Assembly (NCBI RefSeq): GCF_004634195.1
Contig: NZ_SKBP01000005.1
Span: 186,001 to 250,000 of the forward strand
Reading direction: 5' to 3'
Source of the DNA: Flavobacterium salilacus subsp. salilacus
Lineage (GTDB): Bacteria; Bacteroidota; Bacteroidia; Flavobacteriales; Flavobacteriaceae
DNA: 64,000 nucleotides
The stretch's first letter is position 1; each line of letters begins with the position of its first letter. Shown here piece by piece: positions 1 to 64,000 of the stretch. The position numbers were made by a program, and so were the translations under genes. The notes under the pieces are model-generated. The model was not told the DNA's origin. It did no database searches and saw nothing but the letters and a program-made list of their open reading frames with translations.

Positions 1-225
1 AATCTTGAAGAAAAAGGTTATGTTGGGCACAATGCCTATGGTAATACCCATCAGTACTACCCATTAATAGCCAAAGAAGAATACAGAAAAGGGTTTATGA
101 ATAATGCTATTGAAAATTACTTTAATAACTCCTACAAAAGCATGATATCTTTTTTTGCTAAAGAAGAGAAAATAAGTGCTGAGGAGCTTCGGGAAATTTT
201 GGATATGATTGAAAAAAAGAAATAA
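1..225 (+). CDS. BlaI/MecI-family transcriptional repressor (C-terminal part)
   Basis: The reading frame is open from the first base and ends with TAA at 223-225, giving the last 74 residues; the start lies outside the window. The visible part has the YxPLI strand after the winged helix, then the helical dimerisation tail typical of BlaI/MecI/CopY repressors. The M56 sensor peptidase gene starts one base after the stop. This repressor-sensor pairing is the standard BlaI-BlaR1 arrangement, in which the membrane peptidase is thought to relieve repression. The DNA-binding helix is not visible, so the call rests on the C-terminal pattern and the neighbour. Confidence 0.8.
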   Translation, partial: NLEEKGYVGHNAYGNTHQYYPLIAKEEYRKGFMNNAIENYFNNSYKSMISFFAKEEKISAEELREILDMIEKKK

Positions 226-226
226 T

Positions 227-2290
227 ATGGAAAATTTCATTATCTATCTTATCAAAGCATCAGGGTTATTGGCAGTATTTTATATTGCTTACTATACCCT
301 GTTAAGAAAAGAAACATTCTTTTACTCTAACCGCAAGTTTTTACTCGCAGGATTAATTACTTCGGCTATCTTTCCGTTATTGGTACTTACCCGTACTATT
401 TGGGTAGAGGCTGCTCCGCAAGCCGCAATGCAGGAGATGAGTATAGCACAACTAATGGCGATACAACAGCAAATGGAAGCCAATGTTGCTAAAAGTATAA
501 ATTGGTACAGTATTACCGGATTTGTTTATGTTGCCGGAGTGCTTTTTTTCCTTATTCGGTTTTATATAGATATTAAAGCTATAGTAAAAATGCTTCGAGG
601 TAAAGAAATTGTGTATAAAAACGGCTTTAAATACATTGACTCTGAGGCAGTACAATCGCCTTTCTCTTTCTTTAATTATATTGTTTACAACTCTATTATC
701 TTAAGTCCTCAGGAGCTTCAAAATATATTGAGTCACGAAAAAGTGCACAGCGCACAAAAACACTCTTTCGATATGATTATCAGTCAGTTATTTTGTATTG
801 CATTTTGGTTCAACCCGTTTGTGTGGGCTTACAGAAAAGCTGTTTCGCAAAACCTTGAATTTATTGCCGATGCAGAAGCTACAAAAGAAATTGAAGATAT
901 TAAATCCTATCAAAAAACATTATTAAAAATAACAGTACAGCCTGAGTGTACTGTAATCATCAATCACTTTTATCAATCATTAATCAAAAAACGAATCGTT
1001 ATGTTAAACAAAAAACAATCTAAAACCAGAAATTCATGGAAGTATGCTGTGGTAGTACCTGCGTTGGTCGCTTTTATGTTCTGTTTTCAGCTTAAAGTAA
1101 CAGCTCAAGAGAAAGCTCCTGAAACAAAAATTGCAGGCCATCAATCTTTAAAAAAAGAACTTAAAATTACCAAAGATTCTAAAAACGAAGAACTGGAAGC
1201 CCAAAAAGATCTCTTTAAAAAAGAATTTGATGCTGATGTCACTTTTTCTAACATTACCCGAAACGAAAAAGACGAGATAACAGGACTAAAAATTGTTGTT
1301 AAGGATGCCAACCAAAGTAGAGTTTATGAATCGTCAGGGCAAATACCCATCAAGCCATTTACTGTTGAAGTAGAAAAAGATGATAAAGGCAATCAGGAAA
1401 TATCTTTCGGGGTTACCTCTTATATCAGAGCTAAGGGCAATGTAAAACTTCATCAAAGTAATGATAGTATAATCAGATATACAAGCGATGAGGAAATAAG
1501 AATATCTGATAACCGAATAAGGCCTAAAACTGTTTCTTCTCCGAATATAAAACATATTGCCCCTCCTGCCCCACTGCAGGGTAATTGGTCGGTAAACAAC
1601 ATTGCTATAGATAATAAAGATATGCTGATTGTTATTAACGGAGTTAAGCAGGAAAAAGGCGAATCTATAAAGTTACCGTTAAACACGGAAATTGACAAAA
1701 TGAATTTCCTCGATAAAAAAGATGCCAAAAAGAAATATGGCAAAGATGGTAAAAAAGGCGCTGTAGAAATAACAACCAAGAAAGTTACTTCTCGCTATTC
1801 TGTACACACTATAGAAAATAATGGCACATCGAAAATATCCATAGGAAACAGTGGTATTGACTATGACGATATGCATGCCGATATAGCTGCTATGAGACAG
1901 TTTGCTAATATTGATTTTGAAAATATAACATCCGAAAACATAAATCAGTTTAAGATGTTAAGAGGTATGACCAAAGAAGATATAACAGCATTAAAAAAAC
2001 GATTAGGCGAAGCACAGTTAGAAATTCAAAAAATAAGAGGCATTGATGGTAATGCAGATGCATTCAGGTTTAACGAAGAACAATTTGCCGAAGCCAGGCG
2101 TCACATGGCAGAAGCAAGAGAGCAATTAGCGTCCAAAAGAGAAGAGTTGAGTGTTAAACGAGAATTAATTAATGAAAAGAGAAGAAAACATATAGAAGAA
2201 ATGAACGAAAAGAGGCAATTGATGGATGAAGAAAGAGAGGTTAGAAAACATATTATGCAAGAGCAAAACAAAGCAATACAAGAAGAATAA
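227..2290 (+). CDS. M56 family (BlaR1-like) membrane metallopeptidase
   Basis: 687-residue sensor peptidase. The ATG at 227 lies one base after the BlaI stop and is preferred over a TTG 18 bases earlier. Hydrophobic segments lie near residues 5-25, 36-55 and 95-115, and another precedes a TAQ-like boundary around residue 295. The zinc motif HEKVH is at residues 170-174. The periplasmic part is not a penicillin-binding domain: it holds a stretch around residue 510 (KYGKDGKKGAVEITTK) resembling TonB-receptor plug segments, then a long charged coiled coil to the C-terminus rich in Glu, Lys and Arg. Family knowledge suggests signal-dependent cleavage of the upstream repressor; the signal is unknown. 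Confidence 0.85.
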   Translation: MENFIIYLIKASGLLAVFYIAYYTLLRKETFFYSNRKFLLAGLITSAIFPLLVLTRTIWVEAAPQAAMQEMSIAQLMAIQQQMEANVAKSINWYSITGFVYVAGVLFFLIRFYIDIKAIVKMLRGKEIVYKNGFKYIDSEAVQSPFSFFNYIVYNSIILSPQELQNILSHEKVHSAQKHSFDMIISQLFCIAFWFNPFVWAYRKAVSQNLEFIADAEATKEIEDIKSYQKTLLKITVQPECTVIINHFYQSLIKKRIVMLNKKQSKTRNSWKYAVVVPALVAFMFCFQLKVTAQEKAPETKIAGHQSLKKELKITKDSKNEELEAQKDLFKKEFDADVTFSNITRNEKDEITGLKIVVKDANQSRVYESSGQIPIKPFTVEVEKDDKGNQEISFGVTSYIRAKGNVKLHQSNDSIIRYTSDEEIRISDNRIRPKTVSSPNIKHIAPPAPLQGNWSVNNIAIDNKDMLIVINGVKQEKGESIKLPLNTEIDKMNFLDKKDAKKKYGKDGKKGAVEITTKKVTSRYSVHTIENNGTSKISIGNSGIDYDDMHADIAAMRQFANIDFENITSENINQFKMLRGMTKEDITALKKRLGEAQLEIQKIRGIDGNADAFRFNEEQFAEARRHMAEAREQLASKREELSVKRELINEKRRKHIEEMNEKRQLMDEEREVRKHIMQEQNKAIQEE

Positions 2291-2340
2291 AGGTGAGTTA
2301 GTTAATACACCCAACTATAATAAATTCTCAATTTATTATT

Positions 2341-2371
2341 AAAAAGACGGCAATAACACCGTCTTTTTTTG
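2341..2371 (+). terminator. Rho-independent terminator after the M56 gene
   Basis: An 8-bp stem AAAGACGG/CCGTCTTT (2343-2350 and 2359-2366) with an 8-base loop is followed by a T run. It lies about 50 bases after the M56 stop and ends the blaI-M56 operon. Confidence 0.8.
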
Positions 2372-2402
2372 TATTTTTAAAGTACTTAAAATAGAGAAAG
2401 TT

Positions 2403-2543
2403 ATGTTTAAATTTTTAGCCAAACTTAATAAAAAGCTATTGCCCAGTTACACAAAAAAGCAATTAGATTTAGCCCGGGCTACTAAACTGCAAAAAGCAAT
2501 TATAGCATGGAAGTATTATGTTACCACCCACGCGCTGGATTAA
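2403..2543 (+). CDS. Small conserved basic protein (46 aa)
   Basis: ATG at 2403 opens a 46-codon frame coding for a lysine-rich peptide that begins MFKFLAKLNKKLLPSYTK and ends YYVTTHALD. Peptides of this type sit beside apt in many flavobacteria and, as far as I recall, are often labelled SsrA-binding protein although far too short for SmpB; treat that label as unreliable. The stop overlaps the apt stop codon on the opposite strand (shared bases 2540-2543). No membrane segment or signal peptide is evident. Function unknown. Confidence 0.6.
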   Translation: MFKFLAKLNKKLLPSYTKKQLDLARATKLQKAIIAWKYYVTTHALD

Positions 2544-3052
2544 TACACTAAAGGTGCATATATATCATACTGATTTATTTTTTCACGCCCTTTAAGGAAA
2601 GATAGTTCCATCAAAAAGTTACATTGCACGATTTCACCTCCCAGTTTTTCAACTAAACTGCACACGGCTTTGGCAGTACCGCCTGTTGCCAACACGTCAT
2701 CATGTATCAACACCCTTTCCCCTTGTTTTATAGCATCTATATGTATTTCCAGAGTATCTGTACCATATTCTAATGCATAAGATGACGAAACTGTTTCATA
2801 AGGCAACTTATTAGGCTTGCGCACCGGAACAAAACCTGCATTAAGCCGATTTGCCAGCAGTGTAGCAAAAAAGAAACCTCTGCTCTCTACCCCTACTACT
2901 TTATCTATATTTTTATCTTTTAAGTTATCCATAAATAATTCCATACATTTATTTACAGCTTTGGGATTAGATAAAAGCGGCGTTATATCTTTAAAAATTA
3001 TTCCCTGTTTCGGAAAATCCTGAATGTCACGTATATACTTGCTCAATTCCAT
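2540..3052 (-). CDS. apt: Adenine phosphoribosyltransferase
   Basis: 170-residue purine salvage enzyme converting adenine and PRPP to AMP plus pyrophosphate, cytoplasmic. The PRPP-binding loop VLIHDDVLATGGTAKA is at residues 114-129 and the N-terminal FPKQGIIFKDITPLL signature at 13-27; length matches the family. It is transcribed convergently with the 46-aa gene and divergently from tRNA-Arg. The ATG at 3052 is followed directly by the conserved N-terminal helix, so the start is secure. Confidence 0.95.
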   Translation of the reverse strand: MELSKYIRDIQDFPKQGIIFKDITPLLSNPKAVNKCMELFMDNLKDKNIDKVVGVESRGFFFATLLANRLNAGFVPVRKPNKLPYETVSSSYALEYGTDTLEIHIDAIKQGERVLIHDDVLATGGTAKAVCSLVEKLGGEIVQCNFLMELSFLKGREKINQYDIYAPLVY

Positions 3053-3079
3053 TTTTTTATATTTTTTGTATGGTTTAGG

Positions 3080-3110
3080 TTTGCAAGTTAATCATAATTA
3101 ACTATATTTG
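3080..3110 (+). promoter_or_regulatory. Bacteroidetes-type promoter for tRNA-Arg
   Basis: TTTG at 3080-3083, a 19-base spacer and TATATTTG at 3103-3110 match the Flavobacterium -33/-7 consensus TTG-N17-23-TAnnTTTG. The tRNA starts 57 bases downstream. Confidence 0.75.
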
Positions 3111-3166
3111 CACCCGCAAACAGGCTAACTAAATACCTGATAAAACAGGCATTTTATAGCTCATAA

Positions 3167-3240
3167 GGCCTCGTGGCGCAACTGAATAGCGCATCTGATT
3201 ACGGCTCAGAAGGTTACTGGTTTGAATCCAGTCGAGGTCA
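3167..3240 (+). tRNA. tRNA-Arg (ACG)
   Basis: 74-base cloverleaf: acceptor stem GGCCTCG (3167-3173) pairs with CGAGGTC (3233-3239, one G-U), discriminator A at 3240. Anticodon stem TCTGA/TCAGA encloses loop TTACGGC with anticodon ACG at 3201-3203. The T arm contains TTTGAATCC. No CCA is encoded. It reads CGN arginine codons after A-to-I editing. Confidence 0.95.
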
Positions 3241-3246
3241 CTTACA

Positions 3247-3279
3247 AAAAGCTCCAAATCATTTGATTTGGAGCTTTTT
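3247..3279 (+). terminator. Terminator after tRNA-Arg
   Basis: A 15-bp perfect stem with arms AAAAGCTCCAAATCA and its complement and a TTT loop ends in a T run, starting 7 bases after the tRNA. Confidence 0.85.
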
Positions 3280-3355
3280 AGTTTAACTAACTCGTAAAAA
3301 AGATAAATACACACCTCTGGTGTAAGCAATCTCATATTTTACAGATTATACTTGC

Positions 3356-3363
3356 TATCTTTG
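3356..3363 (+). promoter_or_regulatory. -7 box upstream of the truncated response regulator
   Basis: TATCTTTG matches TAnnTTTG and lies 17 bases before the GTG start at 3381. No convincing -33 TTG is seen at the expected distance. Confidence 0.5.
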
Positions 3364-3380
3364 CTTAAAAATTACTCTTT

Positions 3381-4142
3381 GTGAGCAAAATTCTTATTAT
3401 TGACGACGAAGAAAAACTTAGAACGCTCATGGCTCGCATTATAAGCCTTGAGGGATTTGAAGTATTACAGGCGGCTGACTGCAAATCTGCTTTAAGAACG
3501 ACAGAACAAAATGATATTGATGTCATTTTATGCGATGTTAAACTTCCCGATGGAAACGGAGTGGAGTTAACCTCCGTCCTGAAAGAAAAATATCCCGCAA
3601 CAGAAATTATCCTGCTTACCGCTTATGGTAATATACCGGATGGCGTTCAGGCAATTAAAAACGGGGCATTTGACTACATCGTTAAAGGTGATGATAATAA
3701 CAAGATTATTCCGCTGATAAATAAAGCTATAGATAAAAGAAGGCTAACCAAACGCATCATTGACCTTGAAAGCCGTGTAGAAACCAAGTATTCTTTTGAA
3801 GGCATAATAGGTGAATCTAAAAAATTAGCAGAAGCCATAGAGTTGGCTAAAAAAGTAGCTCCTATAGACACTACTGTACTGCTTACAGGCGAAACAGGTA
3901 CAGGTAAAGAGGTTTTTGCCAATGCAATACACCAATCCGGTAAGAGAAAAGATAACAGTTTTATTGCCATAAACTGTTCTGCCTTTAGCCATGACCTATT
4001 GGAGAGCGAAATGTTCGGTCATAAAGCAGGGGCTTTTACAGGAGCGATAAAGGCAATTTTTTTTGAATTTGAAATTGCCACAGATTTGCCACAAAAACTT
4101 TGTGGATTTTTGAAAATTTTGATAGGTGCAGGGGTAAAATAA
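3381..4142 (+). pseudogene. Truncated NtrC-type sigma-54 response regulator
   Basis: GTG at 3381 starts a receiver domain (acidic pocket D8/D9, phosphoacceptor D52, conserved K102) followed by a sigma-54 AAA+ domain with Walker A GETGTGKE at 170-177 and the GAFTGA loop at 217-222. After GAFTGAIK (to about 4052) the sequence no longer resembles the family. About 28 unrelated residues (FEFEIATDLPQK and onward) lead to TAA at 4142. Walker B, sensor motifs and the Fis-type DNA-binding helix are all missing; full members have about 450 residues. A product would keep the receiver but lack ATPase and DNA binding. The 3' part is not elsewhere in the window. I call it a pseudogene made by deletion or replacement. 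Confidence 0.75.
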
Positions 4143-4173
4143 AAAAACCTGCAACTTCGTAAAGTGCAGGTTT
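4143..4173. terminator. Bidirectional terminator between the truncated regulator and tRNA-Val
   Basis: Stem AAAACCTGCA (4143-4152) pairs with TGCAGGTTTT (4164-4173) and has A and T runs on both sides, so it can end transcription from either strand. Confidence 0.8.
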
Positions 4174-4215
4174 TCTGTGATTTAACTTACTTTATAGTGA
4201 TCTAAAGCTTACTTT

Positions 4216-4293
4216 TGGTGGGCGATGAGGGATTCGAACCCCCGACCCTCTCGGTGTAAACGAGATGCTCTGAACCAACTGAGCTAATCGCCC
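4216..4293 (-). tRNA. tRNA-Val (TAC)
   Basis: On the minus strand, acceptor stem GGGCGAT pairs with ATCGCCC (4220-4226), discriminator A at 4219 and an encoded CCA at 4216-4218. Anticodon stem CTCG/CGAG encloses loop TTTACAC with anticodon TAC. The T loop TTCGAATCC is canonical. It reads GUA and other Val codons. Confidence 0.95.
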
Positions 4294-4388
4294 TTATATT
4301 GCTTAACTTTCAGGAATAACCTTGTTTGTTATTGCGAGTGCAAATATACGCTTACTATTGATATTTACAAGCAACCAATACAATTATT

Positions 4389-4763
4389 TTATACTTTTTT
4401 CACGTCTTTCAGGAGTACTTTATTTTCATAATTTACAAATTCTACCTCAATAGGTTCTCCTTTAGTATTTTCGCCTTCAACAATATAGATAGTACCTCCC
4501 TTGTATTTTTCCTTACTACGCGAAAAATCAACATCTCCATCCTCTGTACAGGATTTGATATCATCCATAGTAATCCATTTTTCATCCAGTTTTTTCTGTG
4601 CTTCCGGAGAAATTGTCATGCCTTTACTTCTTATGTTTTTCAGTACACGGCAGTTGGGTAAGTAGCAAAATTCCGTTTTTTTGTTACCTAAAAAAAACAT
4701 TAGGAACATTACCCCTATCATTAAACCAAAAAGGAAATATGCCAACCTGTATTTAAAATTCAT
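4389..4763 (-). CDS. DUF4258-like membrane-anchored protein
   Basis: 124 residues. One N-terminal membrane helix (about 5-26) is followed by a soluble part with CYLPNCRVLK and a conserved GMTISPEAQKKLDEKW stretch, then CTEDGDVDFSRS and a beta-rich end (GGTIYIVEGE and EVEFVNYENKVLL). The combination resembles the DUF4258 domain seen in short flavobacterial proteins; that family name is from memory. It lies 10 bases downstream of the proline dehydrogenase stop on the same strand, so it may be the last gene of that unit. Function unknown. Confidence 0.6.
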   Translation of the reverse strand: MNFKYRLAYFLFGLMIGVMFLMFFLGNKKTEFCYLPNCRVLKNIRSKGMTISPEAQKKLDEKWITMDDIKSCTEDGDVDFSRSKEKYKGGTIYIVEGENTKGEPIEVEFVNYENKVLLKDVKKV

Positions 4764-4773
4764 TCTGAATGTG

Positions 4774-5943
4774 TTAATTAAGTTTTCTTCTTTTTCTTTC
4801 TGCGGCTATCAGGTTTAACTCCCTGCTGGTTTGCCCTGCAACCGATGTGTTTTCTTCGGCTCTGCGTATTAAGTATGGCATAACATCTCTAACAGGACCA
4901 AAAGGCAGGTATTTAGCTACATTATAACCATTATTGGCAAGATTAAAACTGATGTTATCACTCATGCCATACAGTTGTCCAAACCACATTCTTTCATCAT
5001 TTTTGGCAATACCGTTATCAGTCATTAGCTGTATCAGCTTATAAGAGCTTTCTTCGTTATGTGTACCCGCAAAAATAGCCATTTTATCGATATGCTTTAT
5101 CATATAGGCAACAGCTTCGTCATAGTTTACATCTGTGGCTTGCTTGGATATACATATAGGCGAAAGATAGCCTTTTTCTTCGGCACGTTTATTCTCTTTT
5201 TCCATATAAGCGCCTCTCACTATTTTCATACCTATATAAAAACCATCCTGTTCTGCCTGGGCATGTAGTTTTTTCAGGTAATCCATTCTGTCCCAACGAT
5301 ACATTTGCAGGGTGTTAAAAACAATAGCCTTGTTTCTGTTGTATTTCCTCATCATATCGGCAACAAGGTTGTCAGCAGCATCCTGCATCCAGCTTTCCTC
5401 AGCATCTATAAGCAATGCTACATCGTTATCATGAGCCGATTTACATACGGTTTCAAAACGCTCCACTACCCTGCTCCACTCGTTAGCTTCCTCAGCACTC
5501 AGTATTTTTCCTTCTCCCAGCTTTTCATACAGTTCAAAGCGCCCGAAACCTGTCGGCTTGAATACTGCAAACGGAATAGCATCTTTTTCTTTAGCAAAAA
5601 CAATCGTTTTTAATGTTTTTTCAAGAGCTTTGTCAAACTCAGATTCATCTTCTTTGGCTTCTACCGAGTAATCTAATACTGACGAAACGCCCTTAGTAAA
5701 CATTTTCTCTACTACCGGCAGGCAGTCTTCTTCTGTAGTACCGCCACAAAAATGGTCGAACACAGTAGCTCTTATAAGCCCTTCTACGGGCAGGTGTGCC
5801 TTTAAGGCAAAGTTAGTAACTGCTGTACCTATACGTACTAACGGTTGAGAAGCTATAAGTTTAAAAAGAAAATACGCCCTGTCCAGTTCAGTATCACTTT
5901 TTAAAGAAAAAGCAGTTTCGGTATTATTGAAGATTTTTTCCAT
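4774..5943 (-). CDS. Proline dehydrogenase
   Basis: 389-residue FAD enzyme oxidising L-proline to pyrroline-5-carboxylate, first step of proline catabolism, membrane-associated. Family signatures seen are FGRFELYEKL, LLIDAEESWMQDA, MKIVRGAYMEKE, AIFAGTHNEES, FGQLYGMSDNISFNLA and the C-terminal YLIRRAEENTS, which contributes proline-binding arginines. A monofunctional PutB-like form with no P5C dehydrogenase domain. I chose the ATG at 5943 (MEKIFNNTETAF) over one 39 bases upstream because the extra residues look like translated leader. Divergent from aroB. Confidence 0.92.
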   Translation of the reverse strand: MEKIFNNTETAFSLKSDTELDRAYFLFKLIASQPLVRIGTAVTNFALKAHLPVEGLIRATVFDHFCGGTTEEDCLPVVEKMFTKGVSSVLDYSVEAKEDESEFDKALEKTLKTIVFAKEKDAIPFAVFKPTGFGRFELYEKLGEGKILSAEEANEWSRVVERFETVCKSAHDNDVALLIDAEESWMQDAADNLVADMMRKYNRNKAIVFNTLQMYRWDRMDYLKKLHAQAEQDGFYIGMKIVRGAYMEKENKRAEEKGYLSPICISKQATDVNYDEAVAYMIKHIDKMAIFAGTHNEESSYKLIQLMTDNGIAKNDERMWFGQLYGMSDNISFNLANNGYNVAKYLPFGPVRDVMPYLIRRAEENTSVAGQTSRELNLIAAERKRRKLN

Positions 5944-6035
5944 TGCCTTAAAAAAATTTGTGCAAATATAAATACTGTTCAAGAATTAATAATATAAAAT
6001 ACTTTATTTTGCTGAATATTTAAAATCATTAAAAA

Positions 6036-7103
6036 ATGGAGGCTATACAAGCATCAGGATATAGTATATATTTTAATAATGACTGCTATGTGTGGTTGTA
6101 TAAAAATGTAATGCCGGACAGGTATTCTAAAATCTTCATTATAGTCGATACCAATACGGCAACACATTGCCTTCCGCTGTTTCTTCAGCAACTTGAAACA
6201 GACGTAGCCATTGAAGTTATAGAACTGGAACCGGGAGAGGTTAATAAAAACATAGATACCTGCATACAGGTTTGGCATACACTTGCCGAACTGGAATGCG
6301 ACCGAAAGAGTTTAGTTATTAACTTAGGTGGCGGTATGGTAACTGATCTTGGCGGTTTTGCAGCATCTACTTTTAAAAGAGGGATTGATTTTATTAATAT
6401 CCCTACCTCATTACTGGCTATGGTAGATGCAGCCGTAGGCGGTAAAACAGGTGTTGATTTAGGAGCTTTAAAAAACCAGATAGGTGTAATAAATAATCCT
6501 GTGGCTGTTTTAGTTGATACTGCTTACCTTAGTACATTACCTGCTGAAGAAATACGCTCCGGTTTTGCCGAAATGCTAAAGCACGGATTGATTACAGATG
6601 AAAAATATTGGCAAACTGTTGTAGATGTAACTAATTTAATTAATGATGATTTAGATAGTGTAATTAAACAATCTGTTTATATAAAAAACAAGATTGTACT
6701 TGAAGATCCTACCGAGAAAAACATTCGTAAAAAATTAAATTTCGGGCACACATTAGGGCATGCTATAGAATCATACTATCTTGAAAATGACGAAAAGAAA
6801 ACCTTATTGCATGGCGAAGCTATAGCTATAGGTATGATACTGGAAGCGCACATATCTATGCAAAAAGGTATGCTGGCTGAGGAAGAATATAACAATATAA
6901 AAAAAATAATGCTTGGTATTTTTGAAAAAGTTATATTTACTAATTCTGATGTAGAAGCAATATTAAAAATACTGATACATGACAAGAAGAATGAGTTTGG
7001 AAAGATTCAGTTTGTATTGTTGCAAAACATAGGCAATGCAGTAATAAATCAGACCGTAGAAAATGCATTGATATATAAGGCTTTTGAAGATTATCAAACC
7101 TAA
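6036..7103 (+). CDS. aroB: 3-dehydroquinate synthase
   Basis: 355 residues, normal length. Converts DAHP to 3-dehydroquinate in the shikimate pathway using NAD and a divalent metal. Visible motifs are NLGGGMVTDLGGFAAS (NAD/glycine-rich loop), FINIPTSLLAMVDAAVGGKTGVD, the metal-binding EMLKHGLI and the NFGHTLGHAIE histidines, then HGEAIAIGM. It starts 92 bases from the divergent proline dehydrogenase start. No other aro genes are nearby, which is common in Bacteroidetes. Confidence 0.95.
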   Translation: MEAIQASGYSIYFNNDCYVWLYKNVMPDRYSKIFIIVDTNTATHCLPLFLQQLETDVAIEVIELEPGEVNKNIDTCIQVWHTLAELECDRKSLVINLGGGMVTDLGGFAASTFKRGIDFINIPTSLLAMVDAAVGGKTGVDLGALKNQIGVINNPVAVLVDTAYLSTLPAEEIRSGFAEMLKHGLITDEKYWQTVVDVTNLINDDLDSVIKQSVYIKNKIVLEDPTEKNIRKKLNFGHTLGHAIESYYLENDEKKTLLHGEAIAIGMILEAHISMQKGMLAEEEYNNIKKIMLGIFEKVIFTNSDVEAILKILIHDKKNEFGKIQFVLLQNIGNAVINQTVENALIYKAFEDYQT

Positions 7104-7147
7104 CAATTTTTTAAGAAATTTGTTTTTAAATACGAAGTATATTTTTT

Positions 7148-7155
7148 TACATTTG
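7148..7155 (+). promoter_or_regulatory. -7 promoter box before the small frame and speA
   Basis: TACATTTG is a perfect TAnnTTTG box, 5 bases before the ATG at 7161. A TTG at 7120-7122 is 25 bases upstream, slightly beyond the usual spacing. Confidence 0.45.
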
Positions 7156-7160
7156 TCGCA

Positions 7161-7337
7161 ATGAAAAAAATAAGCAATACGTTTCCTTGCCGTTACATTA
7201 TCAGCAAATACAAGACTTTAGCAGATGCTAAGCAGCTTCTGTTATTGCTGTATATTGCTATAGCCACAAGTGTGCTTTTATGCATTGGTAATCAGCATGA
7301 AGAACTACAGATAATGTATGCCAATTTGAGAGTTTGA
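7161..7337 (+). CDS. Small hypothetical protein (58 aa) upstream of arginine decarboxylase
   Basis: ATG at 7161 opens 58 codons ending TGA at 7335-7337. The peptide is basic at its start (MKKISNTFPCRYIISKYK), has a hydrophobic core LLLLLYIAIATSVLLCIG that could be one membrane helix, and ends LRV. It follows directly on a -7 promoter box and lies 56 bases before speA, so it could be a small membrane protein or a translated leader. I do not recognise a family. The chance that it is not translated is real. Confidence 0.35.
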   Translation: MKKISNTFPCRYIISKYKTLADAKQLLLLLYIAIATSVLLCIGNQHEELQIMYANLRV

Positions 7338-7393
7338 GCCACGATTATATATTGCCTAATAGTAATTTTATAATCTGTTAAACTCTACATTAA

Positions 7394-8800
7394 ATGAATA
7401 CAAAATATTACGACTTAATAAATCAGACTTTTTACTTCCCACAGGAAGAATTCACACTAAATAAAGATAACCTGCTGTTTCATAATATCGACTTAATGAA
7501 ACTGGTAGAGCAGTATGGTACTCCGCTAAAGTTTACCTACCTGCCGCAAATTTCCAATAACATTCACAAAGCCAAAGAGTGGTTTAGGTCGGCAATAGAA
7601 AAAAACAAGTACGAAGGCAAATATTTTTATTGCTACTGTACAAAAAGCTCTCATTTTGAATATGTTATGAATGAGGCTTTTAAAAACAATATTCATATTG
7701 AAACCTCTGCTGCATACGATATTAATATTGTTGAAAAACTTTTAGAATCAGGTAAAATAAACAAAAACACCTATGTTATTTGTAACGGTTTTAAAAGAGA
7801 CGAGTATATAACCAACATAGCGAGGCTCATCAATAACGGGCATAGCCGCACGATACCTATTATTGATAATTATGAAGAGTTGGATTTATTGCAGGAAGAA
7901 ATAAAAGGAAAATTCAAAATAGGTATCCGTATTGCTGCCGAAGAAGAACCTAAATTTGAGTTCTATACCTCTCGATTAGGTATTGGTTACCGTAACATAC
8001 TACCTTTTTACAGAAGGCAAATACATGAAAATAAAAATGTAGAGCTTAAAATGCTCCACTTTTTTATTAATACCGGCATAAGAGATACAGCCTACTATTG
8101 GAATGAGCTGCTAAAGTGTTTAAAAGTATATATTAGCCTTAAAAAAGAGTGTCCTACTTTGGATAGTCTTAACATAGGCGGCGGATTCCCAATAAAAAAT
8201 TCACTGGCATTTGAATATGACTATCAGTACATGATTGATGAAATAATCAATCAGATAAAAATAGCCTGTGATGAGGCAGAAGTAGATGTACCTAATATTT
8301 ATACTGAGTTCGGCTCGTTTACCGTAGGCGAAAGCGGTGGTGCTATATACAAAGTATTATATCAAAAACAACAAAACGACAGGGAAAAATGGAACATGAT
8401 AGATTCGTCTTTCATCACTACCCTGCCGGATACTTGGGCTATAAACAAGCGCTTTATAATGCTTGCTATAAACCGTTGGAACGATCCGTATGAAAGGATA
8501 TTGCTTGGCGGGCTTACCTGCGATAGTGACGATTATTATAACTCCGAGCAAAACCTAAATGCTATATATTTGCCAAAGTATAATAAAGAAAAACCTTTGT
8601 ATATTGGCTTCTTCAATACAGGAGCCTATCAGGAAACCATAGGTGGCTATGGCGGGTTACACCACTGTCTTATCCCACAACCTAAACATATATTGATAGA
8701 CAGAGATGAGAACGGAATTTTGGCAACAGAGGTATTTTCTGAACAACAAAAAGCTGAGGAAGTACTCAAAATATTAGGCTACGATAAAGAACAACAATAA
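7394..8800 (+). CDS. speA: Arginine decarboxylase, PLP fold III
   Basis: 468 residues, the short flavobacterial form compared with about 630-650 in E. coli SpeA. Decarboxylates L-arginine to agmatine for polyamine synthesis. The PLP lysine is K84 in CTKSSHFEY. The barrel motifs HIETSAAYDINIV, KIGIRIAAEEEP, LNIGGGFPIKNS and YTEFGSFTVGESGG, and GGLTCDSDDYYN with FFNTGAYQETIGG near the C-terminus, are typical of the DAP/Orn/Arg decarboxylase fold III group. The next gene, 25 bases on, is deoxyhypusine-synthase-like, supporting a polyamine unit. Confidence 0.88.
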   Translation: MNTKYYDLINQTFYFPQEEFTLNKDNLLFHNIDLMKLVEQYGTPLKFTYLPQISNNIHKAKEWFRSAIEKNKYEGKYFYCYCTKSSHFEYVMNEAFKNNIHIETSAAYDINIVEKLLESGKINKNTYVICNGFKRDEYITNIARLINNGHSRTIPIIDNYEELDLLQEEIKGKFKIGIRIAAEEEPKFEFYTSRLGIGYRNILPFYRRQIHENKNVELKMLHFFINTGIRDTAYYWNELLKCLKVYISLKKECPTLDSLNIGGGFPIKNSLAFEYDYQYMIDEIINQIKIACDEAEVDVPNIYTEFGSFTVGESGGAIYKVLYQKQQNDREKWNMIDSSFITTLPDTWAINKRFIMLAINRWNDPYERILLGGLTCDSDDYYNSEQNLNAIYLPKYNKEKPLYIGFFNTGAYQETIGGYGGLHHCLIPQPKHILIDRDENGILATEVFSEQQKAEEVLKILGYDKEQQ

Positions 8801-8825
8801 ACTTGAATAAAAAAACTACAACGAA

Positions 8826-9797
8826 ATGAGCAAAGGACCCATTAGCCAATTTATAGAAAAACATTACCTGCACTTTAATGCGGCAGCGTTGGTGGATGCC
8901 GCAAAAGGCTATGAAAAGCAGTTGGAAAGCGGAGCTAAAATGATGGTAACGCTTGCAGGAGCTATGAGTACAGCAGAGCTTGGAAAAAGTTTTGCCGAGA
9001 TGATTCGCAGAGATAAAGTACAAATTATTTCCTGTACAGGGGCTAATTTGGAAGAAGATATCATGAACCTTGTGGCTCACTCACATTATGAAAGAGTACC
9101 TAACTACAGAGATTTAACCCCCCAGCAAGAATGGGACTTACTGGAAAGAGGATTAAACCGAGTTACCGATACCTGCATACCGGAGCATGAAGCTTTCCGC
9201 CGTTTGCAAAAACACATCCATAAAATATGGAAAGAAGCTGATGATAACGGAGAACGTTACTTTCCGCATGAATTTATGTATAAAATGCTGCTTTCAGGCG
9301 TATTGGAAGAATATTACGAAATAGATCTTAAGGATAGCTGGATGTATGCAGCAGCAGAAAAAAACCTGCCTATTATAGTACCGGGATGGGAAGACAGTAC
9401 TATGGGTAATATATTTGCATCCTATGTTATAAAAGGAGAACTTAAAGCCTCTACCATGAAATCGGGTATAGAATATATGACTTTCCTGGCTGACTGGTAT
9501 ATAAAAAATAACAGTAATGGTATAGGATTTTTCCAGATTGGCGGTGGTATAGCGGGAGATTTCCCTATATGTGTGGTACCCATGCTGTATCAGGATATGG
9601 AAATGCATGATATTCCTTTTTGGAGTTATTTCTGTCAGATATCCGATTCGACCACCAGCTATGGTTCTTACTCAGGTGCGGTGCCTAATGAAAAAATAAC
9701 ATGGGGTAAATTGGATATAACCACCCCTAAATTTATAATTGAATCTGATGCAACAATCGTTGCGCCACTTATATTTGCTTACCTGTTAGATTTATAA
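8826..9797 (+). CDS. Deoxyhypusine synthase family protein (probable polyamine enzyme)
   Basis: 323 residues. The DHS fold signatures are MVTLAGAMSTAELGKSFAEMI, ISCTGANLEEDIM, FFQIGGGIAGDFPI and YGSYSGAVPNEKITWGK; the lysine of WGK (K295) aligns with the catalytic lysine of eukaryotic DHS. Eukaryotic DHS moves an aminobutyl group from spermidine to eIF5A. Bacteria lack eIF5A, and this gene follows speA, so I infer transfer to a small amine, as in homospermidine-type synthases derived from DHS. Agmatinase, which I would expect between the two, is absent here. Reaction not provable from sequence. Confidence 0.82.
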   Translation: MSKGPISQFIEKHYLHFNAAALVDAAKGYEKQLESGAKMMVTLAGAMSTAELGKSFAEMIRRDKVQIISCTGANLEEDIMNLVAHSHYERVPNYRDLTPQQEWDLLERGLNRVTDTCIPEHEAFRRLQKHIHKIWKEADDNGERYFPHEFMYKMLLSGVLEEYYEIDLKDSWMYAAAEKNLPIIVPGWEDSTMGNIFASYVIKGELKASTMKSGIEYMTFLADWYIKNNSNGIGFFQIGGGIAGDFPICVVPMLYQDMEMHDIPFWSYFCQISDSTTSYGSYSGAVPNEKITWGKLDITTPKFIIESDATIVAPLIFAYLLDL

Positions 9798-9805
9798 TAA
9801 ATTGT

Positions 9806-10159
9806 ATGAAAAGAATTATAGTTGACTACGCCAAATTGACTAATGAAATTTTAACCCTGTTGGTTGAAAAATTCCCTGAAGGATATGATGATTCTGACAT
9901 CATTCGTTTTAAAAATGCTAAAAATGAAACTATTGAAGCAGTAGAAGTGCGTACCGAAGATACCATATATTTGGTTAAAGTAAGTACTAAACTTGCTGAC
10001 AGAATTGAAAATTTTGAAGATGATGATCTTGTTGATGAACCATCGGATGATATGGACGCTTTAAAAGGTTTGGAAATTACAGATGATGCCGAAGCCGATG
10101 ACGATATCGATGATAATGATGCTCCTGACAATATAGAGGAAGATGAAGAAGAAGAATAA
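9806..10159 (+). CDS. Conserved hypothetical protein with acidic tail
   Basis: 117 residues. The first 80 form a small basic/neutral domain (MKRIIVDYAKLTNEILTLL, FPEGYDDSDIIRFKNAKNE, EAVEVRTEDTIYLVKVS); the last 40 are almost wholly Asp and Glu and end in a run of glutamates. No catalytic motif. It begins 8 bases after the DHS-like gene and is followed by a strong terminator, so it closes the speA operon. A small acidic tail is often seen in RNA polymerase delta-like or nucleic-acid-mimicking proteins, but I see no homology. Function unknown. Confidence 0.75.
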   Translation: MKRIIVDYAKLTNEILTLLVEKFPEGYDDSDIIRFKNAKNETIEAVEVRTEDTIYLVKVSTKLADRIENFEDDDLVDEPSDDMDALKGLEITDDAEADDDIDDNDAPDNIEEDEEEE

Positions 10160-10171
10160 TATTGCATTATA

Positions 10172-10203
10172 AAAAAAAGCCCCTTTAAAGGGGCTTTTTT
10201 TTT
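10172..10203 (+). terminator. Terminator of the speA operon
   Basis: Stem AAAGCCCC/GGGGCTTT with a short TTTAAA loop and a run of nine or more T follows the acidic-tail gene by about a dozen bases. Confidence 0.85.
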
Positions 10204-10403
10204 ATTTAGGCTTTACTAACATATTGTCAACACTTTTAATTACATGAGTTAACGAAAAATTAACCTGCTTAAAAATTGCAAAAATGTAAAAAAATCGTTT
10301 ATTTGTTAATAGTTATATGTACAATAACATTAGTCTTGAATAAACCGAAAAAAAGACTTTAAAGAAAGGAGTAGGTAAAATCCATCTAATTTTAATTATA
10401 AAC

Positions 10404-11069
10404 ATGAAAAAATTTCTTTTTGCCGTAGCAATAGTTGCTGTTATGGCGTCCTGTTCTAATGATTCCGAACAATCAACAACAATGGTCAACGAAACAGATT
10501 CGATTAACTTTAGCACTAAATCATCATTAGATTTAAAAACGTTACATCAAATGATGATTTCTTCACAAAGCTATATCAACTATAAGGCAGCCCATGATGC
10601 ATTTGTGGATAAGATGAATTTTAAAGGAGATCGAGCCGATATCGAATCCGAAGCAAAAATAAAAGACTGGATTTATAACAATATCGGATTAACTGATTTT
10701 CCAGATTTTACAACTGCAATCGATGAGTATGATGAATTAAAAAGTTTAGGTTTGATTTCATTAAATGATAATAAATTGTTTTATGAAACAATACAAATTG
10801 AAGGTACTTCTGGCTTATTTGATTTGATGTATGAGCAAACACCATTATCAAATGATTGCCCAAGTATTTGTGGAGCATCACTAAATAGTTGTCGAGATTG
10901 GGTTAGTTCTTGGTATCATTATGCTGTAGCAGAAGCTACTGCTCAATGGGTATCTCCCAGTATTGAATCAACAAATAATTTTAATAATCAAATGATTGCT
11001 ATTGAGATTGGTGCAGATTTATATAATGAGGAATGTGACAATGAATATGTTGATTGTTGCGCTGCATAA
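10404..11069 (+). CDS. Lipoprotein of unknown function with Cys-rich C-terminus
   Basis: 221 residues. SPII signal MKKFLFAVAIVAVMASC with lipidation Cys17. A polar helical middle (FVDKMNFKGDRADIES) is followed by a C-terminal third with seven cysteines in CPSICGASLNSCRDW and EECDNEYVDCCAA, suggesting disulfides or a metal site outside the cytoplasm. ATG at 10404. No family recognised. The 244 bases upstream show no clear -7 box. It is followed by a second secreted protein gene 74 bases on, with a hairpin between. Confidence 0.7.
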   Translation: MKKFLFAVAIVAVMASCSNDSEQSTTMVNETDSINFSTKSSLDLKTLHQMMISSQSYINYKAAHDAFVDKMNFKGDRADIESEAKIKDWIYNNIGLTDFPDFTTAIDEYDELKSLGLISLNDNKLFYETIQIEGTSGLFDLMYEQTPLSNDCPSICGASLNSCRDWVSSWYHYAVAEATAQWVSPSIESTNNFNNQMIAIEIGADLYNEECDNEYVDCCAA

Positions 11070-11091
11070 ATTTAAATTTATAATATTTTAT

Positions 11092-11125
11092 TCCGTGTCA
11101 CCTTTAACAGTAAAAGTGACACGGA
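11092..11125. terminator. Inverted repeat between two secreted-protein genes
   Basis: Ten-bp perfect arms TCCGTGTCAC and GTGACACGGA (11092-11101 and 11116-11125) flank a 14-base loop. There is no following T run, so it may be an attenuator or RNA-stabilising hairpin rather than a full terminator. Confidence 0.5.
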
Positions 11126-11143
11126 TAAATTCATAATTATTGT

Positions 11144-11632
11144 ATGAAAAAATTATATCCAAACATAATTGCTGCAATAATACTATTAAGCTCGTTAGTA
11201 TCTATAGCACAAAATACAGAATATAACCCATCTTCGAGAAATGAAGCTAATAAACAGGAGTACGATTCTACATTCAATGCTTTTAAAAAACTTTATATCG
11301 ATAAACTTGATTCAGATATTCATTACAGGATAATGGATTTATCTAAAGAGTTCGTAAGAAAAATGAACCACCCTGAAAAATCAATGGCTCTAATTAATAC
11401 TAAGTATCCATTACCTTGGATAAAAGAAAATTTAAGCACTACCTTTTTTGAAAGTTATGGAGAAGCTATTAAGGAATGGGAACATTTATCAGAATTGATG
11501 GCTATTAGTTATGAGCAAAATAGAGAATATTACGAAATGAAAGATAAGATTCTTAAAAAATGGGGAGTGGAAATGCTTGATTCAGTTACACAAGAAATTA
11601 GAAGAGAACAACCTCAAAAATTTAAAACATAA
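11144..11632 (+). CDS. Secreted hypothetical protein
   Basis: 162 residues with a signal peptide MKKLYPNIIAAIILLSSLV ending SIAQ. The mature part is charged and alpha-helical (EYDSTFNAFKKLYIDKL, DLSKEFVRKMNHPEKS) without cysteines or known motifs. It follows the Cys-rich lipoprotein in the same direction, so the two may act together outside the cytoplasm. It ends 2 bases from the convergent DinB-like gene. I do not recognise a family. Confidence 0.65.
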   Translation: MKKLYPNIIAAIILLSSLVSIAQNTEYNPSSRNEANKQEYDSTFNAFKKLYIDKLDSDIHYRIMDLSKEFVRKMNHPEKSMALINTKYPLPWIKENLSTTFFESYGEAIKEWEHLSELMAISYEQNREYYEMKDKILKKWGVEMLDSVTQEIRREQPQKFKT

Positions 11633-11634
11633 TT

Positions 11635-12153
11635 TTATAAATAGCGTTCCTGAAAAATTTTGGTGTGGTGCTTTTGATGCGCAATAATTAAAAAGCCTAA
11701 AGCGCGCACCGTTACATTGTATCCTGATGCTACTCCCCTTTTCATCAAATCATCTTCAGTAAATGATTTAAAGAGTAACAAAGAGGCATGTCGCTGTGCC
11801 GACATTTCTGTCAGTAACGATTGTAAACTTCTTTCATTGGCATGCGCATTATCAACATAACTGTTTTCATCAAACCCGGGTAGCGCGGTACTATCACCAC
11901 GCGAAAAACGCATGGCGCGGTAGCTAAACACCCTCTCGGAGTCTATCAGGTGTTGTATTATCTCTTTTATTGTCCATTTACCTTCGGCATAGCGGTAATC
12001 GTGTTTACCCATAGGTATATCCTGTACAAATTTTATAAACTCATGTACACTTACTTCAAGACCTTCAACAAGTGTCCAGGTATCATCAACATTTGGTAAA
12101 TAAGCACCATGATACGGTGCATATTCATCGGTTTGTAATTGGCTTATTCTCAT
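11635..12153 (-). CDS. DinB-superfamily protein
   Basis: 172 residues. Four-helix DinB/YfiT-like fold with the expected metal-binding histidines in EIIQHLIDSERVFSYRA and the C-terminal AHQKHHTKIFQERYL, and the family GKWTIKE motif. Members are often thiol- or metal-dependent transferases; the substrate here is unknown. Its start is 3 bases downstream of the ppc stop on the same strand, so it is very likely co-transcribed. Length is normal for the family. Confidence 0.85.
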   Translation of the reverse strand: MRISQLQTDEYAPYHGAYLPNVDDTWTLVEGLEVSVHEFIKFVQDIPMGKHDYRYAEGKWTIKEIIQHLIDSERVFSYRAMRFSRGDSTALPGFDENSYVDNAHANERSLQSLLTEMSAQRHASLLLFKSFTEDDLMKRGVASGYNVTVRALGFLIIAHQKHHTKIFQERYL

Positions 12154-12156
12154 ACG

Positions 12157-14736
12157 CTAAGCAGAGTTTCTGCTGGCATTAATATTCCCAAAAAGGGAAC
12201 GGGTTACTATTTTTTCATATACTTCCAGCAATGCATCAGGCTCATTGCCGTTTTTAATTTCTCTTATTTTATGCAGGGCATACTGCTGTATAGTAAGCAA
12301 GGGACGCACTATTTGTTCTCTTATTTTTACTGATGCCCTGCCATCAGGGTAATTTTCCATGAGTTGCTTATAACCCGAAATTTTCAGGAGCAAACGTTTG
12401 GTTTCTTTAAACTCATCGTAGATGATTTGCCAAAACTCGCCAAATTCTTTATCTTCTCTCATATAAGCGGTAAGCGGAAAAAATGATTTGGTTAATGACA
12501 TCATACTGTTTTCTATCAAAGTTCTGAAAAACAATGAGTTTTCATATAAATCGACTGCCTTATCCCATTCGCCATTTCGTTCCAAATGTCCCAATGCATG
12601 ACCAAGACCAAAAAAGCCGGGTACATTTTGTTTTAACTGACTCCAGGAACCCACAAAGGGTATGGCACGCAAGTCATTAAAATCTAATTGTGCCGATTTG
12701 CTTCGTTTTGAAGGACGGCTGCCTATATTAGTCTTAGCATAATAGTTAAGCGTACTCATATGCTCTAAATAAGGCAAAAATTTAGGATGTGCCTTAAAAG
12801 CTGCATATTTTTCATAACTCAGTGTTGCCAAATCGTCAAACACATCTCTTTGCGCCTGTGTAAGTTGTTTTTTATCCTTATTAAATACTCCGTTAGTAAT
12901 ACCCGCACTCAAAAGGTTTTCTAAATTGTAACGACACGAGTCGAGCGTACCAAAATTAGAACTGATGGTTTGTCCCTGTATGGTTATCTGTATTTCGTTA
13001 TTCTCTATAGTTTGCCCTTGCGAAGCATAAAACTTGTGGGTTTTACCGCCACCGCGTGCAGGAGGTCCGCCCCTGCCATCAAAAAAGATTACTTTAATGC
13101 CATACTGGCGAGCCATAAGGGTTAGGTTCTCTTTAGCTTTATAAATACTCCAGTTTGCCATGAGGTAGCCTCCATCTTTAGTACCGTCGCTAAAACCGAG
13201 CATAATAGTTTGCCTGTTGCCTCTGTTTTTAAGATGCGCTGCATATTTTGGGTTTTCATATAACGATTGCATTACTTTATGGGCATCTTTAAGATCGTCA
13301 ACCGTTTCAAACAGCGGTACAATATCGGCTGTTGGGTTTTCCCAACCTAATAGTTCAAATAATGTTAATACTTCCAGTACATTATGCGCACTTTCATTAT
13401 TGCTTATTATATATCGGTTACACCCATTTTCGCCATTTTGTTCCTGTATGGTTTTCATTGCCGTAATGGATTCGAGTGTAAGGCGCGCATTTTCGTTTTC
13501 AAACCACGAAGCCTCTACTCTGCTCCTGGTATTTTCTAAAACCTTAAGTTTTTCATCTTCGTTTAAAGCTGCATAATTTTTTAAGGAAGCGTCTCCCCTT
13601 TTTGCAAGTTCAGCAATAACATCGCTAAAAACGGTATCGTGTATGTGACTGTTTTGACGAATGTCCAGAGAGGCAAAGTAATAACCGAAAATTATTGTTT
13701 TGTTTAAAAGATTGTCTATCTCATCTAGGTATAATGATTGATGATGATCGATTATAATATTGCGTATCGCTTTTAATCCTGTCTGTAATTCTTGTAATGA
13801 GATATATACATCGCCATCCGAATAAAATACAGAGCGATATAGCTTTTGCTCAATATCTGCAACTAATGTATGTACTCCTGTAAAGGTAAGTTTGCGTTTT
13901 AATTTTTTTACATCATTATAATAACACTTTAATATTGATGTTCTTAATCGGTCGGCAACTTTCAGTGTAATTTCAGTAGTCACAAAAGGGTTTCCGTCCC
14001 TATCGCCTCCGGGCCAAAAACCGAATGATAAAACTCCATGATTCAGAGGCTCACCTCTATATACAGTATCCTGTATGTAGGATGCCATATCTCCTGCGGT
14101 GGGATAAAAAACATATTCCAAATACCATAACAGGCTAACCGCTTCGTCATAAGGCGTGGGTTTCTCTTTTTTAATAAATGGTGTTTTACCCAGTTGCGCC
14201 AACAGTGTTTTTATTTGTGATAAATTATTGTCGCGTATGGCAAGGGTAAGATCGGTAATAATACCCAGTACAGCGCCGGGATAAAACTGTGTAGGGTGTG
14301 CTGTGAGTACTGTTCTAACCTGATAGTCACTTAAAAATGCTTTTAACTCTTCTGTAAGGCTTTGATTTTCTGCTCTTTCTTTGCTTTCGAGCAACGACCC
14401 GCTTCCATCCAGATTATGAAGCGTATCAAATGCGGCATCTTCTATTGCATCAAATAATACAACCTGTCGCTCTACATATTGAATAAAGCGAAACAATAAG
14501 TCTATTTTTTGTGTTTCAGGGTAGCCTTGCAGGTATTTGTCCGAAAAAGCATCGATTATTTCTTTCGGGCTTTTGTTATTTTTATATCCGTCGTCACATA
14601 TTTCTGAAAACAAGGGCAGTAACACACCGGTGTTGCCGATGGCATCAAAAGGGAGTGTCATAAATATACTGTTAAACAACTGATATTTAAGTTTTACATT
14701 TTCATTAAAACGTTCTATTCGGGTTGCAGGATACAT
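12157..14736 (-). CDS. ppc: Phosphoenolpyruvate carboxylase
   Basis: 859 residues. Adds bicarbonate to PEP giving oxaloacetate, an anaplerotic reaction. Catalytic H147 lies in VLTAHPTQ; GGDRDGNPFVT, FDGRGGPPARGGGKTH and GQTISSNFG are the diagnostic active-site loops. Compared with the E. coli enzyme (883 aa) the length is normal, but the C-terminus ends in SLFGNINASRNSA rather than the usual NTG, so the terminal aspartate-inhibition site may differ. The DinB-like gene follows directly. Confidence 0.95.
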   Translation of the reverse strand: MYPATRIERFNENVKLKYQLFNSIFMTLPFDAIGNTGVLLPLFSEICDDGYKNNKSPKEIIDAFSDKYLQGYPETQKIDLLFRFIQYVERQVVLFDAIEDAAFDTLHNLDGSGSLLESKERAENQSLTEELKAFLSDYQVRTVLTAHPTQFYPGAVLGIITDLTLAIRDNNLSQIKTLLAQLGKTPFIKKEKPTPYDEAVSLLWYLEYVFYPTAGDMASYIQDTVYRGEPLNHGVLSFGFWPGGDRDGNPFVTTEITLKVADRLRTSILKCYYNDVKKLKRKLTFTGVHTLVADIEQKLYRSVFYSDGDVYISLQELQTGLKAIRNIIIDHHQSLYLDEIDNLLNKTIIFGYYFASLDIRQNSHIHDTVFSDVIAELAKRGDASLKNYAALNEDEKLKVLENTRSRVEASWFENENARLTLESITAMKTIQEQNGENGCNRYIISNNESAHNVLEVLTLFELLGWENPTADIVPLFETVDDLKDAHKVMQSLYENPKYAAHLKNRGNRQTIMLGFSDGTKDGGYLMANWSIYKAKENLTLMARQYGIKVIFFDGRGGPPARGGGKTHKFYASQGQTIENNEIQITIQGQTISSNFGTLDSCRYNLENLLSAGITNGVFNKDKKQLTQAQRDVFDDLATLSYEKYAAFKAHPKFLPYLEHMSTLNYYAKTNIGSRPSKRSKSAQLDFNDLRAIPFVGSWSQLKQNVPGFFGLGHALGHLERNGEWDKAVDLYENSLFFRTLIENSMMSLTKSFFPLTAYMREDKEFGEFWQIIYDEFKETKRLLLKISGYKQLMENYPDGRASVKIREQIVRPLLTIQQYALHKIREIKNGNEPDALLEVYEKIVTRSLFGNINASRNSA

Positions 14737-14767
14737 ATATTATTTTTTTTATTGAAATTAATAAAAA

Positions 14768-14792
14768 ACCCTCATGTTATTGGCATGAGGGT
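14768..14792 (-). terminator. Terminator of the Lrp/AsnC gene
   Basis: Nine-bp perfect arms ACCCTCATG and CATGAGGGT; on the minus strand the hairpin is followed by a T run, so it serves the gene at 14815-15294. Confidence 0.8.
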
Positions 14793-14814
14793 ATTAAACT
14801 TTTGATAAAAATTA

Positions 14815-15294
14815 TTACATATCTTTAAAAATAGTATGCATTAAGCGCTTTTTATCATTAATACTTTCTTCAAGTGATATCATGGTTTCGGTTCTGTACA
14901 CACCTTCAATATCATCTATCATAAAAATAACTTCTTTTGCGTGTTTGGTATCTCGTGCTCTTATTTTACAAAATACATTGAATTTACCTGTGGTAACGTG
15001 AGCAACGGTAACAAACGGTATTTCGTTTATGCGCTCTAACACAAATTTAGTTTGCGATGTGTTGTGAAGAAATACACCCACATAGGCAATAAAAGAATAC
15101 CCCAGTTTTTCATAATCGAGCGTTAATGATGATCCCATTATAATACCGGCATCTTCCATTTTTTTAACCCTAACGTGTACAGTTCCTGCAGATATTAATA
15201 GCTTTTTTGCTATATCCGTAAAGGGAACTCTGGTGTTGTCAATCAGCATATCTAATATCTGGTGATCAACTTCATCTAAACGAAACTTACTCAT
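14815..15294 (-). CDS. Lrp/AsnC-family transcriptional regulator
   Basis: 159 residues. N-terminal winged HTH (about 1-60; LDEVDHQILDMLIDNTR, DIAKKLLISAGTVHVRVKKMEDAGII), then the RAM ligand domain with TGKFNVFCKIRARD and DDIEGVYRTETMISL. Such regulators sense amino acids as octamers. Alone between a terminator and the M14 gene, so its targets are not obvious; a second Lrp-type gene lies at 56.1 kb. Confidence 0.9.
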   Translation of the reverse strand: MSKFRLDEVDHQILDMLIDNTRVPFTDIAKKLLISAGTVHVRVKKMEDAGIIMGSSLTLDYEKLGYSFIAYVGVFLHNTSQTKFVLERINEIPFVTVAHVTTGKFNVFCKIRARDTKHAKEVIFMIDDIEGVYRTETMISLEESINDKKRLMHTIFKDM

Positions 15295-15364
15295 AAATGT
15301 GTTTTTTTATTTGTGTAATTATATTTAGTTCATTACTATACTGTATATACAATATCAAAAAGCA

Positions 15365-16528
15365 CTATTCAACTTCTACTCCATTTATAAACTTTCTGTC
15401 GGGTTCAATAAAAAAATCGGCTTTTGTATCAGATACTGGATAATTTTTACCGTCTTTTCCTACATACTTCCCTCCGTTACAGTCATATTCTGCATGTCCG
15501 TTGGCAATATCAAAATTGTCTATTTCTTTAATAAATGCTTGAAACATTACATAATTCTCAAACAGAACTTCTTTATATTGAGAGGCAAAAATCGTGATTT
15601 TTTCTTTATTTTCATAATTTATATTAACATTTTTATACATGATATCATAAAATACATTCTTATTTTGAGGAATATTAAAATATTTCTCATTTTCATCAAC
15701 AACTATAACGTTTTCGTAAATTGAATAAAATCCCGATAATAATGCAAAAAAGATAAATCTCCTTGTTACCTCTCTTTCATAATCTTGCTGATAATGTCCT
15801 GCCTCAAATAATACCGTGGGTACTCCTGCTGCCTGAAAATAATCTCCCACACAATTTATGTTGAAAGAATCATCAAAACGCCCTACCTGCCCCGGTATAT
15901 AACGCTCTAAGGTTTCAGCCATTGCTACAATAAGGTTTATTGCTTTTTGTCGAGTATTATTAATATCACGTTCCTCGTTGTAGGCGGGTGCTAAAAAAGA
16001 AACTGTAGCAGGCTTGGGTTTGCCCTCTGATTCTAAACCAAATATAGTACGCTGATCATGCATATTATAGCAAAAATCAGGTTTAAAAGCATTAAATGCT
16101 TGTTGTAACGCTTTACTTTCCGGTTGGGATTGCGCAACAGCATCACGATTCAAATCTACTTTATTGGCATTTTCCCTGGTATATAGCTTTGCTCCATCAG
16201 GGTTTAATATAGGTATTATGCATAATGTAAAGTTATCTTTTATAACTTTCGCTTCTTTGGTATCGCCATTTAACCAGTTGAGCATATCAAATAGTGCCTT
16301 GGTGGTTGTAGATTCGCTACCATGCATTTGCGACCAAATCAAAATTTTTGTTTTACCCTTACCGGCAGTAATACTGTATATCGGTTTATCTAAAACAGAC
16401 TTGCTCAAGACATCTACCTCAAAAGAAGTTTTTAGTTTACTTAATACAGGCTCTATATGAGTGTTGGTTATATATCGCTTTTCAAGAGTATGCTCTTTGT
16501 ATTGTTGGTATAATAATTCTAAATTCAT
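15365..16528 (-). CDS. M14 family zinc carboxypeptidase
   Basis: 387 residues. The M14 zinc site is intact: H69 and E72 in QMHGSES, H157 in NMHDQ; NPDG and VDLNRD provide the substrate carboxylate/arginine region, and E242 in FEAGHY is the general base. No signal peptide, so cytoplasmic. The last 120 residues form an extra domain without a recognised motif. The gene is divergent from a XRE regulator, and palindromic operators start 13 bases upstream of its ATG, so repression by that regulator is likely. Confidence 0.85.
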   Translation of the reverse strand: MNLELLYQQYKEHTLEKRYITNTHIEPVLSKLKTSFEVDVLSKSVLDKPIYSITAGKGKTKILIWSQMHGSESTTTKALFDMLNWLNGDTKEAKVIKDNFTLCIIPILNPDGAKLYTRENANKVDLNRDAVAQSQPESKALQQAFNAFKPDFCYNMHDQRTIFGLESEGKPKPATVSFLAPAYNEERDINNTRQKAINLIVAMAETLERYIPGQVGRFDDSFNINCVGDYFQAAGVPTVLFEAGHYQQDYEREVTRRFIFFALLSGFYSIYENVIVVDENEKYFNIPQNKNVFYDIMYKNVNINYENKEKITIFASQYKEVLFENYVMFQAFIKEIDNFDIANGHAEYDCNGGKYVGKDGKNYPVSDTKADFFIEPDRKFINGVEVE

Positions 16529-16541
16529 GAATCTTTATTTA

Positions 16542-16807
16542 GTTTACAAAAGTAAACAACATCTTTTTTACAATTGTAAACAATAGATTTAGTGAGTTAT
16601 ATTACATTTGTAAACTTCGTTTATCCTAACTATTAATAATTATATTCTTTTACGTGATTAATATTTTAATTAATTTATTATCAATTAATTAAACTAAATT
16701 ACCTGTATTATTAGTTTACTATAATTATATCTTTTATACTGTTTATTTGCTATCTATCATATTATTGTTTACATTTGTAAAGTATATATTAATTTACAAT
16801 GGTAAAC
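16542..16807. promoter_or_regulatory. Five-operator divergent control region (GTTTAC-N4-GTAAAC)
   Basis: Five palindromes of one type lie at 16542-16557 (perfect GTTTAC AAAA GTAAAC), 16566-16581, 16600-16615, 16767-16782 and 16792-16807. Their centres are spaced 24, 34, 167 and 25 bases. Three sit next to the M14 start and two next to the XRE start; the last overlaps the XRE start codon. A half site GTTTAC is at 16714. The remaining sequence is very AT-rich. Best read as autoregulation of the XRE gene and joint control of the M14 gene. Confidence 0.8.
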
Positions 16808-17248
16808 ACCGACGATTTTTTAAAGCGCCTTGAAACTATACTCGACTATTACAATATGTCAGCATCAGTATTTGCCGATAAGCTGGGGGTGCAACGCTCC
16901 GGGCTGTCACATTTACTATCCGGCAGAAATAAGCCAAGCTTAGATTTTGTTTTAAAATTAGTAGATAGTTTTCCCGAAGTAGATTTGTATTGGCTTCTTA
17001 ACGGTAAGGGAAATTTCCCGAAACAGGAAACAGATAAAAATATAAATACTACCTCTCCTGCCCCATCTGTTAATAAACAGGATATTATTGCAAATGATCT
17101 TTTTTCTTCTAATGAGGAAAATGAAAAAGAAGCAGACTTTAAAAAGGTTGAAAAAAATGAAGATGATATAACAGAAGATGGTATAGAAATAGAACGAATA
17201 GTAATTTTTTATAAAAACGGAACTTTTAAAAATTACATTCCTAAATAA
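16799..17248 (+). CDS. XRE-family HTH regulator
   Basis: 149 residues. The Cro/C1 HTH occupies about residues 8-68 (FADKLGVQRSGLSHLLSGRNKPSLDFVLKL and FPEVDLYWLLNGKG). The rest is a low-complexity charged linker rich in Asn, Glu and Lys ending in a short hydrophobic segment (IERIVIFYKNGTFKNYIP) that could mediate oligomerisation. The start codon is inside an operator-like palindrome, which is a strong sign of autoregulation. Flavobacterial proteins of this layout often sit beside unrelated genes. Confidence 0.85.
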   Translation: MVNTDDFLKRLETILDYYNMSASVFADKLGVQRSGLSHLLSGRNKPSLDFVLKLVDSFPEVDLYWLLNGKGNFPKQETDKNINTTSPAPSVNKQDIIANDLFSSNEENEKEADFKKVEKNEDDITEDGIEIERIVIFYKNGTFKNYIPK

Positions 17249-17253
17249 AAGAA

Positions 17254-17288
17254 CCCCGAAACACCTTATTAAAGATATTTTCGGGGCT
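17254..17288 (+). terminator. Weak hairpin after the XRE gene
   Basis: Arms CCCCGAAA and TTTTCGGGG surround a 15-base loop close after the XRE stop; no long T run follows, so terminator strength is uncertain. The remaining bases to 17449 hold nothing I can identify. Confidence 0.4.
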
Positions 17289-17449
17289 CATTAACCAATA
17301 AAACAAACACAAATTATCTTTCACTATTCAGATAAAGCAAAAACTATTTTCTGTGTGTATTATCAGTACAATAACATTTAACATTCATGATAAAGTTACA
17401 AAACTAATTTGTTAAAAATGAAGTATATACCGTTAAACTATTCTTAATG

Positions 17450-17998
17450 TTATGCCTCATAACTATACTCCTTTACATAACCTGTTACCCCTTCATAATG
17501 CTTTTTTAAAGCAGCAAAGTCAAGGTCCTTATCTCCTGTCAAATAGTAGGGTTCTGCCAGTTTAACTTCTTTCTTTCCATAATCAAAAGCCACAGCAATA
17601 ACAGGAACACAGGCTTTTAGCGCTATGTAATAAAAACCTGTTTTCCACTCTTCTACTTTCTTGCGTGTACCTTCGGGGGCTATTGCTAAACGAAAGACTT
17701 CTTTTTCCCTAAAAATTGCCGCTATGGCATCTACCTTATTTTCATTTTTATGTCGGTTTAGGGGTGTGCCTCCCATCCACTTGAAATATCCTCCGAAAGG
17801 AAATTTGAAAAGTTCTTTCTTGGCTACAAAATTCATTTCCAATCCTATAGCACCCCGCGCCATAACACCAATGGCAAAATCTACCCAACTGGTATGTGGC
17901 ACTACTATAATGACACACTTTTTTACATTGGTACTCATAGAACCTTTTATGCGCCAGCCCATTACAGTACAAAGCAAAAATTGGTATATTTTTTTCAT
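17450..17998 (-). CDS. PlsC-like acyltransferase
   Basis: 182 residues. Acyltransferase block I is H35-T-S-W-V-D40 (HX4D) and block III is EGTR at 109-112; GGYFKWMGGTPLNRHK fits block II. An N-terminal hydrophobic stretch supports membrane association. It would acylate lysophosphatidate or a related lyso-lipid. The short length resembles the single-domain 1-acyl-glycerophosphate acyltransferases of Bacteroidetes rather than E. coli PlsC (245 aa). Divergent from the spermidine-synthase-like gene. Confidence 0.85.
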   Translation of the reverse strand: MKKIYQFLLCTVMGWRIKGSMSTNVKKCVIIVVPHTSWVDFAIGVMARGAIGLEMNFVAKKELFKFPFGGYFKWMGGTPLNRHKNENKVDAIAAIFREKEVFRLAIAPEGTRKKVEEWKTGFYYIALKACVPVIAVAFDYGKKEVKLAEPYYLTGDKDLDFAALKKHYEGVTGYVKEYSYEA

Positions 17999-18059
17999 AT
18001 ATTGTATAAAAAATCAGGTATAAAAATAGTATATATTTACGATTAGAAAACATTTGCCG

Positions 18060-18722
18060 ATGCTGAAGAGAATATTAAGTTACTTTATACCTGTTAACAT
18101 ACACAAGAAGAAATCGAGCATTAGCAAAAATCTTGAAGTTACCTGGAATAACGGACAACTGGTACTGGACTCCCGAAACACAAACTACTCCTATGGCAGC
18201 CTGCAACGCGTATTGCGAAAGGGACTGAGCTATATAGGTTATGACAGAATACGAAAATTTAATACCATACTCGTGCTGGGTGTTGCCGGAGGAAGTGTTA
18301 TAAAAACTTTGGTTGACGAAATACAGTTTAAAGGTAAAATAACAGGTGTAGAGATAGATCCGCAGGTAATTGAAATAGCTTATAAGTATTTCGAATTAAA
18401 CGAAATTGAAAATCTTGAAATTGTTATTGACGACGCTTTTGAGTTTGTACTGAAAACAAAGGAAAAATACGACCTTATTATCATTGATATTTTTCAGGAT
18501 ACGGTAATGCCGAATTTTTTGTTTGAAGACTTTTTTATAAACCGAATCAATTTTCTGTTAAATGTAAATGGTTTTATACTGTTTAATACCATGACATTGA
18601 ATAAAAAAGATAAAGATCGAAATTTACGCTACCGCACACGATTTGATGAAAACTACTCGGTAAGAACCTATCCTAAAATAGAAGACCATAACGAGTTGTT
18701 CACCATCAAAAAATTGAAATAA
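18060..18722 (+). CDS. Spermidine-synthase-like methyltransferase-fold protein
   Basis: 220 residues from the ATG at 18060; an earlier TTG six bases upstream is less likely. Rossmann SAM/dcSAM core: ILVLGVAGGSVIKTL (glycine loop), GVEIDPQVIEIA (acidic end of strand 2), IVIDDAFEFV and YDLIIIDIFQD. This matches the spermidine synthase-like fold, but the N-terminal tetramerisation domain is short and the active-site D-x-D of true SpeE is not convincing, so it may be a general methyltransferase-like protein. Substrate unknown. Confidence 0.75.
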   Translation: MLKRILSYFIPVNIHKKKSSISKNLEVTWNNGQLVLDSRNTNYSYGSLQRVLRKGLSYIGYDRIRKFNTILVLGVAGGSVIKTLVDEIQFKGKITGVEIDPQVIEIAYKYFELNEIENLEIVIDDAFEFVLKTKEKYDLIIIDIFQDTVMPNFLFEDFFINRINFLLNVNGFILFNTMTLNKKDKDRNLRYRTRFDENYSVRTYPKIEDHNELFTIKKLK

Positions 18723-18733
18723 GCAAAAAACAA

Positions 18734-19459
18734 TTACAGCATTTTTCTTGCCTTTTCTAAATCTTCGGGAGTGTCTATACCAATACCTGCGTGGCTGGTT
18801 TCTACCATTTTTATTCTTTTACCATATTCAAGATAACGCAGTTGCTCCAGTTTTTCGGATGCTTCGAGCGAATGCATGGGCAAGCTGTAAAAATCGAGCA
18901 AAGCATGTTTCCTAAAAGCATAAATACCAATATGTTTAAAGTACCTCACTCCTACTCCTTTTTCTCTTGGATAGGGTATTACCGAACGGGAAAAATAAAG
19001 TGCAAAATTTTTCTGATCGACTACTACCTTTACATTATTCGGGTTTTCAATATCTCCCTCGTCAGTAACGTGCATCATAAGCGATGCTAGGTCAATTTCA
19101 TGAGCCATATCGCCTTTAAAAACTTCCAGTACATCGGCAAGCGGTTCTTTATTTATAAAAGGTTCGTCGCCCTGCACGTTTACTACAATATCCGCATCCA
19201 TGTGCTCTACCGCTTCAGCTATACGGTCGCTGCCACTTTCATGCTCTTTTATGCTCATTATGGCTTTACCGCCATGCGCAATTATTTCTTTAAAAATAAT
19301 ATCCGAATCGGTTACTACAAAAACATCATCAAAAAGTGCTGTATTTACAGCAGCTTCATACGTTCGGGTTATAATTGTTTTTCCGCCCAAGTCCTGCATT
19401 AACTTAGCGGGAAAACGGGTACTGGCATATCGTGCGGGTATAACGGCTATAATTTTCAT
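18734..19459 (-). CDS. kdsB: 3-deoxy-manno-octulosonate cytidylyltransferase
   Basis: 241 residues. Activates KDO to CMP-KDO for lipopolysaccharide core synthesis. N-terminal [15 protein letters not shown] nucleotide loop, [18 protein letters not shown] metal-binding motif and the [18 protein letters not shown]-terminal signature are all present. Length is normal. It is the downstream gene of the minus-strand pair with the RecD-like helicase; a dispersed hairpin repeat sits between them. Confidence 0.95.
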
Positions 19460-19480
19460 AATACTTTCAATTTATTTGTT

Positions 19481-19513
19481 TCTCCCTCTCCTGTGGAGAG
19501 GGTTGGGGTGAGG
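19481..19513. repeat. Dispersed hairpin repeat (CCCTCTCC/GGAGAGGG)
   Basis: Eight-bp arms CCCTCTCC (19484-19491) and GGAGAGGG (19495-19502) with loop TGT, followed by TTGGGGTGAGG. From memory, sequences of this form recur between genes in Bacteroidetes genomes. It ends directly at the helicase stop codon. Only one copy is in this window. Confidence 0.55.
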
Positions 19514-20935
19514 CTACTCCTCAAAATTTTCATCTTTAAAACCTATCAGGTACAATTTATCTTTGGCACGGGTTACTGCGGTATATAACCATCGAATATA
19601 ATCTCTGTTTATACCTTCGGGTAAATAGGGCTGCTCTACAAAAACAGTGTGCCACTGCCCTCCCTGCGATTTATGACAGGTCATGGCATAAGAGAACTTA
19701 ACTTGCAAGGCATTAAAATGAGGGTTATTTTTTACCTTCAAAAATTTCTTGTAACTGGTTTCTCCTTCATAATCTTTTTGTACTTCCTCATATAACTTGT
19801 TTGACTCTTCATACGAAAGCGAAGCCGATTCGCTGGTTATGGTATCCAGCAATAGTACCGTTTCAAAAGGTATTTGATCAGGATAATCGACCATACGTAT
19901 TTTTACCCTCGCAAATTTAAAGCCATACAGTTCCTCTATCCTGAAAATTTCCAGCACTTCAATAATATCGCCATTGGCTATAAATCCTGCTTCGGACTTT
20001 TCGTTAAGCCAAAAATAATTATTTTTTACTACCATCAGGAAATCTCCTGCCGATAGCTCGCTCTCTCTACCTAATATTTTATAACGTATCTGCTGATTGT
20101 ATTGATTAGCGCGCTTGTTAGACCGTACTATAAAAGCGGTATCCTCAATACTGTAATTACTGTAAGCCTGATTGATAGCATCTTCAATATCATAACCGTC
20201 GGTAAGGCGCACAATATCTTTAAAGCTTTTTATATGAAACTGAAAGGTATCTACAAATACCGATTTTAATATTTCACGCAATTCAGTAGCATTATACAGT
20301 ATGCCCGAATTATTTTCCTGTCGCATTACCTCGTCAAGCTCTATTTGCTGCACGTCTTTTTGATAATGAATGCCCAGCGTATCGATATTCAGAGCAGGGC
20401 TGATGTCAGAATTTACGGGTGGTAGCTGTGCCGTATCGCCAATAAGAATCATTTTACAGTTTTGTCCCGAATATACATACTGCATCAGGTCGTCGAGCAG
20501 CGAACCGTTTTCGTACATTTTAGACTCTGTTGCGACATCCGAAATCATCGAGGCCTCATCTATAATAAATATGGTATTTTTAAATTTATTGGGCTGCATG
20601 GTAAACCCTACTGTGCCCCCACTCTTTTTTTTCGGGAAATAGATACGTTTATGTATGGTAAAAGCCGGTTTTTGCGAGTAGCCCGATATTACTTTTGCCG
20701 CCCTTCCGGTAGGCGCAAGCAGTACATATTTTTTATCGGCATCACGCAGGTGGTTAACAATAGTTGAAATAATTGTTGTTTTTCCTGTTCCGGCATAGCC
20801 TTTTAAAACAAAAATCTCATCTTTGTTGGTGTTAGTAATAAAAACGGATATCTTCTGTAAAAAAATATCCTGTTTTAATGTAGGTTCAAACGGGAATTTT
20901 TGGCGTAATATCTTGTAAAATAAGCCTGAATCCAT
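19514..20935 (-). CDS. RecD-like ATP-dependent DNA helicase
   Basis: 473 residues. Superfamily 1B helicase core: Walker A GYAGTGKTTII near residue 45, Walker B IIDEASM near 140, motif III GDTAQLPPV, and the C-terminal UvrD-like KSQGGQWHTVFVEQP and YTAVTRAKDKLYLIG. It lacks the N-terminal RecBCD-interaction domain of true RecD, as in RecD2-like and flavobacterial single-gene forms. Role likely in DNA repair or replication. Located divergent from the DUF3822 gene. Confidence 0.88.
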   Translation of the reverse strand: MDSGLFYKILRQKFPFEPTLKQDIFLQKISVFITNTNKDEIFVLKGYAGTGKTTIISTIVNHLRDADKKYVLLAPTGRAAKVISGYSQKPAFTIHKRIYFPKKKSGGTVGFTMQPNKFKNTIFIIDEASMISDVATESKMYENGSLLDDLMQYVYSGQNCKMILIGDTAQLPPVNSDISPALNIDTLGIHYQKDVQQIELDEVMRQENNSGILYNATELREILKSVFVDTFQFHIKSFKDIVRLTDGYDIEDAINQAYSNYSIEDTAFIVRSNKRANQYNQQIRYKILGRESELSAGDFLMVVKNNYFWLNEKSEAGFIANGDIIEVLEIFRIEELYGFKFARVKIRMVDYPDQIPFETVLLLDTITSESASLSYEESNKLYEEVQKDYEGETSYKKFLKVKNNPHFNALQVKFSYAMTCHKSQGGQWHTVFVEQPYLPEGINRDYIRWLYTAVTRAKDKLYLIGFKDENFEE

Positions 20936-21015
20936 GAAGTAATATCAATACTGATTTATAAAAGTCAAAGATAACATGATTTTAAAGAGTATCCCGCCTT
21001 ATCTCAAAAAAGATG

Positions 21016-21023
21016 TAAATTTG
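21016..21023 (+). promoter_or_regulatory. -7 box of the DUF3822-rsmD operon
   Basis: TAAATTTG matches TAnnTTTG and lies 20 bases before the ATG at 21044. Confidence 0.55.
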
Positions 21024-21043
21024 CGACCATAACCCCATAGCTC

Positions 21044-21847
21044 ATGAACACTGCAATTACCACCAGGAATTATAAAAAACTCGTACTGCAAGTAGGTCTT
21101 GGAGGTATGTCGTTTTGTGTTTTCGATACGCTAAATACTGCAATATCCAAGATAAACAGCAGTGAATTTTCTAAATTTCAGCCTATAGAAGATGCATTGT
21201 GGAAATTGTTTGTAGAACATCCGGAACTGAAAATGGACTATGACGAAATTGTGGTGCTGCACGATAATAACCTGAATACCTTTGTACCTAAAGCCTTATT
21301 TGATGAAAACTTTTTGGGCAGTTACCTGCAATACAACACTAAGGTATTTGAAACCGATTTTTTTGCTCATGATGCCATTGACAATTATGAGATGAACAAT
21401 GTATATGTGCCTCAGGTAAATATTAACAACTATCTTATAGACAGGTTTGGCGAATTTGACTATAAAAATACCAACAGCATACTGGTAGCAAAACTGTTGG
21501 AAGCCTCTAAAAACATTGATGAAAAACAAGTTTTTGTACACTTACAAAACAATCATTTTGAAATAGTTACAGCACACAACCAAAAGTTATTATTATATAA
21601 CTCATTTGAGTATAATACCCCCGAAGATTTTTTATATTATCTATTGTTTACTCTGGAGCAACTAACGCTAAACCCCGAAACGGTAAAGGTTATACTACTG
21701 GGAAAAATAGCCAAAACCAGCCCCTGCTACACGCTGGCATATACCTATATCAGGAACATTTCTTTTTACGATACCGAAGCATTACAAGAAAAATACAAAC
21801 TTAACAGCAATGATGCTATACAACACTTCATACTACTTAACGCATGA
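21044..21847 (+). CDS. DUF3822 family protein
   Basis: 267 residues, with the actin/ribonuclease-H-like fold pattern of DUF3822 proteins from Bacteroidetes (LVLQVGLGGMSFCVFDT at the start, the DNYEMNNVYVPQVNINNYL middle, KVILLGKIAKTSPCYTLAYTYI near the end). No catalytic residues can be named. The stop overlaps the rsmD start by four bases (ATGA), so the two are translationally coupled, an arrangement conserved in the group as I recall it. Function unknown; a link to rRNA modification or ribosome assembly is inference from coupling. Confidence 0.85.
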   Translation: MNTAITTRNYKKLVLQVGLGGMSFCVFDTLNTAISKINSSEFSKFQPIEDALWKLFVEHPELKMDYDEIVVLHDNNLNTFVPKALFDENFLGSYLQYNTKVFETDFFAHDAIDNYEMNNVYVPQVNINNYLIDRFGEFDYKNTNSILVAKLLEASKNIDEKQVFVHLQNNHFEIVTAHNQKLLLYNSFEYNTPEDFLYYLLFTLEQLTLNPETVKVILLGKIAKTSPCYTLAYTYIRNISFYDTEALQEKYKLNSNDAIQHFILLNA

Positions 21848-22434
21848 GAATAATATCCGGTAAATATAAAGGTCGCAGGATAAGCCCGCCAAAAAACCTG
21901 CCCGTACGCCCCACTACCGATATGAGTAAGGAGTCGTTGTTTAATATACTGAACAATCGTTTTGATTTTGAAGGACTTAAAGTAATGGACTTGTTTGCAG
22001 GAACGGGCAACCTGAGCTATGAGTTTGGCTCGCGCGGAGCAGAGAGCATAACATCGGTAGATGCTGATTTTGGGTGTATAAAATACATCAAGCAAACCGC
22101 CACAGAGTTTGATTTTAATATCTCGGCTATAAAAAGCGATGTATATAAATTTTTGGCAGGACATAAGGCTTCGTATGATATTATTGTTGCCGACCCTCCG
22201 TATAACTCCGCACAAAAAGAGTTTGAACAGGTAGTAACTTTGGTTTTTGACAACAACCTGTTGCACGAAGAGGGTATGATGATTATAGAGCACTCCAAAC
22301 ACACCACGCTGGAACACATGATGAACTGGTCGTTCAGTAAAAAATATGGCGGTTCTATTTTTTCGTTCTTTGAATTTGATAAAGATGAAACCGAAGAAAA
22401 TATTAACGAAGACCCTGATGTGGAGGAATTGTAG
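21844..22434 (+). CDS. rsmD: 16S rRNA (guanine966-N2)-methyltransferase
   Basis: 196 residues. N-terminal RIISGKYKGRRI binding segment, PTTDMSKESLFNIL, SAM loop MDLFAGTGNLSYEFGSRGA and the catalytic DPPY motif in VADPPYNS. These are the RsmD signatures. It has a C-terminal acidic tail (ETEENINEDPDVEEL). Overlaps DUF3822 by four bases. A membrane protein gene follows after 50 bases. Confidence 0.93.
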   Translation: MRIISGKYKGRRISPPKNLPVRPTTDMSKESLFNILNNRFDFEGLKVMDLFAGTGNLSYEFGSRGAESITSVDADFGCIKYIKQTATEFDFNISAIKSDVYKFLAGHKASYDIIVADPPYNSAQKEFEQVVTLVFDNNLLHEEGMMIIEHSKHTTLEHMMNWSFSKKYGGSIFSFFEFDKDETEENINEDPDVEEL

Positions 22435-22484
22435 AAATACTGTAGTAAAATGTATGAATTGTTTTAATATCTTTACTATAAAAA

Positions 22485-22916
22485 ATGAACGAAATTAACG
22501 AAAATCAATATAAGCCGGATTTTGAGTTATTAGATAAATATGTAAATTATTCTTCCGAATTAATGCGTATTTCTATCTTACTCATTACCTCAATGGGTGC
22601 ATTAACAATATTTAAAACCAAATGCGATGAAGTTATACCGCATAACTCATTGATTTCATTTTATATATCATTTGTAATTTTGGCAATTTCAATAGGTTGT
22701 TCTCTCTTTCATCGATACCTTGCTACCGATTCGATGGCTTGTTATATCTCTTATCTAAGAAAAGTTGATGAAGATAAAAAAGAAAAAGAAAAAGTTCGAT
22801 TCAAAAAAGGATTAATAGTCAGTCATTCCATACTAAAAATCAATGCCATTACTTTTGGATTAGGAGTAATAGCTTTTGTACTTGGCATCGCTGTAAAGAT
22901 AGAGCAAATCTCTTAG
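22485..22916 (+). CDS. Small three-helix membrane protein
   Basis: 143 residues with hydrophobic helices near 26-46, 58-78 and 113-138 and a charged cytoplasmic loop (RKVDEDKKEKEKVRFKKG) between helices two and three. No recognised family. It follows rsmD and precedes the convergent rnpB by about 20 bases. Base composition resembles its neighbours. Confidence 0.7.
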   Translation: MNEINENQYKPDFELLDKYVNYSSELMRISILLITSMGALTIFKTKCDEVIPHNSLISFYISFVILAISIGCSLFHRYLATDSMACYISYLRKVDEDKKEKEKVRFKKGLIVSHSILKINAITFGLGVIAFVLGIAVKIEQIS

Positions 22917-22932
22917 CTTTTTTATTAAAAAT

Positions 22933-23242
22933 AAAGCAGGTCTGTAAGCCGGATTCTGTATTTCTAAAAGAAACCCTTATCATTTATCTGGGCGCAACAT
23001 TACTGTTACGCTCTATCTGCCTACCCTCCGGCATTGGGCGGGCAGCCCTTAACAACCGGTTTACTTGGCATTGCACCACATAGAGTTTACCTGATTTCAC
23101 TACAGCATTACCTGTACATCCTTTCTGTTGCACTTGTCCTCCCACGCCTAAACGTGGTGACGGGCGTTACCCGCTATGCTGCCCTATGGTGTCCGGACTT
23201 TCCTCCCCGCAAAGCGGAGCGATAAGGCGACCTGCGAGGGCA
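22933..23242 (-). ncRNA. rnpB: RNase P RNA (bacterial type A)
   Basis: On the minus strand the P4 signature GAGGAAAGTCCGGAC is at about 23191-23205, and the 3' consensus ACAGAATCCGGCTTACAG with GACCTGC at 22936-22960. The 5' GCAGGTC arm near 23235 pairs with GACCTGC to form P1. Length of about 310 bases fits. Ends are approximate to a few bases. Any frame read across this stretch is a by-product of the RNA. Confidence 0.92.
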
Positions 23243-23254
23243 AAGATAGTTTTT

Positions 23255-23440
23255 TTAGTCTTAAAGTTGGAAAGTTTATAAAGTCATAAAGTTTGCAGTA
23301 ACAGTTTACAGTCGCAATTAGCAGTCACAGTTTGCCGTTGCTATGAATAAATTATAATATTATTCAACATCAAAACTTTAAGACTTTCCACTTTAAGACT
23401 TTCCAACTTTACGACTATACAAACTTTATGACTTGTTCAT
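23255..23440. repeat. AT-rich imperfect inverted repeat with AAAGTC motifs
   Basis: Copies of an AACTTTAAGACTTT-like unit occur in one orientation at 23258-23299 and the complementary orientation, three or four times, at 23370-23430. The middle has CAGTTTACAGTCGCAATTAGCAGTCACAG. It lies between rnpB and the 103-aa gene and contains no gene. Similar sequence-simple units recur between genes in flavobacteria; function unknown. Confidence 0.6.
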
Positions 23441-23524
23441 GTTTAACACTTCATTGGCAGCAGTTATAATCTTGAATACGTAAATTTAATTTTATAAAAA
23501 CAACTCACTTAAAAAACGACAATC

Positions 23525-23836
23525 ATGGACAGACAAATGTATCACTATGCCCCGGTAGCCAAAGCCTTAACAGAATTAAAAGAAAAAGGATACACTACCG
23601 ATTTTAACCTTCAGGAAGCCCGTATTATAAATAATTATACCGATTTTGTGATAGAAGAAGTGTACCGATATGAAGGAGAAACCGACCCTGCGGATGAAGC
23701 TACTGTATATGGCATAAAATCGAGCGATGGCGAAAAAGGTGTTTTTGTAGCAGGTCATGGTGCTTATAGTGAAAAAAGTGCTGCTATGGTACTTCATCAA
23801 ATGACTATAAAAGACAGGGATCAAAAAGAAGAGTAA
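23525..23836 (+). CDS. Conserved hypothetical protein (103 aa)
   Basis: Begins MDRQMYHYAPVAKALTELKE and has the pattern YRYEGETDPADEATVYGI-SSDGEKG-GHGAY found in a short Bacteroidetes family that is often mislabelled phosphoribosylpyrophosphate synthetase. It is far too short for that enzyme. No signal peptide or membrane helix. Its stop is 15 bases before the topoisomerase IB start, so it is probably co-transcribed with it. Function unknown. Confidence 0.75.
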   Translation: MDRQMYHYAPVAKALTELKEKGYTTDFNLQEARIINNYTDFVIEEVYRYEGETDPADEATVYGIKSSDGEKGVFVAGHGAYSEKSAAMVLHQMTIKDRDQKEE

Positions 23837-23851
23837 TGCTGCTTGTAATGC

Positions 23852-24925
23852 ATGAATACAACTGTCGAAAAACTTGAAAAAATAGGCAGTAACCCAAAGG
23901 TTACCGCCAAAGCCGTTGGCTTGCGTTATGCACTGCAGTCCGATAAAGGATATTACAGGAAACGTAAAGGCAACGGCTTTACTTATACTGACCATGAGGG
24001 CAATACCGTTAAAAATAAAGAACTGCGCGAACGATTTAAAAAACTGGTAATTCCGCCTGCATGGACTGATGTCTGGATATCGCCCTACCCTAACGGGCAT
24101 CTTCAAGTTACAGGTATTGATGCAAAGGGACGCAAACAATATCGTTATCACCCGGACTGGAATACAATTCGAAATCAGTCAAAATTTTACAGGCTCAGGC
24201 GTTTTGGTCTTGCCATCTCCAAAATTAGGCAACAGGTAGAAAAGGACTTGCGGAAACAAGGACTGCCTTATGAAAAAGTAGTGGCTTTGGTTGTAAAACT
24301 AATAGAGCTTACCCATATACGCATCGGTAACGATGCCTACAAAAAACTATACGGCTCATTCGGTTTAACAACACTCAGAGATAAACACGTAAAGTTTAAA
24401 GGCAATACCGTTAATTTTGAATTTACAGGTAAAAAAGGCATTAAACACAAAATAAAATTGCAAAGCAGCAGGCTTGCCAAACTGGTACAACGCTGTAAGG
24501 AAGTACCGGGTTATGAACTTTTTCAGTATTATGATGATGAGGGAAACCATCACAGTATAGGCTCTGCCGATGTAAATAATTATATAAAAAATATTACCGG
24601 AGAAGATTTTACAGCTAAAGATTTCAGGGCTTGGGCAGGCAGTATTAATGCCCTGTGCGGTTTTCTTGAAATAGGCAAACATTGCAGTGATGCGGACTGC
24701 AAAAAGAAAATTGTAGCCGTACTGGATACTGTGGCTAAAAAACTGGGCAATACCCGCACGGTGTGCAAAAAATATTATGTACACCCTACTGTAATTGCTT
24801 CTTACGAAAAAGGTGCTATATGGAACTATAAACCCCGTAAAACAAAAGATGCCGACCATAGCGCCGAAGAGAAAGCATTACTCAAATTACTGACCCACGA
24901 GAGTATTGCCGAAGTACTCACCTGA
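23852..24925 (+). CDS. DNA topoisomerase IB (poxvirus-type)
   Basis: 357 residues. Relaxes supercoils through a 3'-phosphotyrosine intermediate. Family motifs are IPPAWTDVWISPYPNGHLQ, GRKQYRYHPDW, IRIGNDAYKKLYGSFGLTTL and DFRAWAGS. The nucleophile is Y309 in YYVHPTVI. N-terminal part is the short clamp of bacterial and viral enzymes, and the C-terminal tail is short and charged. Bacterial TopIB genes are accessory in many groups and commonly horizontally acquired, but composition here matches the neighbours. Confidence 0.93.
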   Translation: MNTTVEKLEKIGSNPKVTAKAVGLRYALQSDKGYYRKRKGNGFTYTDHEGNTVKNKELRERFKKLVIPPAWTDVWISPYPNGHLQVTGIDAKGRKQYRYHPDWNTIRNQSKFYRLRRFGLAISKIRQQVEKDLRKQGLPYEKVVALVVKLIELTHIRIGNDAYKKLYGSFGLTTLRDKHVKFKGNTVNFEFTGKKGIKHKIKLQSSRLAKLVQRCKEVPGYELFQYYDDEGNHHSIGSADVNNYIKNITGEDFTAKDFRAWAGSINALCGFLEIGKHCSDADCKKKIVAVLDTVAKKLGNTRTVCKKYYVHPTVIASYEKGAIWNYKPRKTKDADHSAEEKALLKLLTHESIAEVLT

Positions 24926-25029
24926 TTATCAACAATACCCGCCTTTCGTTAATAAGTTTTATATATTTTGAAAGTGAATTACATTGCTATTGCTTTGGCA
25001 ATTATTATATTTGTTGTTCACTATACCCT

Positions 25030-26115
25030 ATGGAACAATTTATTGTATCAGCCCGAAAATATCGCCCGCAAACCTTTAAGGATGTTGTGGGGCAGCAGGC
25101 TATTACCAATACATTACTCAATGCCATAGCAAACAACCACTTGGCGCAGGCTTTATTATTTACAGGTCCGCGTGGTGTGGGCAAAACAACCTGTGCGCGC
25201 ATCCTGGCACGAAAAATAAATCAGGAAGGCTATGATGACCCGAATGAGGATTTTGCCTTTAATGTATTTGAACTCGATGCAGCTTCAAACAACTCGGTAG
25301 ATGATATTCGTAACCTTATCGACCAGGTACGTATCCCTCCGCAAACAGGAAAATACAAAGTATATATTATAGATGAGGTACACATGTTATCTCAGGCAGC
25401 ATTTAATGCTTTCCTGAAAACACTGGAAGAACCGCCAAGGCATGCCATATTTATACTGGCCACTACCGAGAAGCACAAAATAATACCTACCATACTGTCG
25501 CGTTGTCAAATATTTGATTTTAAGCGAATAACTGTTAAAGATGCCAAAGCGTATCTTGCGGAAGTAGCTACCAATCAGGGGATTACTTTTGAAGACGATG
25601 CACTGCATATTATAGCCCAAAAAGCAGATGGTGCCATGCGCGATGCGCTGTCGATATTTGACCGAGTAGTAAGCTATTGCGGAAATAACCTTACCCGACA
25701 GGCAGTAACGGAAAACCTGAATGTACTGGATTTTGAATATTATGTTAAAGTAACTGACTTACTGTTAGACAACAATATACCCGAACTGTTATTAGCTTAT
25801 AATGATATACTTGCCAAGGGTTTCGACGGACACCATTTTGTAGCGGGGCTTGCCTCGCATTTCAGGGATTTATTAGTATGTAAAAACCCTGCAACACTGG
25901 TATTACTCGAAGCGGGCGAAGCAGCACAGGCACTGTATGGTGCACAAGCTCAAAAAGCCGGTCAGCATTTTTTGCTGGAAGGTATAGCTATTGCTAATGA
26001 TTGTGACTTAAAATATAAAAGCAGCCAAAACCAACGGCTTCTGGTCGAGCTTTGCCTTATGCAGCTTGCCTCTATCAACTTTGATGGAGAAAAAAAAAAG
26101 CTGAACAATTTATAA
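25030..26115 (+). CDS. dnaX: DNA polymerase III gamma subunit (zero-frame product of dnaX)
   Basis: 361 residues, the clamp-loader ATPase. Walker A GPRGVGKTTCAR near residue 45, DEVHMLSQAAFNAFLKTLEEPP, and sensor/SRC motif TILSRCQIF are all present. The usual four-cysteine zinc module after Walker A is absent; the sequence runs straight from ARKINQ to NEDFAFNVFELDAASNN. The frame ends at TAA 26113-26115, five codons after a run of ten A (26090-26099). The tau-specific sequence continues in the -1 frame, so this gene likely makes both gamma and tau by frameshifting. Start ATG at 25030 matches the conserved MEQFIVSARKYRPQTF. Confidence 0.92.
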   Translation: MEQFIVSARKYRPQTFKDVVGQQAITNTLLNAIANNHLAQALLFTGPRGVGKTTCARILARKINQEGYDDPNEDFAFNVFELDAASNNSVDDIRNLIDQVRIPPQTGKYKVYIIDEVHMLSQAAFNAFLKTLEEPPRHAIFILATTEKHKIIPTILSRCQIFDFKRITVKDAKAYLAEVATNQGITFEDDALHIIAQKADGAMRDALSIFDRVVSYCGNNLTRQAVTENLNVLDFEYYVKVTDLLLDNNIPELLLAYNDILAKGFDGHHFVAGLASHFRDLLVCKNPATLVLLEAGEAAQALYGAQAQKAGQHFLLEGIAIANDCDLKYKSSQNQRLLVELCLMQLASINFDGEKKKLNNL

Positions 26116-26762
26116 TTCCACCTGATTATTTTAAAAATCCTACTGCTCCAAAAGTTGTCAATACAACTAATGCAGCAGAAACAAATGCCCCTGTAATACA
26201 GGAAAAACCCGCAGCCACTACCCCAGCCGCTGCTGTGCAACAACCTGAACCTGTAAAACAGCCTGTTATACAAAAACAGGAAGATGACGGCAAGCCAAAA
26301 GTTTCGGCATTTTCGTTATCGAGCATTAAACAGAAACGGGAACTCGCCGAAAGCCAAAAAGCAGAACAAAAAAGTCATGATGAACTGCCAAAAGAGCCTT
26401 TCAGCGAAACGGATATGCTGCTGATGTGGAATAAATTTGCACAACGCCTTAGTGATAGCGGTCAGAAAATTATGGCTACCTATATGCAAATTAACGATCC
26501 TGTTCTCGAAAAAGATGGTGTCACCATAAAGCTGGAATTGCCTAATGAAGGTTCTAAAATAGACTTTGATAACAATAAACTGGAGTTATTGGGCTATATG
26601 CGCGGTAAGCTGCACAATCACGATATTGTTATAGAAACCCATGTAAACGAAACTGTTGCCAAGAAACACGCTTTTACACCACAGGAAAAATTTGAGCGAC
26701 TAAAAGCGATTAATCCTTTGATGGAATTATTGCGTACAACTTTTGATTTAGATATAGGATAA
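26097..26762 (+). CDS. dnaX: tau-specific C-terminal extension of dnaX, -1 frame
   Basis: From the A run the -1 frame reads KAEQFIIPPDYFKNPTAPK, a Pro/Ala/Gln-rich linker (VIQEKPAATTPAAAVQQPEPV), then a folded C-terminal domain (LLMWNKFAQRLSDSGQK, IVIETHVNETVAKKHAFTPQEKFE, NPLMELLRTTFDLDIG) as expected for the tau part that contacts polymerase III alpha. There is no start codon at the expected position, which fits production only by frameshift from 25030. Fused with residues 1-356 it gives about 577 residues, a normal DnaX length. A run-length sequencing error (true A11) is the alternative. Confidence 0.8.
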   Translation, partial: KAEQFIIPPDYFKNPTAPKVVNTTNAAETNAPVIQEKPAATTPAAAVQQPEPVKQPVIQKQEDDGKPKVSAFSLSSIKQKRELAESQKAEQKSHDELPKEPFSETDMLLMWNKFAQRLSDSGQKIMATYMQINDPVLEKDGVTIKLELPNEGSKIDFDNNKLELLGYMRGKLHNHDIVIETHVNETVAKKHAFTPQEKFERLKAINPLMELLRTTFDLDIG

Positions 26763-26901
26763 TAAAAATTATATTTATCATGAAAACATATACTTTTTTG
26801 TTGCTTTTATTTTTGGTAACTATATCCTTTATACAATAATACTGTTATTTTTTACTCTCTTACAGTGTGGCATACTTTCTTTAACTTGAAACTATCATTA
26901 G

Positions 26902-27957
26902 TTATTTTAACCTCAATCGTATTATTCTATCTTGCCCCGCTGCAATAATCGTTTTATTATCAACAAAACGGAGTGTGTGCAACGAAGCATCATCATGTAT
27001 TTTTTTCCAGCTTTGCCCCCTGTTATAAGAATAAAAAACTCCCGATGATCCGCAAGTTACCAGTTCATTACCATCACTGTTGGGCATAAACTGCACGCAT
27101 GATGCATAACCAAACCCAGAGTTCTCTCCTATTAACTCCCAGTTTTTACCACCATCTGTAGTCAGGATTTTGTTACCTGAATTTTTATCCCGTTGTTCAT
27201 AATTACCACCAACAGCAAAACCAATTGTTTCATCATAAAAATCAACCGAAAAAATGCCTGTCATTTCGCTTCCTTGTACTATCGGGGTATTATAAACTTT
27301 CCAGCTTTTACCTTTATCAGATGAGCTAAATAACCTCGACTTTTTACCTCCCGAAACCATCCAGGCATTATTTCCCTTTACAACCAGATTGGTGTTGCTC
27401 GCCGCAAAGGCAGCTTCGCCATCTTCAACTTTTGGTAAATTATCACAAGATAATTTTGTCCATGTTTCCCCGTCATCCGTAGTTTTTATTACCGATAGGC
27501 AACCGTCCGTAGGGTCGCCCATAGCCATACCTTCATTATCATTATAAAACTGCATACTGTCATAAAAAACCTTTTCGCCACTCTCTTCATATACTTTACG
27601 TACTGTTTTACCGTCTTTAGTTATTTTGTAAAGTACAGCAGGCGACCCTACATTGAGTATAAATACATCGCTCTTAGTTTGAGCAATGGCTCTAAATTCA
27701 GGCAGTATGGTATCAGTGCTTATTACCCCGTTAAAGTTCTTGCCTCCGCTAAGCGAAACCCATCCATATTTACCGTTACTGCCGGCATACCATGCTTTAT
27801 CTCCATCTATGGTTAATGCGCGTATGCTGATTTTATCTTGCAATAATGTATCTATACTTACAGTTTCAAAAGAGGGTTTCATCTCTTTTTTTTCTTCTTC
27901 CTTTTTACAGGAAATAATAAAAGTCAGTAATACAGCAACCAAAATATATTTTTTCAT
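26902..27957 (-). CDS. Lipoprotein with BNR/Ycf48-like beta-propeller
   Basis: 351 residues. SPII signal ending IISC at Cys17. At least four repeats of the Ycf48/sialidase-type pattern (TTDDGETW, SSDKGKSW, TTDGGKNW, SYNRGQSW) indicate a beta propeller in the periplasm or at the surface. Often annotated as oxidoreductase in flavobacteria without evidence. No active-site sialidase residues found. Convergent with dnaX; no terminator is visible in the 140 bases between, which hold only a 19-codon frame at 26780. Confidence 0.8.
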   Translation of the reverse strand: MKKYILVAVLLTFIISCKKEEEKKEMKPSFETVSIDTLLQDKISIRALTIDGDKAWYAGSNGKYGWVSLSGGKNFNGVISTDTILPEFRAIAQTKSDVFILNVGSPAVLYKITKDGKTVRKVYEESGEKVFYDSMQFYNDNEGMAMGDPTDGCLSVIKTTDDGETWTKLSCDNLPKVEDGEAAFAASNTNLVVKGNNAWMVSGGKKSRLFSSSDKGKSWKVYNTPIVQGSEMTGIFSVDFYDETIGFAVGGNYEQRDKNSGNKILTTDGGKNWELIGENSGFGYASCVQFMPNSDGNELVTCGSSGVFYSYNRGQSWKKIHDDASLHTLRFVDNKTIIAAGQDRIIRLRLK

Positions 27958-28002
27958 ATTCAGCCTATTTTATACGCTAATATAGCATATAAAATGAAAA
28001 AA

Positions 28003-28042
28003 TCCGGCTGATTGCATTTTTATAAAAAAACAATCAGCCGGA
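28003..28042 (-). terminator. Terminator of the DUF983 gene
   Basis: Perfect 12-bp arms TCCGGCTGATTG and CAATCAGCCGGA with a 16-base loop; on the minus strand the hairpin is followed by a T-rich run. Confidence 0.8.
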
Positions 28043-28084
28043 AGTAAAATTGGGGGAACTTTATTTTAAAATAGCGGTAAAAAT

Positions 28085-28450
28085 TTAATTCTGCACCTGA
28101 CGTTTACCTCCGTCAAACATATATATCCATATCATGCGCGAAAGCCTGAAATTAAACGTACTCAGTAAAAAAGCAGATGCCGCTATTATAGCTATGGTAG
28201 CTTCATAGCTTTCTACAAAAAACCGTGATATCAGGAATATGGGAGCCATTTCTATAATAGTAATACCATAGCTTACATACATTGCCCCATAAAAGAACCC
28301 GGGCTCTTTTTCAAATTTATGACCGCATACAGAGCATTCCGCGTTCATCTTCGGCATCCTGAATAATAAGGGATTTCCTTTTTTAGTAAATACATGCCCT
28401 TCTCCGCATATCGGGCATTTTTCTGTAATTATATCTGCAAATTGTGACAT
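28085..28450 (-). CDS. DUF983 zinc-ribbon membrane protein
   Basis: 121 residues. Two CxxC pairs, CPICGEGH (12-15) and CSVCGHKF, form a zinc-ribbon-like N-terminus; the remainder has two hydrophobic helices (MYVSYGITIIEMAPIFLI and ATIAIIAASAFLLS) and a conserved RLSRMIWIYMF end. Matches DUF983. Function not known. It is alone between a terminator and an AraC regulator that is divergent. Confidence 0.88.
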   Translation of the reverse strand: MSQFADIITEKCPICGEGHVFTKKGNPLLFRMPKMNAECSVCGHKFEKEPGFFYGAMYVSYGITIIEMAPIFLISRFFVESYEATIAIIAASAFLLSTFNFRLSRMIWIYMFDGGKRQVQN

Positions 28451-28545
28451 ACCTAAAAATTTTCTGCAAAATTACATTCCATATACATAGTAATGCAATA
28501 GCTTATATACTCAATAATTTGTACTTTTAGGACATAATACAGTAT

Positions 28546-29427
28546 ATGAAAAAAGTAGCCATACTCAACATCGGTCAATTTCTAAGGCAAAGTAATATTG
28601 AAGGTTTTTATGCCAACACACTTGAAGATCATTTAATTACCAGCCATAAGGACATTGCCCTGCCCCACTCGCACAATTTTTACCTTGCTATTTTATTTAC
28701 GCACGGCAAAGGGATTCATGAGGTTGATTTTACAGTATATGATGTACTGCCCGGCAGTTTATTTTTCTTAAATCCTGGACAAACCCATCATTGGGAATTA
28801 TCAGATGATGTACAGGGCTATGTGTTTTTCCATACACAGGATTTTTACGATATGCAATATACTCAAGCTGCCATCAACCGATTTCCGTTCTTTTACAGTA
28901 TGCACAATTTGCCCGTTTTGTATTTAAAGGAAAAAGAGTTCGGCATAATACAAAACCTGTTTCGGGAAGTATATGAAGAAAATAATACCGACCAGTCTTT
29001 AAAAAGGCAACGGATGTTGAGCCTCATCAATTTAATATATATAGAAAGTACCCGAATATACTTAGAATTAAACCCTGTAGATACCCAAAACAAAAACACT
29101 TATTATATTAAATTTCGCCAACTGGAACAATTTATAGAAAAGTATTATAAAACAGAGAAATTGCCTTCAGCATACGCTGCCATGCTTAACGTCAGCCCGA
29201 AACACTTAAACCGCATTACACAGGCAGTGGCAGGAAAAACAGCAACCGATGTTATACTGGAACGGGTACTGCTGGAAGCAAAAAAGGAACTGGTACTACA
29301 GCAAAAAAACTTTACCGAAATTGCATATACTTTAGGTTATGAGGATTACGCCTATTTTTCGCGATTATTTAAGAAGAAAACAGCCGAAACTCCTTCGGCA
29401 TTTTTAGAACGCTACAGCAAAGGGTAA
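28546..29427 (+). CDS. AraC-family transcriptional regulator
   Basis: 293 residues. N-terminal cupin-like sensor (HSHNFYLAILFTHGKGIHEVD, LPGSLFFLNPGQTHHWEL) and C-terminal double HTH (AAMLNVSPKHLNRITQAVAGKTATDVI, and FTEIAYTLGYEDYAYFSRLFKKKTAETPSAF). The second helix is the standard AraC signature. The neighbour DUF983 gene is divergent, but a regulatory link is not shown. Ligand unknown. Confidence 0.9.
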   Translation: MKKVAILNIGQFLRQSNIEGFYANTLEDHLITSHKDIALPHSHNFYLAILFTHGKGIHEVDFTVYDVLPGSLFFLNPGQTHHWELSDDVQGYVFFHTQDFYDMQYTQAAINRFPFFYSMHNLPVLYLKEKEFGIIQNLFREVYEENNTDQSLKRQRMLSLINLIYIESTRIYLELNPVDTQNKNTYYIKFRQLEQFIEKYYKTEKLPSAYAAMLNVSPKHLNRITQAVAGKTATDVILERVLLEAKKELVLQQKNFTEIAYTLGYEDYAYFSRLFKKKTAETPSAFLERYSKG

Positions 29428-29480
29428 TAGAATGTTTTATCTCCGTAAATTTCAGTACCTTTGCCCCTCAATTTTTTACA

Positions 29481-30695
29481 ATGAGATTACACAGAAATTT
29501 AGTATTTACGGTTATAGACTCGCTGGGCTTTATATTTAATGATGGAGAGTATGCCGATAAAGTAGTAGCGCGTGCCTTGAAGAAGGATAAACGCTGGGGC
29601 AGTGCCGACAGGAAGTTTGTAGCCGAAACCATATATGAAATAGTACGCTGGAAACGTCTTTATGGCGAAATAGCAGAGGTTAAAGAACCCTATAACCGCG
29701 ATAACCTATGGCGCATTTTTGCCGTATGGGCAGTATTGCGTGGGTATAACCTGCCTGATTGGAAATATTTTGAAGAAACCCCAATTCGTCGTATTAAAGG
29801 GCGTTTTGATGAGCTATCCAAGATACGAAAATACAGAGAATCGATACCTGACTGGATGGATGAACTGGCTGTGAAAGAGCTTGGCGAAGAAAAATGGGAA
29901 AAAGAACTGGCTGCACAAAACGAGCAAGCCAGAGTAATACTTAGGGTAAACACCTTAAAAACTACAAGAGAAAAACTACGATCCATACTAATGGATTTGG
30001 ATATTGATACCGAAATGCCTGCGGAGTATCCGGATGCGCTCATATTAAAAGAGCGGTCTAATGTTTTTCTTACCCAAGCGTTTAAAGATGGTTTATTTGA
30101 AGTACAGGATGCCTCATCACAACTGGTAGCACGTTTTCTTGAGGTAGAGCCGGGTATGCGCGTGGTAGATACCTGTGCCGGTGCCGGTGGCAAAACACTG
30201 CATATGGCATCGCTTATGGAAAATAAAGGACAGCTTATTGCTATGGATCTTTATGAAAGTAAATTGAAGCAACTAAAACTGCGTGCCAAAAGAAATGGTG
30301 CTTTTAATATTGAATACCGCATTATAGATAATACTAAGGTTATAAAAAGACTGCATGAAAAAGCCGACAGGGTGCTTATAGATGCCCCTTGCAGCGGGCT
30401 GGGGGTACTGAAACGTAACCCTGACAGCAAATGGAAATTGCAACCCGAGTTTATAGATAACATCAAGAAAACGCAGGCTGAGGTATTGGAAAACTATTCT
30501 AAAATAGTAAAACCGGGCGGTAAACTGGTATATGCTACATGCTCTGTACTGCCCTCTGAAAATCAGGAGCAGATAAAACATTTTCTTACTACAGAAACAG
30601 GGCAGCAATTCAGTTTTGTAAAAGATAGTAAAATACTGGCTTCAGAGTCAGGTTTTGATGGCTTTTATATGGCATTGCTCGAAAGGAAAAAATAA
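29481..30695 (+). CDS. RsmB/NOP-family RNA cytosine-C5 methyltransferase
   Basis: 404 residues. N-terminal NusB-like region (DKRWGSADRKFVAETIYEIVRWKR), then the SAM domain with TCAGAGGKTLHMASLM, the catalytic motif DAPCSGLGVLKRNPDSKW and a second cysteine in YATCSVLPSENQEQ. These two cysteines are the RNA m5C signature. The PUA domain is absent, as in the short Bacteroidetes form. TACCTTTG at 29456-29463 is a good -7 box. Target cytosine unknown. Confidence 0.92.
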   Translation: MRLHRNLVFTVIDSLGFIFNDGEYADKVVARALKKDKRWGSADRKFVAETIYEIVRWKRLYGEIAEVKEPYNRDNLWRIFAVWAVLRGYNLPDWKYFEETPIRRIKGRFDELSKIRKYRESIPDWMDELAVKELGEEKWEKELAAQNEQARVILRVNTLKTTREKLRSILMDLDIDTEMPAEYPDALILKERSNVFLTQAFKDGLFEVQDASSQLVARFLEVEPGMRVVDTCAGAGGKTLHMASLMENKGQLIAMDLYESKLKQLKLRAKRNGAFNIEYRIIDNTKVIKRLHEKADRVLIDAPCSGLGVLKRNPDSKWKLQPEFIDNIKKTQAEVLENYSKIVKPGGKLVYATCSVLPSENQEQIKHFLTTETGQQFSFVKDSKILASESGFDGFYMALLERKK

Positions 30696-30772
30696 CTTTA
30701 ACATAACCGGGGTGTTAAATTGCAAGGCGTTTAAAAATAATCAGCCTAAATTAGCAGCCCAATTTTTATGAT

Positions 30773-31867
30773 ATGAAACAATTTTACACCCTGGCACTGG
30801 CACTGGTCGCCATTACGGTTTTTGCACAAGATGGCGCTCCTGCAACTCCTTATTATAACGGATTTAATTTTGAACAGACAGGAACAGCTTTAAAAAATGC
30901 ACTGGCTAACAAAATAACTACTACCCATGTGAATTTACTTACCTACCAAGAGGTGGAAAATGCATTAATGGTAGTAGATCTTGATCCTGAGGATAATTCC
31001 AATACCAACTTACTTCTGGTATACGGTTTTAGTGATACTATGTGTCCTGCATCAACCGGTGATGACGAAGACCACAGAAGAAGAAATAAAAACATGGATG
31101 ATGACGGCACAGCCTCTCCGTGCCTTTGGAACAGAGAACATACTTACCCCAGAGCACTTGGTAATCCTGATTTAGGCACCAGTGGTCCAGGTGCTGATGC
31201 GCACCATGTGAGAGCGAGCGATAAAAAGCGTAATGCCAGCAGGGATAACAATAAATATTTTGACGGTACAGGAAATTCATTCGAAAGCGGACAGTTTTGG
31301 TATCCGGGAGATGAATGGAAAGGCGATATTGCCCGTATGATGATGTATATGTACCTTCGCTACGGCTCGCAATGTTTACCCACAAATGTAGGCGTTGGTA
31401 CACCTGTAGCTTCTGACGCTAATATGATAGATTTATTTTTGGAGTGGAATGCCGAAGACCCGGTATCGGAATATGAAGATAACAGGAATGCCTATCTGGG
31501 TAATGCAAACAATGCTTACGGGCAGGGTAACCGTAACCCGTTTATCGACAATCCGTATCTTGCCACAATGATATGGGGAGGCCCGGTAGCACAAGATCGT
31601 TGGGGTATTGCCGGTACAGATGAAGTTTTTACCGCACAACTTTCGGTATATCCTAACCCTGCTACAGACCATGAGGTTAATATATACAGCGAAACAACGC
31701 TTGAAGAAATTCAGCTTATAAACCTTAACGGTCAGCTAATACAATACATACAGCAACCAAAAGCCGAGAATAACACATATACGCTTGATAATTTACCACA
31801 AGGGTTTTATATCCTTAAAGTCACATCGGGCAATCAATCAGCAACTAAAAAAGTGATTGTAAACTAA
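30773..31867 (+). CDS. Secreted endonuclease I-family nuclease with T9SS sorting domain
   Basis: 364 residues. Signal peptide ending VFAQ; nuclease core of the EndA/NucM family with NREHTYPRALGNPD (H123), ADAHHVRASDKKRN (HH near 145), NNKYF and GDIARMMMYMYLRYG. Residues from about 285 form a type A C-terminal sorting domain (VYPNPATDHEVNIYS, LINLNGQLI, LPQGFYILKV), so the protein should leave the cell by type IX secretion. Extracellular DNA or RNA degradation for nutrition is the likely role. Confidence 0.9.
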   Translation: MKQFYTLALALVAITVFAQDGAPATPYYNGFNFEQTGTALKNALANKITTTHVNLLTYQEVENALMVVDLDPEDNSNTNLLLVYGFSDTMCPASTGDDEDHRRRNKNMDDDGTASPCLWNREHTYPRALGNPDLGTSGPGADAHHVRASDKKRNASRDNNKYFDGTGNSFESGQFWYPGDEWKGDIARMMMYMYLRYGSQCLPTNVGVGTPVASDANMIDLFLEWNAEDPVSEYEDNRNAYLGNANNAYGQGNRNPFIDNPYLATMIWGGPVAQDRWGIAGTDEVFTAQLSVYPNPATDHEVNIYSETTLEEIQLINLNGQLIQYIQQPKAENNTYTLDNLPQGFYILKVTSGNQSATKKVIVN

Positions 31868-31890
31868 GTTATTTATAGTTAAAGATATAT

Positions 31891-31918
31891 AAGCCTCCTT
31901 ATCGGGAGGTTTTTTTTA
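31891..31918 (+). terminator. Terminator after the secreted nuclease
   Basis: Stem CCTCC/GGAGG with a short loop and a run of eight T, about 25 bases after the stop. Confidence 0.75.
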
Positions 31919-31984
31919 TTTTTCTAATGCTTATTACATTTTAGCAATTATTTATAAAGTATCAACAATTTTTACACTAAAACG

Positions 31985-32013
31985 TTGTAGTAATAGCAAT
32001 TTATTTACCTTTG
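31985..32013 (+). promoter_or_regulatory. Promoter of sdaA
   Basis: TTG at 31985-31987, an 18-base spacer and TACCTTTG at 32006-32013 fit the Flavobacterium promoter consensus; the start codon is 45 bases downstream. Confidence 0.7.
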
Positions 32014-32057
32014 CGCATTGTAAACAAAGTAACTTTGCAAAAACAGTCAGTATTGCT

Positions 32058-33482
32058 ATGAACGAATGTATCTCCGTTTTTGATATGCTTAAAATTGGTG
32101 TGGGTCCGTCAAGTTCACATACCTTAGGACCTTGGCGTGGTGCTGAACGCTTTCTTGAAGAACTTCGCGAAGAAGGAATTTTTGAAGCTGTAAATCGCAT
32201 AAAAGTAGATTTATATGGTTCGCTGTCCCTTACAGGTAAAGGACACGCTACTAATTTGGCTATTATGCTGGGACTAAGCGGTGCCGACCCTGAATATGTT
32301 CCTGTTGAGGATATAGATGGTATTATACAAACCATTACCAATACTAATAAACTACTATTAGGTAACGATAAAGAAATTTCGTTTACTCCTGCAACAGATA
32401 TTGTTTTTAACAGAGATTTCCTTGATTTTCATGCTAACGGCTTCACTTTTACAGCCTATACGGATGATAAAGAATATGTTTCTACATTCTACTCTATCGG
32501 TGGTGGTTTTGTAGTTAAAGAAGAGCGCACCGTTGCCAAAGAAAAAAAAGAATTAAAAAGATTTTTTCCGTATCCTATAGAAAAAGCTGATGAGTTATTA
32601 AACTATACGCGAACGCTGAATAAAAATATTTCGGAAGTTGTTTACGAAAACGAAAAATCTATACGCAGTGAGGAAGAAATCCATAACGAATTAATGCGTG
32701 TATGGAACACGATGCTGGAGTGTATGTACATTGGTTGTCATACCGAAGGAACACTGCCCGGCGGACTGAATGTGCGCCGACGTGCCTATGATATGCACCA
32801 AAAAATGATAGGCGACTTGCCTTACAACTCACCACAGGAATGGCTGGAAGTAATACGTAAAACCGAAGTAAAATTCAGACAAATATTAAAATGGGTTTCT
32901 TGTTTTGCTCTATCGGTAAACGAGGTTAATGCAGCTTTGGGACGCGTAGTAACTGCACCTACCAATGGTAGTGCGGGGGTAATACCTGCGGTACTGATGT
33001 ATTATATGGTTATAGAAAACCATGATGCTAACGAAGGACAGATAAAACAATTTTTATTGGTAGCGGGAGAAATAGGCAGTATCTTTAAAAAAGGAGCTAC
33101 TATATCGGCAGCAATGGGTGGGTGCCAGGCAGAAATAGGCGTATCATCGGCAATGGCTGCTGCTGCACTTTGCGAAGTTATGGGCGGTACACCCGAACAA
33201 TGCCTTATAGCTGCTGAAATTGCTATGGAGCACCATTTAGGGCTTACCTGCGACCCTATTGCCGGATTGGTACAAGTGCCTTGTATAGAGCGTAATACTA
33301 TGGGAGCGATTAAGGCTATTAATGCTGCTGAGCTGGCTCTGGAAACTGACCCCAAAAATGTAAAAGTGCCTCTTGACAAGGTTGTAAACACCATGTGGGA
33401 AACTGCCAGAGATATGAACAATAAGTATAAAGAAACATCCGAAGGCGGGCTGGCGGTAGCAGTAAATATTTCTGACTGTTAA
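32058..33482 (+). CDS. sdaA: L-serine ammonia-lyase (iron-sulfur dependent)
   Basis: 474 residues, single-chain L-serine dehydratase converting serine to pyruvate and ammonia. N-terminal [15 protein letters not shown] region and the alpha domain with [17 protein letters not shown] are both present. Cysteines in [18 protein letters not shown] and VPCIERN are the three 4Fe-4S ligands of the family. Length and order agree with the fused beta-alpha form. Confidence 0.93.
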
Positions 33483-33488
33483 TAAGCT

Positions 33489-33932
33489 TTAGTCCGGATT
33501 ACTTTTATGCCGGGTGTCTATAATATAGATAATTTTCCAAGTACCATTATCGTTAAATAACGTAAAGGAATTTACGCCGCCGTGGCTTAATCTGTCATTA
33601 ATATAAAACTCATAAGGTGTCCAAGCGTGTGCCATGGCACCATCAATTTGTATATCATAACTTAACAGCCTCTCCTCTATCCTTATATGGGAAGGAATTG
33701 TAGCTATTGATTTATAAAACTCCTGAGCAGTATCTGTAGTAAGGCTATTACCTGTTTTTGCTTCGGCTACAGATTGTAGCAATAGCCCTTCGGCACACAC
33801 CGATTTCATTTTTAGAGTATCGGCAGTATGCATACCTTCAAAAAAAGTAATAATTGCTTTTTTAACATCACTTTCCTGCGCACTTAATAGTGTAGTGATA
33901 AAAAGTACAGATAATAATATTACTCTTTTCAT
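33489..33932 (-). CDS. Secreted NTF2-like (SnoaL/DUF4440-type) protein
   Basis: 147 residues. Signal peptide ends TLLSAQ. The mature chain has the NTF2-like alpha+beta pattern (KAIITFFEGMHTADTLKMKSV, AHAWTPYEFYINDRLSHGGVNSFTLF and NDNGTWKIIYIIDTR). No catalytic residues can be assigned. Convergent with sdaA (6-base gap) and divergent from panB. Confidence 0.75.
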   Translation of the reverse strand: MKRVILLSVLFITTLLSAQESDVKKAIITFFEGMHTADTLKMKSVCAEGLLLQSVAEAKTGNSLTTDTAQEFYKSIATIPSHIRIEERLLSYDIQIDGAMAHAWTPYEFYINDRLSHGGVNSFTLFNDNGTWKIIYIIDTRHKSNPD

Positions 33933-34071
33933 ATGTGTATAGTTATTTATAGTATATAATAAGTTAGTACGGATTAGGGTGATTGTGTTACACTATCAGA
34001 GCAATAAAACATATGTATTTCCTTTATTCTTCCCACAATTTAGTATTTTTACGGCTCTAAAAACTTCAGAT

Positions 34072-34890
34072 ATGTCAACCGCGAAAAAGGATTATAAAAG
34101 AGTTACTACAAAGTCGTTAATCGAAATGAAAACCAATGGCGAAAAAATTTCAATGCTCACGGCATATGATTTTACTATGGCAAAAATAGTAGATACCGCC
34201 GGAGTAGATGTTATATTGGTAGGTGACTCGGCTTCTAATGTAATGGCAGGTCACGAAACAACGTTACCCATAACGTTAGACCAAATGATATATCATGCCT
34301 CATCGGTAATAAGGGCTACTCAAAGAGCACTTGTAGTGGTTGATCTTCCTTTTGGCAGTTATCAGTCTGATCCTAAAGAAGCGCTTCGTTCCTCTATCCG
34401 TATTATGAAAGAAAGTGGCGGACATGCTGTTAAGATGGAGGGCGGAAGTGAAATAAAAGATTCTATCAAAAAAATACTTCATGCGGGTATACCCGTTATG
34501 GGGCACTTAGGTTTAACACCGCAATCTATTTATAAATTTGGTACTTATACCGTAAGGGCTAAGGAAGAAACTGAGGCCGAAAAACTCATGGAGGATGCCA
34601 AAATGCTGGAAAGAATAGGTTGTTTTGCCATAGTACTCGAAAAAATACCGGCACAGCTCGCTCAAAAAGTTGCCGAAAGCATTTCTATTCCTGTAATAGG
34701 TATTGGTGCAGGTGGTGGTGTTGACGGACAGGTACTTGTTATACACGATATGCTGGGTATGAATAACGAGTTTAATCCACGTTTCCTACGCAGATACATG
34801 AATCTATTTGAAGGTATGACAACGGCTATATCACAGTATGTTACCGATGTTAAATCGAAAGATTTTCCTAACGAAACGGAGCAGTATTAA
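34072..34890 (+). CDS. panB: 3-methyl-2-oxobutanoate hydroxymethyltransferase
   Basis: 272 residues from the ATG at 34072 ([16 protein letters not shown]), the usual N-terminus. An in-frame ATG 93 bases upstream adds residues that look like untranslated leader. Adds a hydroxymethyl group to ketoisovalerate in pantothenate synthesis. [44 protein letters not shown] and [14 protein letters not shown] are the metal and substrate motifs. Seven bases before the pseudouridine synthase. Confidence 0.93.
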
Positions 34891-34897
34891 TAGCTTA

Positions 34898-35587
34898 ATG
34901 AAAGAGTTCTCAAATAAAAACAATCTGCAAGTACTCTATGAGGACAATCATATTATTGCTGTAAACAAGCGTGTAGGCGATATTGTGCAAGGCGATAAAA
35001 CGGGAGATAAACCGCTGAGTGATGTTGTAAAAGAGTACATTAAAGATAAATATAACAAGCCGGGAGAAGTCTTTTTGGGTGTTGTACACAGGTTAGACCG
35101 CCCCACTACCGGCATAGTCGTTTTTGCGCGTACAACAAAAGCACTTACACGGCTAAATGATTTATTTAAAAATCGAGAAACTCAAAAAACATACTGGGCT
35201 GCGGTAAAGAAAAAACCTGATACCGAAAATGGTACACTTGTACATTATCTTGTTCGCAATGAAAAAAATAATACCTCAAAAGCTCATCCTAAAGAAGTGC
35301 CCAACAGCAAAAAAGCCAGCCTCGATTTTACAGTAATACGAGTACTGAACAGCTATAGTATTTTAGAAATAAACCTACATACAGGGCGACACCACCAAAT
35401 TAGAGCGCAACTTGCCGCTATAGGTTCTCCCATAAAAGGCGATCTAAAGTATGGTTTTGACAGGAGCAACCCTGATGGAGGCATTCACCTGCATGCTCGT
35501 AAATTGTCTTTTATTCACCCGGTATCAAAAGAGGAGCTTATACTTACTGCCCCTACGCCTGACGATGTGGTATGGAATGCCATATAA
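34898..35587 (+). CDS. RluA-family pseudouridine synthase
   Basis: 229 residues from the ATG at 34898; a longer frame starting within panB is rejected since the family begins with NLQVLYEDNHIIAVNK. Catalytic aspartate is in VHRLDRPTTGIVVFA; RHHQIRAQLAAIG and FDRSNPDGGIHLHA are the remaining core motifs. No S4 domain, so it resembles short RluA/RluF-like enzymes. Target uridine not predictable. Probably co-transcribed with panB. Confidence 0.9.
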   Translation: MKEFSNKNNLQVLYEDNHIIAVNKRVGDIVQGDKTGDKPLSDVVKEYIKDKYNKPGEVFLGVVHRLDRPTTGIVVFARTTKALTRLNDLFKNRETQKTYWAAVKKKPDTENGTLVHYLVRNEKNNTSKAHPKEVPNSKKASLDFTVIRVLNSYSILEINLHTGRHHQIRAQLAAIGSPIKGDLKYGFDRSNPDGGIHLHARKLSFIHPVSKEELILTAPTPDDVVWNAI

Positions 35588-35627
35588 ATACACAACAATA
35601 GGTATTTCGATATTTATTTATAAAATA

Positions 35628-35635
35628 TAAATTTG
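35628..35635 (+). promoter_or_regulatory. -7 box upstream of the DUF5723 gene
   Basis: TAAATTTG, matching TAnnTTTG, about 115 bases before the ATG at 35750. No good -33 TTG was found. Confidence 0.35.
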
Positions 35636-35749
35636 CAATATATATTCTTGCAACAGTAATAAGATATTAGCAATTCAATATTATTTTTATTAAATTTATG
35701 GTATCTATCACTAACTGCTTGCTTATTTTAATAAACATTTATAAACAAT

Positions 35750-37093
35750 ATGAAAAGAACTCTACTATTTATTTTTGCTATTTTAGGAACATCTGTATTT
35801 GCTCAAGAGCATTTTTCGGGTATCAATACCTCACGAAGAGTAGGATTACTAAACGCAGAAATTAACCCGGCACAACTTACCAGCCTAAAAGGTAAATATG
35901 AGGTTAATATTTTTAACTTTAGTGTCAATGTAGCAAATAATAAGATGACCTTTGGCGACCTTGTAGGCGGTAATGATAATTTTGAAGAAATGCTTTTTGC
36001 CGGAAGCGAACCTCTTAATATGCGTGCCGATGTAGAAATATTAGGCCCTGCTTTTGCTTTCAGGTATGAAAAATGGGCATTTGCCATATCATCTTCCGCT
36101 AAAATAAAGGCCTCATTGGTAGATGTTAATACTACTCTTGGTAATGCCGTAACGAATGGTGGTGTAGAAAACGTTAGCGAAGTATATGAGATACTTGCAA
36201 GCGAAAATCAAAGAGCCACAGGAACATCATGGGGCGAAATAGGACTGTCTATAGCCAGAGAAGTATATGATACAGAAGAGCATCGCATTTCTGTCGGAGC
36301 CACTTTTAAGTTGTTATTTCCCGGTACTTATGCCAATATGGGAGCAAGTGAATTTGAAGGTACTATAGAGAATAATTTTGGCGATGTAAGACTTACCGAT
36401 GCAAATGCCGAAGTTAACTTTGCATACTCCGGTTCTTTAGCAGGCGATTTTTCTGAAACTGGCAATTTTACCGAATTCTTTGCCGGAGGACTTAATGGTT
36501 TCTCTACTGATATTGGGGTTAATTATCAATGGAAAGCTATAGACTCTACCCGGTATAAGCTTAATGCAGGGCTGGCAATACGCAATTTGGGCAGTATGAC
36601 CTTTAAAGATGATAATAATGAATCGACTAACTATAGTCTTGATGTTCCTGCAGGGAGTTATTTAGACCTAAATCAGTTTGAAGATGCTGAAAGTATTCAG
36701 GATGTGGAAGATATACTTTTAGCAAGCGGCTACTTGACTATGGAGCAGGCAAGCAAGGATTTTAAAGTAAAACTACCTGCTATATTATCCGGCTATGCCG
36801 ATGTAAACATCTATGGCAATTGGTATGCAACAGCCTACATACAGCAACGGATGAATGAAGATAATGATAATGACCAAATAGCGGTACAAAACATTATAAG
36901 TATTACACCTCGTTATTCTACAGGCTTTTTTGAAGCTTATACCCCTCTTGCCGACAATGAAATTTCAGGATTTACAGCAGGTATAGGCGTAAGGCTCGGA
37001 GGGTTCTTTATCGGTTCAGGTTCTGCACTTTCGGCAATGCTTGGCGATACTAATCAGGCAGATGCTTATATGGGTTTTCGAGTTGGTTTTTAA
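35750..37093 (+). CDS. DUF5723 outer-membrane beta-barrel protein
   Basis: 447 residues. Signal peptide ending VFAQ. SGINTSRRVGLLNAEINPAQL at the mature N-terminus is the DUF5723 signature. Alternating beta strands (YEVNIFNFSVNVANNKMTF, FAFRYEKWAFAISSSAKI, YNLSMDV-like, ADAYMGFRVGF at the end with terminal Phe) support an outer-membrane barrel of the FadL-like OMPP1 type. Cargo unknown. Confidence 0.85.
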   Translation: MKRTLLFIFAILGTSVFAQEHFSGINTSRRVGLLNAEINPAQLTSLKGKYEVNIFNFSVNVANNKMTFGDLVGGNDNFEEMLFAGSEPLNMRADVEILGPAFAFRYEKWAFAISSSAKIKASLVDVNTTLGNAVTNGGVENVSEVYEILASENQRATGTSWGEIGLSIAREVYDTEEHRISVGATFKLLFPGTYANMGASEFEGTIENNFGDVRLTDANAEVNFAYSGSLAGDFSETGNFTEFFAGGLNGFSTDIGVNYQWKAIDSTRYKLNAGLAIRNLGSMTFKDDNNESTNYSLDVPAGSYLDLNQFEDAESIQDVEDILLASGYLTMEQASKDFKVKLPAILSGYADVNIYGNWYATAYIQQRMNEDNDNDQIAVQNIISITPRYSTGFFEAYTPLADNEISGFTAGIGVRLGGFFIGSGSALSAMLGDTNQADAYMGFRVGF

Positions 37094-37113
37094 ACACTTA
37101 TAAATTGTAAAAC

Positions 37114-37149
37114 AAACAAAAACAGCCATTAAAATGGCTGTTTTTGTTT
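37114..37149. terminator. Strong bidirectional terminator
   Basis: A perfect 16-bp stem (37114-37129 with 37134-37149) with loop TAAA and A/T runs on both sides ends the DUF5723 gene and the convergent lipoprotein operon. Confidence 0.9.
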
Positions 37150-37170
37150 AATAATATCTTAATAAAGCGG

Positions 37171-37758
37171 TTATTGGGCAGCAAATACCTGTACGGAATT
37201 AGCATCTGCAATAACTTCAAATTGTGTATAACCAGAAAGGTTCGCATCATTGACATCAACAGCAAACCAACCTGTTGTATTCCGGTTAAGACCTATTTGG
37301 TTTATACTGCCTGCAATTTCCTTTTCTTTTAAGTTATTTTCCCCATCATTGATTATTGACTTGATAACTTTATTATTTTGTATATTAATGAAATGGATTT
37401 CTCGTGTTCTGCCTACACCTTTTTGTAAGCTAAACCGAAAAACCATAGTATCACTACCCTGACATTCTTCTATCCCCCACTTGGCTTCTTGCTGCACATT
37501 CAATAAAAATTCCTGAATTTCTTTATTGGCTTCTTCGGTCGTGGCATAAATAAACAGTTTAGTAAAATCTATATTTAAATTTTCCCATGCCGATGCAAAA
37601 GCTTTTGCTAAAGCATCTTTATCAAATTTCTCTGCAACAACCGTTTCTTGATTGTCAACAACTGTCTGTATTTCGGTTTCAGATGCTGTATCTTCTGTAC
37701 TGCAAGAGCATACCATAACAGTTATAAAAGTAAAAGATAAATAAAATATTTTTTTCAT
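37171..37758 (-). CDS. Lipoprotein of unknown function
   Basis: 195 residues. SPII signal ending VCSC (Cys19). The mature chain has a helical segment (KDALAKAFASAWENL, EANKEIQEFLLNVQQEAKWG) and a C-terminal half of beta strands (DTMVFRFSLQKG, VQVFAAQ). A hydrophobic start followed by TEDTASETEIQT is a typical flexible tether. Last gene of a possible three-gene unit behind a XRE regulator (41 bases after the 83-aa gene). Family not recognised. Confidence 0.7.
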   Translation of the reverse strand: MKKIFYLSFTFITVMVCSCSTEDTASETEIQTVVDNQETVVAEKFDKDALAKAFASAWENLNIDFTKLFIYATTEEANKEIQEFLLNVQQEAKWGIEECQGSDTMVFRFSLQKGVGRTREIHFINIQNNKVIKSIINDGENNLKEKEIAGSINQIGLNRNTTGWFAVDVNDANLSGYTQFEVIADANSVQVFAAQ

Positions 37759-37799
37759 ATCAGTAATTATTTCAGTATGTTAAATATAATTAAAACTAT

Positions 37800-38051
37800 T
37801 TACTGTTTTACCGTTTTTAATTGTTTTTTTTTAGAATTCATAATCTGCCATTGGTCATTTAGATATTTTACTTTATGTACCTCTTTCATGATAAGCTCTC
37901 TTTCTTCTTCATAATATTCAGGGTCTTCGCCCTTATACTTATCATACTCCCCTGCACTTTCTAAAATATTTTCCATTACAGGTTTTAATTTATCTTTTAC
38001 CGGTTGGGGCATATCATTAAATAATTCTCCAAGCTCTTTTTTAAACATCAT
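37800..38051 (-). CDS. Small hypothetical protein downstream of a XRE gene
   Basis: 83 residues; acidic and basic charged helices (KKELGELFNDMPQPVKDKL, GEDPEYYEEERELIMKEVHK). No membrane segment, no signal. Starts 15 bases after the XRE stop, so co-transcribed. The XRE plus small unknown pairing recalls toxin-antitoxin or regulator-antiregulator pairs but nothing in the sequence proves it. Confidence 0.65.
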   Translation of the reverse strand: MMFKKELGELFNDMPQPVKDKLKPVMENILESAGEYDKYKGEDPEYYEEERELIMKEVHKVKYLNDQWQIMNSKKKQLKTVKQ

Positions 38052-38066
38052 AATTATTTTTAACAG

Positions 38067-38318
38067 TTAGTAATTTTTATATTTAAGCAACTCCCCTGCA
38101 TCAATACCCAAAGCATTAGCAATCATAATTAGCTTATCAATCCCCATAACTTGTTTGCCAGCCATATACCGCCTTAATGCTTCCACGTCCAAATCAGCAT
38201 CGGCAGCCACATGTCTCACTTTCAGTCCCTTTTCCTGTATTACTTCTTTTATCCGTTTTCCTATGTGGATAACGATTTCGGGGATTTCTTTTTTTCTTGC
38301 CATACCCAAATATATCAT
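38067..38318 (-). CDS. Small XRE-family HTH protein
   Basis: 83 residues (or 78 from the second ATG at 38303, MARKKEIPEIV, which is equally plausible). HTH of the Cro/C1 type: IGKRIKEVIQEKGLKVRHVAADADLDVEALRRYMAGKQVMGIDKLIMIANALG. First gene of a minus-strand run with an 83-aa unknown and a lipoprotein. A 59-aa frame starts 95 bases away on the other strand. Confidence 0.85.
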   Translation of the reverse strand: MIYLGMARKKEIPEIVIHIGKRIKEVIQEKGLKVRHVAADADLDVEALRRYMAGKQVMGIDKLIMIANALGIDAGELLKYKNY

Positions 38319-38413
38319 TCCAATAATAAAAAAGCAGTAACGTTTTTATCCAGTCATATTTAACTGTTTTTAATATATTTGTATTCCGATTTAAAAAGCT
38401 AAATATTACCATA

Positions 38414-38593
38414 ATGTACGCAAAAAATTATAAAACAGAAGCTATAAACAGTATTCAAAAAAAAATTGAAGTTTGGAACATGATTTTGAATGAAGTTATA
38501 AATGATAGTAGTGATAATATACTGATCAAAGAATATATTACCAGAAAAATTAATGATTTAAAAAAATCGTTAGATGTGCTGCTGTTGATATGA
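38414..38593 (+). CDS. Small hypothetical protein (59 aa)
   Basis: ATG at 38414 opens 59 codons: a helical charged peptide (KNYKTEAINSIQKKIEVWN, YITRKINDLKKSLDVLLLI). Divergent from the XRE gene. No family recognised; its codon use is as AT-rich as the intergenic regions, so it may or may not be translated. Confidence 0.4.
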   Translation: MYAKNYKTEAINSIQKKIEVWNMILNEVINDSSDNILIKEYITRKINDLKKSLDVLLLI

Positions 38594-38711
38594 TATATAC
38601 TAACGTGCAATAACAGATATTATTAATATGTTCTTTCTAAAAAAATAATCAATTAGTACAATGACTGATACTGGATGAATTTTAATTAATCGAATATAAA
38701 ACATCTAAATA

Positions 38712-38906
38712 TTATCCCAGCCACCCTTCTCTATCCAAGCTACGATATTGTATTGCCTCTGATATATGGTGCGAAGCAATGCTTTCAACCCCTTCAAGGT
38801 CGGCAATAGTACGACTCACTTTCAATATTCTGTCATAAGCACGAGCCGAGAGGTTTAATCGCTCCATATAAAAATGGGCTTTAATGAACTGTGCCTTTAT
38901 ACCCAT
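38712..38906 (-). pseudogene. C-terminal fragment of yifB/comM (Mg-chelatase-like ATPase)
   Basis: The last part reads [24 protein letters not shown], then [15 protein letters not shown], which is the end of the YifB/ComM family. Authentic sequence begins near 38868; the residues upstream to 38906 do not fit. The N-terminal part of the same gene is at 42433-43083 on the same strand. About 230 central residues, including the AAA+ core, are absent and replaced by the toxin cassette. Non-functional remnant. Confidence 0.85.
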
Positions 38907-39045
38907 TAATAGGGATTAACATTTGTTTGGTAATACAATTTTTGATTGTAAATACTATTTTAGAATTTTATTTGTTATTATTGTGGCAGATAAAGTTATC
39001 ATGCTTTATCTTAAGTATTTATCAACCAATTAATTATTAACAATT

Positions 39046-40908
39046 ATGAAAAAATTCCTTTTATCTGTGCTTTTAGGCACGGCAGCATTATCATTTTTTT
39101 CTTGTTCGTCAGATAATAATGATGTAACCCCCGAAGCCCGACAATTTGGTGTTAAACCAAAATCGCTCCCGGCAAGTGAAATTGTTTACAAAAAGCTAAA
39201 TAAAGAAAACTACCCCAATTCAGCGGTTGTAAACCAAGAGTTAACACGATTAAAAGAAAATATTGACCCTGACCTTTATATCGAAGATGAGGTAGCACTC
39301 TATGCAGAGTATGATGGGAAACATACCTTTACTTTTAACACCCGCAGAGATATTAGAACAAGTAACGAAATTGAAAATATAGTTTTAGAATATCGCCCTG
39401 CTGATGGGGAGTATAACGGATATTATTTCAAGTATGATTTTACCACCGTAGAACTTGCCGAATTGGATAAACTACCTACTGAAACCATACTTTCCAAAAC
39501 TCAAATAGTTCCTTTAGTATCAGGAAACGGAGGCGGACTAATTAACATTAGTTGTTTTGAAGCAGTACAAAACTATGTGGGGAAATGGCGATGCGAAGCG
39601 GGGAATGAACATGAACCCGGAAATCCTAATTGCCAGGTAGGAGGCAGTACATGGGTTATTGAGGAATCAACATTAAGCTATGTATATGTAGGTTGTGACG
39701 GTAATGCTATCGGCGGTCCCGGAGGTAGTGGTTCAGGCGGTTCAGGTGGTTCGGGTGGTGGTTCAGGAAACGATGATGGTTCTGGGAATAATGGAGGTAA
39801 CACCGGAGGCGGAAGTGGCTCTGGCGGTTCTCAACCTGACCCCAGTTATAGCTTTGTAGAGGGACAAACCATCGTTACACAACCGGTATTAGTAAGTTTG
39901 TATCAAACGTTTTTTTCAGAGCTTAGCCCCCAGCAGCAACAATGGGCATTAGCTAATCAAGCGACTTATAATGACATAACAGCCTATTTAGATAATGAGA
40001 ATTTTAGTGTGGAAAGTAAACAGTTTGCAAAAGAATTTTTGGAAACGGCTGTAGCTATTGACCTTACTGATGCGGATAACTTGCTGGCATTTCAGGCTGC
40101 AACCGAGGTATTGACTAATGGGTATTTTACCAACCCGATAGATAATGATTTTTATAGTATTATAGACCCTTATATTGATGCTGACCTTTCAAATAGTGCG
40201 GTTAGTCCCGGATTTGACTTTTATTTTACATTATATTGTGCCCAAATAAAGCTGGAACATCCGGAATATTCTACTGTTAGGGTATATTTGGAAGCTACTA
40301 AAGAAATGCTGCACTTAGCACTCGATATTGTTGGTTTTGTTCCTGTTTATGGCGAAATTGCCGATGTTGCCAACGGCATTATTTATACCATAGAGGGCGA
40401 TGGTATTAATGCTTCGCTAAGTTATGCCTCGGCTATACCTGTTGCGGGGTGGTTTGCCGCAGGGGTAAAAATGGCAAAGCGGGCTGACGGGTTGCTGTTT
40501 TTAGTAAAAGGTGCTGACAATATTATCGATTTTGGTGCGCGAAACAGTAAAAAGTTTAGGCAAGCCTGTGGGCTGGTGCCGGGCGACCCACGGCAGGCAC
40601 ACCATATTATATCAAGGGCTGATATTATAACAGGGCATCCTGTGGTACAACGTGCCGCAAAACATACAGGTAATGAAGGTTTTCATATAGATAGTGCTCT
40701 TAATGGGATACCTGTAGCGGCATGGCGTAATCAACCCAACCATCAGGCATATAACAATAAAATTTATGGTAAATTACAGACATATCTTCAAGAAAATCCA
40801 AGTGCTACTCCTGCAGAATGTTATGATGAGCTAACAGATATAATTGCACAAGCAAAAGCTGCGATTATAAATAATCCTACCAAGCATCTAAATGAAATAA
40901 ATTTTTAA
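39046..40908 (+). CDS. Surface lipoprotein polymorphic toxin with AHH-type nuclease domain
   Basis: 620 residues. SPII signal MKKFLLSVLLGTAALSFFSC (Cys20). Residues 21-220 form an uncharacterised extracellular region with four conserved-looking cysteines; 223-262 is a Gly/Ser/Asn linker; 280-410 is helical; 423-475 (ALDIVGFVPVYGEIAD, ASAIPVAGWFAAGVKMAKR) is the hydrophobic pretoxin segment that precedes nuclease domains in polymorphic toxins. The C-terminus has an AHH/HNH-like signature: AHH at 518-520, GFHIDSALNGIPVAAW at 545-560, H566 and Y574. Two putative immunity genes follow at 5 and 60+ bases. Predicted to be shown at the cell surface and act on neighbouring cells or DNA; export route unknown. 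Confidence 0.8.
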   Translation: MKKFLLSVLLGTAALSFFSCSSDNNDVTPEARQFGVKPKSLPASEIVYKKLNKENYPNSAVVNQELTRLKENIDPDLYIEDEVALYAEYDGKHTFTFNTRRDIRTSNEIENIVLEYRPADGEYNGYYFKYDFTTVELAELDKLPTETILSKTQIVPLVSGNGGGLINISCFEAVQNYVGKWRCEAGNEHEPGNPNCQVGGSTWVIEESTLSYVYVGCDGNAIGGPGGSGSGGSGGSGGGSGNDDGSGNNGGNTGGGSGSGGSQPDPSYSFVEGQTIVTQPVLVSLYQTFFSELSPQQQQWALANQATYNDITAYLDNENFSVESKQFAKEFLETAVAIDLTDADNLLAFQAATEVLTNGYFTNPIDNDFYSIIDPYIDADLSNSAVSPGFDFYFTLYCAQIKLEHPEYSTVRVYLEATKEMLHLALDIVGFVPVYGEIADVANGIIYTIEGDGINASLSYASAIPVAGWFAAGVKMAKRADGLLFLVKGADNIIDFGARNSKKFRQACGLVPGDPRQAHHIISRADIITGHPVVQRAAKHTGNEGFHIDSALNGIPVAAWRNQPNHQAYNNKIYGKLQTYLQENPSATPAECYDELTDIIAQAKAAIINNPTKHLNEINF

Positions 40909-40913
40909 ATTAT

Positions 40914-41642
40914 ATGAGATATTTTAGAATTCAATCCAGTATTAATGAGAAACATATGGGGAAAATTCCCCAAGTGAAAGAAGTTATTTATAATGGAGAT
41001 GTAGAAGCTCATAACTTTGTGGATAGAGTTTATTATACTAAAGTTGATTTTGAACCTGTTGTTGCTAACCCGGTCTTACACCCTAAAGCTATACTTACAG
41101 ATTTAATAGCTCCATTTGGTATGGGTTCAACCTTTACTGTCTTAATTAGTGGGAAATTAAAACTCATTTTGGAACAGTATAGAGATGATGGTATGCAGTT
41201 TTTTCAATGTAGTGTATTTCAGAATGGTATTGAGTACAACGATTTCTGGCTATTGAATATGTATATTGCAAATAATGAATATATTAATTATAGTGGTAGT
41301 GAAATAATTCTTTGGAAGAAAAAAAAAGAAGAACCGGGGAAAGTACCTGAAATTATTAACATTTCAGATATTGATAACTTTAATGAAAGAATAGAGGAAG
41401 CTAGAACTAATAGAGAGATACTACACGTTAAGAAAATTTCTCTGAAAAAGGATATAAAAGAAGATTTTTTTATTCTTAGATATATAGAAGGAGGGGCTGG
41501 TTATTTTGTTTCTGAAAAATTAAAAAAAGAAATGGAAGATGCCGGTTGTACGGGTATTGAATTTCAATCCAGCGAGTTATCATATCACGAATGGGTAAAA
41601 AGAGACGGACCTAGAGATGAGGTTTACGGTAGGTCTTGGTAG
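40914..41642 (+). CDS. Putative immunity protein 1 for the AHH toxin
   Basis: 242 residues, no signal peptide, 5 bases after the toxin stop. Begins MRYFRIQSSINEKHMGKI; C-terminal signature VSEKLKKEMEDAGCTGIEF. The C-terminal pattern resembles Imm11 (DUF1629)/Imm43-type immunity proteins, a resemblance from memory only. Paralogous to the next gene along its whole length (shared KVDFEP and VSEKLKKE-EDAGCTGIEF). Expected cytoplasmic, binding and blocking the nuclease. Confidence 0.7.
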   Translation: MRYFRIQSSINEKHMGKIPQVKEVIYNGDVEAHNFVDRVYYTKVDFEPVVANPVLHPKAILTDLIAPFGMGSTFTVLISGKLKLILEQYRDDGMQFFQCSVFQNGIEYNDFWLLNMYIANNEYINYSGSEIILWKKKKEEPGKVPEIINISDIDNFNERIEEARTNREILHVKKISLKKDIKEDFFILRYIEGGAGYFVSEKLKKEMEDAGCTGIEFQSSELSYHEWVKRDGPRDEVYGRSW

Positions 41643-41646
41643 ATTA

Positions 41647-41674
41647 AAAAACAGTCGCTTCGGCGGCTGTTTTT
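41647..41674 (+). terminator. UUCG hairpin after immunity gene 1
   Basis: A 12-bp stem (41647-41658 and 41663-41674) with loop TTCG and a T run, five bases after the stop. Confidence 0.8.
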
Positions 41675-41704
41675 ACCAATCTTCATTAATTTAAATTTTT
41701 AGGT

Positions 41705-42430
41705 ATGAAATATTTTAGATTAAATTATACCCTCAATACAAAAATTAGAGGAGCGGGTAACAGCACAATAAAAGAGTATATCTATCATGGGAGTATTGAA
41801 GATCCTAAATTTATAGGGAGAATACATTTCGAGAAAGTAGATTTTGAGCCCATTCCTGTTAATCCGGTATTATTTGCTAAGGCTAACAAAACAGACTTAA
41901 TTGAAGGTGGTGGACAATTATCGCGTAAAATTTTGATAAGTACCAAACTTAAAAGTTATCTTCAAAAAAATGATTATGGAATTCAGTATTTCAGGAACTC
42001 AGTCTTTCATAAAGGCATTGAGGATGAGGAGTATTGGGTGGTAAATCCATACGAAAGTTTAAATCAATTTGTAGATTTTAATAAAAGTAAAATAATAATC
42101 AGAAGAAAAAAAGTTGGAGGCGGAACATATGTAGAAGATTTAGAGGTAAAAGATTTAAATCAATTTAACTCTGAAATAGAAGAGGCAGATAAAAAGATAG
42201 AGATTGTGACTATAGAGAAAATATATCTAAAAGAAGAGAGTTTGGATAAAGATTTTTTTGTGTTACAAAGAACTTTTGGAGGTATAAGTTTCGTGGTATC
42301 TGAAAAACTTAAAAAGGAAATAGAAGATGCCGGTTGTACTGGTATTGAATTTCAGCCTATTGAATTATCCTATAATGAATGGGTGGTGTCTGGTGGAGAG
42401 AGGGAAAAAGTTTATGGTAAGTCCTGGTAA
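41705..42430 (+). CDS. Putative immunity protein 2 (paralog)
   Basis: 241 residues. Aligns with the previous gene throughout, e.g. KVDFEPIPVNPVLFAK and VSEKLKKEIEDAGCTGIEFQ, and the end VYGKSW versus VYGRSW. Divergence in the N-terminal third suggests specificity for a different toxin variant. ATG at 41705, no signal peptide. Followed by a hairpin very like the one after its paralog, so gene plus hairpin looks duplicated. Confidence 0.7.
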   Translation: MKYFRLNYTLNTKIRGAGNSTIKEYIYHGSIEDPKFIGRIHFEKVDFEPIPVNPVLFAKANKTDLIEGGGQLSRKILISTKLKSYLQKNDYGIQYFRNSVFHKGIEDEEYWVVNPYESLNQFVDFNKSKIIIRRKKVGGGTYVEDLEVKDLNQFNSEIEEADKKIEIVTIEKIYLKEESLDKDFFVLQRTFGGISFVVSEKLKKEIEDAGCTGIEFQPIELSYNEWVVSGGEREKVYGKSW

Positions 42431-42432
42431 AG

Positions 42433-43083
42433 TTAAAAAACAGCCGCTAAAGCGGCTGTTTCCATACAATGCTTTATACTTTCCTGTCCTTTTACATCAC
42501 TAAAATCAAACTCAGGAAAATCGATAGTTTTATAAAACTCTTCGCGAGTATTTATAATAGTAGGTTCGAGTGTACCCCTGCCCTCAAAAAAATCAATCAC
42601 TTCGGTTACATTCTCTACGCCATACACATCCAAACCTGCTACTATTGCAGCCTCCTTTACATTTTGCTTTGGCAGAAAAAAGCCTTTAAACCCTTCTTCT
42701 TTTGCTTTTATGGCAATAGGCAATACTCCTTTTATGGGTTGCAAACCGCCATCAAGCGAAAGTTCACCCATTATAATATATTTGTCTATCTCATCGGCTT
42801 TTATCTGCCCGCTCGCTGCGAGTATGCCTATGGCAAGCGTGAGGTCGTAGGCAGAGCCTTCTTTACGCAAATCGGCAGGAGCCATGTTTATGGTAATCTT
42901 TTTTCCGGGAAGCTGGTAACTGTTATTTTTTAGAGCGGCAGCAATACGGTAGCTACTTTCTTTTATAGCATTATCGGGCAGTCCTACCAAATGATAACCA
43001 ATGCCTTTATCAATATTTACCTCTACTGTAATGGTTGTGGCTTCTACACCAAACACTGCGCTCCCGAAAACTTTTACGAGCAT
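42433..43083 (-). pseudogene. N-terminal fragment of yifB/comM (Mg-chelatase-like ATPase)
   Basis: Residues 1-209 are a good YifB/ComM N-terminus (MLVKVFGSAVFGVEATTITVEV, VGLPDNAIKESSYR, GELSLDGGLQPIKG, FDFSDVKGQESIKHCMETAA). The frame then runs into the cassette hairpin and stops at 42433, before Walker A. The C-terminal remnant is at 38712-38906. ComM/YifB-type ATPases promote branch migration during natural transformation; loss would impair that. ATG at 43083 fits the family start. Confidence 0.88.
42438..42461. terminator. Hairpin at the yifB junction
   Basis: Ten-bp perfect stem with arms AAACAGCCGC and GCGGCTGTTT and loop TAAA. It ends immunity gene 2; read on the minus strand it supplies the last residues of the interrupted yifB frame. 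Confidence 0.8.
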
Positions 43084-43179
43084 ATCATAATTTTTATAGG
43101 GTCGAAAATAAGGAAAATTATTGATAAAAAAAGGATAGCTGATAGCTATCCTTTTTATTATTTGTATTTTGTTTAAAGC

Positions 43180-43662
43180 TTACCTTATATCTGCAATTAC
43201 TTTATCTCTCTCATTCACATAGTCTTGGTAAACATCCTGATTATTGTCAAAGTAAGTTCTTATTGGTTGTCCCGTAGGAAGCTCATCTTTAATAATAAAA
43301 TCGCCTTTATAATCGCCTTCGTAACTATTAGTAACTAAGCCTTCTTCATCACACCCTGCTCCTGTTTGAATAATAGCTGAATGCCCTATACTCCTTCTGC
43401 CTTCATGCACAACTACAATCCTCACTTGATATCTGAAACAGCTATTTCCCCAGCTTATTAAATCGACTTCTACAAAAGTTCCATCCAGTCTTACAACCGG
43501 TTCAGTAGATTTTGTAGAGAATTCAGTTGTTGCTTTTACAGCATTTTCATCGTTGTTTATTTCACTGTCATTGGAACAGGACTGAACTCCAATTACTAAA
43601 AAGAATAAAAGTGAAACAATAAATAGTTTTTGAATGAACGCATGTAATGATTTTTTTTTCAT
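43180..43662 (-). CDS. Secreted lipoprotein, paralog A of an unknown family
   Basis: 160 residues. SPII-like signal ending GVQSC. Mature part contains the family pattern RSIGHSAIIQTGAGC...EGLVTNSYEGDY...DFIIKDE...PIRTYFDNNQ..YQDYV. The same pattern occurs in the genes at 43706-44188 and 49323-49754. Two cysteines may form a disulfide. It lies 43 bases after the 43706 gene on the same strand, so the two share an operon. No known function. Confidence 0.75.
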   Translation of the reverse strand: MKKKSLHAFIQKLFIVSLLFFLVIGVQSCSNDSEINNDENAVKATTEFSTKSTEPVVRLDGTFVEVDLISWGNSCFRYQVRIVVVHEGRRSIGHSAIIQTGAGCDEEGLVTNSYEGDYKGDFIIKDELPTGQPIRTYFDNNQDVYQDYVNERDKVIADIR

Positions 43663-43705
43663 AATTGATAATTTGATTGTTTAGATTATTTTAAGTTGGG
43701 TAATT

Positions 43706-44188
43706 TTAATTTTGTAATTCTTCTCTTTTTAAAACATATTGCTCATAAACTTCAGGATGTTCTTTTAAAAAGGGTATAATAGGCTTATCATCGGGTTTTT
43801 GGTCTTCCACAAGATAATCAGGTAAAGAATAAGTTCCAAAGAAAGTACTGCTCAGCAATACACGCCCGTCTAACTCCCCACATCCATGACCACTCAAAAC
43901 TAATGCGGAATGGATTAGTCTTCTTTGCCCAGTAGATGTGTTAGTAGCATAAACTCTTATTTGAATTGAAAGACATCCCTCTTTATGCGTATTAACAAAA
44001 TCAGCCTCCGCACTATATGTGTAACTGTCTTGATTATTAAAATTTTCTTGATTTTCAAAATTTAGTAACTTTTCAGCTAAAGGGATTGGCGAAGCGATTT
44101 TTTGAGTAACAACAGAGCCGGGATTACTCGTTAAAAATGCCATAGGCAATAAAAATGCTCCAAGTTTGGAAATAAGTACGTTTGTCAT
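43706..44188 (-). CDS. Secreted protein, paralog B of the same family
   Basis: 160 residues. A hydrophobic start (LISKLGAFLLPMAFLTS) could be a signal peptide without a lipobox. Family pattern: RRLIHSALVLSGHGC, GRVLLSSTFFGTYSLPDYLVED, PIIPFLKEHPEVYEQYVLKREEL. The upstream 110 bases match those of the 49323-49754 gene. First gene of a two-gene unit. Confidence 0.72.
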   Translation of the reverse strand: MTNVLISKLGAFLLPMAFLTSNPGSVVTQKIASPIPLAEKLLNFENQENFNNQDSYTYSAEADFVNTHKEGCLSIQIRVYATNTSTGQRRLIHSALVLSGHGCGELDGRVLLSSTFFGTYSLPDYLVEDQKPDDKPIIPFLKEHPEVYEQYVLKREELQN

Positions 44189-44209
44189 AATTTAAATGGA
44201 TTTGTTAAG

Positions 44210-44320
44210 ATAATAATTGTTTATAATTTTTGTTGATTATATTTCAAATATAAAATAATTAATAATTCGATAAATATTCGATATGTTAAAGTTTTAATAG
44301 TATTTATAAGTATTAAACAG
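44210..44320 (-). promoter_or_regulatory. Duplicated promoter region, copy 1, with TATCGAAT tandem repeat
   Basis: Read on the minus strand, two TATCGAAT octamers lie 11 bases apart (44276-44283 and 44265-44272), followed by -7 box TATATTTG at 44245-44252. About 110 bases match copy 2 at 49753-49864. Confidence 0.75.
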
Positions 44321-44443
44321 TGATATAAAAAAAATACCCTGAATAGAGATGAAATCATAAATTACACTTAAAAATAATCCTACATACACAACTTTTACAA
44401 ATAACTTTTTAACTTTAAGATATTCATTATAATAAAGCACTAT

Positions 44444-44821
44444 ATGGGAATATTTAACGCACTATTAGGACAAGCTTCGGAAATTTCTGCAGAAAAAGTG
44501 CAACAGGAATTTTCCCCTTTATTGATTGAGGGGGAAACCATTGTAAAAGCTTACAAGGTTATTCGTGATATGTTTGTTTTTACAAACAAGAGATTAATAT
44601 TGGTAGATAAACAGGGGCTTACAGGTTCTAAGATAGACTATCAATCTATACCCTATTCCAGTATCATTAAGTTTTCTAAAGAAAGTGCAGGGTTAATGGA
44701 TCTTGATGCAGAATTGAAAATTTGGGTTCGGGGCGAAACCACACCCATAAAAAAACAATTTGGAAAAGACAATAATATAAACGAAGTATATCAGGTACTT
44801 AGCCAATATATTTTAGGATAA
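44444..44821 (+). CDS. PH-domain (bPH1) protein
   Basis: 125 residues. N-terminal helical lead MGIFNALLGQASEIS, then the bacterial pleckstrin-homology pattern (YKVIRDMFVFTNKRLILVDKQGLTGSKIDYQSIPYSSIIKFSKES, ending YQVLSQYILG). Cytoplasmic, no signal. Widespread in bacteria; physiological role unknown. Upstream AT-rich bases 44321-44443 contain no other gene. Confidence 0.85.
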   Translation: MGIFNALLGQASEISAEKVQQEFSPLLIEGETIVKAYKVIRDMFVFTNKRLILVDKQGLTGSKIDYQSIPYSSIIKFSKESAGLMDLDAELKIWVRGETTPIKKQFGKDNNINEVYQVLSQYILG

Positions 44822-44892
44822 ATCGACAATAACAAAAATACATTTAGCCAAGTGTTTATTTAAATACTGTTTTGGCTAATTATACTATACAT

Positions 44893-46134
44893 ATGCCCGA
44901 ATATTTTAAACCGGAAGAATATAATTTTATACTGCTTGCTACCGGTATCATAGCATTGTTAGCAGCTATAGTGCCGGTTGTTATGCAAAACAAAATAGTA
45001 TCGGCTCCTATAGTCTATATACTTTGCGGTATTGCGAGCTATTTTTTGCTGTTGCGCTTCTTTTTCAACCCCATGCAATATATGGAAACCATAAAACATG
45101 TAACAGAGTTTGTGATTATCATATCGCTCACTAATGCGGGTTTAAAAATAAAAGAACCTTTCCGGTGGCATACTTGGCGCAGCTCTTTTCGTTTACTGAT
45201 AATTGCATTTCCTATTACTATGGTTGCAGCAGCCTGTCTGGGTTGGTGGATAGCAGGTCTTGCTCCGGTCACAGCTATACTGTTTGGCACACTTATAACA
45301 CCTACCGACCCTGTTTTGGCAGGAGAGTTACAAACCTCACAACCCAGCGAAGAAGACACCTCCAAAATCCGCTTGGGGCTAACATCTGAAGCAGGTTTAA
45401 ATGACGGACTTGCATTCCCGTTTACGTATTTTGCAATAATGGCAGCACAATATGGCTTTAATATTGAAACTTGGGTTGGCGAATGGCTATGGCATTATGT
45501 TATCTTTAAAATTGGTATTGCTTTAGTAGTGGGCTTACTTACAGGCTGGACGTTATTCAAAATTATTTTTAACATTGCCAAAAAGAGCATGCTAAGTAAA
45601 ATAAGCCGTGGCATATTATCTCTTGCACTTACACTGCTGCCTTATGCACTTACCGAAATTGTGGGTGGCTATGGTTTTATTGCTGTATTTATAGCTGCGT
45701 GCATGTTTAGCCGTTATGAGAAGTTTGACAAGCATATGGACAGCCTCCACGATTTTAATGAAGAACTTGAAAGTCTGGTTGTTGCTGTTATATTTATCAT
45801 AACCGGTATTTTTATCGCTTCGCATTATTATATATTGCTTAATCCAGGTATAGTTGCCGTAGCCCTGATAATGATACTCGTGGTAAGACCTGTGGCCGGC
45901 TATACCTCATTTATAAGAAGCAACCTAAACCCCTTTCAAAAGTTTGTTTTATCATTTTATGGAATAAGAGGAATTGGCTCAATATTTTATCTGGCGTATG
46001 CCTTAACTTCTGCAGAATTTAAAGATGCCGAAAAGCTTTTTGATATAACCATAGCAACCATATTTTTCTCGGTTTTAATACACGGACTAACAGCACACAT
46101 TATCCAAAAAAGAATTAATATTTATGACTCATAA
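44893..46134 (+). CDS. CPA1-type cation/proton antiporter
   Basis: 413 residues from the ATG at 44893; a TTG 21 bases upstream is less likely. About 11 to 12 hydrophobic helices. The core FGTLITPTDPVLAGEL and LTSEAGLNDGLAFPF motifs are the NhaP/CPA1 substrate-site signatures; later helices FIITGIFIASHYYILL and FYGIRGIGSIFYL. Exchanges Na+ or K+ for H+. The next gene overlaps by 11 bases. Confidence 0.92.
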   Translation: MPEYFKPEEYNFILLATGIIALLAAIVPVVMQNKIVSAPIVYILCGIASYFLLLRFFFNPMQYMETIKHVTEFVIIISLTNAGLKIKEPFRWHTWRSSFRLLIIAFPITMVAAACLGWWIAGLAPVTAILFGTLITPTDPVLAGELQTSQPSEEDTSKIRLGLTSEAGLNDGLAFPFTYFAIMAAQYGFNIETWVGEWLWHYVIFKIGIALVVGLLTGWTLFKIIFNIAKKSMLSKISRGILSLALTLLPYALTEIVGGYGFIAVFIAACMFSRYEKFDKHMDSLHDFNEELESLVVAVIFIITGIFIASHYYILLNPGIVAVALIMILVVRPVAGYTSFIRSNLNPFQKFVLSFYGIRGIGSIFYLAYALTSAEFKDAEKLFDITIATIFFSVLIHGLTAHIIQKRINIYDS

Positions 46135-47497
46135 TAAAAAAGATAAAGGAAATAAGTTAGTTATAATAGGTGGCGATGCGGCAGGGATGTCGGCAGCATC
46201 AAAAGTAAGAAGAGAGCAACCCGACAGAGAAATAATTGTTTTTGAACAATCGCGCTACACCTCCTACTCTGCTTGTGGTATTCCGTATTTTATTTCTGAA
46301 ATTGTAAAAACAGCCGAAGAGCTTATTGTTCGTAGTCCTGAAGAATTCAGAAATAAATATAATATAAATGTAAAAACGTTACATAGGGTAACAAACGTAG
46401 ATACTAAGAATAAAAAAGTAAAAGTATTTGATATTGGTAATGATACCGAATTTTGGGAGGAGTACGACCAGTTGCTTATTGCTACCGGAGGTAAAGCCTT
46501 TTGTCCCGATATGGAAGGAAAAGATGCTGAAGGTATTTTTGGGATTTCTACACTTAAAAGCGGTATTAAAGTTGAGAACTTTATTGAAACTGAAAAACCT
46601 AAGGCTGCGGTAATCATTGGTGGTGGTTACATAGGTCTTGAAATGGCAGAAGCATTGTTGATGCGCGGACTGAAAGTAACAATAATAAATCGTTCCGAAC
46701 AGGTAATGGCTACACTTGATCCTGACATGGGCATAAAAATATCTGATGCCATCAAAAATTTAGGAGTTACACTATATTGTAATGAGAGCTTAACAGGTTT
46801 TAAAACAGTAAATAACCGAGTTGTTGGTGTAACATCTGATAAAAGAACGATTACTGCTGACATGGTAATACTCGGCATGGGATCATCGCCTAATACTGAT
46901 TTTTTAAAAGGGTCGGGTATACAATTGGGTGTTGCAAATGCTATAAAAGTAAACGCGCAAATGCAAACTAATATTCCTGATGTATGGGCAGCAGGCGATT
47001 GTACTGAAACGTTTAATATTGTGAGCCAAAAACCTATGTATATTGCATTAGGAACTGTAGCCAATAAAACAGGCTTAGTGGCAGGAAGTAGTATAGCAGG
47101 CGAAGAAACTTTATTTCCCGGGGCGGTGGGTACGGCAGTTTGCAAAATATGCCGATATGAAGTAGCTCGCACAGGGCTTTTAGAAAAAGAGCTTGATGCT
47201 ATGAATATAGAGTATGTAACCGGAATAATAGACAGTAAGACACGTGCTCACTACTATCCGAATGCAAAAGATATTACAGTGAAACTCATTGCCGAGAAAA
47301 AGAGCGGACGACTTTTGGGCGGACAAATAATAGGAGAAGAAGGCGCCGCAAAGCGTATTGATGTACTGGCTACGGCATTAACCCATCGACTCACACTACA
47401 AAACATTATTGATCTTGACCTCTCTTATGCCCCTCCATTCTCTCCCGTTTGGGATCCTGTACAAACTGCAGCAAGACATCTGATAAAAAAAATTTAA
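46124..47497 (+). CDS. FAD-dependent CoA-disulfide-reductase-like oxidoreductase
   Basis: 457 residues. FAD site IIGGDAAGMSAASKVRRE; redox cysteine in SYSACGIPYF, as in CoA-disulfide reductase and NADH peroxidase family; NAD site IIGGGYIGLEMAEALLMRG; second FAD motif IPDVWAAGDCTE; C-terminal interface domain. No C-terminal rhodanese domain. It overlaps the antiporter gene and may help redox control of that transporter, which is only inference. Length typical. Confidence 0.9.
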   Translation: MTHNKKDKGNKLVIIGGDAAGMSAASKVRREQPDREIIVFEQSRYTSYSACGIPYFISEIVKTAEELIVRSPEEFRNKYNINVKTLHRVTNVDTKNKKVKVFDIGNDTEFWEEYDQLLIATGGKAFCPDMEGKDAEGIFGISTLKSGIKVENFIETEKPKAAVIIGGGYIGLEMAEALLMRGLKVTIINRSEQVMATLDPDMGIKISDAIKNLGVTLYCNESLTGFKTVNNRVVGVTSDKRTITADMVILGMGSSPNTDFLKGSGIQLGVANAIKVNAQMQTNIPDVWAAGDCTETFNIVSQKPMYIALGTVANKTGLVAGSSIAGEETLFPGAVGTAVCKICRYEVARTGLLEKELDAMNIEYVTGIIDSKTRAHYYPNAKDITVKLIAEKKSGRLLGGQIIGEEGAAKRIDVLATALTHRLTLQNIIDLDLSYAPPFSPVWDPVQTAARHLIKKI

Positions 47498-47572
47498 GTA
47501 TTTTGAACAGATATAGTAAAGGATACGGATTAAATATTATTTTTATGACGAACCTTTAAAACAATCCTCACA

Positions 47573-48070
47573 ATGAAAAAAATTCTATTTTCCTTTGCAT
47601 TATTTTTGGCAATAGTAACAACTCATGCACAGTCAGCACCCGATTTCAGCAAGTATCCTTTAAACAATGAAAAAAATACAAGAGCTGCTGATGCAACTGC
47701 CCTGCAAGCAGCGAATTTTTTATTAAAAACACCTATTAATTTTAAAGAGGCTGACCGTAAAAGTTCGATAGCATTCCTGATAAAATGGATGGAGGCAAGC
47801 CCTGATTATACTTTTTCTCTGGATAATTCTATGATAATTCTGGATGATGATGATGTAAATTATAGCGCTTTATATATTGCAGCTATGGCGAAATATCAAA
47901 TTGAAAATAAGGTTTATGAAAGTACTGATGACTCAAAAGTACAGACATGGAAAATAATAGCTGAATATGTTGCTAATCCTAACAACAATATAAAAGTAAA
48001 AGGCAAAATAAAAAAGCTGGTAGAGGCTAATGAGAAAAATAAACTGGAAGAGTTTTTAAACAAAGTATAG
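47573..48070 (+). CDS. Secreted hypothetical protein
   Basis: 165 residues with signal peptide ending THAQ. A helical mature chain (LQAANFLLKTPINFKEADRKSS, AFLIKWMEASPDYTF, KVKGKIKKLVEANEKNKLEEFL). No family recognised. Lies between the flavoprotein gene and a T9SS protein, separate promoter unclear. Confidence 0.68.
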   Translation: MKKILFSFALFLAIVTTHAQSAPDFSKYPLNNEKNTRAADATALQAANFLLKTPINFKEADRKSSIAFLIKWMEASPDYTFSLDNSMIILDDDDVNYSALYIAAMAKYQIENKVYESTDDSKVQTWKIIAEYVANPNNNIKVKGKIKKLVEANEKNKLEEFLNKV

Positions 48071-48236
48071 CAATTCCGTAAATAAAAAACTCTCTATACC
48101 CTATTTAAAACATATATTTTAACCGGTATCACGTTTGAAAATTTTTTACCAGAGGCTTGATATACTGTATTATTTAACTAATGATAAGAATACTTGGCTT
48201 CCAAAAAGCCTATTATAGGCATATAAAATTATTTTT

Positions 48237-49298
48237 ATGAAAAAACTAATCTTCTTTATACCAATTGTGCTATTAACTTTTAATTGTGTTGCCCAAAAAT
48301 GTTATATAATACGTGCAAATTCTCCCTTTAACAGATTGTTTGAAGTTGACATAGCTACTTGCGAGATAACCTTAATAGATGACCAATGTTCTGAAGGTAT
48401 TGATGATCTTGGTGCCGATATAGCCATGAATGATTATGAAAATATATATTTTATTACCAATTATTATTCAAATAACTTATACAGAAAAAACTTAAACAGT
48501 AATGAAGCCTGTGAGTTAGTTATTGAAAATATGGAGCATGGTGGTAATTCATTGGTAGCTGATGATAATTTTATTTATATGGCGCACACCCATCTCTCAA
48601 TATATGATATCTCTACATTCGAATTAGTATATGAAGCAAGCTTGGGAAATTTACAATCAATAGGAGATCTGTTTTTTTACGAGAACAAACTTTATATGGC
48701 TGGAAGAGAAATAGACAATAACTCAGAGTCTTCTTATACCGGTATATATGAAATAAATTTAAATAATCCTTCTGAAAGTTGCTTATATATGTCTCTTGAA
48801 GGTATCGAAATAAATACGGTTATAGATATGTTTAATACTTTTTCTATTAACTACGGTACTTCTTCTAAAACATATTGTTTTGGACGTTTGGGAACAACTA
48901 CAAAGTTGATAGAGATAGATATGGTAAATCAAACACTTGTAGATACGGGATGTGAATTTTATTTTACTATGCCCGGTAAAGTTTTAGGTGCAGCGTCTGT
49001 ATATGACTTAACGAACGTAACAGAAACCTGTGGCGAGTTAAATACTAATGTGGTTCAAGCCAATAAGACATTTTTCAGAATAAAAAACCCTGTTTCGGAA
49101 AGACTGGAAATTTCTACTAATATTGAAGAAGATAATATCCGAAATATTGAACTCTATAATATATTAGGTCAAAAAATAAAAACTTTTAATAACAGTTTAA
49201 ACTCCCTAAATGTTTCAGATCTAACTTCAGGATATTACATAATAATCATTAAACTTAAAAATGGTAAAACTATAAAACAGAGACTAATCTTTAAATAA
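48237..49298 (+). CDS. Secreted protein with T9SS C-terminal sorting domain
   Basis: 353 residues. Signal peptide ending NCVAQ. The first 250 residues are beta-rich, with repeats around DLGADIAMNDYENIYFI, DDNFIYMAHT and ENKLYMAG as in surface propellers. Residues from about 275 form a type A T9SS sorting domain (FRIKNPVSERLEIST, ELYNILGQKIKTF, LTSGYYIIIIKLKNG, ending IFK). Expected to be secreted or surface-attached. Function unknown. Confidence 0.8.
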   Translation: MKKLIFFIPIVLLTFNCVAQKCYIIRANSPFNRLFEVDIATCEITLIDDQCSEGIDDLGADIAMNDYENIYFITNYYSNNLYRKNLNSNEACELVIENMEHGGNSLVADDNFIYMAHTHLSIYDISTFELVYEASLGNLQSIGDLFFYENKLYMAGREIDNNSESSYTGIYEINLNNPSESCLYMSLEGIEINTVIDMFNTFSINYGTSSKTYCFGRLGTTTKLIEIDMVNQTLVDTGCEFYFTMPGKVLGAASVYDLTNVTETCGELNTNVVQANKTFFRIKNPVSERLEISTNIEEDNIRNIELYNILGQKIKTFNNSLNSLNVSDLTSGYYIIIIKLKNGKTIKQRLIFK

Positions 49299-49323
49299 AC
49301 AATCCCCATTTAGGGGATTGTTT
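49297..49323. terminator. Bidirectional terminator between convergent genes
   Basis: An 11-bp stem AAACAATCCCC (49297-49307) and GGGGATTGTTT (49313-49323) with loop ATTTA ends the T9SS gene and the convergent secreted paralog. Confidence 0.85.
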
Positions 49324-49754
49324 TATTTTTTAAATATACTGCTTGCTTTACGGTTATCTCTTGATTGGATATAGGCAGGAAACATATCCGGATTGGCATC
49401 AAAAAAATCGGTAATGGGAACTCCTGATATTTCCGGATCTTCTACAATATAATCTTTTACATTATAGGTAGTACTGCTTAATACCTTACCGTCAGATGCA
49501 CAATTGGCACCGGTTAGGATTGTAGCAGTATGGACTAACCATTTCGTTCCGCCTTCATCGGTTCTGCTGATGTTAATCCTAAGCTTATTACAATAACCAT
49601 TCTCCTCCACTGCAGGTTCAATCAGAGCCGTTTCAATGGTGTACTGTTCCTGAATAGGTTGTTTACTAAAAATGTTTGCCATAGCTAAGGTAGTGGCAAA
49701 CACGCATACAGCTAAAAAAATAAACTGTAGCTTGATGATAGATTTTGTTTTCAT
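49323..49754 (-). CDS. Secreted protein, paralog C of the 43-44 kb family
   Basis: 143 residues. Signal-like start MKTKSIIKLQFIFLAVCVFATTLAMA. Shared pattern: KWLVHTATILTGANC, GKVLSSTTYNVKDYIVED, PITDFFDANPDMFPAYIQSR. The two cysteines align with those of paralogs A and B. Its upstream region is nearly identical to that of the 43706 gene. No known function. Confidence 0.75.
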   Translation of the reverse strand: MKTKSIIKLQFIFLAVCVFATTLAMANIFSKQPIQEQYTIETALIEPAVEENGYCNKLRINISRTDEGGTKWLVHTATILTGANCASDGKVLSSTTYNVKDYIVEDPEISGVPITDFFDANPDMFPAYIQSRDNRKASSIFKK

Positions 49755-49864
49755 AATAATTGTTTATAATTTTTTGTCGAGTATGATTCAAATATAAAAT
49801 AATTAATAATTCGATAAATATTCGATATGTTAAAATTTTAATAGTACTTACAACTATTACACAG
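49753..49864 (-). promoter_or_regulatory. Duplicated promoter region, copy 2, with TATCGAAT tandem repeat
   Basis: On the minus strand the TATCGAAT octamers lie at 49820-49827 and 49809-49816 with -7 box TATATTTG at 49789-49796. Spacing is the same as in copy 1. Confidence 0.75.
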
Positions 49865-49872
49865 GGGGTATA

Positions 49873-49899
49873 AAAAAATCCCCTAAATGGGGATTTTTT
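49873..49899 (-). terminator. Terminator of the pabB-tilS-dsbD operon
   Basis: Eleven-bp stem AAAAAATCCCC and GGGGATTTTTT with loop TAAAT, just after the dsbD-type gene on the minus strand. Confidence 0.85.
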
Positions 49900-49905
49900 A
49901 TTTTC

Positions 49906-51867
49906 TTAAAAATTTTCTATTCCTGATTTGAGCCACGTTTCATATTCCTCTATATCGGGAGTATAACCTATAGGATCATTAAGATTTTCTTCTTCAAGGT
50001 TTATCAGCACATAATAAGGTTGCGCGTTAGCTTTATATCGGGTTATCTGGAAATCGCTCCATTTATTACCTATAGTTTTTATTTTTTTGCCTGTTGTTTC
50101 AGAAATGTATTGCTCGCTTTCGGATAATTCTTTCTTATAATCAACATATAATGAAATCAGTACCACATCATTTTTAAGTATAGAAAGTATCCTTTCGTCA
50201 GACCATACGTAATCTTCCATTTTACGGCAGTTTACACAGGCATATCCCGTAAAATCGATAAGTACGGGTTTGTTTATTTCTTTTGCATAAGCAAGTCCCT
50301 CCTCGTAATCTTCAAAAGCTATAATATTATGAGCCCCAAGTTTTGCCCCGTCGGGTAATTCCTGATCCGATCCCATTGCATTAGCGCCACCAAAACCAAA
50401 GGGCGACTCGCTATAGCTTGCCGGTGGCGGAAAACCACTGATAAGTTTTAGCGGTGCTCCCCATAAACCCGGTATGAGATATACTGTGAAAGACAATACA
50501 AGCAGACCTAAAAATAGCCTTCCTACAGAGATTGCTTTTAAGGGGCTATCGTGCGGTAATGTAATTTTACCGAAAAGATATAATGCCATAACGCCAAAAA
50601 CAGCAATCCATATCGCTAAGAAGGTTTCACGCTCCAATATATGCAACTGTAAAACCAAGTCGGCATTAGAAAGGAACTTAAACGCAAATGCTAATTCTAA
50701 AAAACCTAAAAATACTTTTACCGTATTAAGCCAACCTCCTGATTTTGGTAATGAGTTAAGCCAACCGGGAAACATCGCAAAAAGCATGAAAGGCAATGCC
50801 AGTGCTGACGAAAAACCAAGCATACCTATTATAGGAGCTATACCGCCTTTTGAAGCTGCTTCTACCAATAATGTACCTACAATGGGTCCTGTACAGGAAA
50901 AAGACACAATGGCTAAAGCTAATGCCATAAAAAGAATTCCTATAAAACCACCTCTGTCGGCTTGTTTATCTATCTTATTTGCCCATGAATTAGGTAACAT
51001 AATTTCGAAAGCCCCGAGAAACGAGGCGGCAAAAACAATAAGCAATACAAAGAACGCTAAGTTAAACCATACATTGGTTGAGAGCGCATTAAGAGAGTCT
51101 GCTCCAAAAATAGCTGTTACTACCGAACCCAGAATTACATAGATTATAATAATAGATATGCCATAAAAAATAGCGTTTCTGATACCGGCTGCACGATTTT
51201 TACTTTGTTTTGTAAAAAAACTTACCGTCATAGGTATCATAGGAAATACACATGGAGTAAGCAATGCTGTAAGACCTCCTGCGAAAGCTAACAAAAATAT
51301 GGTGAGTAAACCTCTTTTATCTTCCTCTTTTTCAGAAGTGCCTTTGGCACCCTCTCCTTTATCATTATTTGGCGATGCAACCGCAACTTCCTCAAAATTT
51401 TGTACCTCTTTTGTGGCTAATGTTTTAAGGTTTATTTCAAACAGTTTATTTTGCTGAATACATACCTCTTTACATGCCTGATATGATAACTCTACCTGTA
51501 TAATAGTATTCTCCGGATTAGTTACTTTTATAGTCTGCCTTAGCTGTGCCTTCTCATTAAAATAGGTTTCATCAACTCCAAAAACATCATTAAATGATGT
51601 GATTGTCTCACTTTCTTCCGCTTTGCCTACTGGCTCATAGTTGCCTTTATCATTATTAAAAAGTACTTCGAGTGGTAAAACACCGCCATCGGCAGTAAAC
51701 TGAGAATAAACATGCCAATGTTCTTCTATAACGGCATCGAATATAAGTACATATTCGGTATCTGATTTTTTTTCGACTTTAGATGTCCACTTTGCGGGAT
51801 CTAATATCTGGGCATTTGCTGTTATAAAAGCGAACAGCATAAAAACAAAATATGTGAGTTTTTTCAT
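49906..51867 (-). CDS. DsbD-type thiol:disulfide interchange protein
   Basis: 653 residues. Signal peptide ending ANAQ, an N-terminal DsbD-like periplasmic domain, eight hydrophobic helices from about 190 (LLTPCVFPMIPMTVSFFTK and FSCTGPIVGTLL carry the membrane cysteines), and a C-terminal thioredoxin domain with CVNC at 544-547. Passes electrons from cytoplasmic thioredoxin to periplasmic thiol proteins. Its ATG is 2 bases after the tilS stop, so it is co-transcribed. Confidence 0.92.
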   Translation of the reverse strand: MKKLTYFVFMLFAFITANAQILDPAKWTSKVEKKSDTEYVLIFDAVIEEHWHVYSQFTADGGVLPLEVLFNNDKGNYEPVGKAEESETITSFNDVFGVDETYFNEKAQLRQTIKVTNPENTIIQVELSYQACKEVCIQQNKLFEINLKTLATKEVQNFEEVAVASPNNDKGEGAKGTSEKEEDKRGLLTIFLLAFAGGLTALLTPCVFPMIPMTVSFFTKQSKNRAAGIRNAIFYGISIIIIYVILGSVVTAIFGADSLNALSTNVWFNLAFFVLLIVFAASFLGAFEIMLPNSWANKIDKQADRGGFIGILFMALALAIVSFSCTGPIVGTLLVEAASKGGIAPIIGMLGFSSALALPFMLFAMFPGWLNSLPKSGGWLNTVKVFLGFLELAFAFKFLSNADLVLQLHILERETFLAIWIAVFGVMALYLFGKITLPHDSPLKAISVGRLFLGLLVLSFTVYLIPGLWGAPLKLISGFPPPASYSESPFGFGGANAMGSDQELPDGAKLGAHNIIAFEDYEEGLAYAKEINKPVLIDFTGYACVNCRKMEDYVWSDERILSILKNDVVLISLYVDYKKELSESEQYISETTGKKIKTIGNKWSDFQITRYKANAQPYYVLINLEEENLNDPIGYTPDIEEYETWLKSGIENF

Positions 51868-51869
51868 TG

Positions 51870-53180
51870 TTATATAACCTCTATTTTTAAAATTTGTGTT
51901 GTGTTATCCGTTACTTTAAATCGGTCATCGGCACGCCTGCCGATAATCCATATAATTTTATCTTCAGAACATAAAAACCATGTATCTTCTTTCTCTGATA
52001 ATGACATTTTTTCGTCTTTAAAAAACTTAGAAAGTTTTTTGGCTTGCCCATCCATTCCGAAAGGACAAAAATAGTCACCTTCTTGCCATTTTCTCACAAA
52101 TAAAGGAAATTTTATCAATTCATAATTAACAAAAATCTCATTTTTTGTTGATTCTTTATAATATTCAGTTACTTTTTGAAATCTCAATGATACAGGATAA
52201 TCTATTGCTTCCTGCCCCTCCTCTATTTGATATACTGCTGTATCCTGATTTTTTTCAGGTTCAAGCAATAGCGTTTCCCTGTCTTTCAAAAGCCTGTATC
52301 CGTTTGCCAATACCTGTTTGCCCGACTGTGCTGTCAGCAAATCATATATATCATTCCAAGCTGTAAAGCCAAACGGCTGTAACCATTGGTACAAATATGC
52401 CTTATAATTAGGTAGCCTTTTTAGCGCATTAATGTCAAAAACTTTTTGCCTCTCTTTCTCGGTTACCACTTGCTTATATACTAATACGGAAGCATCCTCC
52501 ACCAACGATTTTGCCTGTTGCAGGTAACTCAATGTATCCTGAAAAGAATCAGACAATGAAGGATTCAGCGACCGTAAAACAGGAATTACATCGTGCCTTA
52601 GTTTATTACGCAAATATTTATCGGATGCGTTACTGCTATCTTCCCTCCAAACAATGTGATGTTCGTTAGCATAAGCCAAAATTTCCTCTCGCGAAAAAGG
52701 CAACAACGGGCGAACTATTTTTTCATTCTGCTCCGGTATTCCCGTGAGTCCATCAATACCTGTGCCACGTATGAAGTTGATAAGAAAAGTCTCAAGATTA
52801 TCATCAAGATGATGAGCCGTAAGTAAGTAATCGAGATTATTTTCCTCTAATAATTCGTAAAACCACATATACCTCAACTGTCTTGCCGCTACCTGAATAG
52901 ATAGTTTATTATCATTAGCAAAACCTACTGTATCAAAATGAGTTACAAAAAAATTAATATTGTTGTGCTCAGTGTATTTTTTAATAAATATTTCATCTCC
53001 ATTACTCTCCTCCCCTCTCAGGTTAAAGTTGCAGTGGGCTATAGTAACATCATAATTTAACACCTTAAAAAGGTGTACCAAAACCATACTGTCTATCCCT
53101 CCGCTAACAGCGAGCAGCAGTTTTTTACCCTCCAAAAAAGGTAAGTTTTGTTTAAGATGGTTTTGAAGTTTCGTAAGCAT
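51870..53180 (-). CDS. tilS: tRNA(Ile)-lysidine synthetase
   Basis: 436 residues from the ATG at 53180; a start 60 bases upstream would overlap pabB and adds residues unlike the family. PP-loop LLAVSGGIDSMVLVHLF, followed by HCNFNLRGEES, LTAHHLDDNLETFLINFIRGTG and REDSSNASDKYLRNKLRH; C-terminal substrate-binding domain includes the short FCPFGMDGQAKKLSKFFKDEK region. Modifies C34 of the AUA-reading tRNA-Ile. Essential in most bacteria. Confidence 0.93.
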   Translation of the reverse strand: MLTKLQNHLKQNLPFLEGKKLLLAVSGGIDSMVLVHLFKVLNYDVTIAHCNFNLRGEESNGDEIFIKKYTEHNNINFFVTHFDTVGFANDNKLSIQVAARQLRYMWFYELLEENNLDYLLTAHHLDDNLETFLINFIRGTGIDGLTGIPEQNEKIVRPLLPFSREEILAYANEHHIVWREDSSNASDKYLRNKLRHDVIPVLRSLNPSLSDSFQDTLSYLQQAKSLVEDASVLVYKQVVTEKERQKVFDINALKRLPNYKAYLYQWLQPFGFTAWNDIYDLLTAQSGKQVLANGYRLLKDRETLLLEPEKNQDTAVYQIEEGQEAIDYPVSLRFQKVTEYYKESTKNEIFVNYELIKFPLFVRKWQEGDYFCPFGMDGQAKKLSKFFKDEKMSLSEKEDTWFLCSEDKIIWIIGRRADDRFKVTDNTTQILKIEVI

Positions 53181-53223
53181 TTTCAAAAGTAAGAAATAAT
53201 AGAGAATAAAATTGTCAGGCAGC

Positions 53224-54513
53224 TTACACTTCCAATGCATTTCGCATTGCCTTTGCTTTTAGCAGGCATTCTTCATACTCCTTATCAGGGTGTGATTTTG
53301 ATGTTATGGCGCTTCCTACAGAAAATGAAACATATTTATTGACAGCATTATACAAAATGCTTCGGATAACCACATTAAAATCGAAATCGCCGTTAGGGGT
53401 AAAATAGCCTACTGAACCGCTATATAAACCGCGTTTGGTTTCTTCCAGTTTTTCTATAATTTCCATAGCCGATATTTTTGGCGCACCTGTCATACTCCCC
53501 ATTGGGAAGCTGGTTTTTATAACATCTACAGGGGTATGTTCTTCTGCTATTTGCGATATAACTGTGGAAATTAAATGATGTACCTGCTTAAACGTATAAG
53601 CTGCGCATAACTCTTCTACTTGTACCGAGCCTTTTGCTGCGGTACGTGACAGGTCGTTTCGCACCAAATCGACAATCATGATATTTTCTGAGCGTTCCTT
53701 TTCGTTTACAATCAGTTCTTGTTTTATAGCTTCATCTTCCGTAACATCTGCACTTCTGCGTGCTGTGCCTTTTATGGGTTGCGAAATTATCTTCTCTCCT
53801 TCTTTCTTTAAATAACGCTCAGGAGATGCAGAGAATAAATACTGCTTATTATTTTTGAGATAGGCAGCAAACGGCGGTTGGGAAATGGCGTTGAGTTTTT
53901 CGTAGGTTTCAAGCGGATTGATAATGGTATCTTCGGCATAAAACTCCATACAGAAATTAGCCTCATAGATATCCCCTCTATGGATATGCTCCAGCATTTG
54001 TACTACTTTCTCGATATAATTTTCTTTACTGATTCTTTGATTAACAACTACCTGTTGAGCATCATTCGTAATTCGTAATTCGAAATTATTAATTTCATTC
54101 AAGTCACTGTCAACCTCATCATCACACATATTCAGGTAGGCAATTTCCAGTTTGTCATCTTTCAACAAAAACAGCTTTTTCGGCTGAAAGAAAAACATAT
54201 CAGGAAAACCTAATCCATCAAAATTATCAGAATGTAATTTCTCTGTGTCATTTTTAAGATCGTAAGCCAGATAGCCAAAAATCCAGTCTTTTGTTACTTG
54301 CTGGTAACTATTAAGGTCTTCAAAAGCATTGTTATAATCGGTTTGTATGGCTGTAAGGGCATCTACAGCAAGTATAGCATCATAATCGTTATACTGCCTG
54401 TGGTAGTCATTACTGTCTAAAAACACAACTTCGCGAAACTGCTGTGCCCATTGCAATAACTGCTTTTTAAAATGCTTCGGGTTTTGTAAGGTATTAATTA
54501 TAGAGGTTCTCAC
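53224..54513 (-). CDS. pabB: Aminodeoxychorismate synthase component I
   Basis: 429 residues. Chorismate-binding core: IYEANFCMEFYA, FSASPERYLKK, ISQPIKGTARRS, ENIMIVDLVRNDLSRTA, SMTGAPKISAMEIIE and YSGSVGYFTPNGDFDFNVVIRS. Makes aminodeoxychorismate for folate from chorismate with a glutaminase partner not seen here. A stretch around residue 145 (NNFELRITND) translates an AATTACGAATTACGAAT-type Bacteroidetes repeat and lies in the linker before the core. Followed by tilS and dsbD-type genes. Confidence 0.92.
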   Translation of the reverse strand: MRTSIINTLQNPKHFKKQLLQWAQQFREVVFLDSNDYHRQYNDYDAILAVDALTAIQTDYNNAFEDLNSYQQVTKDWIFGYLAYDLKNDTEKLHSDNFDGLGFPDMFFFQPKKLFLLKDDKLEIAYLNMCDDEVDSDLNEINNFELRITNDAQQVVVNQRISKENYIEKVVQMLEHIHRGDIYEANFCMEFYAEDTIINPLETYEKLNAISQPPFAAYLKNNKQYLFSASPERYLKKEGEKIISQPIKGTARRSADVTEDEAIKQELIVNEKERSENIMIVDLVRNDLSRTAAKGSVQVEELCAAYTFKQVHHLISTVISQIAEEHTPVDVIKTSFPMGSMTGAPKISAMEIIEKLEETKRGLYSGSVGYFTPNGDFDFNVVIRSILYNAVNKYVSFSVGSAITSKSHPDKEYEECLLKAKAMRNALEV

Positions 54514-54561
54514 TTTTCAGGTTTAAAGCTATCAAAAATACAACAAATACAGGGTATTAAA

Positions 54562-54587
54562 AAACCCACTCTTTTAGGAGTGGGTTT
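54562..54587 (-). terminator. Terminator of lpdA
   Basis: Ten-bp arms AAACCCACTC and GAGTGGGTTT; on the minus strand a T run follows. Confidence 0.8.
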
Positions 54588-54607
54588 ATATTATTTAAGA
54601 AAAAAAA

Positions 54608-56014
54608 TTACATATGTAATGGTCTGTTATCAGTGGCAGCAAGAGCAGCTTCTTTAACAGCCTCAGCATAGGTTGGGTGCGCGTGGCTCATTCTTGAAAT
54701 ATCCTCTGCAGATGCTTTAAACTCCATAGCTGTTACAGCCTCAGCAATAAGGTCGGCGGTACGAGCACCTATCATGTGTACGCCCAATACTTCATCTGTT
54801 TTAGCATCGGCAAGTATTTTTACAAAACCATCAGTATCCATACTGGCACGAGAACGTCCTAATGCTTTGAATGGGAAACTTCCTGATTTGTATTCTACCC
54901 CTGCTTCTTTAAGCTGTTCTTCGGTTTTACCCACAGCAGCAACCTCCGGCCATGTATATACTACACCCGGTACAAGGTTATAATCAATATGTGGTTTTTG
55001 TCCGGCAATAGTTTCAGCTACAAATACACCTTCTTCTTCGGCTTTGTGTGCCAGCATTGCACCACGCACTACATCGCCTATAGCATATATGTTAGCAATA
55101 TTAGTTTGTAAATGCTCATTTACTTCTATCTGTCCTTTTTCAGAAATTTTTACTCCTGCTTTATCAGCATCAAGCCCTTCGGTAAACGGACGACGTCCTA
55201 CTGATACTAAAGCGTAATCGCCATCAAGCGTAATAGTTTCTCCTTTAGCATTTTCAGCTTCTACTTTTACATCATCACCGTTTCTTTCTACCGCTTTCAC
55301 TTTGTGTGAAGTGTAGAACTTCATACCTTGCTTTTTAAGTACTTTGGTAAGCTCTTTCGATAAAGAAGCATCCATAGTAGGGATAATCCTATCCATATAC
55401 TCTACTACCGATACTTGTGCACCAAGGCGAAGATATACCTGCCCAAGTTCCAGACCAATAACACCACCACCTATAATAACAAGGTGTTTAGGTACTTCTT
55501 TCAATTTTAAAGCTTCGGTAGAAGTTATTATTTTTTCTTTGTCAATTTTTATAAAAGGTAACGTTGATGGTTTAGAACCTGTAGCAATAATGATATTCTT
55601 TGCCTCTACCGTTTCAGACGAACCGTCGTTTTTAGTAACTTTTACATGAGTAGCATCTTCAAATGAACCTATACCTTCCAGAACAGTAATTTTGTTCTTG
55701 TCCATCAGGTATTTAATACCGCTGACATTTTGGTCAACTACACCTTGCTTACGGGCTATCATTTGCTCAAAGTTCACTTTTATTTCTCCTGCAATATCAA
55801 TTCCGTGCTCTGCAAAATGCGAAGTAGCATCGTGGTAATGGTGTGATGAATCTAATAATGCTTTTGATGGAATACAGCCTACATTAAGGCAAGTACCGCC
55901 AAGTGTCGGATATTTTTCGATGATTGCGGTAGTAAAACCCAACTGCGCGCAACGTATTGCTGCAACATATCCGCCGGGACCGGAACCTATAACGACTACG
56001 TCAAATGAACTCAT
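54608..56014 (-). CDS. lpdA: Dihydrolipoyl dehydrogenase
   Basis: 468 residues. FAD loop VIGSGPGGYVAAIRCAQLG, redox disulfide GGTCLNVGCIPSK, NAD loop IIGGGVIGLELGQVYLRLG, FAD motif IYAIGDVVRG, and the base HAHPTYAEAVKEA at the C-terminus. The shared E3 component of pyruvate and oxoglutarate dehydrogenase complexes. Stand-alone, as in many Bacteroidetes. Confidence 0.95.
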   Translation of the reverse strand: MSSFDVVVIGSGPGGYVAAIRCAQLGFTTAIIEKYPTLGGTCLNVGCIPSKALLDSSHHYHDATSHFAEHGIDIAGEIKVNFEQMIARKQGVVDQNVSGIKYLMDKNKITVLEGIGSFEDATHVKVTKNDGSSETVEAKNIIIATGSKPSTLPFIKIDKEKIITSTEALKLKEVPKHLVIIGGGVIGLELGQVYLRLGAQVSVVEYMDRIIPTMDASLSKELTKVLKKQGMKFYTSHKVKAVERNGDDVKVEAENAKGETITLDGDYALVSVGRRPFTEGLDADKAGVKISEKGQIEVNEHLQTNIANIYAIGDVVRGAMLAHKAEEEGVFVAETIAGQKPHIDYNLVPGVVYTWPEVAAVGKTEEQLKEAGVEYKSGSFPFKALGRSRASMDTDGFVKILADAKTDEVLGVHMIGARTADLIAEAVTAMEFKASAEDISRMSHAHPTYAEAVKEAALAATDNRPLHM

Positions 56015-56109
56015 AAGTATAGTTTTTTGTGTATATTTTATTTTTTGTAGAGCAAATTTAGCGAAGTTTTTTTGTTTAGGCTACTTAAAAACAAAAAGTG
56101 TTGTAAAAG

Positions 56110-56568
56110 TTATACCGCTATAACATTGGTATTCTTAACTTCGTTAATTACAAATATACTGTGGGTACTGCCTATGTGTTGTATAGTGGTAAGTTTGGTA
56201 ACCATAAACTCCCTGTATGCTTCCATGTCATCTACATATATTTTCAGAATATAATCATAATCACCGCTCACATGGTAACATTCCAGTACTTCATCCAGTT
56301 TTTTAACCTCCTGCTCAAACTTGGTAAGATACTCTTTAGTATGCTGTACCAACTTGATGTGGCAAAGCACCCCAAAAGCCCGTTGTACTTTTTTATGATC
56401 TAATAATGCCACATAATTGCTGATAATACCTTCGCGCTCTAATTTTTTCACACGCTCATAAACCGCGGTAACCGAAAGGTTTAACTTTAAGGATAACTCT
56501 TTCGTAGTACGCCTGCTGTCTTTTTGCAACAACATAAGTAGTTTTTTATCGGTAGCATCTAAATTCAT
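56110..56568 (-). CDS. Lrp/AsnC-family transcriptional regulator
   Basis: 152 residues from the ATG at 56568 (MNLDATDKKLLMLLQKDSRRTTKE), the usual family start; an upstream ATG would add 14 odd residues. Winged HTH with NLSVTAVYERVKKLEREGI, then the RAM domain (VSGDYDYILKIYVDD). Divergent from the Met-gamma-lyase-like gene, with inverted repeats between, so it may control that gene in response to an amino acid such as methionine. Confidence 0.9.
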   Translation of the reverse strand: MNLDATDKKLLMLLQKDSRRTTKELSLKLNLSVTAVYERVKKLEREGIISNYVALLDHKKVQRAFGVLCHIKLVQHTKEYLTKFEQEVKKLDEVLECYHVSGDYDYILKIYVDDMEAYREFMVTKLTTIQHIGSTHSIFVINEVKNTNVIAV

Positions 56569-56608
56569 TCTGAAAAATTTTCGGGTTTTATAGTACAAAC
56601 ACCTATTC

Positions 56609-56688
56609 AATAGATTAATAATCTATTATTAAGCAAATTTATAGAATTTTAATCTAAGTAATTGCCTATATATTGATTTATTACTTAG
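56609..56688. promoter_or_regulatory. Inverted repeats between the Lrp gene and the PLP lyase
   Basis: AATAGATT-AAT-AATCTATT at 56609-56627 and, further right, CTAAGTAAT (56654-56662) with ATTACTTAG (56680-56688), centres 26 bases apart. Both are consistent with Lrp-type sites; no perfect promoter box was identified. Confidence 0.55.
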
Positions 56689-56744
56689 TTTTTATTCTCT
56701 TTGATTAATCAAAAACAAAACTACTAACCCAAACTTTTTATATT

Positions 56745-57950
56745 ATGAAATTCAATCCCGCAGATAATATTCAGGACTTACAGTATTTCGGCGAATTTGG
56801 TGGTGTAAACCCATCTATTTCCGATTCTTCCACTTATACGTTCCTTTCGGCAAAAACAATGTTCGATACTTTTGAAGGTAATGCCGAAGGTTGTTACCTG
56901 TATTCACGTCATTCATCGCCCAGTAACCTATATTTAGGTCAGGCACTTGCCGCTATGGAAGGTACTGAAACCGCTAACGTAGCTGCCTCAGGTATGGGTG
57001 CTATTACCCCTGTATTACTGCAACTTTGCGGTGCGGGCGACCATATTGTATCGAGCCGCACTATATATGGCGGTACGTATGCGTTTATGAAAAACTTTTT
57101 ACCGAAGTTAAACATCAATACCGCATTTGTAGATATTACAAAACTTGATGTGGTAGAGGCTGCAATTACTCCCAATACGAGAGTATTGTACTGCGAAACC
57201 GTTAGTAACCCATTACTTGAAGTTGCTGATATAGAAGGATTATCTAAAATAGCTAAAAAACACAACCTGAAACTGGTAGTTGATAACACATTCTCTCCCC
57301 TGTCTGTAGCTCCTGCCAAAATGGGCGCTGATATAGTAATACACAGCCTTACCAAGTTTATAAATGGTAGTAGTGACACTGTAGGCGGTGTAGTGTGCGG
57401 TACTCAGGAATTTATTGATTCGCTTCGTAATGTGAATGATGGTGCGAGTATGCTGTTGGGTTCTACAATGGACAGCCTGCGTGCTGCCAGCATCCTGAAA
57501 AACCTGCGTACACTGCACATCAGGATAAAACAACACAGCCATAACGCCATGTACCTTGCAGAACGTTTTGAAAAAGACGGGCTTAAAACGGTATATCCGG
57601 GATTGGCAAGTCACCCAAGCCATGAGCTGTATAAAGGTGTAATTAACCCGGAATATGGTTTTGGCGGTATGCTTACTATTGATGTAGGCACACTGGATAA
57701 GGCTAACGAGTTGATGGAACTTATGCAACATAAAAACTTAGGTTACCTTGCGGTAAGCCTTGGTTTTTATAAAACATTATTCAGCGCGCCGGGGTCATCT
57801 ACATCCAGCGAAATTCCTGAAGACGAACAAAAAGAAATGGGGCTTACCGATGGGCTTATCCGTTTTTCTATAGGTCTTGATAATGATATTGAACGTACCT
57901 ACAACATGATGAAAGCTTGTATGGCAGAGCTTGGGATTCTTTCTGCATAA
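56745..57950 (+). CDS. Methionine gamma-lyase-like PLP enzyme
   Basis: 401 residues. Cys/Met metabolism family: YSRHSSPSNLYLGQALAAMEG, ASGMGAITPVLL, VSSRTIYGGTYAF, VVDNTFSPLSVAP, and the PLP lysine in HSLTKFINGSSDTVGG. The C-terminal LFSAPGSSTSSEIP and GLIRFSIGLDNDIE complete the family. Cleavage of methionine to methanethiol, ketobutyrate and ammonia is most likely but cystathionine-acting enzymes look similar. Divergent Lrp-type gene suggests amino-acid control. Confidence 0.85.
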   Translation: MKFNPADNIQDLQYFGEFGGVNPSISDSSTYTFLSAKTMFDTFEGNAEGCYLYSRHSSPSNLYLGQALAAMEGTETANVAASGMGAITPVLLQLCGAGDHIVSSRTIYGGTYAFMKNFLPKLNINTAFVDITKLDVVEAAITPNTRVLYCETVSNPLLEVADIEGLSKIAKKHNLKLVVDNTFSPLSVAPAKMGADIVIHSLTKFINGSSDTVGGVVCGTQEFIDSLRNVNDGASMLLGSTMDSLRAASILKNLRTLHIRIKQHSHNAMYLAERFEKDGLKTVYPGLASHPSHELYKGVINPEYGFGGMLTIDVGTLDKANELMELMQHKNLGYLAVSLGFYKTLFSAPGSSTSSEIPEDEQKEMGLTDGLIRFSIGLDNDIERTYNMMKACMAELGILSA

Positions 57951-57970
57951 AAAATAAAAGTATTACTATA

Positions 57971-58002
57971 AAAAATCCGTTTCGTTAATGAAACGGATTT
58001 TT
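57971..58002 (+). terminator. Terminator after the PLP lyase
   Basis: Twelve-bp arms AAAAATCCGTTT and AAACGGATTTTT with an 8-base loop. Confidence 0.85.
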
Positions 58003-58109
58003 TTGTAACTATTTCATACATATTATTACTAATAACACAAATTACATTTCGGCGTATTACACAGTTTTCGTTAAATTCGCTTTTCTAATCGAACAACAAA
58101 CAAATTAAA

Positions 58110-60287
58110 ATGAGAAAATTATTATTTCTGTTTCTATTAACAGGTATTGCGGCAACGGCGCAACGCAACCTTACTATACAGGAAGCTACTTATGGGCAAT
58201 ATCAGGCATTTGCTGTTAAAGGTCTTACATCTCCACAATGGCAGCCTGAAACTAATACCGTTACTTGCCTTAACGATTCGTATTCGGCACTCTTGGCTCG
58301 TAGCGAAAGTAACAACTGGAGTGAAAACACTTTACTTACTAAAGAGGATATACTAACAGCATTAAAAAATAAATTCCCTCAGGAACAATTTACAATGCAG
58401 ATTTTCCCGTACAGTTATACTTGGAAAGACAAAAGCACACTTTCTTTTGAAACTGAAGTAGAAGATACCAATTACTTAGTACTTTTTAATGTTGACAAAA
58501 AAGAAGTAACCCGTGCAATCGCTATAAACGCTAAAGCTGCACAACAAGTACTTTCTCCCAATAACAATTATGCAGCTTCTTTAAATGATAATAATATAGT
58601 TATCACTTCTGCCAGCGGTATAAATACTGTTGTTACTAATGATGCCGTAGGTATTGTAAACGGTAGCGACTATACCCACCGTCAGGAATTTGGTATTGAC
58701 AGAGGTATGTGGTGGAGCCCTAAAAGCGATAAACTACTATACTATCGTAAAGACGAAACTATGGTAGGTAACTATCCATTAGTAGATTTCAGACAGCGTA
58801 CTGCATTGGAAAAAGATATAAAATATCCTATGGCAGGATTAAAAAGCGAAGAAGTAACACTTGTAGTATATGATGTTGCATCTGCTAAAAAAGTTACTTT
58901 AAAAACAGATGGACCTAAAGAGCAGTTCCTTACCACTATAACATGGTCTCCTGATGGAAAGTCAATTTTTGTAGGCGTTTTAAACAGAGAACAAAACGAT
59001 TTAAAGTTAAACAAGTATGATGCTGCTACAGGTAGTTTTATAAAGACTCTGTTTGAAGAAAAAGCTCCTACGTATGTAGAGCCTTTACACCCGCTTACTT
59101 TTGTTCCCGGCAAAAACGATGAGTTTTTATACCGTACCGAAAAAGATGGATATGAACAACTATATTTATACAATACTGATGGTAAACTACTAAAAAACTT
59201 AGGGTATAAAGACGTAGTTGTGACTGAATTATTAGAATTTGATGCTAAAGCTAAAAATGTATATTATATAGGTACAGCCAATAATGGTCTGGACAGGCAA
59301 TTATATCAGGTAAACCTCAAATCAGGTAAAACAACCGAAGTTACTACTACATCAGGCACACATAGTATTATTATGAATAGTGATGCTACGTATGCGCTTG
59401 ACAGCTTTAGCAATACTACTACTCCTAATGATGTAAGTATCATTAACCTGAAAAATAATAAAACTACTACCCTGTTTAAAGCTGATAACCCTTATACAGG
59501 AAAAACGGTTTTACCAAAAATGGAGCTGGTTACCATAACGGCTGCCGATGGAAAAACACCGCTAAACGGAAGGCTGATTTATCCTGCCGATTTTGATGCT
59601 TCTAAAAAATATCCTGTAATGGTGTATGTGTATGGAGGTCCTCACGCACAACTTGTTACTAATGAGTGGCTGGGCGGAGCTTCGTTATTTGATTACTATA
59701 TGGCACAAAAAGGGTATGTAGTATTTACTGTAGATAACAGAGGCAGCGATGCCCGCGGACGTGATTTTGAACACGTAATACACCGCCAGTTAGGACAAAA
59801 TGAAATGGCTGACCAAATGAAAGGTGTTGAGTTTCTTAAATCGAAACCTTTTGTAAATCAGGATAAAATTGGGGTATATGGCTGGAGCTTTGGCGGTTTT
59901 ATGACAACTTCATTAATGACAAGCTATCCTGAAACCTTTAAAGTAGGTGTTGCCGGCGGTTCGGTTATCGACTGGAAGTTTTATGAGGTTATGTATGGCG
60001 AGCGCTATATGGATATGCCACAGGAAAACCCGGAAGGTTATGCTAAAACAAGTCTTCTTGACAAAGCTAAAAACCTACAAGGAAGATTGCTCATGATACA
60101 CGGTGCTCAGGATAACGTGGTAGTACAACAACATAGTATGGAGTTTATACAGGCTTGTATTGAGGCGGGCAAACAAATAGATTACTTTCTGTACCCTACG
60201 CATGAGCATAATGTGCGTGGTAAAGATCGTTTTCATTTAAACCAGAAAATAGCGGATTATTTTGACACGTATCTGAAAAAAGATTAA
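58110..60287 (+). CDS. S9 family prolyl dipeptidyl/tripeptidyl peptidase
   Basis: 725 residues. Signal peptide ending ATAQ, an eight-bladed propeller region (to about 470) and a C-terminal alpha/beta hydrolase. Catalytic triad: S593 in GWSFGGF, D668 in HGAQDN, H700 in THEHNV. VYGGPHAQLV is the oxyanion loop. Resembles DPP IV and PtpA of Porphyromonas. Removes X-Pro dipeptides or tripeptides, likely in the periplasm. Confidence 0.92.
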   Translation: MRKLLFLFLLTGIAATAQRNLTIQEATYGQYQAFAVKGLTSPQWQPETNTVTCLNDSYSALLARSESNNWSENTLLTKEDILTALKNKFPQEQFTMQIFPYSYTWKDKSTLSFETEVEDTNYLVLFNVDKKEVTRAIAINAKAAQQVLSPNNNYAASLNDNNIVITSASGINTVVTNDAVGIVNGSDYTHRQEFGIDRGMWWSPKSDKLLYYRKDETMVGNYPLVDFRQRTALEKDIKYPMAGLKSEEVTLVVYDVASAKKVTLKTDGPKEQFLTTITWSPDGKSIFVGVLNREQNDLKLNKYDAATGSFIKTLFEEKAPTYVEPLHPLTFVPGKNDEFLYRTEKDGYEQLYLYNTDGKLLKNLGYKDVVVTELLEFDAKAKNVYYIGTANNGLDRQLYQVNLKSGKTTEVTTTSGTHSIIMNSDATYALDSFSNTTTPNDVSIINLKNNKTTTLFKADNPYTGKTVLPKMELVTITAADGKTPLNGRLIYPADFDASKKYPVMVYVYGGPHAQLVTNEWLGGASLFDYYMAQKGYVVFTVDNRGSDARGRDFEHVIHRQLGQNEMADQMKGVEFLKSKPFVNQDKIGVYGWSFGGFMTTSLMTSYPETFKVGVAGGSVIDWKFYEVMYGERYMDMPQENPEGYAKTSLLDKAKNLQGRLLMIHGAQDNVVVQQHSMEFIQACIEAGKQIDYFLYPTHEHNVRGKDRFHLNQKIADYFDTYLKKD

Positions 60288-60338
60288 TTATAATATATAA
60301 CGGAGGCTTAGACCTCCGTTTATTATTTATAGTACAAT

Positions 60339-60788
60339 ATGAAACGTAAATTTTTTCTAACATTACTATTCTTCTTTGCGATAAGCGCATTTGCACAAGA
60401 CACCATCAGCTATACCTGCCGTTTAAAACTTAAAAAGCAAAACTATCTGTTTTATACCTCTATAGAACTTTACCCGGACAGTACATTTACATGGAGAAGT
60501 GAATATGACCTGACATTTGAAACATACGGCACTTATAAGATAAGTAAGGACAGTTTACTACTAAAAGAATATTTTTCGATGTCGAAACCACGAACAATGT
60601 CGGTTCGTGATAGTATTAAATACGTCAAACCGCAGTATAATATTATTAAATACCACATAAAAGATAATAATCTGTATATAATAAACGAAAAAGGAAAAAA
60701 GGTTAACCGTATAAAAGACAAATCGTTAACTAATAAATGGTCTCTTTTTCGTCATAAATTCAGATATGAGTTCAATAAAAATAGCTAA
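60339..60788 (+). CDS. Secreted hypothetical protein
   Basis: 149 residues. Signal peptide MKRKFFLTLLFFFAISAFAQ. Mature chain has the lipocalin/NlpE-like beta pattern (FYTSIELYPDSTFTWRSEYDLTFETYGTYKISKDSLLL) and ends in a basic tail. Follows the peptidase by 51 bases, possibly co-transcribed. No function assigned. Confidence 0.65.
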   Translation: MKRKFFLTLLFFFAISAFAQDTISYTCRLKLKKQNYLFYTSIELYPDSTFTWRSEYDLTFETYGTYKISKDSLLLKEYFSMSKPRTMSVRDSIKYVKPQYNIIKYHIKDNNLYIINEKGKKVNRIKDKSLTNKWSLFRHKFRYEFNKNS

Positions 60789-60838
60789 TACTGTAAAAAT
60801 ACCCATTGTTAGGTATTTCATAACTAATATTTAAAAAA

Positions 60839-60846
60839 TAAATTTG
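60839..60846 (+). promoter_or_regulatory. -7 box before a gene-free, terminator-ended stretch
   Basis: TAAATTTG matches TAnnTTTG; the nearest TTG upstream (60806) is farther than the usual spacing. Confidence 0.4.
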
Positions 60847-60851
60847 TCAAA

Positions 60852-60970
60852 CAATGGTCGATTAGTACAAACCAACTAATCTCTTTTTTAGGATTTAACA
60901 AACTTCTGTCAAAAGTTAGGGGTGATTTTTTGACAGAGTTACAGGGGCTTTAACAGCCCCTGTTTTTTTT
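60852..60970 (+). ncRNA. Candidate small RNA
   Basis: No coding frame of note. It begins just after a -7 box, has hairpin GATTAGT/ACTAATC (60860-60881), hairpin CTGTCAAAA/TTTTGACAG (60906-60936) and ends with a strong terminator CAGGGGCT/AGCCCCTG plus a T run (60942-60970). The loop of hairpin two contains AGGGG, complementary to CCCCT in the terminator arm. This layout suits an independent RNA; it could also be a leader attenuator for the PadR gene. Confidence 0.45.
60942..60970 (+). terminator. Rho-independent terminator
   Basis: Eight-bp stem CAGGGGCT/AGCCCCTG, five-base loop, followed by a T run of eight or more. Confidence 0.85.
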
Positions 60971-60981
60971 ATTTAAAAAAT

Positions 60982-61023
60982 AATACATTTTATATAAATG
61001 TATTAAAATAAAATGTATATTTG
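60982..61023 (+). promoter_or_regulatory. PadR gene promoter with palindromic operator
   Basis: AATACATTT-TATAT-AAATGTATT (60982-61004) is a perfect inverted repeat with ACAT/ATGT halves typical for PadR-type regulators; a third half site AAATGTAT (61011-61018) overlaps -7 box TATATTTG at 61016-61023. The ATG at 61028 is only 4 bases after the box, so the mRNA may be leaderless. Confidence 0.65.
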
Positions 61024-61027
61024 CACT

Positions 61028-61375
61028 ATGTATAATAAAGAACTCACTAAAGGAACATTGCAGCCCATAATTTTAAAACTCATTAGCGAGAGTGATAAAA
61101 TGTATGGTTATGAGATTACCCAAAAAGTAAAAGAACTCACTAAAGGAAAAATTGATATTTCCGAAGGTGCACTTTATCCCATACTTCATAAAATGGAGGC
61201 GGATAAAATACTTGATACAGAAAAAGTATATATAGGCAAAAGGGTTCGTAAATACTATAAAATTACCGAGTCGGGCAAAAAAGTAGTTAAAGAAATAACA
61301 GATGAGTTAAACGACTTTATAACTACTCTTTCTTTAATTTTTAATGATAAAAAAACAGTATATGAACTTAACTGA
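61028..61375 (+). CDS. PadR-family transcriptional regulator
   Basis: 115 residues from ATG 61028 (MYNKELTKGTLQPIILKLI); an ATG 15 bases upstream falls inside the promoter box and is rejected. Winged helix DKMYGYEITQKVKELTKGKIDISEGALYPILHKMEADKILD and RKYYKITESGKKVV are PadR signatures. The stop overlaps the next gene by 14 bases, a common arrangement for PadR and HAAS-type membrane proteins. Confidence 0.9.
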   Translation: MYNKELTKGTLQPIILKLISESDKMYGYEITQKVKELTKGKIDISEGALYPILHKMEADKILDTEKVYIGKRVRKYYKITESGKKVVKEITDELNDFITTLSLIFNDKKTVYELN

Positions 61376-61793
61376 TGAACAAATAAAATATATAGATACA
61401 AATCTTGACTTTTACGGGGTTAAGTCAACAGAACTAAAAGAAGATTTACTCGACCATATTTGTACTTATATAGAAAGCAATGAATTTCCTGATTTTAATA
61501 CAGCTTATAAAGCTGCTATACATGAATTTGGAGGACATTATGCTATGAATAGCATACAAAAAGAAACCCATGCTATGACAACTATGAAAAAAAGCCTGCG
61601 ACTACAAATGCTTGTATATATAGTAGGATATATTGCAGCTACTTTAATTAGTACAGGATTTATTTTTAAGATGATGCACTGGCCGGGAGCAGGTATCCTT
61701 TTAGCATCAGGATTTTTAGTACTAATTGTAATATTTTTCCCTGTATTCTTTTACACTCGATATAAAACATTCGAAAAAAAGTTATCTGAATAA
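61362..61793 (+). CDS. Membrane protein with HAAS-like N-terminus and GldL-like helices
   Basis: 143 residues. N-terminal 70 residues are a soluble alpha-helical segment (LKEDLLDHICTYIES, AIHEFGGHYAMNS) like the HAAS-type signalling domains paired with PadR. Two hydrophobic helices follow; the second part STGFIFKMMHWPGAGILLASGF resembles the GldL N-terminal FKIMHLPGAG motif. ATG 61362 overlaps padR by 14 bases. Probably translationally coupled to padR. Function unknown. Confidence 0.75.
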   Translation: MNLTDEQIKYIDTNLDFYGVKSTELKEDLLDHICTYIESNEFPDFNTAYKAAIHEFGGHYAMNSIQKETHAMTTMKKSLRLQMLVYIVGYIAATLISTGFIFKMMHWPGAGILLASGFLVLIVIFFPVFFYTRYKTFEKKLSE

Positions 61794-61817
61794 TCATTAA
61801 TTAAAATCAATCATATC

Positions 61818-61994
61818 ATGAAACGAACAGTTTATTTATTAGGATTTATTACCTTATTTATACTAAGTACAGGTATACTATTTAAAATTATGCATTGGCC
61901 TATGGCAAGTATGTTAATAGTGACAGGCTTTATCTTGCTAAACTTCGGGTATCTACCTGTTTATTTTTATCAAAAGTATAAAACGGTCTCTTAG
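61818..61994 (+). CDS. Small GldL-like membrane protein (58 aa)
   Basis: ATG at 61818 opens 58 codons ending TAG at 61992-61994. Two helices: TVYLLGFITLFILSTGILF and SMLIVTGFILLNFGYLPVYF, with FKIMHWPMAS between them, clearly related to the last half of the previous gene. It lies 24 bases after that gene and before a strong terminator, so it is the third gene of the padR operon. Function unknown. Confidence 0.75.
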   Translation: MKRTVYLLGFITLFILSTGILFKIMHWPMASMLIVTGFILLNFGYLPVYFYQKYKTVS

Positions 61995-62026
61995 ACTTTA
62001 AACAAAAATTCGAGTTAGTTAAAAAC

Positions 62027-62053
62027 AAAAGGAGGGACAATATCCCTCCTTTT
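62027..62053. terminator. Terminator of the PadR operon
   Basis: Eleven-bp stem AAAAGGAGGGA/TCCCTCCTTTT with loop CAATA; also serves the convergent small gene. Confidence 0.85.
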
Positions 62054-62287
62054 TTATTTTACTTCTTTTACTCCTTTGATGAATAGCCACTTCATCAATA
62101 TTTTTTCTTGTCCCTGATACTTTATAGCCTGAAACTTTGGGGCTAATATAGTAGCTACCACAAAAGCAGTAAGCGGAATAAACAACCCTGTAAGTCCTGT
62201 AAACTGAGGAATTGTAAAATATAAAAGTAAAAATATAGGTGCAAAGCCTAAAAAATTGTAAAGTATTGCTTTTGCTTTTTTGTTCAT
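62054..62287 (-). CDS. Small membrane protein (77 aa)
   Basis: Two hydrophobic helices (AILYNFLGFAPIFLLLYFTI and LTGLFIPLTAFVVATILAPKF), then a basic tail (KYQGQEKILMKWLFIKGVKEVK). Charged ends are typical of a small integral membrane protein. No family recognised. Convergent with the PadR operon. Confidence 0.65.
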   Translation of the reverse strand: MNKKAKAILYNFLGFAPIFLLLYFTIPQFTGLTGLFIPLTAFVVATILAPKFQAIKYQGQEKILMKWLFIKGVKEVK

Positions 62288-62340
62288 AATTATACACTTA
62301 TATTGTTTTGCTATGCTATAGCCTTAATTTTTTTTATGGA

Positions 62341-63498
62341 TTAAAACTGCTGAAATTTGGCTTTTTTACTGCCCTCATACATTTCATACTTTACCAGTCT
62401 GGCTTCCAGCTTGCCGTTAAACAGCTTTATTTTTCGAGAAGGGCGTAACCCCACATATTTTAATGCTTCAAGATTAGCCGTTATAAACCAGGCATTAGTA
62501 CCGGGATACCCCTGCTTTAGCGTATCACCTATCTCACGATAAAAACGCTCCATATCTACATCCAGTCTTTCACCATAAGGTGGGTTAAACACTATATGCA
62601 GTGGTCCTTGTGTATCCTTTTCTGTTTCAAAAAAGTTTTCGCGGGCAATGGTAACATAATCATCCAAATTGGCATTTTTTATATTATCTTTTGCCTTCTC
62701 CACCGCCGAGGGGGCTTTGTCATATCCTTTTATGGTATAATGAAATTCACGCGTTTTTTTCATTAACGAGTCAACTATAGCATCAAAAAGATCATTATCC
62801 CAATCATTCCATTTTTCAAAAGCAAACTCCTTACGGTTTATATTAGGCGGTATATTACAAGCTATCATAGCTGCCTCGGCAAGTATAGTACCGCTGCCAC
62901 ACATCGGGTCAAGAAAATCGCCTTGCCCATCCCAACCGCTAAGCAACAACATACCCGCAGCAAGCACCTCATTAATAGGGGCTATATTAGTAGCTGTACG
63001 ATACCCCCTTTGATGCAGCGAGTTCCCCGAGGTATCAAGTGCTACAGAGCACTGGTCGTCATGGATATGTATATTAATACGTAAATCGGGGAAATCTTTA
63101 TCAATATCAGGTCGTTTGCCAAATTTATCTCTAAACTGATCCACAATGGCATCTTTAGTTTTTAAAGCCACAAACTGCGAATGATTAAAATGGTCGGAAT
63201 GTAAAGTAACATCTACCACAAACGATTGGTTTTCATTTATATATTTCGACCAATCTATGCCTTGTATCCCTTTGTACAGGCTGCTTTCATTATAAGCCCT
63301 GAAAAAATATATGGGTTTCAATATTTTTAAAGCGGTACGCAACGCAAGGTTGGCTTTATACATAAAGCCTTTATCTCCTTTAAAGCTCACCATACGTACC
63401 CCCTGCTCTACATCCTGAGCACCCAGGTCTTTTAATTCTTTTGCCAGTATTTCTTCAAAACCGAATAAGGTTTTGGCTATCATTTTAAAATTTTCCAT
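62341..63498 (-). CDS. THUMP-domain RNA methyltransferase (RlmL/TrmN-like)
   Basis: 385 residues. N-terminal ferredoxin-like/THUMP region (MIAKTLFGFEEILAKELKDLGAQDV, SFVVDVTLHSDHFNHSQFVALKTKDAIVDQF), then the methyltransferase with FLDPMCGSGTILAEAAMIACNI and the catalytic IVFNPPYGERL. This is the N2-guanine family of RlmL/RlmK/TrmN; which guanosine is unknown. ATG 63498 is right for the family. Confidence 0.9.
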   Translation of the reverse strand: MENFKMIAKTLFGFEEILAKELKDLGAQDVEQGVRMVSFKGDKGFMYKANLALRTALKILKPIYFFRAYNESSLYKGIQGIDWSKYINENQSFVVDVTLHSDHFNHSQFVALKTKDAIVDQFRDKFGKRPDIDKDFPDLRINIHIHDDQCSVALDTSGNSLHQRGYRTATNIAPINEVLAAGMLLLSGWDGQGDFLDPMCGSGTILAEAAMIACNIPPNINRKEFAFEKWNDWDNDLFDAIVDSLMKKTREFHYTIKGYDKAPSAVEKAKDNIKNANLDDYVTIARENFFETEKDTQGPLHIVFNPPYGERLDVDMERFYREIGDTLKQGYPGTNAWFITANLEALKYVGLRPSRKIKLFNGKLEARLVKYEMYEGSKKAKFQQF

Positions 63499-63641
63499 TC
63501 TGTCTTAGTATCTGTGCAAAAATAAGGTAAATAATTAGCATTTATCCCATAAAGCCCATTATTGGCTTTAGAGTACCTTATAAAACATATATTTTCCGCT
63601 TACAAACTTGCATATATCAATCTTATTGATTATTTTAAATT

Positions 63642-63719
63642 GTATAGTAATTTTCTATACTTGTATAGATAAATGTGATAAATATCATTTATATATAGCC
63701 CGTGTAATAATTACTTTTG
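63642..63719 (+). promoter_or_regulatory. Peroxiredoxin promoter with OxyR-like half sites
   Basis: ATAG/CTAT half sites at 63644-63647, 63655-63658 and 63665-63668 (GTATAG, CTATAC, GTATAG) lie 44 bases upstream of the -7 box TACTTTTG at 63712-63719. The ATG follows at 63757. The site spacing is close to the OxyR pattern. Confidence 0.5.
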
Positions 63720-63756
63720 TCATGTTAAAAATTAATAACCCATAAAAATTATACAT

Positions 63757-64000
63757 ATGTCATTAGTAGGAAAAAAATTCCCAAACATTGCTGTAGATGC
63801 TATCTCTGAAATGGGAGATAACCTTTCAATCAACATTTTTGAAGAAGCTGTAAACAAAAACAAAAAAGTATTACTATTTTGGTATCCTAAAGATTTTACT
63901 TTTGTTTGCCCTACCGAGCTACACGCTTTCCAGGAAGCTTTAGGCGAGTTTGAGAAAAGAAATACAATAGTAATCGGTGCATCTTGTGATACTAACGAAG
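63757..64000 (+). CDS. Peroxiredoxin (AhpC-type), N-terminal part
   Basis: 81 codons are visible; the window ends inside the gene. Begins MSLVGKKFPNIAVDAI and contains the peroxidatic cysteine C51 in FVCPTELHAF with the aromatic WYPKDFTF in front. Typical 2-Cys peroxiredoxin of the AhpC/Prx1 type that reduces peroxides. The resolving cysteine and C-terminus are beyond the window. Confidence 0.9.
   Translation, partial: MSLVGKKFPNIAVDAISEMGDNLSINIFEEAVNKNKKVLLFWYPKDFTFVCPTELHAFQEALGEFEKRNTIVIGASCDTNE

What the first reader, a model, noticed from the sequence alone, without database searches (positions are those of the whole stretch)
26084..26115. dnaX split at a run of ten A: gamma in frame, tau only by slippage
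The zero frame reads ...EKKKLNNL and stops at 26113, five codons after A10 (26090-26099). The tau-like C-terminal domain continues at once in the -1 frame. A slippery A run before a nearby zero-frame stop is the known E. coli and Thermus dnaX solution. There is no clear downstream stem-loop, so transcriptional slippage, as in Thermus, seems more likely than a ribosomal shift. Equally, a true A11 would give one continuous tau.
Basis: partly seen in the sequence, partly recalled or inferred. Interest (0 to 1): 0.65.

Follow-up and report, generated by a model that had tools for sequence, protein, structure and literature searches.

The report
Conserved A10 slippage site in dnaX
A Flavobacterium gene for a DNA-replication clamp loader makes its short form by ordinary reading and most likely needs the copying enzyme to stutter at ten As to make its long form; relatives across the phylum often keep the same run of As but swap which form is the default.

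Summary
Window 26090-26099 is A10; the gamma frame (25030-26115, 361 aa) stops at 26113 and the tau part continues in the -1 frame to 26762. It is not a sequencing slip: of 59 genomes of the genus read (window included) all 59 have exactly A10 and 58 the same split; one is fused. A9 or longer sits here in 215 of 228 loci read from genus, family, order and phylum samples, fused and split alike. In fused genes a slip ends at once and gives gamma; in split genes a slip gives tau. The two forms change places 13 to 29 times on a gamma tree, depending on how weak branches and lone tips are treated. Flavobacterium has no downstream stem-loop; a few relatives need a +1 shift; an otherwise rare Ile codon closes the second wrong frame. 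These favour RNA-polymerase slippage. Three of 48 relatives read in another family have a short A6G site plus a strong hairpin, as in E. coli. Against: the window also holds A_AAA_AAG in frame, and its genome has only tRNA-Lys(UUU). Two-ORF A10 dnaX was reported in 2013; I found no report of the repeated flips or the mechanism swap.

The parts
25030..26115 (+). dnaX zero-frame ORF = gamma, 361 aa, 40.3 kDa
26090..26099 (+). A10 slippery run (proposed RNA-polymerase slippage site)
   Evidence: A10 in 59 of 59 genomes of the genus read
26094..26100 (+). A_AAA_AAG heptamer in the zero frame (possible ribosomal -1 site)
   Evidence: sequence
26113..26115 (+). zero-frame gamma stop TAA, lying on tau-frame codons ATA ATT
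26102..26104 (+). +1-frame stop TGA, closing the third frame
   Evidence: sequence; +1 frame closed within 8 codons in 98% of 58 split genes of the genus set
26085..26762 (+). -1 frame ORF: tau-specific C-terminal part (joins gamma at the A run)

Best explanation
This is a programmed gamma/tau switch of the DNA polymerase III clamp-loader gene dnaX in a Flavobacterium. Faithful A10 mRNA is read to the zero-frame stop at 26113 and gives gamma (shown by sequence). RNA polymerase slips on A10 and makes mRNAs of varied A number; those with A11 (or A8, A14) join gamma to the -1 ORF and give tau (inferred). mRNAs with A9 or A12 fall into the +1 frame and stop at 26102, again giving a gamma-sized product (inferred). 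The same site exists in many relatives across the phylum; single-base indels in or beside the run exchange which product is the unshifted one, while both products presumably stay available (inferred).
For: Run length: A10 in 59 of 59 genus genomes read, A9 or more in 215 of 228 loci, although a ribosomal -1 slip needs only A6G. Synonymous choice: interior Lys codons of the block are AAA in 386 of 386 against 74-86% elsewhere in gamma; the Glu codon before it is GAA in 59 of 59 (genus) and 55 of 56 (family set) against 82% and 74%. Three-frame design: both non-tau frames closed within 8 codons in 82 of 91 fused and 110 of 124 split genes (53 of 66 split without the genus set), against about 25% of codon positions inside gamma. 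In family fused genes the first Ile codon within 12 codons of the run is ATA in 35 of the 38 that have one (background 22%); the ATA-ATx pair carries the zero-frame gamma stop in 51 of 58 split genus genes. Direction: 8 of 125 split loci need +1, six of them with the tau frame confirmed by tblastn, plus L237 (A9). No downstream structure: mean z 0.15 over 58 genus genes, window z -0.74. Contrast: three relatives with A6G have hairpins of -19.9 to -26.5 kcal/mol, z -2.8 to -7.3. Tau is kept: tau-part pN/pS 0.25 to the nearest relative, median 0.49 over 58; ATG within 20 codons of the run in the -1 frame in 1 of 58. Bacteroidia ribosomes are reported not to recognise Shine-Dalgarno sequences (PMC9976891, start of abstract in a search listing).
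Against: No RNA or protein data. The zero frame holds A_AAA_AAG in 56 of 58 split genus genes, and the genome has only tRNA-Lys(UUU), two copies among 46 tRNA genes, the state linked to ribosomal slippage in E. coli. The excess of -1 over +1 split genes fits a ribosomal -1 shift as well as A insertion, and seven of the nine +1 split tips on the tree stand alone, so some may be base errors. Outside the family the ATA choice is weaker: 12 of 23 fused genes, background 20%. Split genes of the order and phylum set have a mean downstream z of -0.49, with 14% below -2 against 2% in the control, so some of them may use structure; one Flavobacterium of 20 reached -3.46 in a best-of-12 scan. Three other ORFs of 269 to 535 codons in this genome carry a sense A10. 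L107 is split with no A run, unexplained.
Confidence: 0.77

Rival explanations
1. Ribosomal -1 frameshifting at A_AAA_AAG makes tau, with or without a share of polymerase slippage.
For: Heptamer in frame in 56 of 58 split genus genes; only tRNA-Lys(UUU); relatives L269, L270, L401 look like heptamer plus hairpin users.
Against: No hairpin signal in Flavobacterium; no usable Shine-Dalgarno stimulator expected in Bacteroidia (PMC9976891, abstract start); the run is kept at A10 and not at A6G; two genus genes have AAT as the last codon; +1 split relatives; closure of the second wrong frame.
Confidence: 0.17
2. Sequencing or assembly error: the true run is A11 (or A8) and tau is one continuous frame.
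For: Homopolymers are error-prone; one genus genome (L049) and several near relatives (L186, L221, L229, L231) are fused.
Against: A10 split in 58 of 59 genus genomes read, including one-contig assemblies such as G010, G036 and G042; the fused near relatives reach frame by a base beside the run while still A10.
Confidence: 0.02
3. The gene is truly split into two proteins: gamma and a separately started tau C-terminal protein.
For: The -1 ORF has a first start codon, GTG at 26235, giving 175 aa.
Against: No conserved start near the junction: ATG within 20 codons of the run in 1 of 58, GTG/TTG in 5 of 58; tau-frame sequence directly after the run is partly conserved in eight aligned loci.
Confidence: 0.02
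4. Decay: tau has been lost in this lineage and only gamma matters.
For: The unshifted product is gamma alone.
Against: The tau part has pN/pS of 0.69 or less in all 58 comparisons and runs to a stop in 57 of 58 genus loci compared with the window.
Confidence: 0.02

Closest known systems
Thermus thermophilus dnaX (transcriptional slippage at A9; as told in PMC1088944 and PMC5009743, passages read)
   Same: A run in dnaX, two products, stops near the run in the other frames
   Different: In Thermus tau is the unshifted product and slippage gives gamma; here gamma is unshifted and slippage would give tau. The run is A10, not A9.
Two-ORF dnaX genes of Antonov et al. 2013 (PMC3711429, passages read)
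   Same: dnaX in two ORFs with a -1 frameshift at the DNA level, nine of 17 with A10, polymerase slippage proposed
   Different: Their A10 species are in a supplement not held, so whether Flavobacterium was among them is unknown to me; the passages read do not describe the fused/split exchange among relatives.
Escherichia coli dnaX (ribosomal -1 frameshift at A_AAA_AAG; PMC5009743 passages)
   Same: Same heptamer in the zero frame, one tRNA-Lys type, two products
   Different: No hairpin and no usable Shine-Dalgarno stimulator expected here; longer A run; reversed roles of the products.
Chlorobium phaeobacteroides dnaX (A7 in PMC3711429; named in PMC5009743 as a reversed candidate; passages read)
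   Same: tau from the shift, gamma from the zero frame
   Different: A7, with potential E. coli-like stimulatory signals according to the review (its authors' unpublished data); here A10 without them.

Membership tests
Thermus-type transcriptional-slippage dnaX | A run of 9 or more in the sense strand of dnaX at the gamma/tau border | tested here: met
   A10 at 26090-26099
Thermus-type transcriptional-slippage dnaX | Nearby stops in both frames that do not give tau | tested here: met
   Zero-frame TAA 26113, +1-frame TGA 26102
Thermus-type transcriptional-slippage dnaX | tau is the unshifted product | tested here: not met
   tau lies in the -1 frame; fused relatives do meet it
Thermus-type transcriptional-slippage dnaX | mRNA heterogeneous in A number | not testable with these tools
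   No RNA data
E. coli-type ribosomal frameshift dnaX | A_AAA_AAG in the zero frame | tested here: met
   26094-26100
E. coli-type ribosomal frameshift dnaX | Downstream stem-loop at a short spacing | tested here: not met
   Window z -0.74, 43 of 200 shuffles fold as well; 58 genus genes mean z 0.15
E. coli-type ribosomal frameshift dnaX | Upstream Shine-Dalgarno-like stimulator | tested here: inconclusive
   GGAG at 26086-26089 is only 4 nt from the heptamer and overlaps the Gly-Glu codons; Bacteroidia ribosomes reported not to recognise SD (PMC9976891, abstract start)
E. coli-type ribosomal frameshift dnaX | tRNA-Lys(UUU) only | tested here: met
   Two tRNA-Lys, both UUU, among 46 tRNA genes
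Two-ORF dnaX fs-genes (Antonov 2013) | gamma ORF and tau ORF with a -1 shift at a poly-A run | tested here: met

The most novel reading that the evidence does not exclude
The dnaX slip site of Bacteroidota is a phylum-wide three-frame cassette. Since slippage supplies both products whichever frame tau is in, single-base indels at the run are nearly neutral, so the default product has flipped between tau and gamma at least a dozen times. In one family the run shrank to A6G and gained a hairpin in a few members, swapping polymerase slippage for ribosomal frameshifting at the same site.
Probability: 0.62. Interest if true: 0.66.

Novelty: new member of a known kind. Interest (0 to 1): 0.5.

Why it matters
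The gamma to tau ratio shapes the replicase, and how gamma arises is known in only a few bacteria. Here one gene keeps its slip site over much of a phylum while the default product changes and, in three relatives, the machine that slips seems to change from RNA polymerase to ribosome. That gives a natural series for testing how easily two recoding mechanisms replace each other. It also means that automatic annotation may call many of these dnaX genes short or broken (inference; annotation was not checked).

Tried and rejected
Sequencing error as the cause of the split: rejected on 58 of 59 genus genomes read. Independent start of a tau C-terminal protein: rejected. A conserved downstream structure: not found in the genus or family sets (mean z 0.15, -0.24 and -0.12). 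It is not excluded elsewhere: order and phylum split set mean z -0.49, 14% below -2 (control 2%); family f5 13 loci mean -1.17, lowest -2.93, and f7 long-run split 9 loci mean -1.14; best-of-12 scan -5.8 for L157 and -3.46 for one of 20 Flavobacterium. Thermus-like two-tRNA-Lys argument: not met here. Pfam gave nothing for the tau part; NCBIfam did.

Caveats. I chose which family, order and phylum loci to fetch, with split genes favoured, so 117 to 97 is no estimate of frequency; the order and phylum set also holds some genomes of the genus and family (L130-L141). The codon null uses positions inside gamma, of another composition than the linker. The 386 of 386 Lys count depends on choosing the longest A run near the gamma end. 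For L270 the script took an A8 downstream of the real A6G site, so its frame counts are off. Six of 228 loci were unresolved; frame-closure counts also leave out loci with runs under A8. For L294 and L295 the +1 tau frame rests on an open frame alone. The tree is a quick LG+G4 tree of 182 rows: 29 changes; hard polytomies 31 or 32; soft lower bounds 28, 24, 19 at SH-aLRT 80, 90, 95; 18, 17, 13 after dropping lone tips. An earlier count said 59 of 60 split; the right figure is 58 of 59 read.

Full report
What is there. The window lies in a Flavobacterium genome (3.01 Mb, 17 contigs; the closest named gamma found is that of F. beibuense, 94% identical). The dnaX zero frame runs 25030-26115 and encodes 361 aa. 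A10 occupies 26090-26099. The zero frame reads GAA AAA AAA AAG CTG AAC AAT TTA TAA; the -1 frame is open from 26085 to 26762 and reads on as KKKAEQFIIPPDYF. The two frames overlap for 31 bases (26085-26115), and the A run fills a third of them. NCBIfam PRK14971 is covered by the two pieces in order, though neither alone reaches its cut-off.

It is not an error. A search of 61 genomes of the genus (window included) found dnaX in 60; G031 had only distant matches. I read 59; G050, whose match ends near a contig end, was not fetched. All 59 have exactly A10 in the same phase; 58 have tau in the -1 frame with the gamma stop directly after the run or up to four codons later, and one (L049) is fused. 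Among 80 loci from a collection with organism names, 70 are split by -1, 9 fused and 1 split by +1; some of these are the same organisms (L195 and L049 lie on a contig of the same length).

The run is older than the split. In a family sample (140 genomes, 136 with dnaX) 23 genomes outside the genus have short open frames not explained by contig ends; most others have long ones. The fused genes that I read hold the same A10: GGA GAA AAA AAA AAT AGC and the like. Order and phylum samples (119 and 148 genomes, dnaX in 109 and 146) gave further loci. Of 228 loci read in one frame analysis, 215 have A9 or longer; 97 are fused, 117 split by -1, 8 split by +1 and 6 unresolved. I chose which loci to fetch, so these are not frequencies. 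Some phylum-level loci lack the run: L306, L307, L310 and L311 have A2 to A4, L283 and L309 A7.

Both wrong frames are closed. In family fused genes (n 42) the -1 frame stops within 3 codons in 98% (34% of gamma positions) and the +1 frame within 8 codons in 98% (49%); in the order and phylum fused set (n 48) 79% and 83% (30% and 41%). Overall both non-tau frames close within 8 codons in 82 of 91 fused and 110 of 124 split genes, against about 25%. In fused genes the commonest source of the +1 stop is an ATA codon followed by ATT, ATA or ATC (35 cases among the 20 commonest pairs listed). ATA is the first Ile codon after the run in 35 of 38 family fused genes that have one within 12 codons, against 22% of Ile codons; in the order and phylum set it is 12 of 23, against 20%. 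The same ATA-ATx pair carries the zero-frame gamma stop in 51 of 58 split genus genes. Closing the second wrong frame has no evident use for a pure -1 ribosomal shift. It has one if mRNAs differ in A number, which is how Thermus dnaX is described (PMC1088944 and PMC5009743, passages read).

The nucleotides themselves are selected. Interior Lys codons of the block are AAA in 386 of 386, against 74-86% AAA elsewhere; the Glu codon before it is GAA in 59 of 59 genus and 55 of 56 family cases, against 82% and 74%. The third base of that GAA lies outside the heptamer needed by a ribosome. The Lys count leans on how the run was picked.

Polarity flips. On a tree of 182 gamma N-terminal parts, fused and split change places at least 29 times (shuffled labels: mean 60.4, least 51). 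Treating weak branches as soft gives at least 28, 24 or 19 (SH-aLRT 80, 90, 95); dropping lone tips, which could be errors, leaves 18, 17 or 13. An alignment of eight loci shows changes of one base in or next to the run. Atkins et al. [quoted passage not shown]

Which machine slips. For RNA polymerase: the run length; the eight +1 splits plus L237 (tau frame confirmed by tblastn in six of the eight; seven of nine +1 tips stand alone on the tree); the closed second frame; and the lack of structure (58 genus genes, mean z 0.15; window z -0.74). Bacteroidia ribosomes are reported not to recognise Shine-Dalgarno sequences (PMC9976891, start of abstract in the listing), so the E. coli upstream stimulator is not expected to work. 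For the ribosome: A_AAA_AAG in frame in 56 of 58 split genus genes (the other two read AAT) and tRNA-Lys(UUU) only. A natural contrast helps. In family f7 of the same order, 3 of 48 genomes read (L269, L270, L401) have CCA AAA AAG followed at once by a stop, and a hairpin shortly after it of -20.3, -26.5 and -19.9 kcal/mol, z -2.95, -7.34 and -2.77; the other 45 have A10 or A11. So where the run is short the hairpin is there; in Flavobacterium, where it is long, it is not. The contrast is not clean everywhere: f5 (13 loci, mean z -1.17) and f7 long-run split genes (9 loci, mean -1.14) are in between, and the order and phylum split set has 14% of loci below z -2 against 2% in its control. I hold polymerase slippage for the window at 0.77.

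Tau is kept. The tau-specific part has pN/pS 0.25 to the nearest relative, median 0.49 and at most 0.69 over 58 comparisons with synonymous sites near saturation (gamma median 0.11); 57 of 58 reach a stop within the held sequence. No conserved start codon lies near the junction. A separate protein or decay is unlikely.

What is known. Antonov et al. 2013 (PMC3711429, passages read) reported 17 two-ORF dnaX genes from 12 genera, nine with A10, as a new type, and proposed transcriptional slippage; the species with A10 are in a supplement not held. The kind is therefore known. I found no report of the phylum-wide site, the repeated flips or the mechanism swap in the listings; the library holds open-licence papers only, and most listed papers were not opened.

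Limits. No RNA or protein evidence. Genome-wide, A10 or longer occurs at 15 places (21 hits, merged by me); besides dnaX three ORFs of 269, 270 and 535 codons hold it on the sense strand, so the genome tolerates such runs. L107 is split without an A run and is unexplained.

Noticed in passing
L269, L270, L401 (family f7 of the order): dnaX split at CCA AAA AAG followed at once by a stop, with a strong hairpin shortly downstream: apparently an E. coli-style ribosomal frameshift with reversed roles.
   Followed up: partly
L107 (family sample): dnaX is split (GTG GAA AAG TAA) with tau in the -1 frame but no A run and no evident slip site.
   Followed up: no
L294, L295 (600 kb genomes of family f16): Reduced genomes carry GAA AAA AAA AAA TGA at the gamma end with the +1 frame open for 130-133 codons.
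   Followed up: no
L331, L332, L328 (own genome): Three ORFs of 535, 269 and 270 codons carry an A10 run on the sense strand; not tested for recoding.
   Followed up: no
L375:101-199 (own genome C7): ARAGORN reports a tRNA of unclear type with a four-base anticodon (tatt).
   Followed up: no
window 41319-41327: A9 inside a 242-codon ORF, 104 codons before its stop; not examined further.
   Followed up: no
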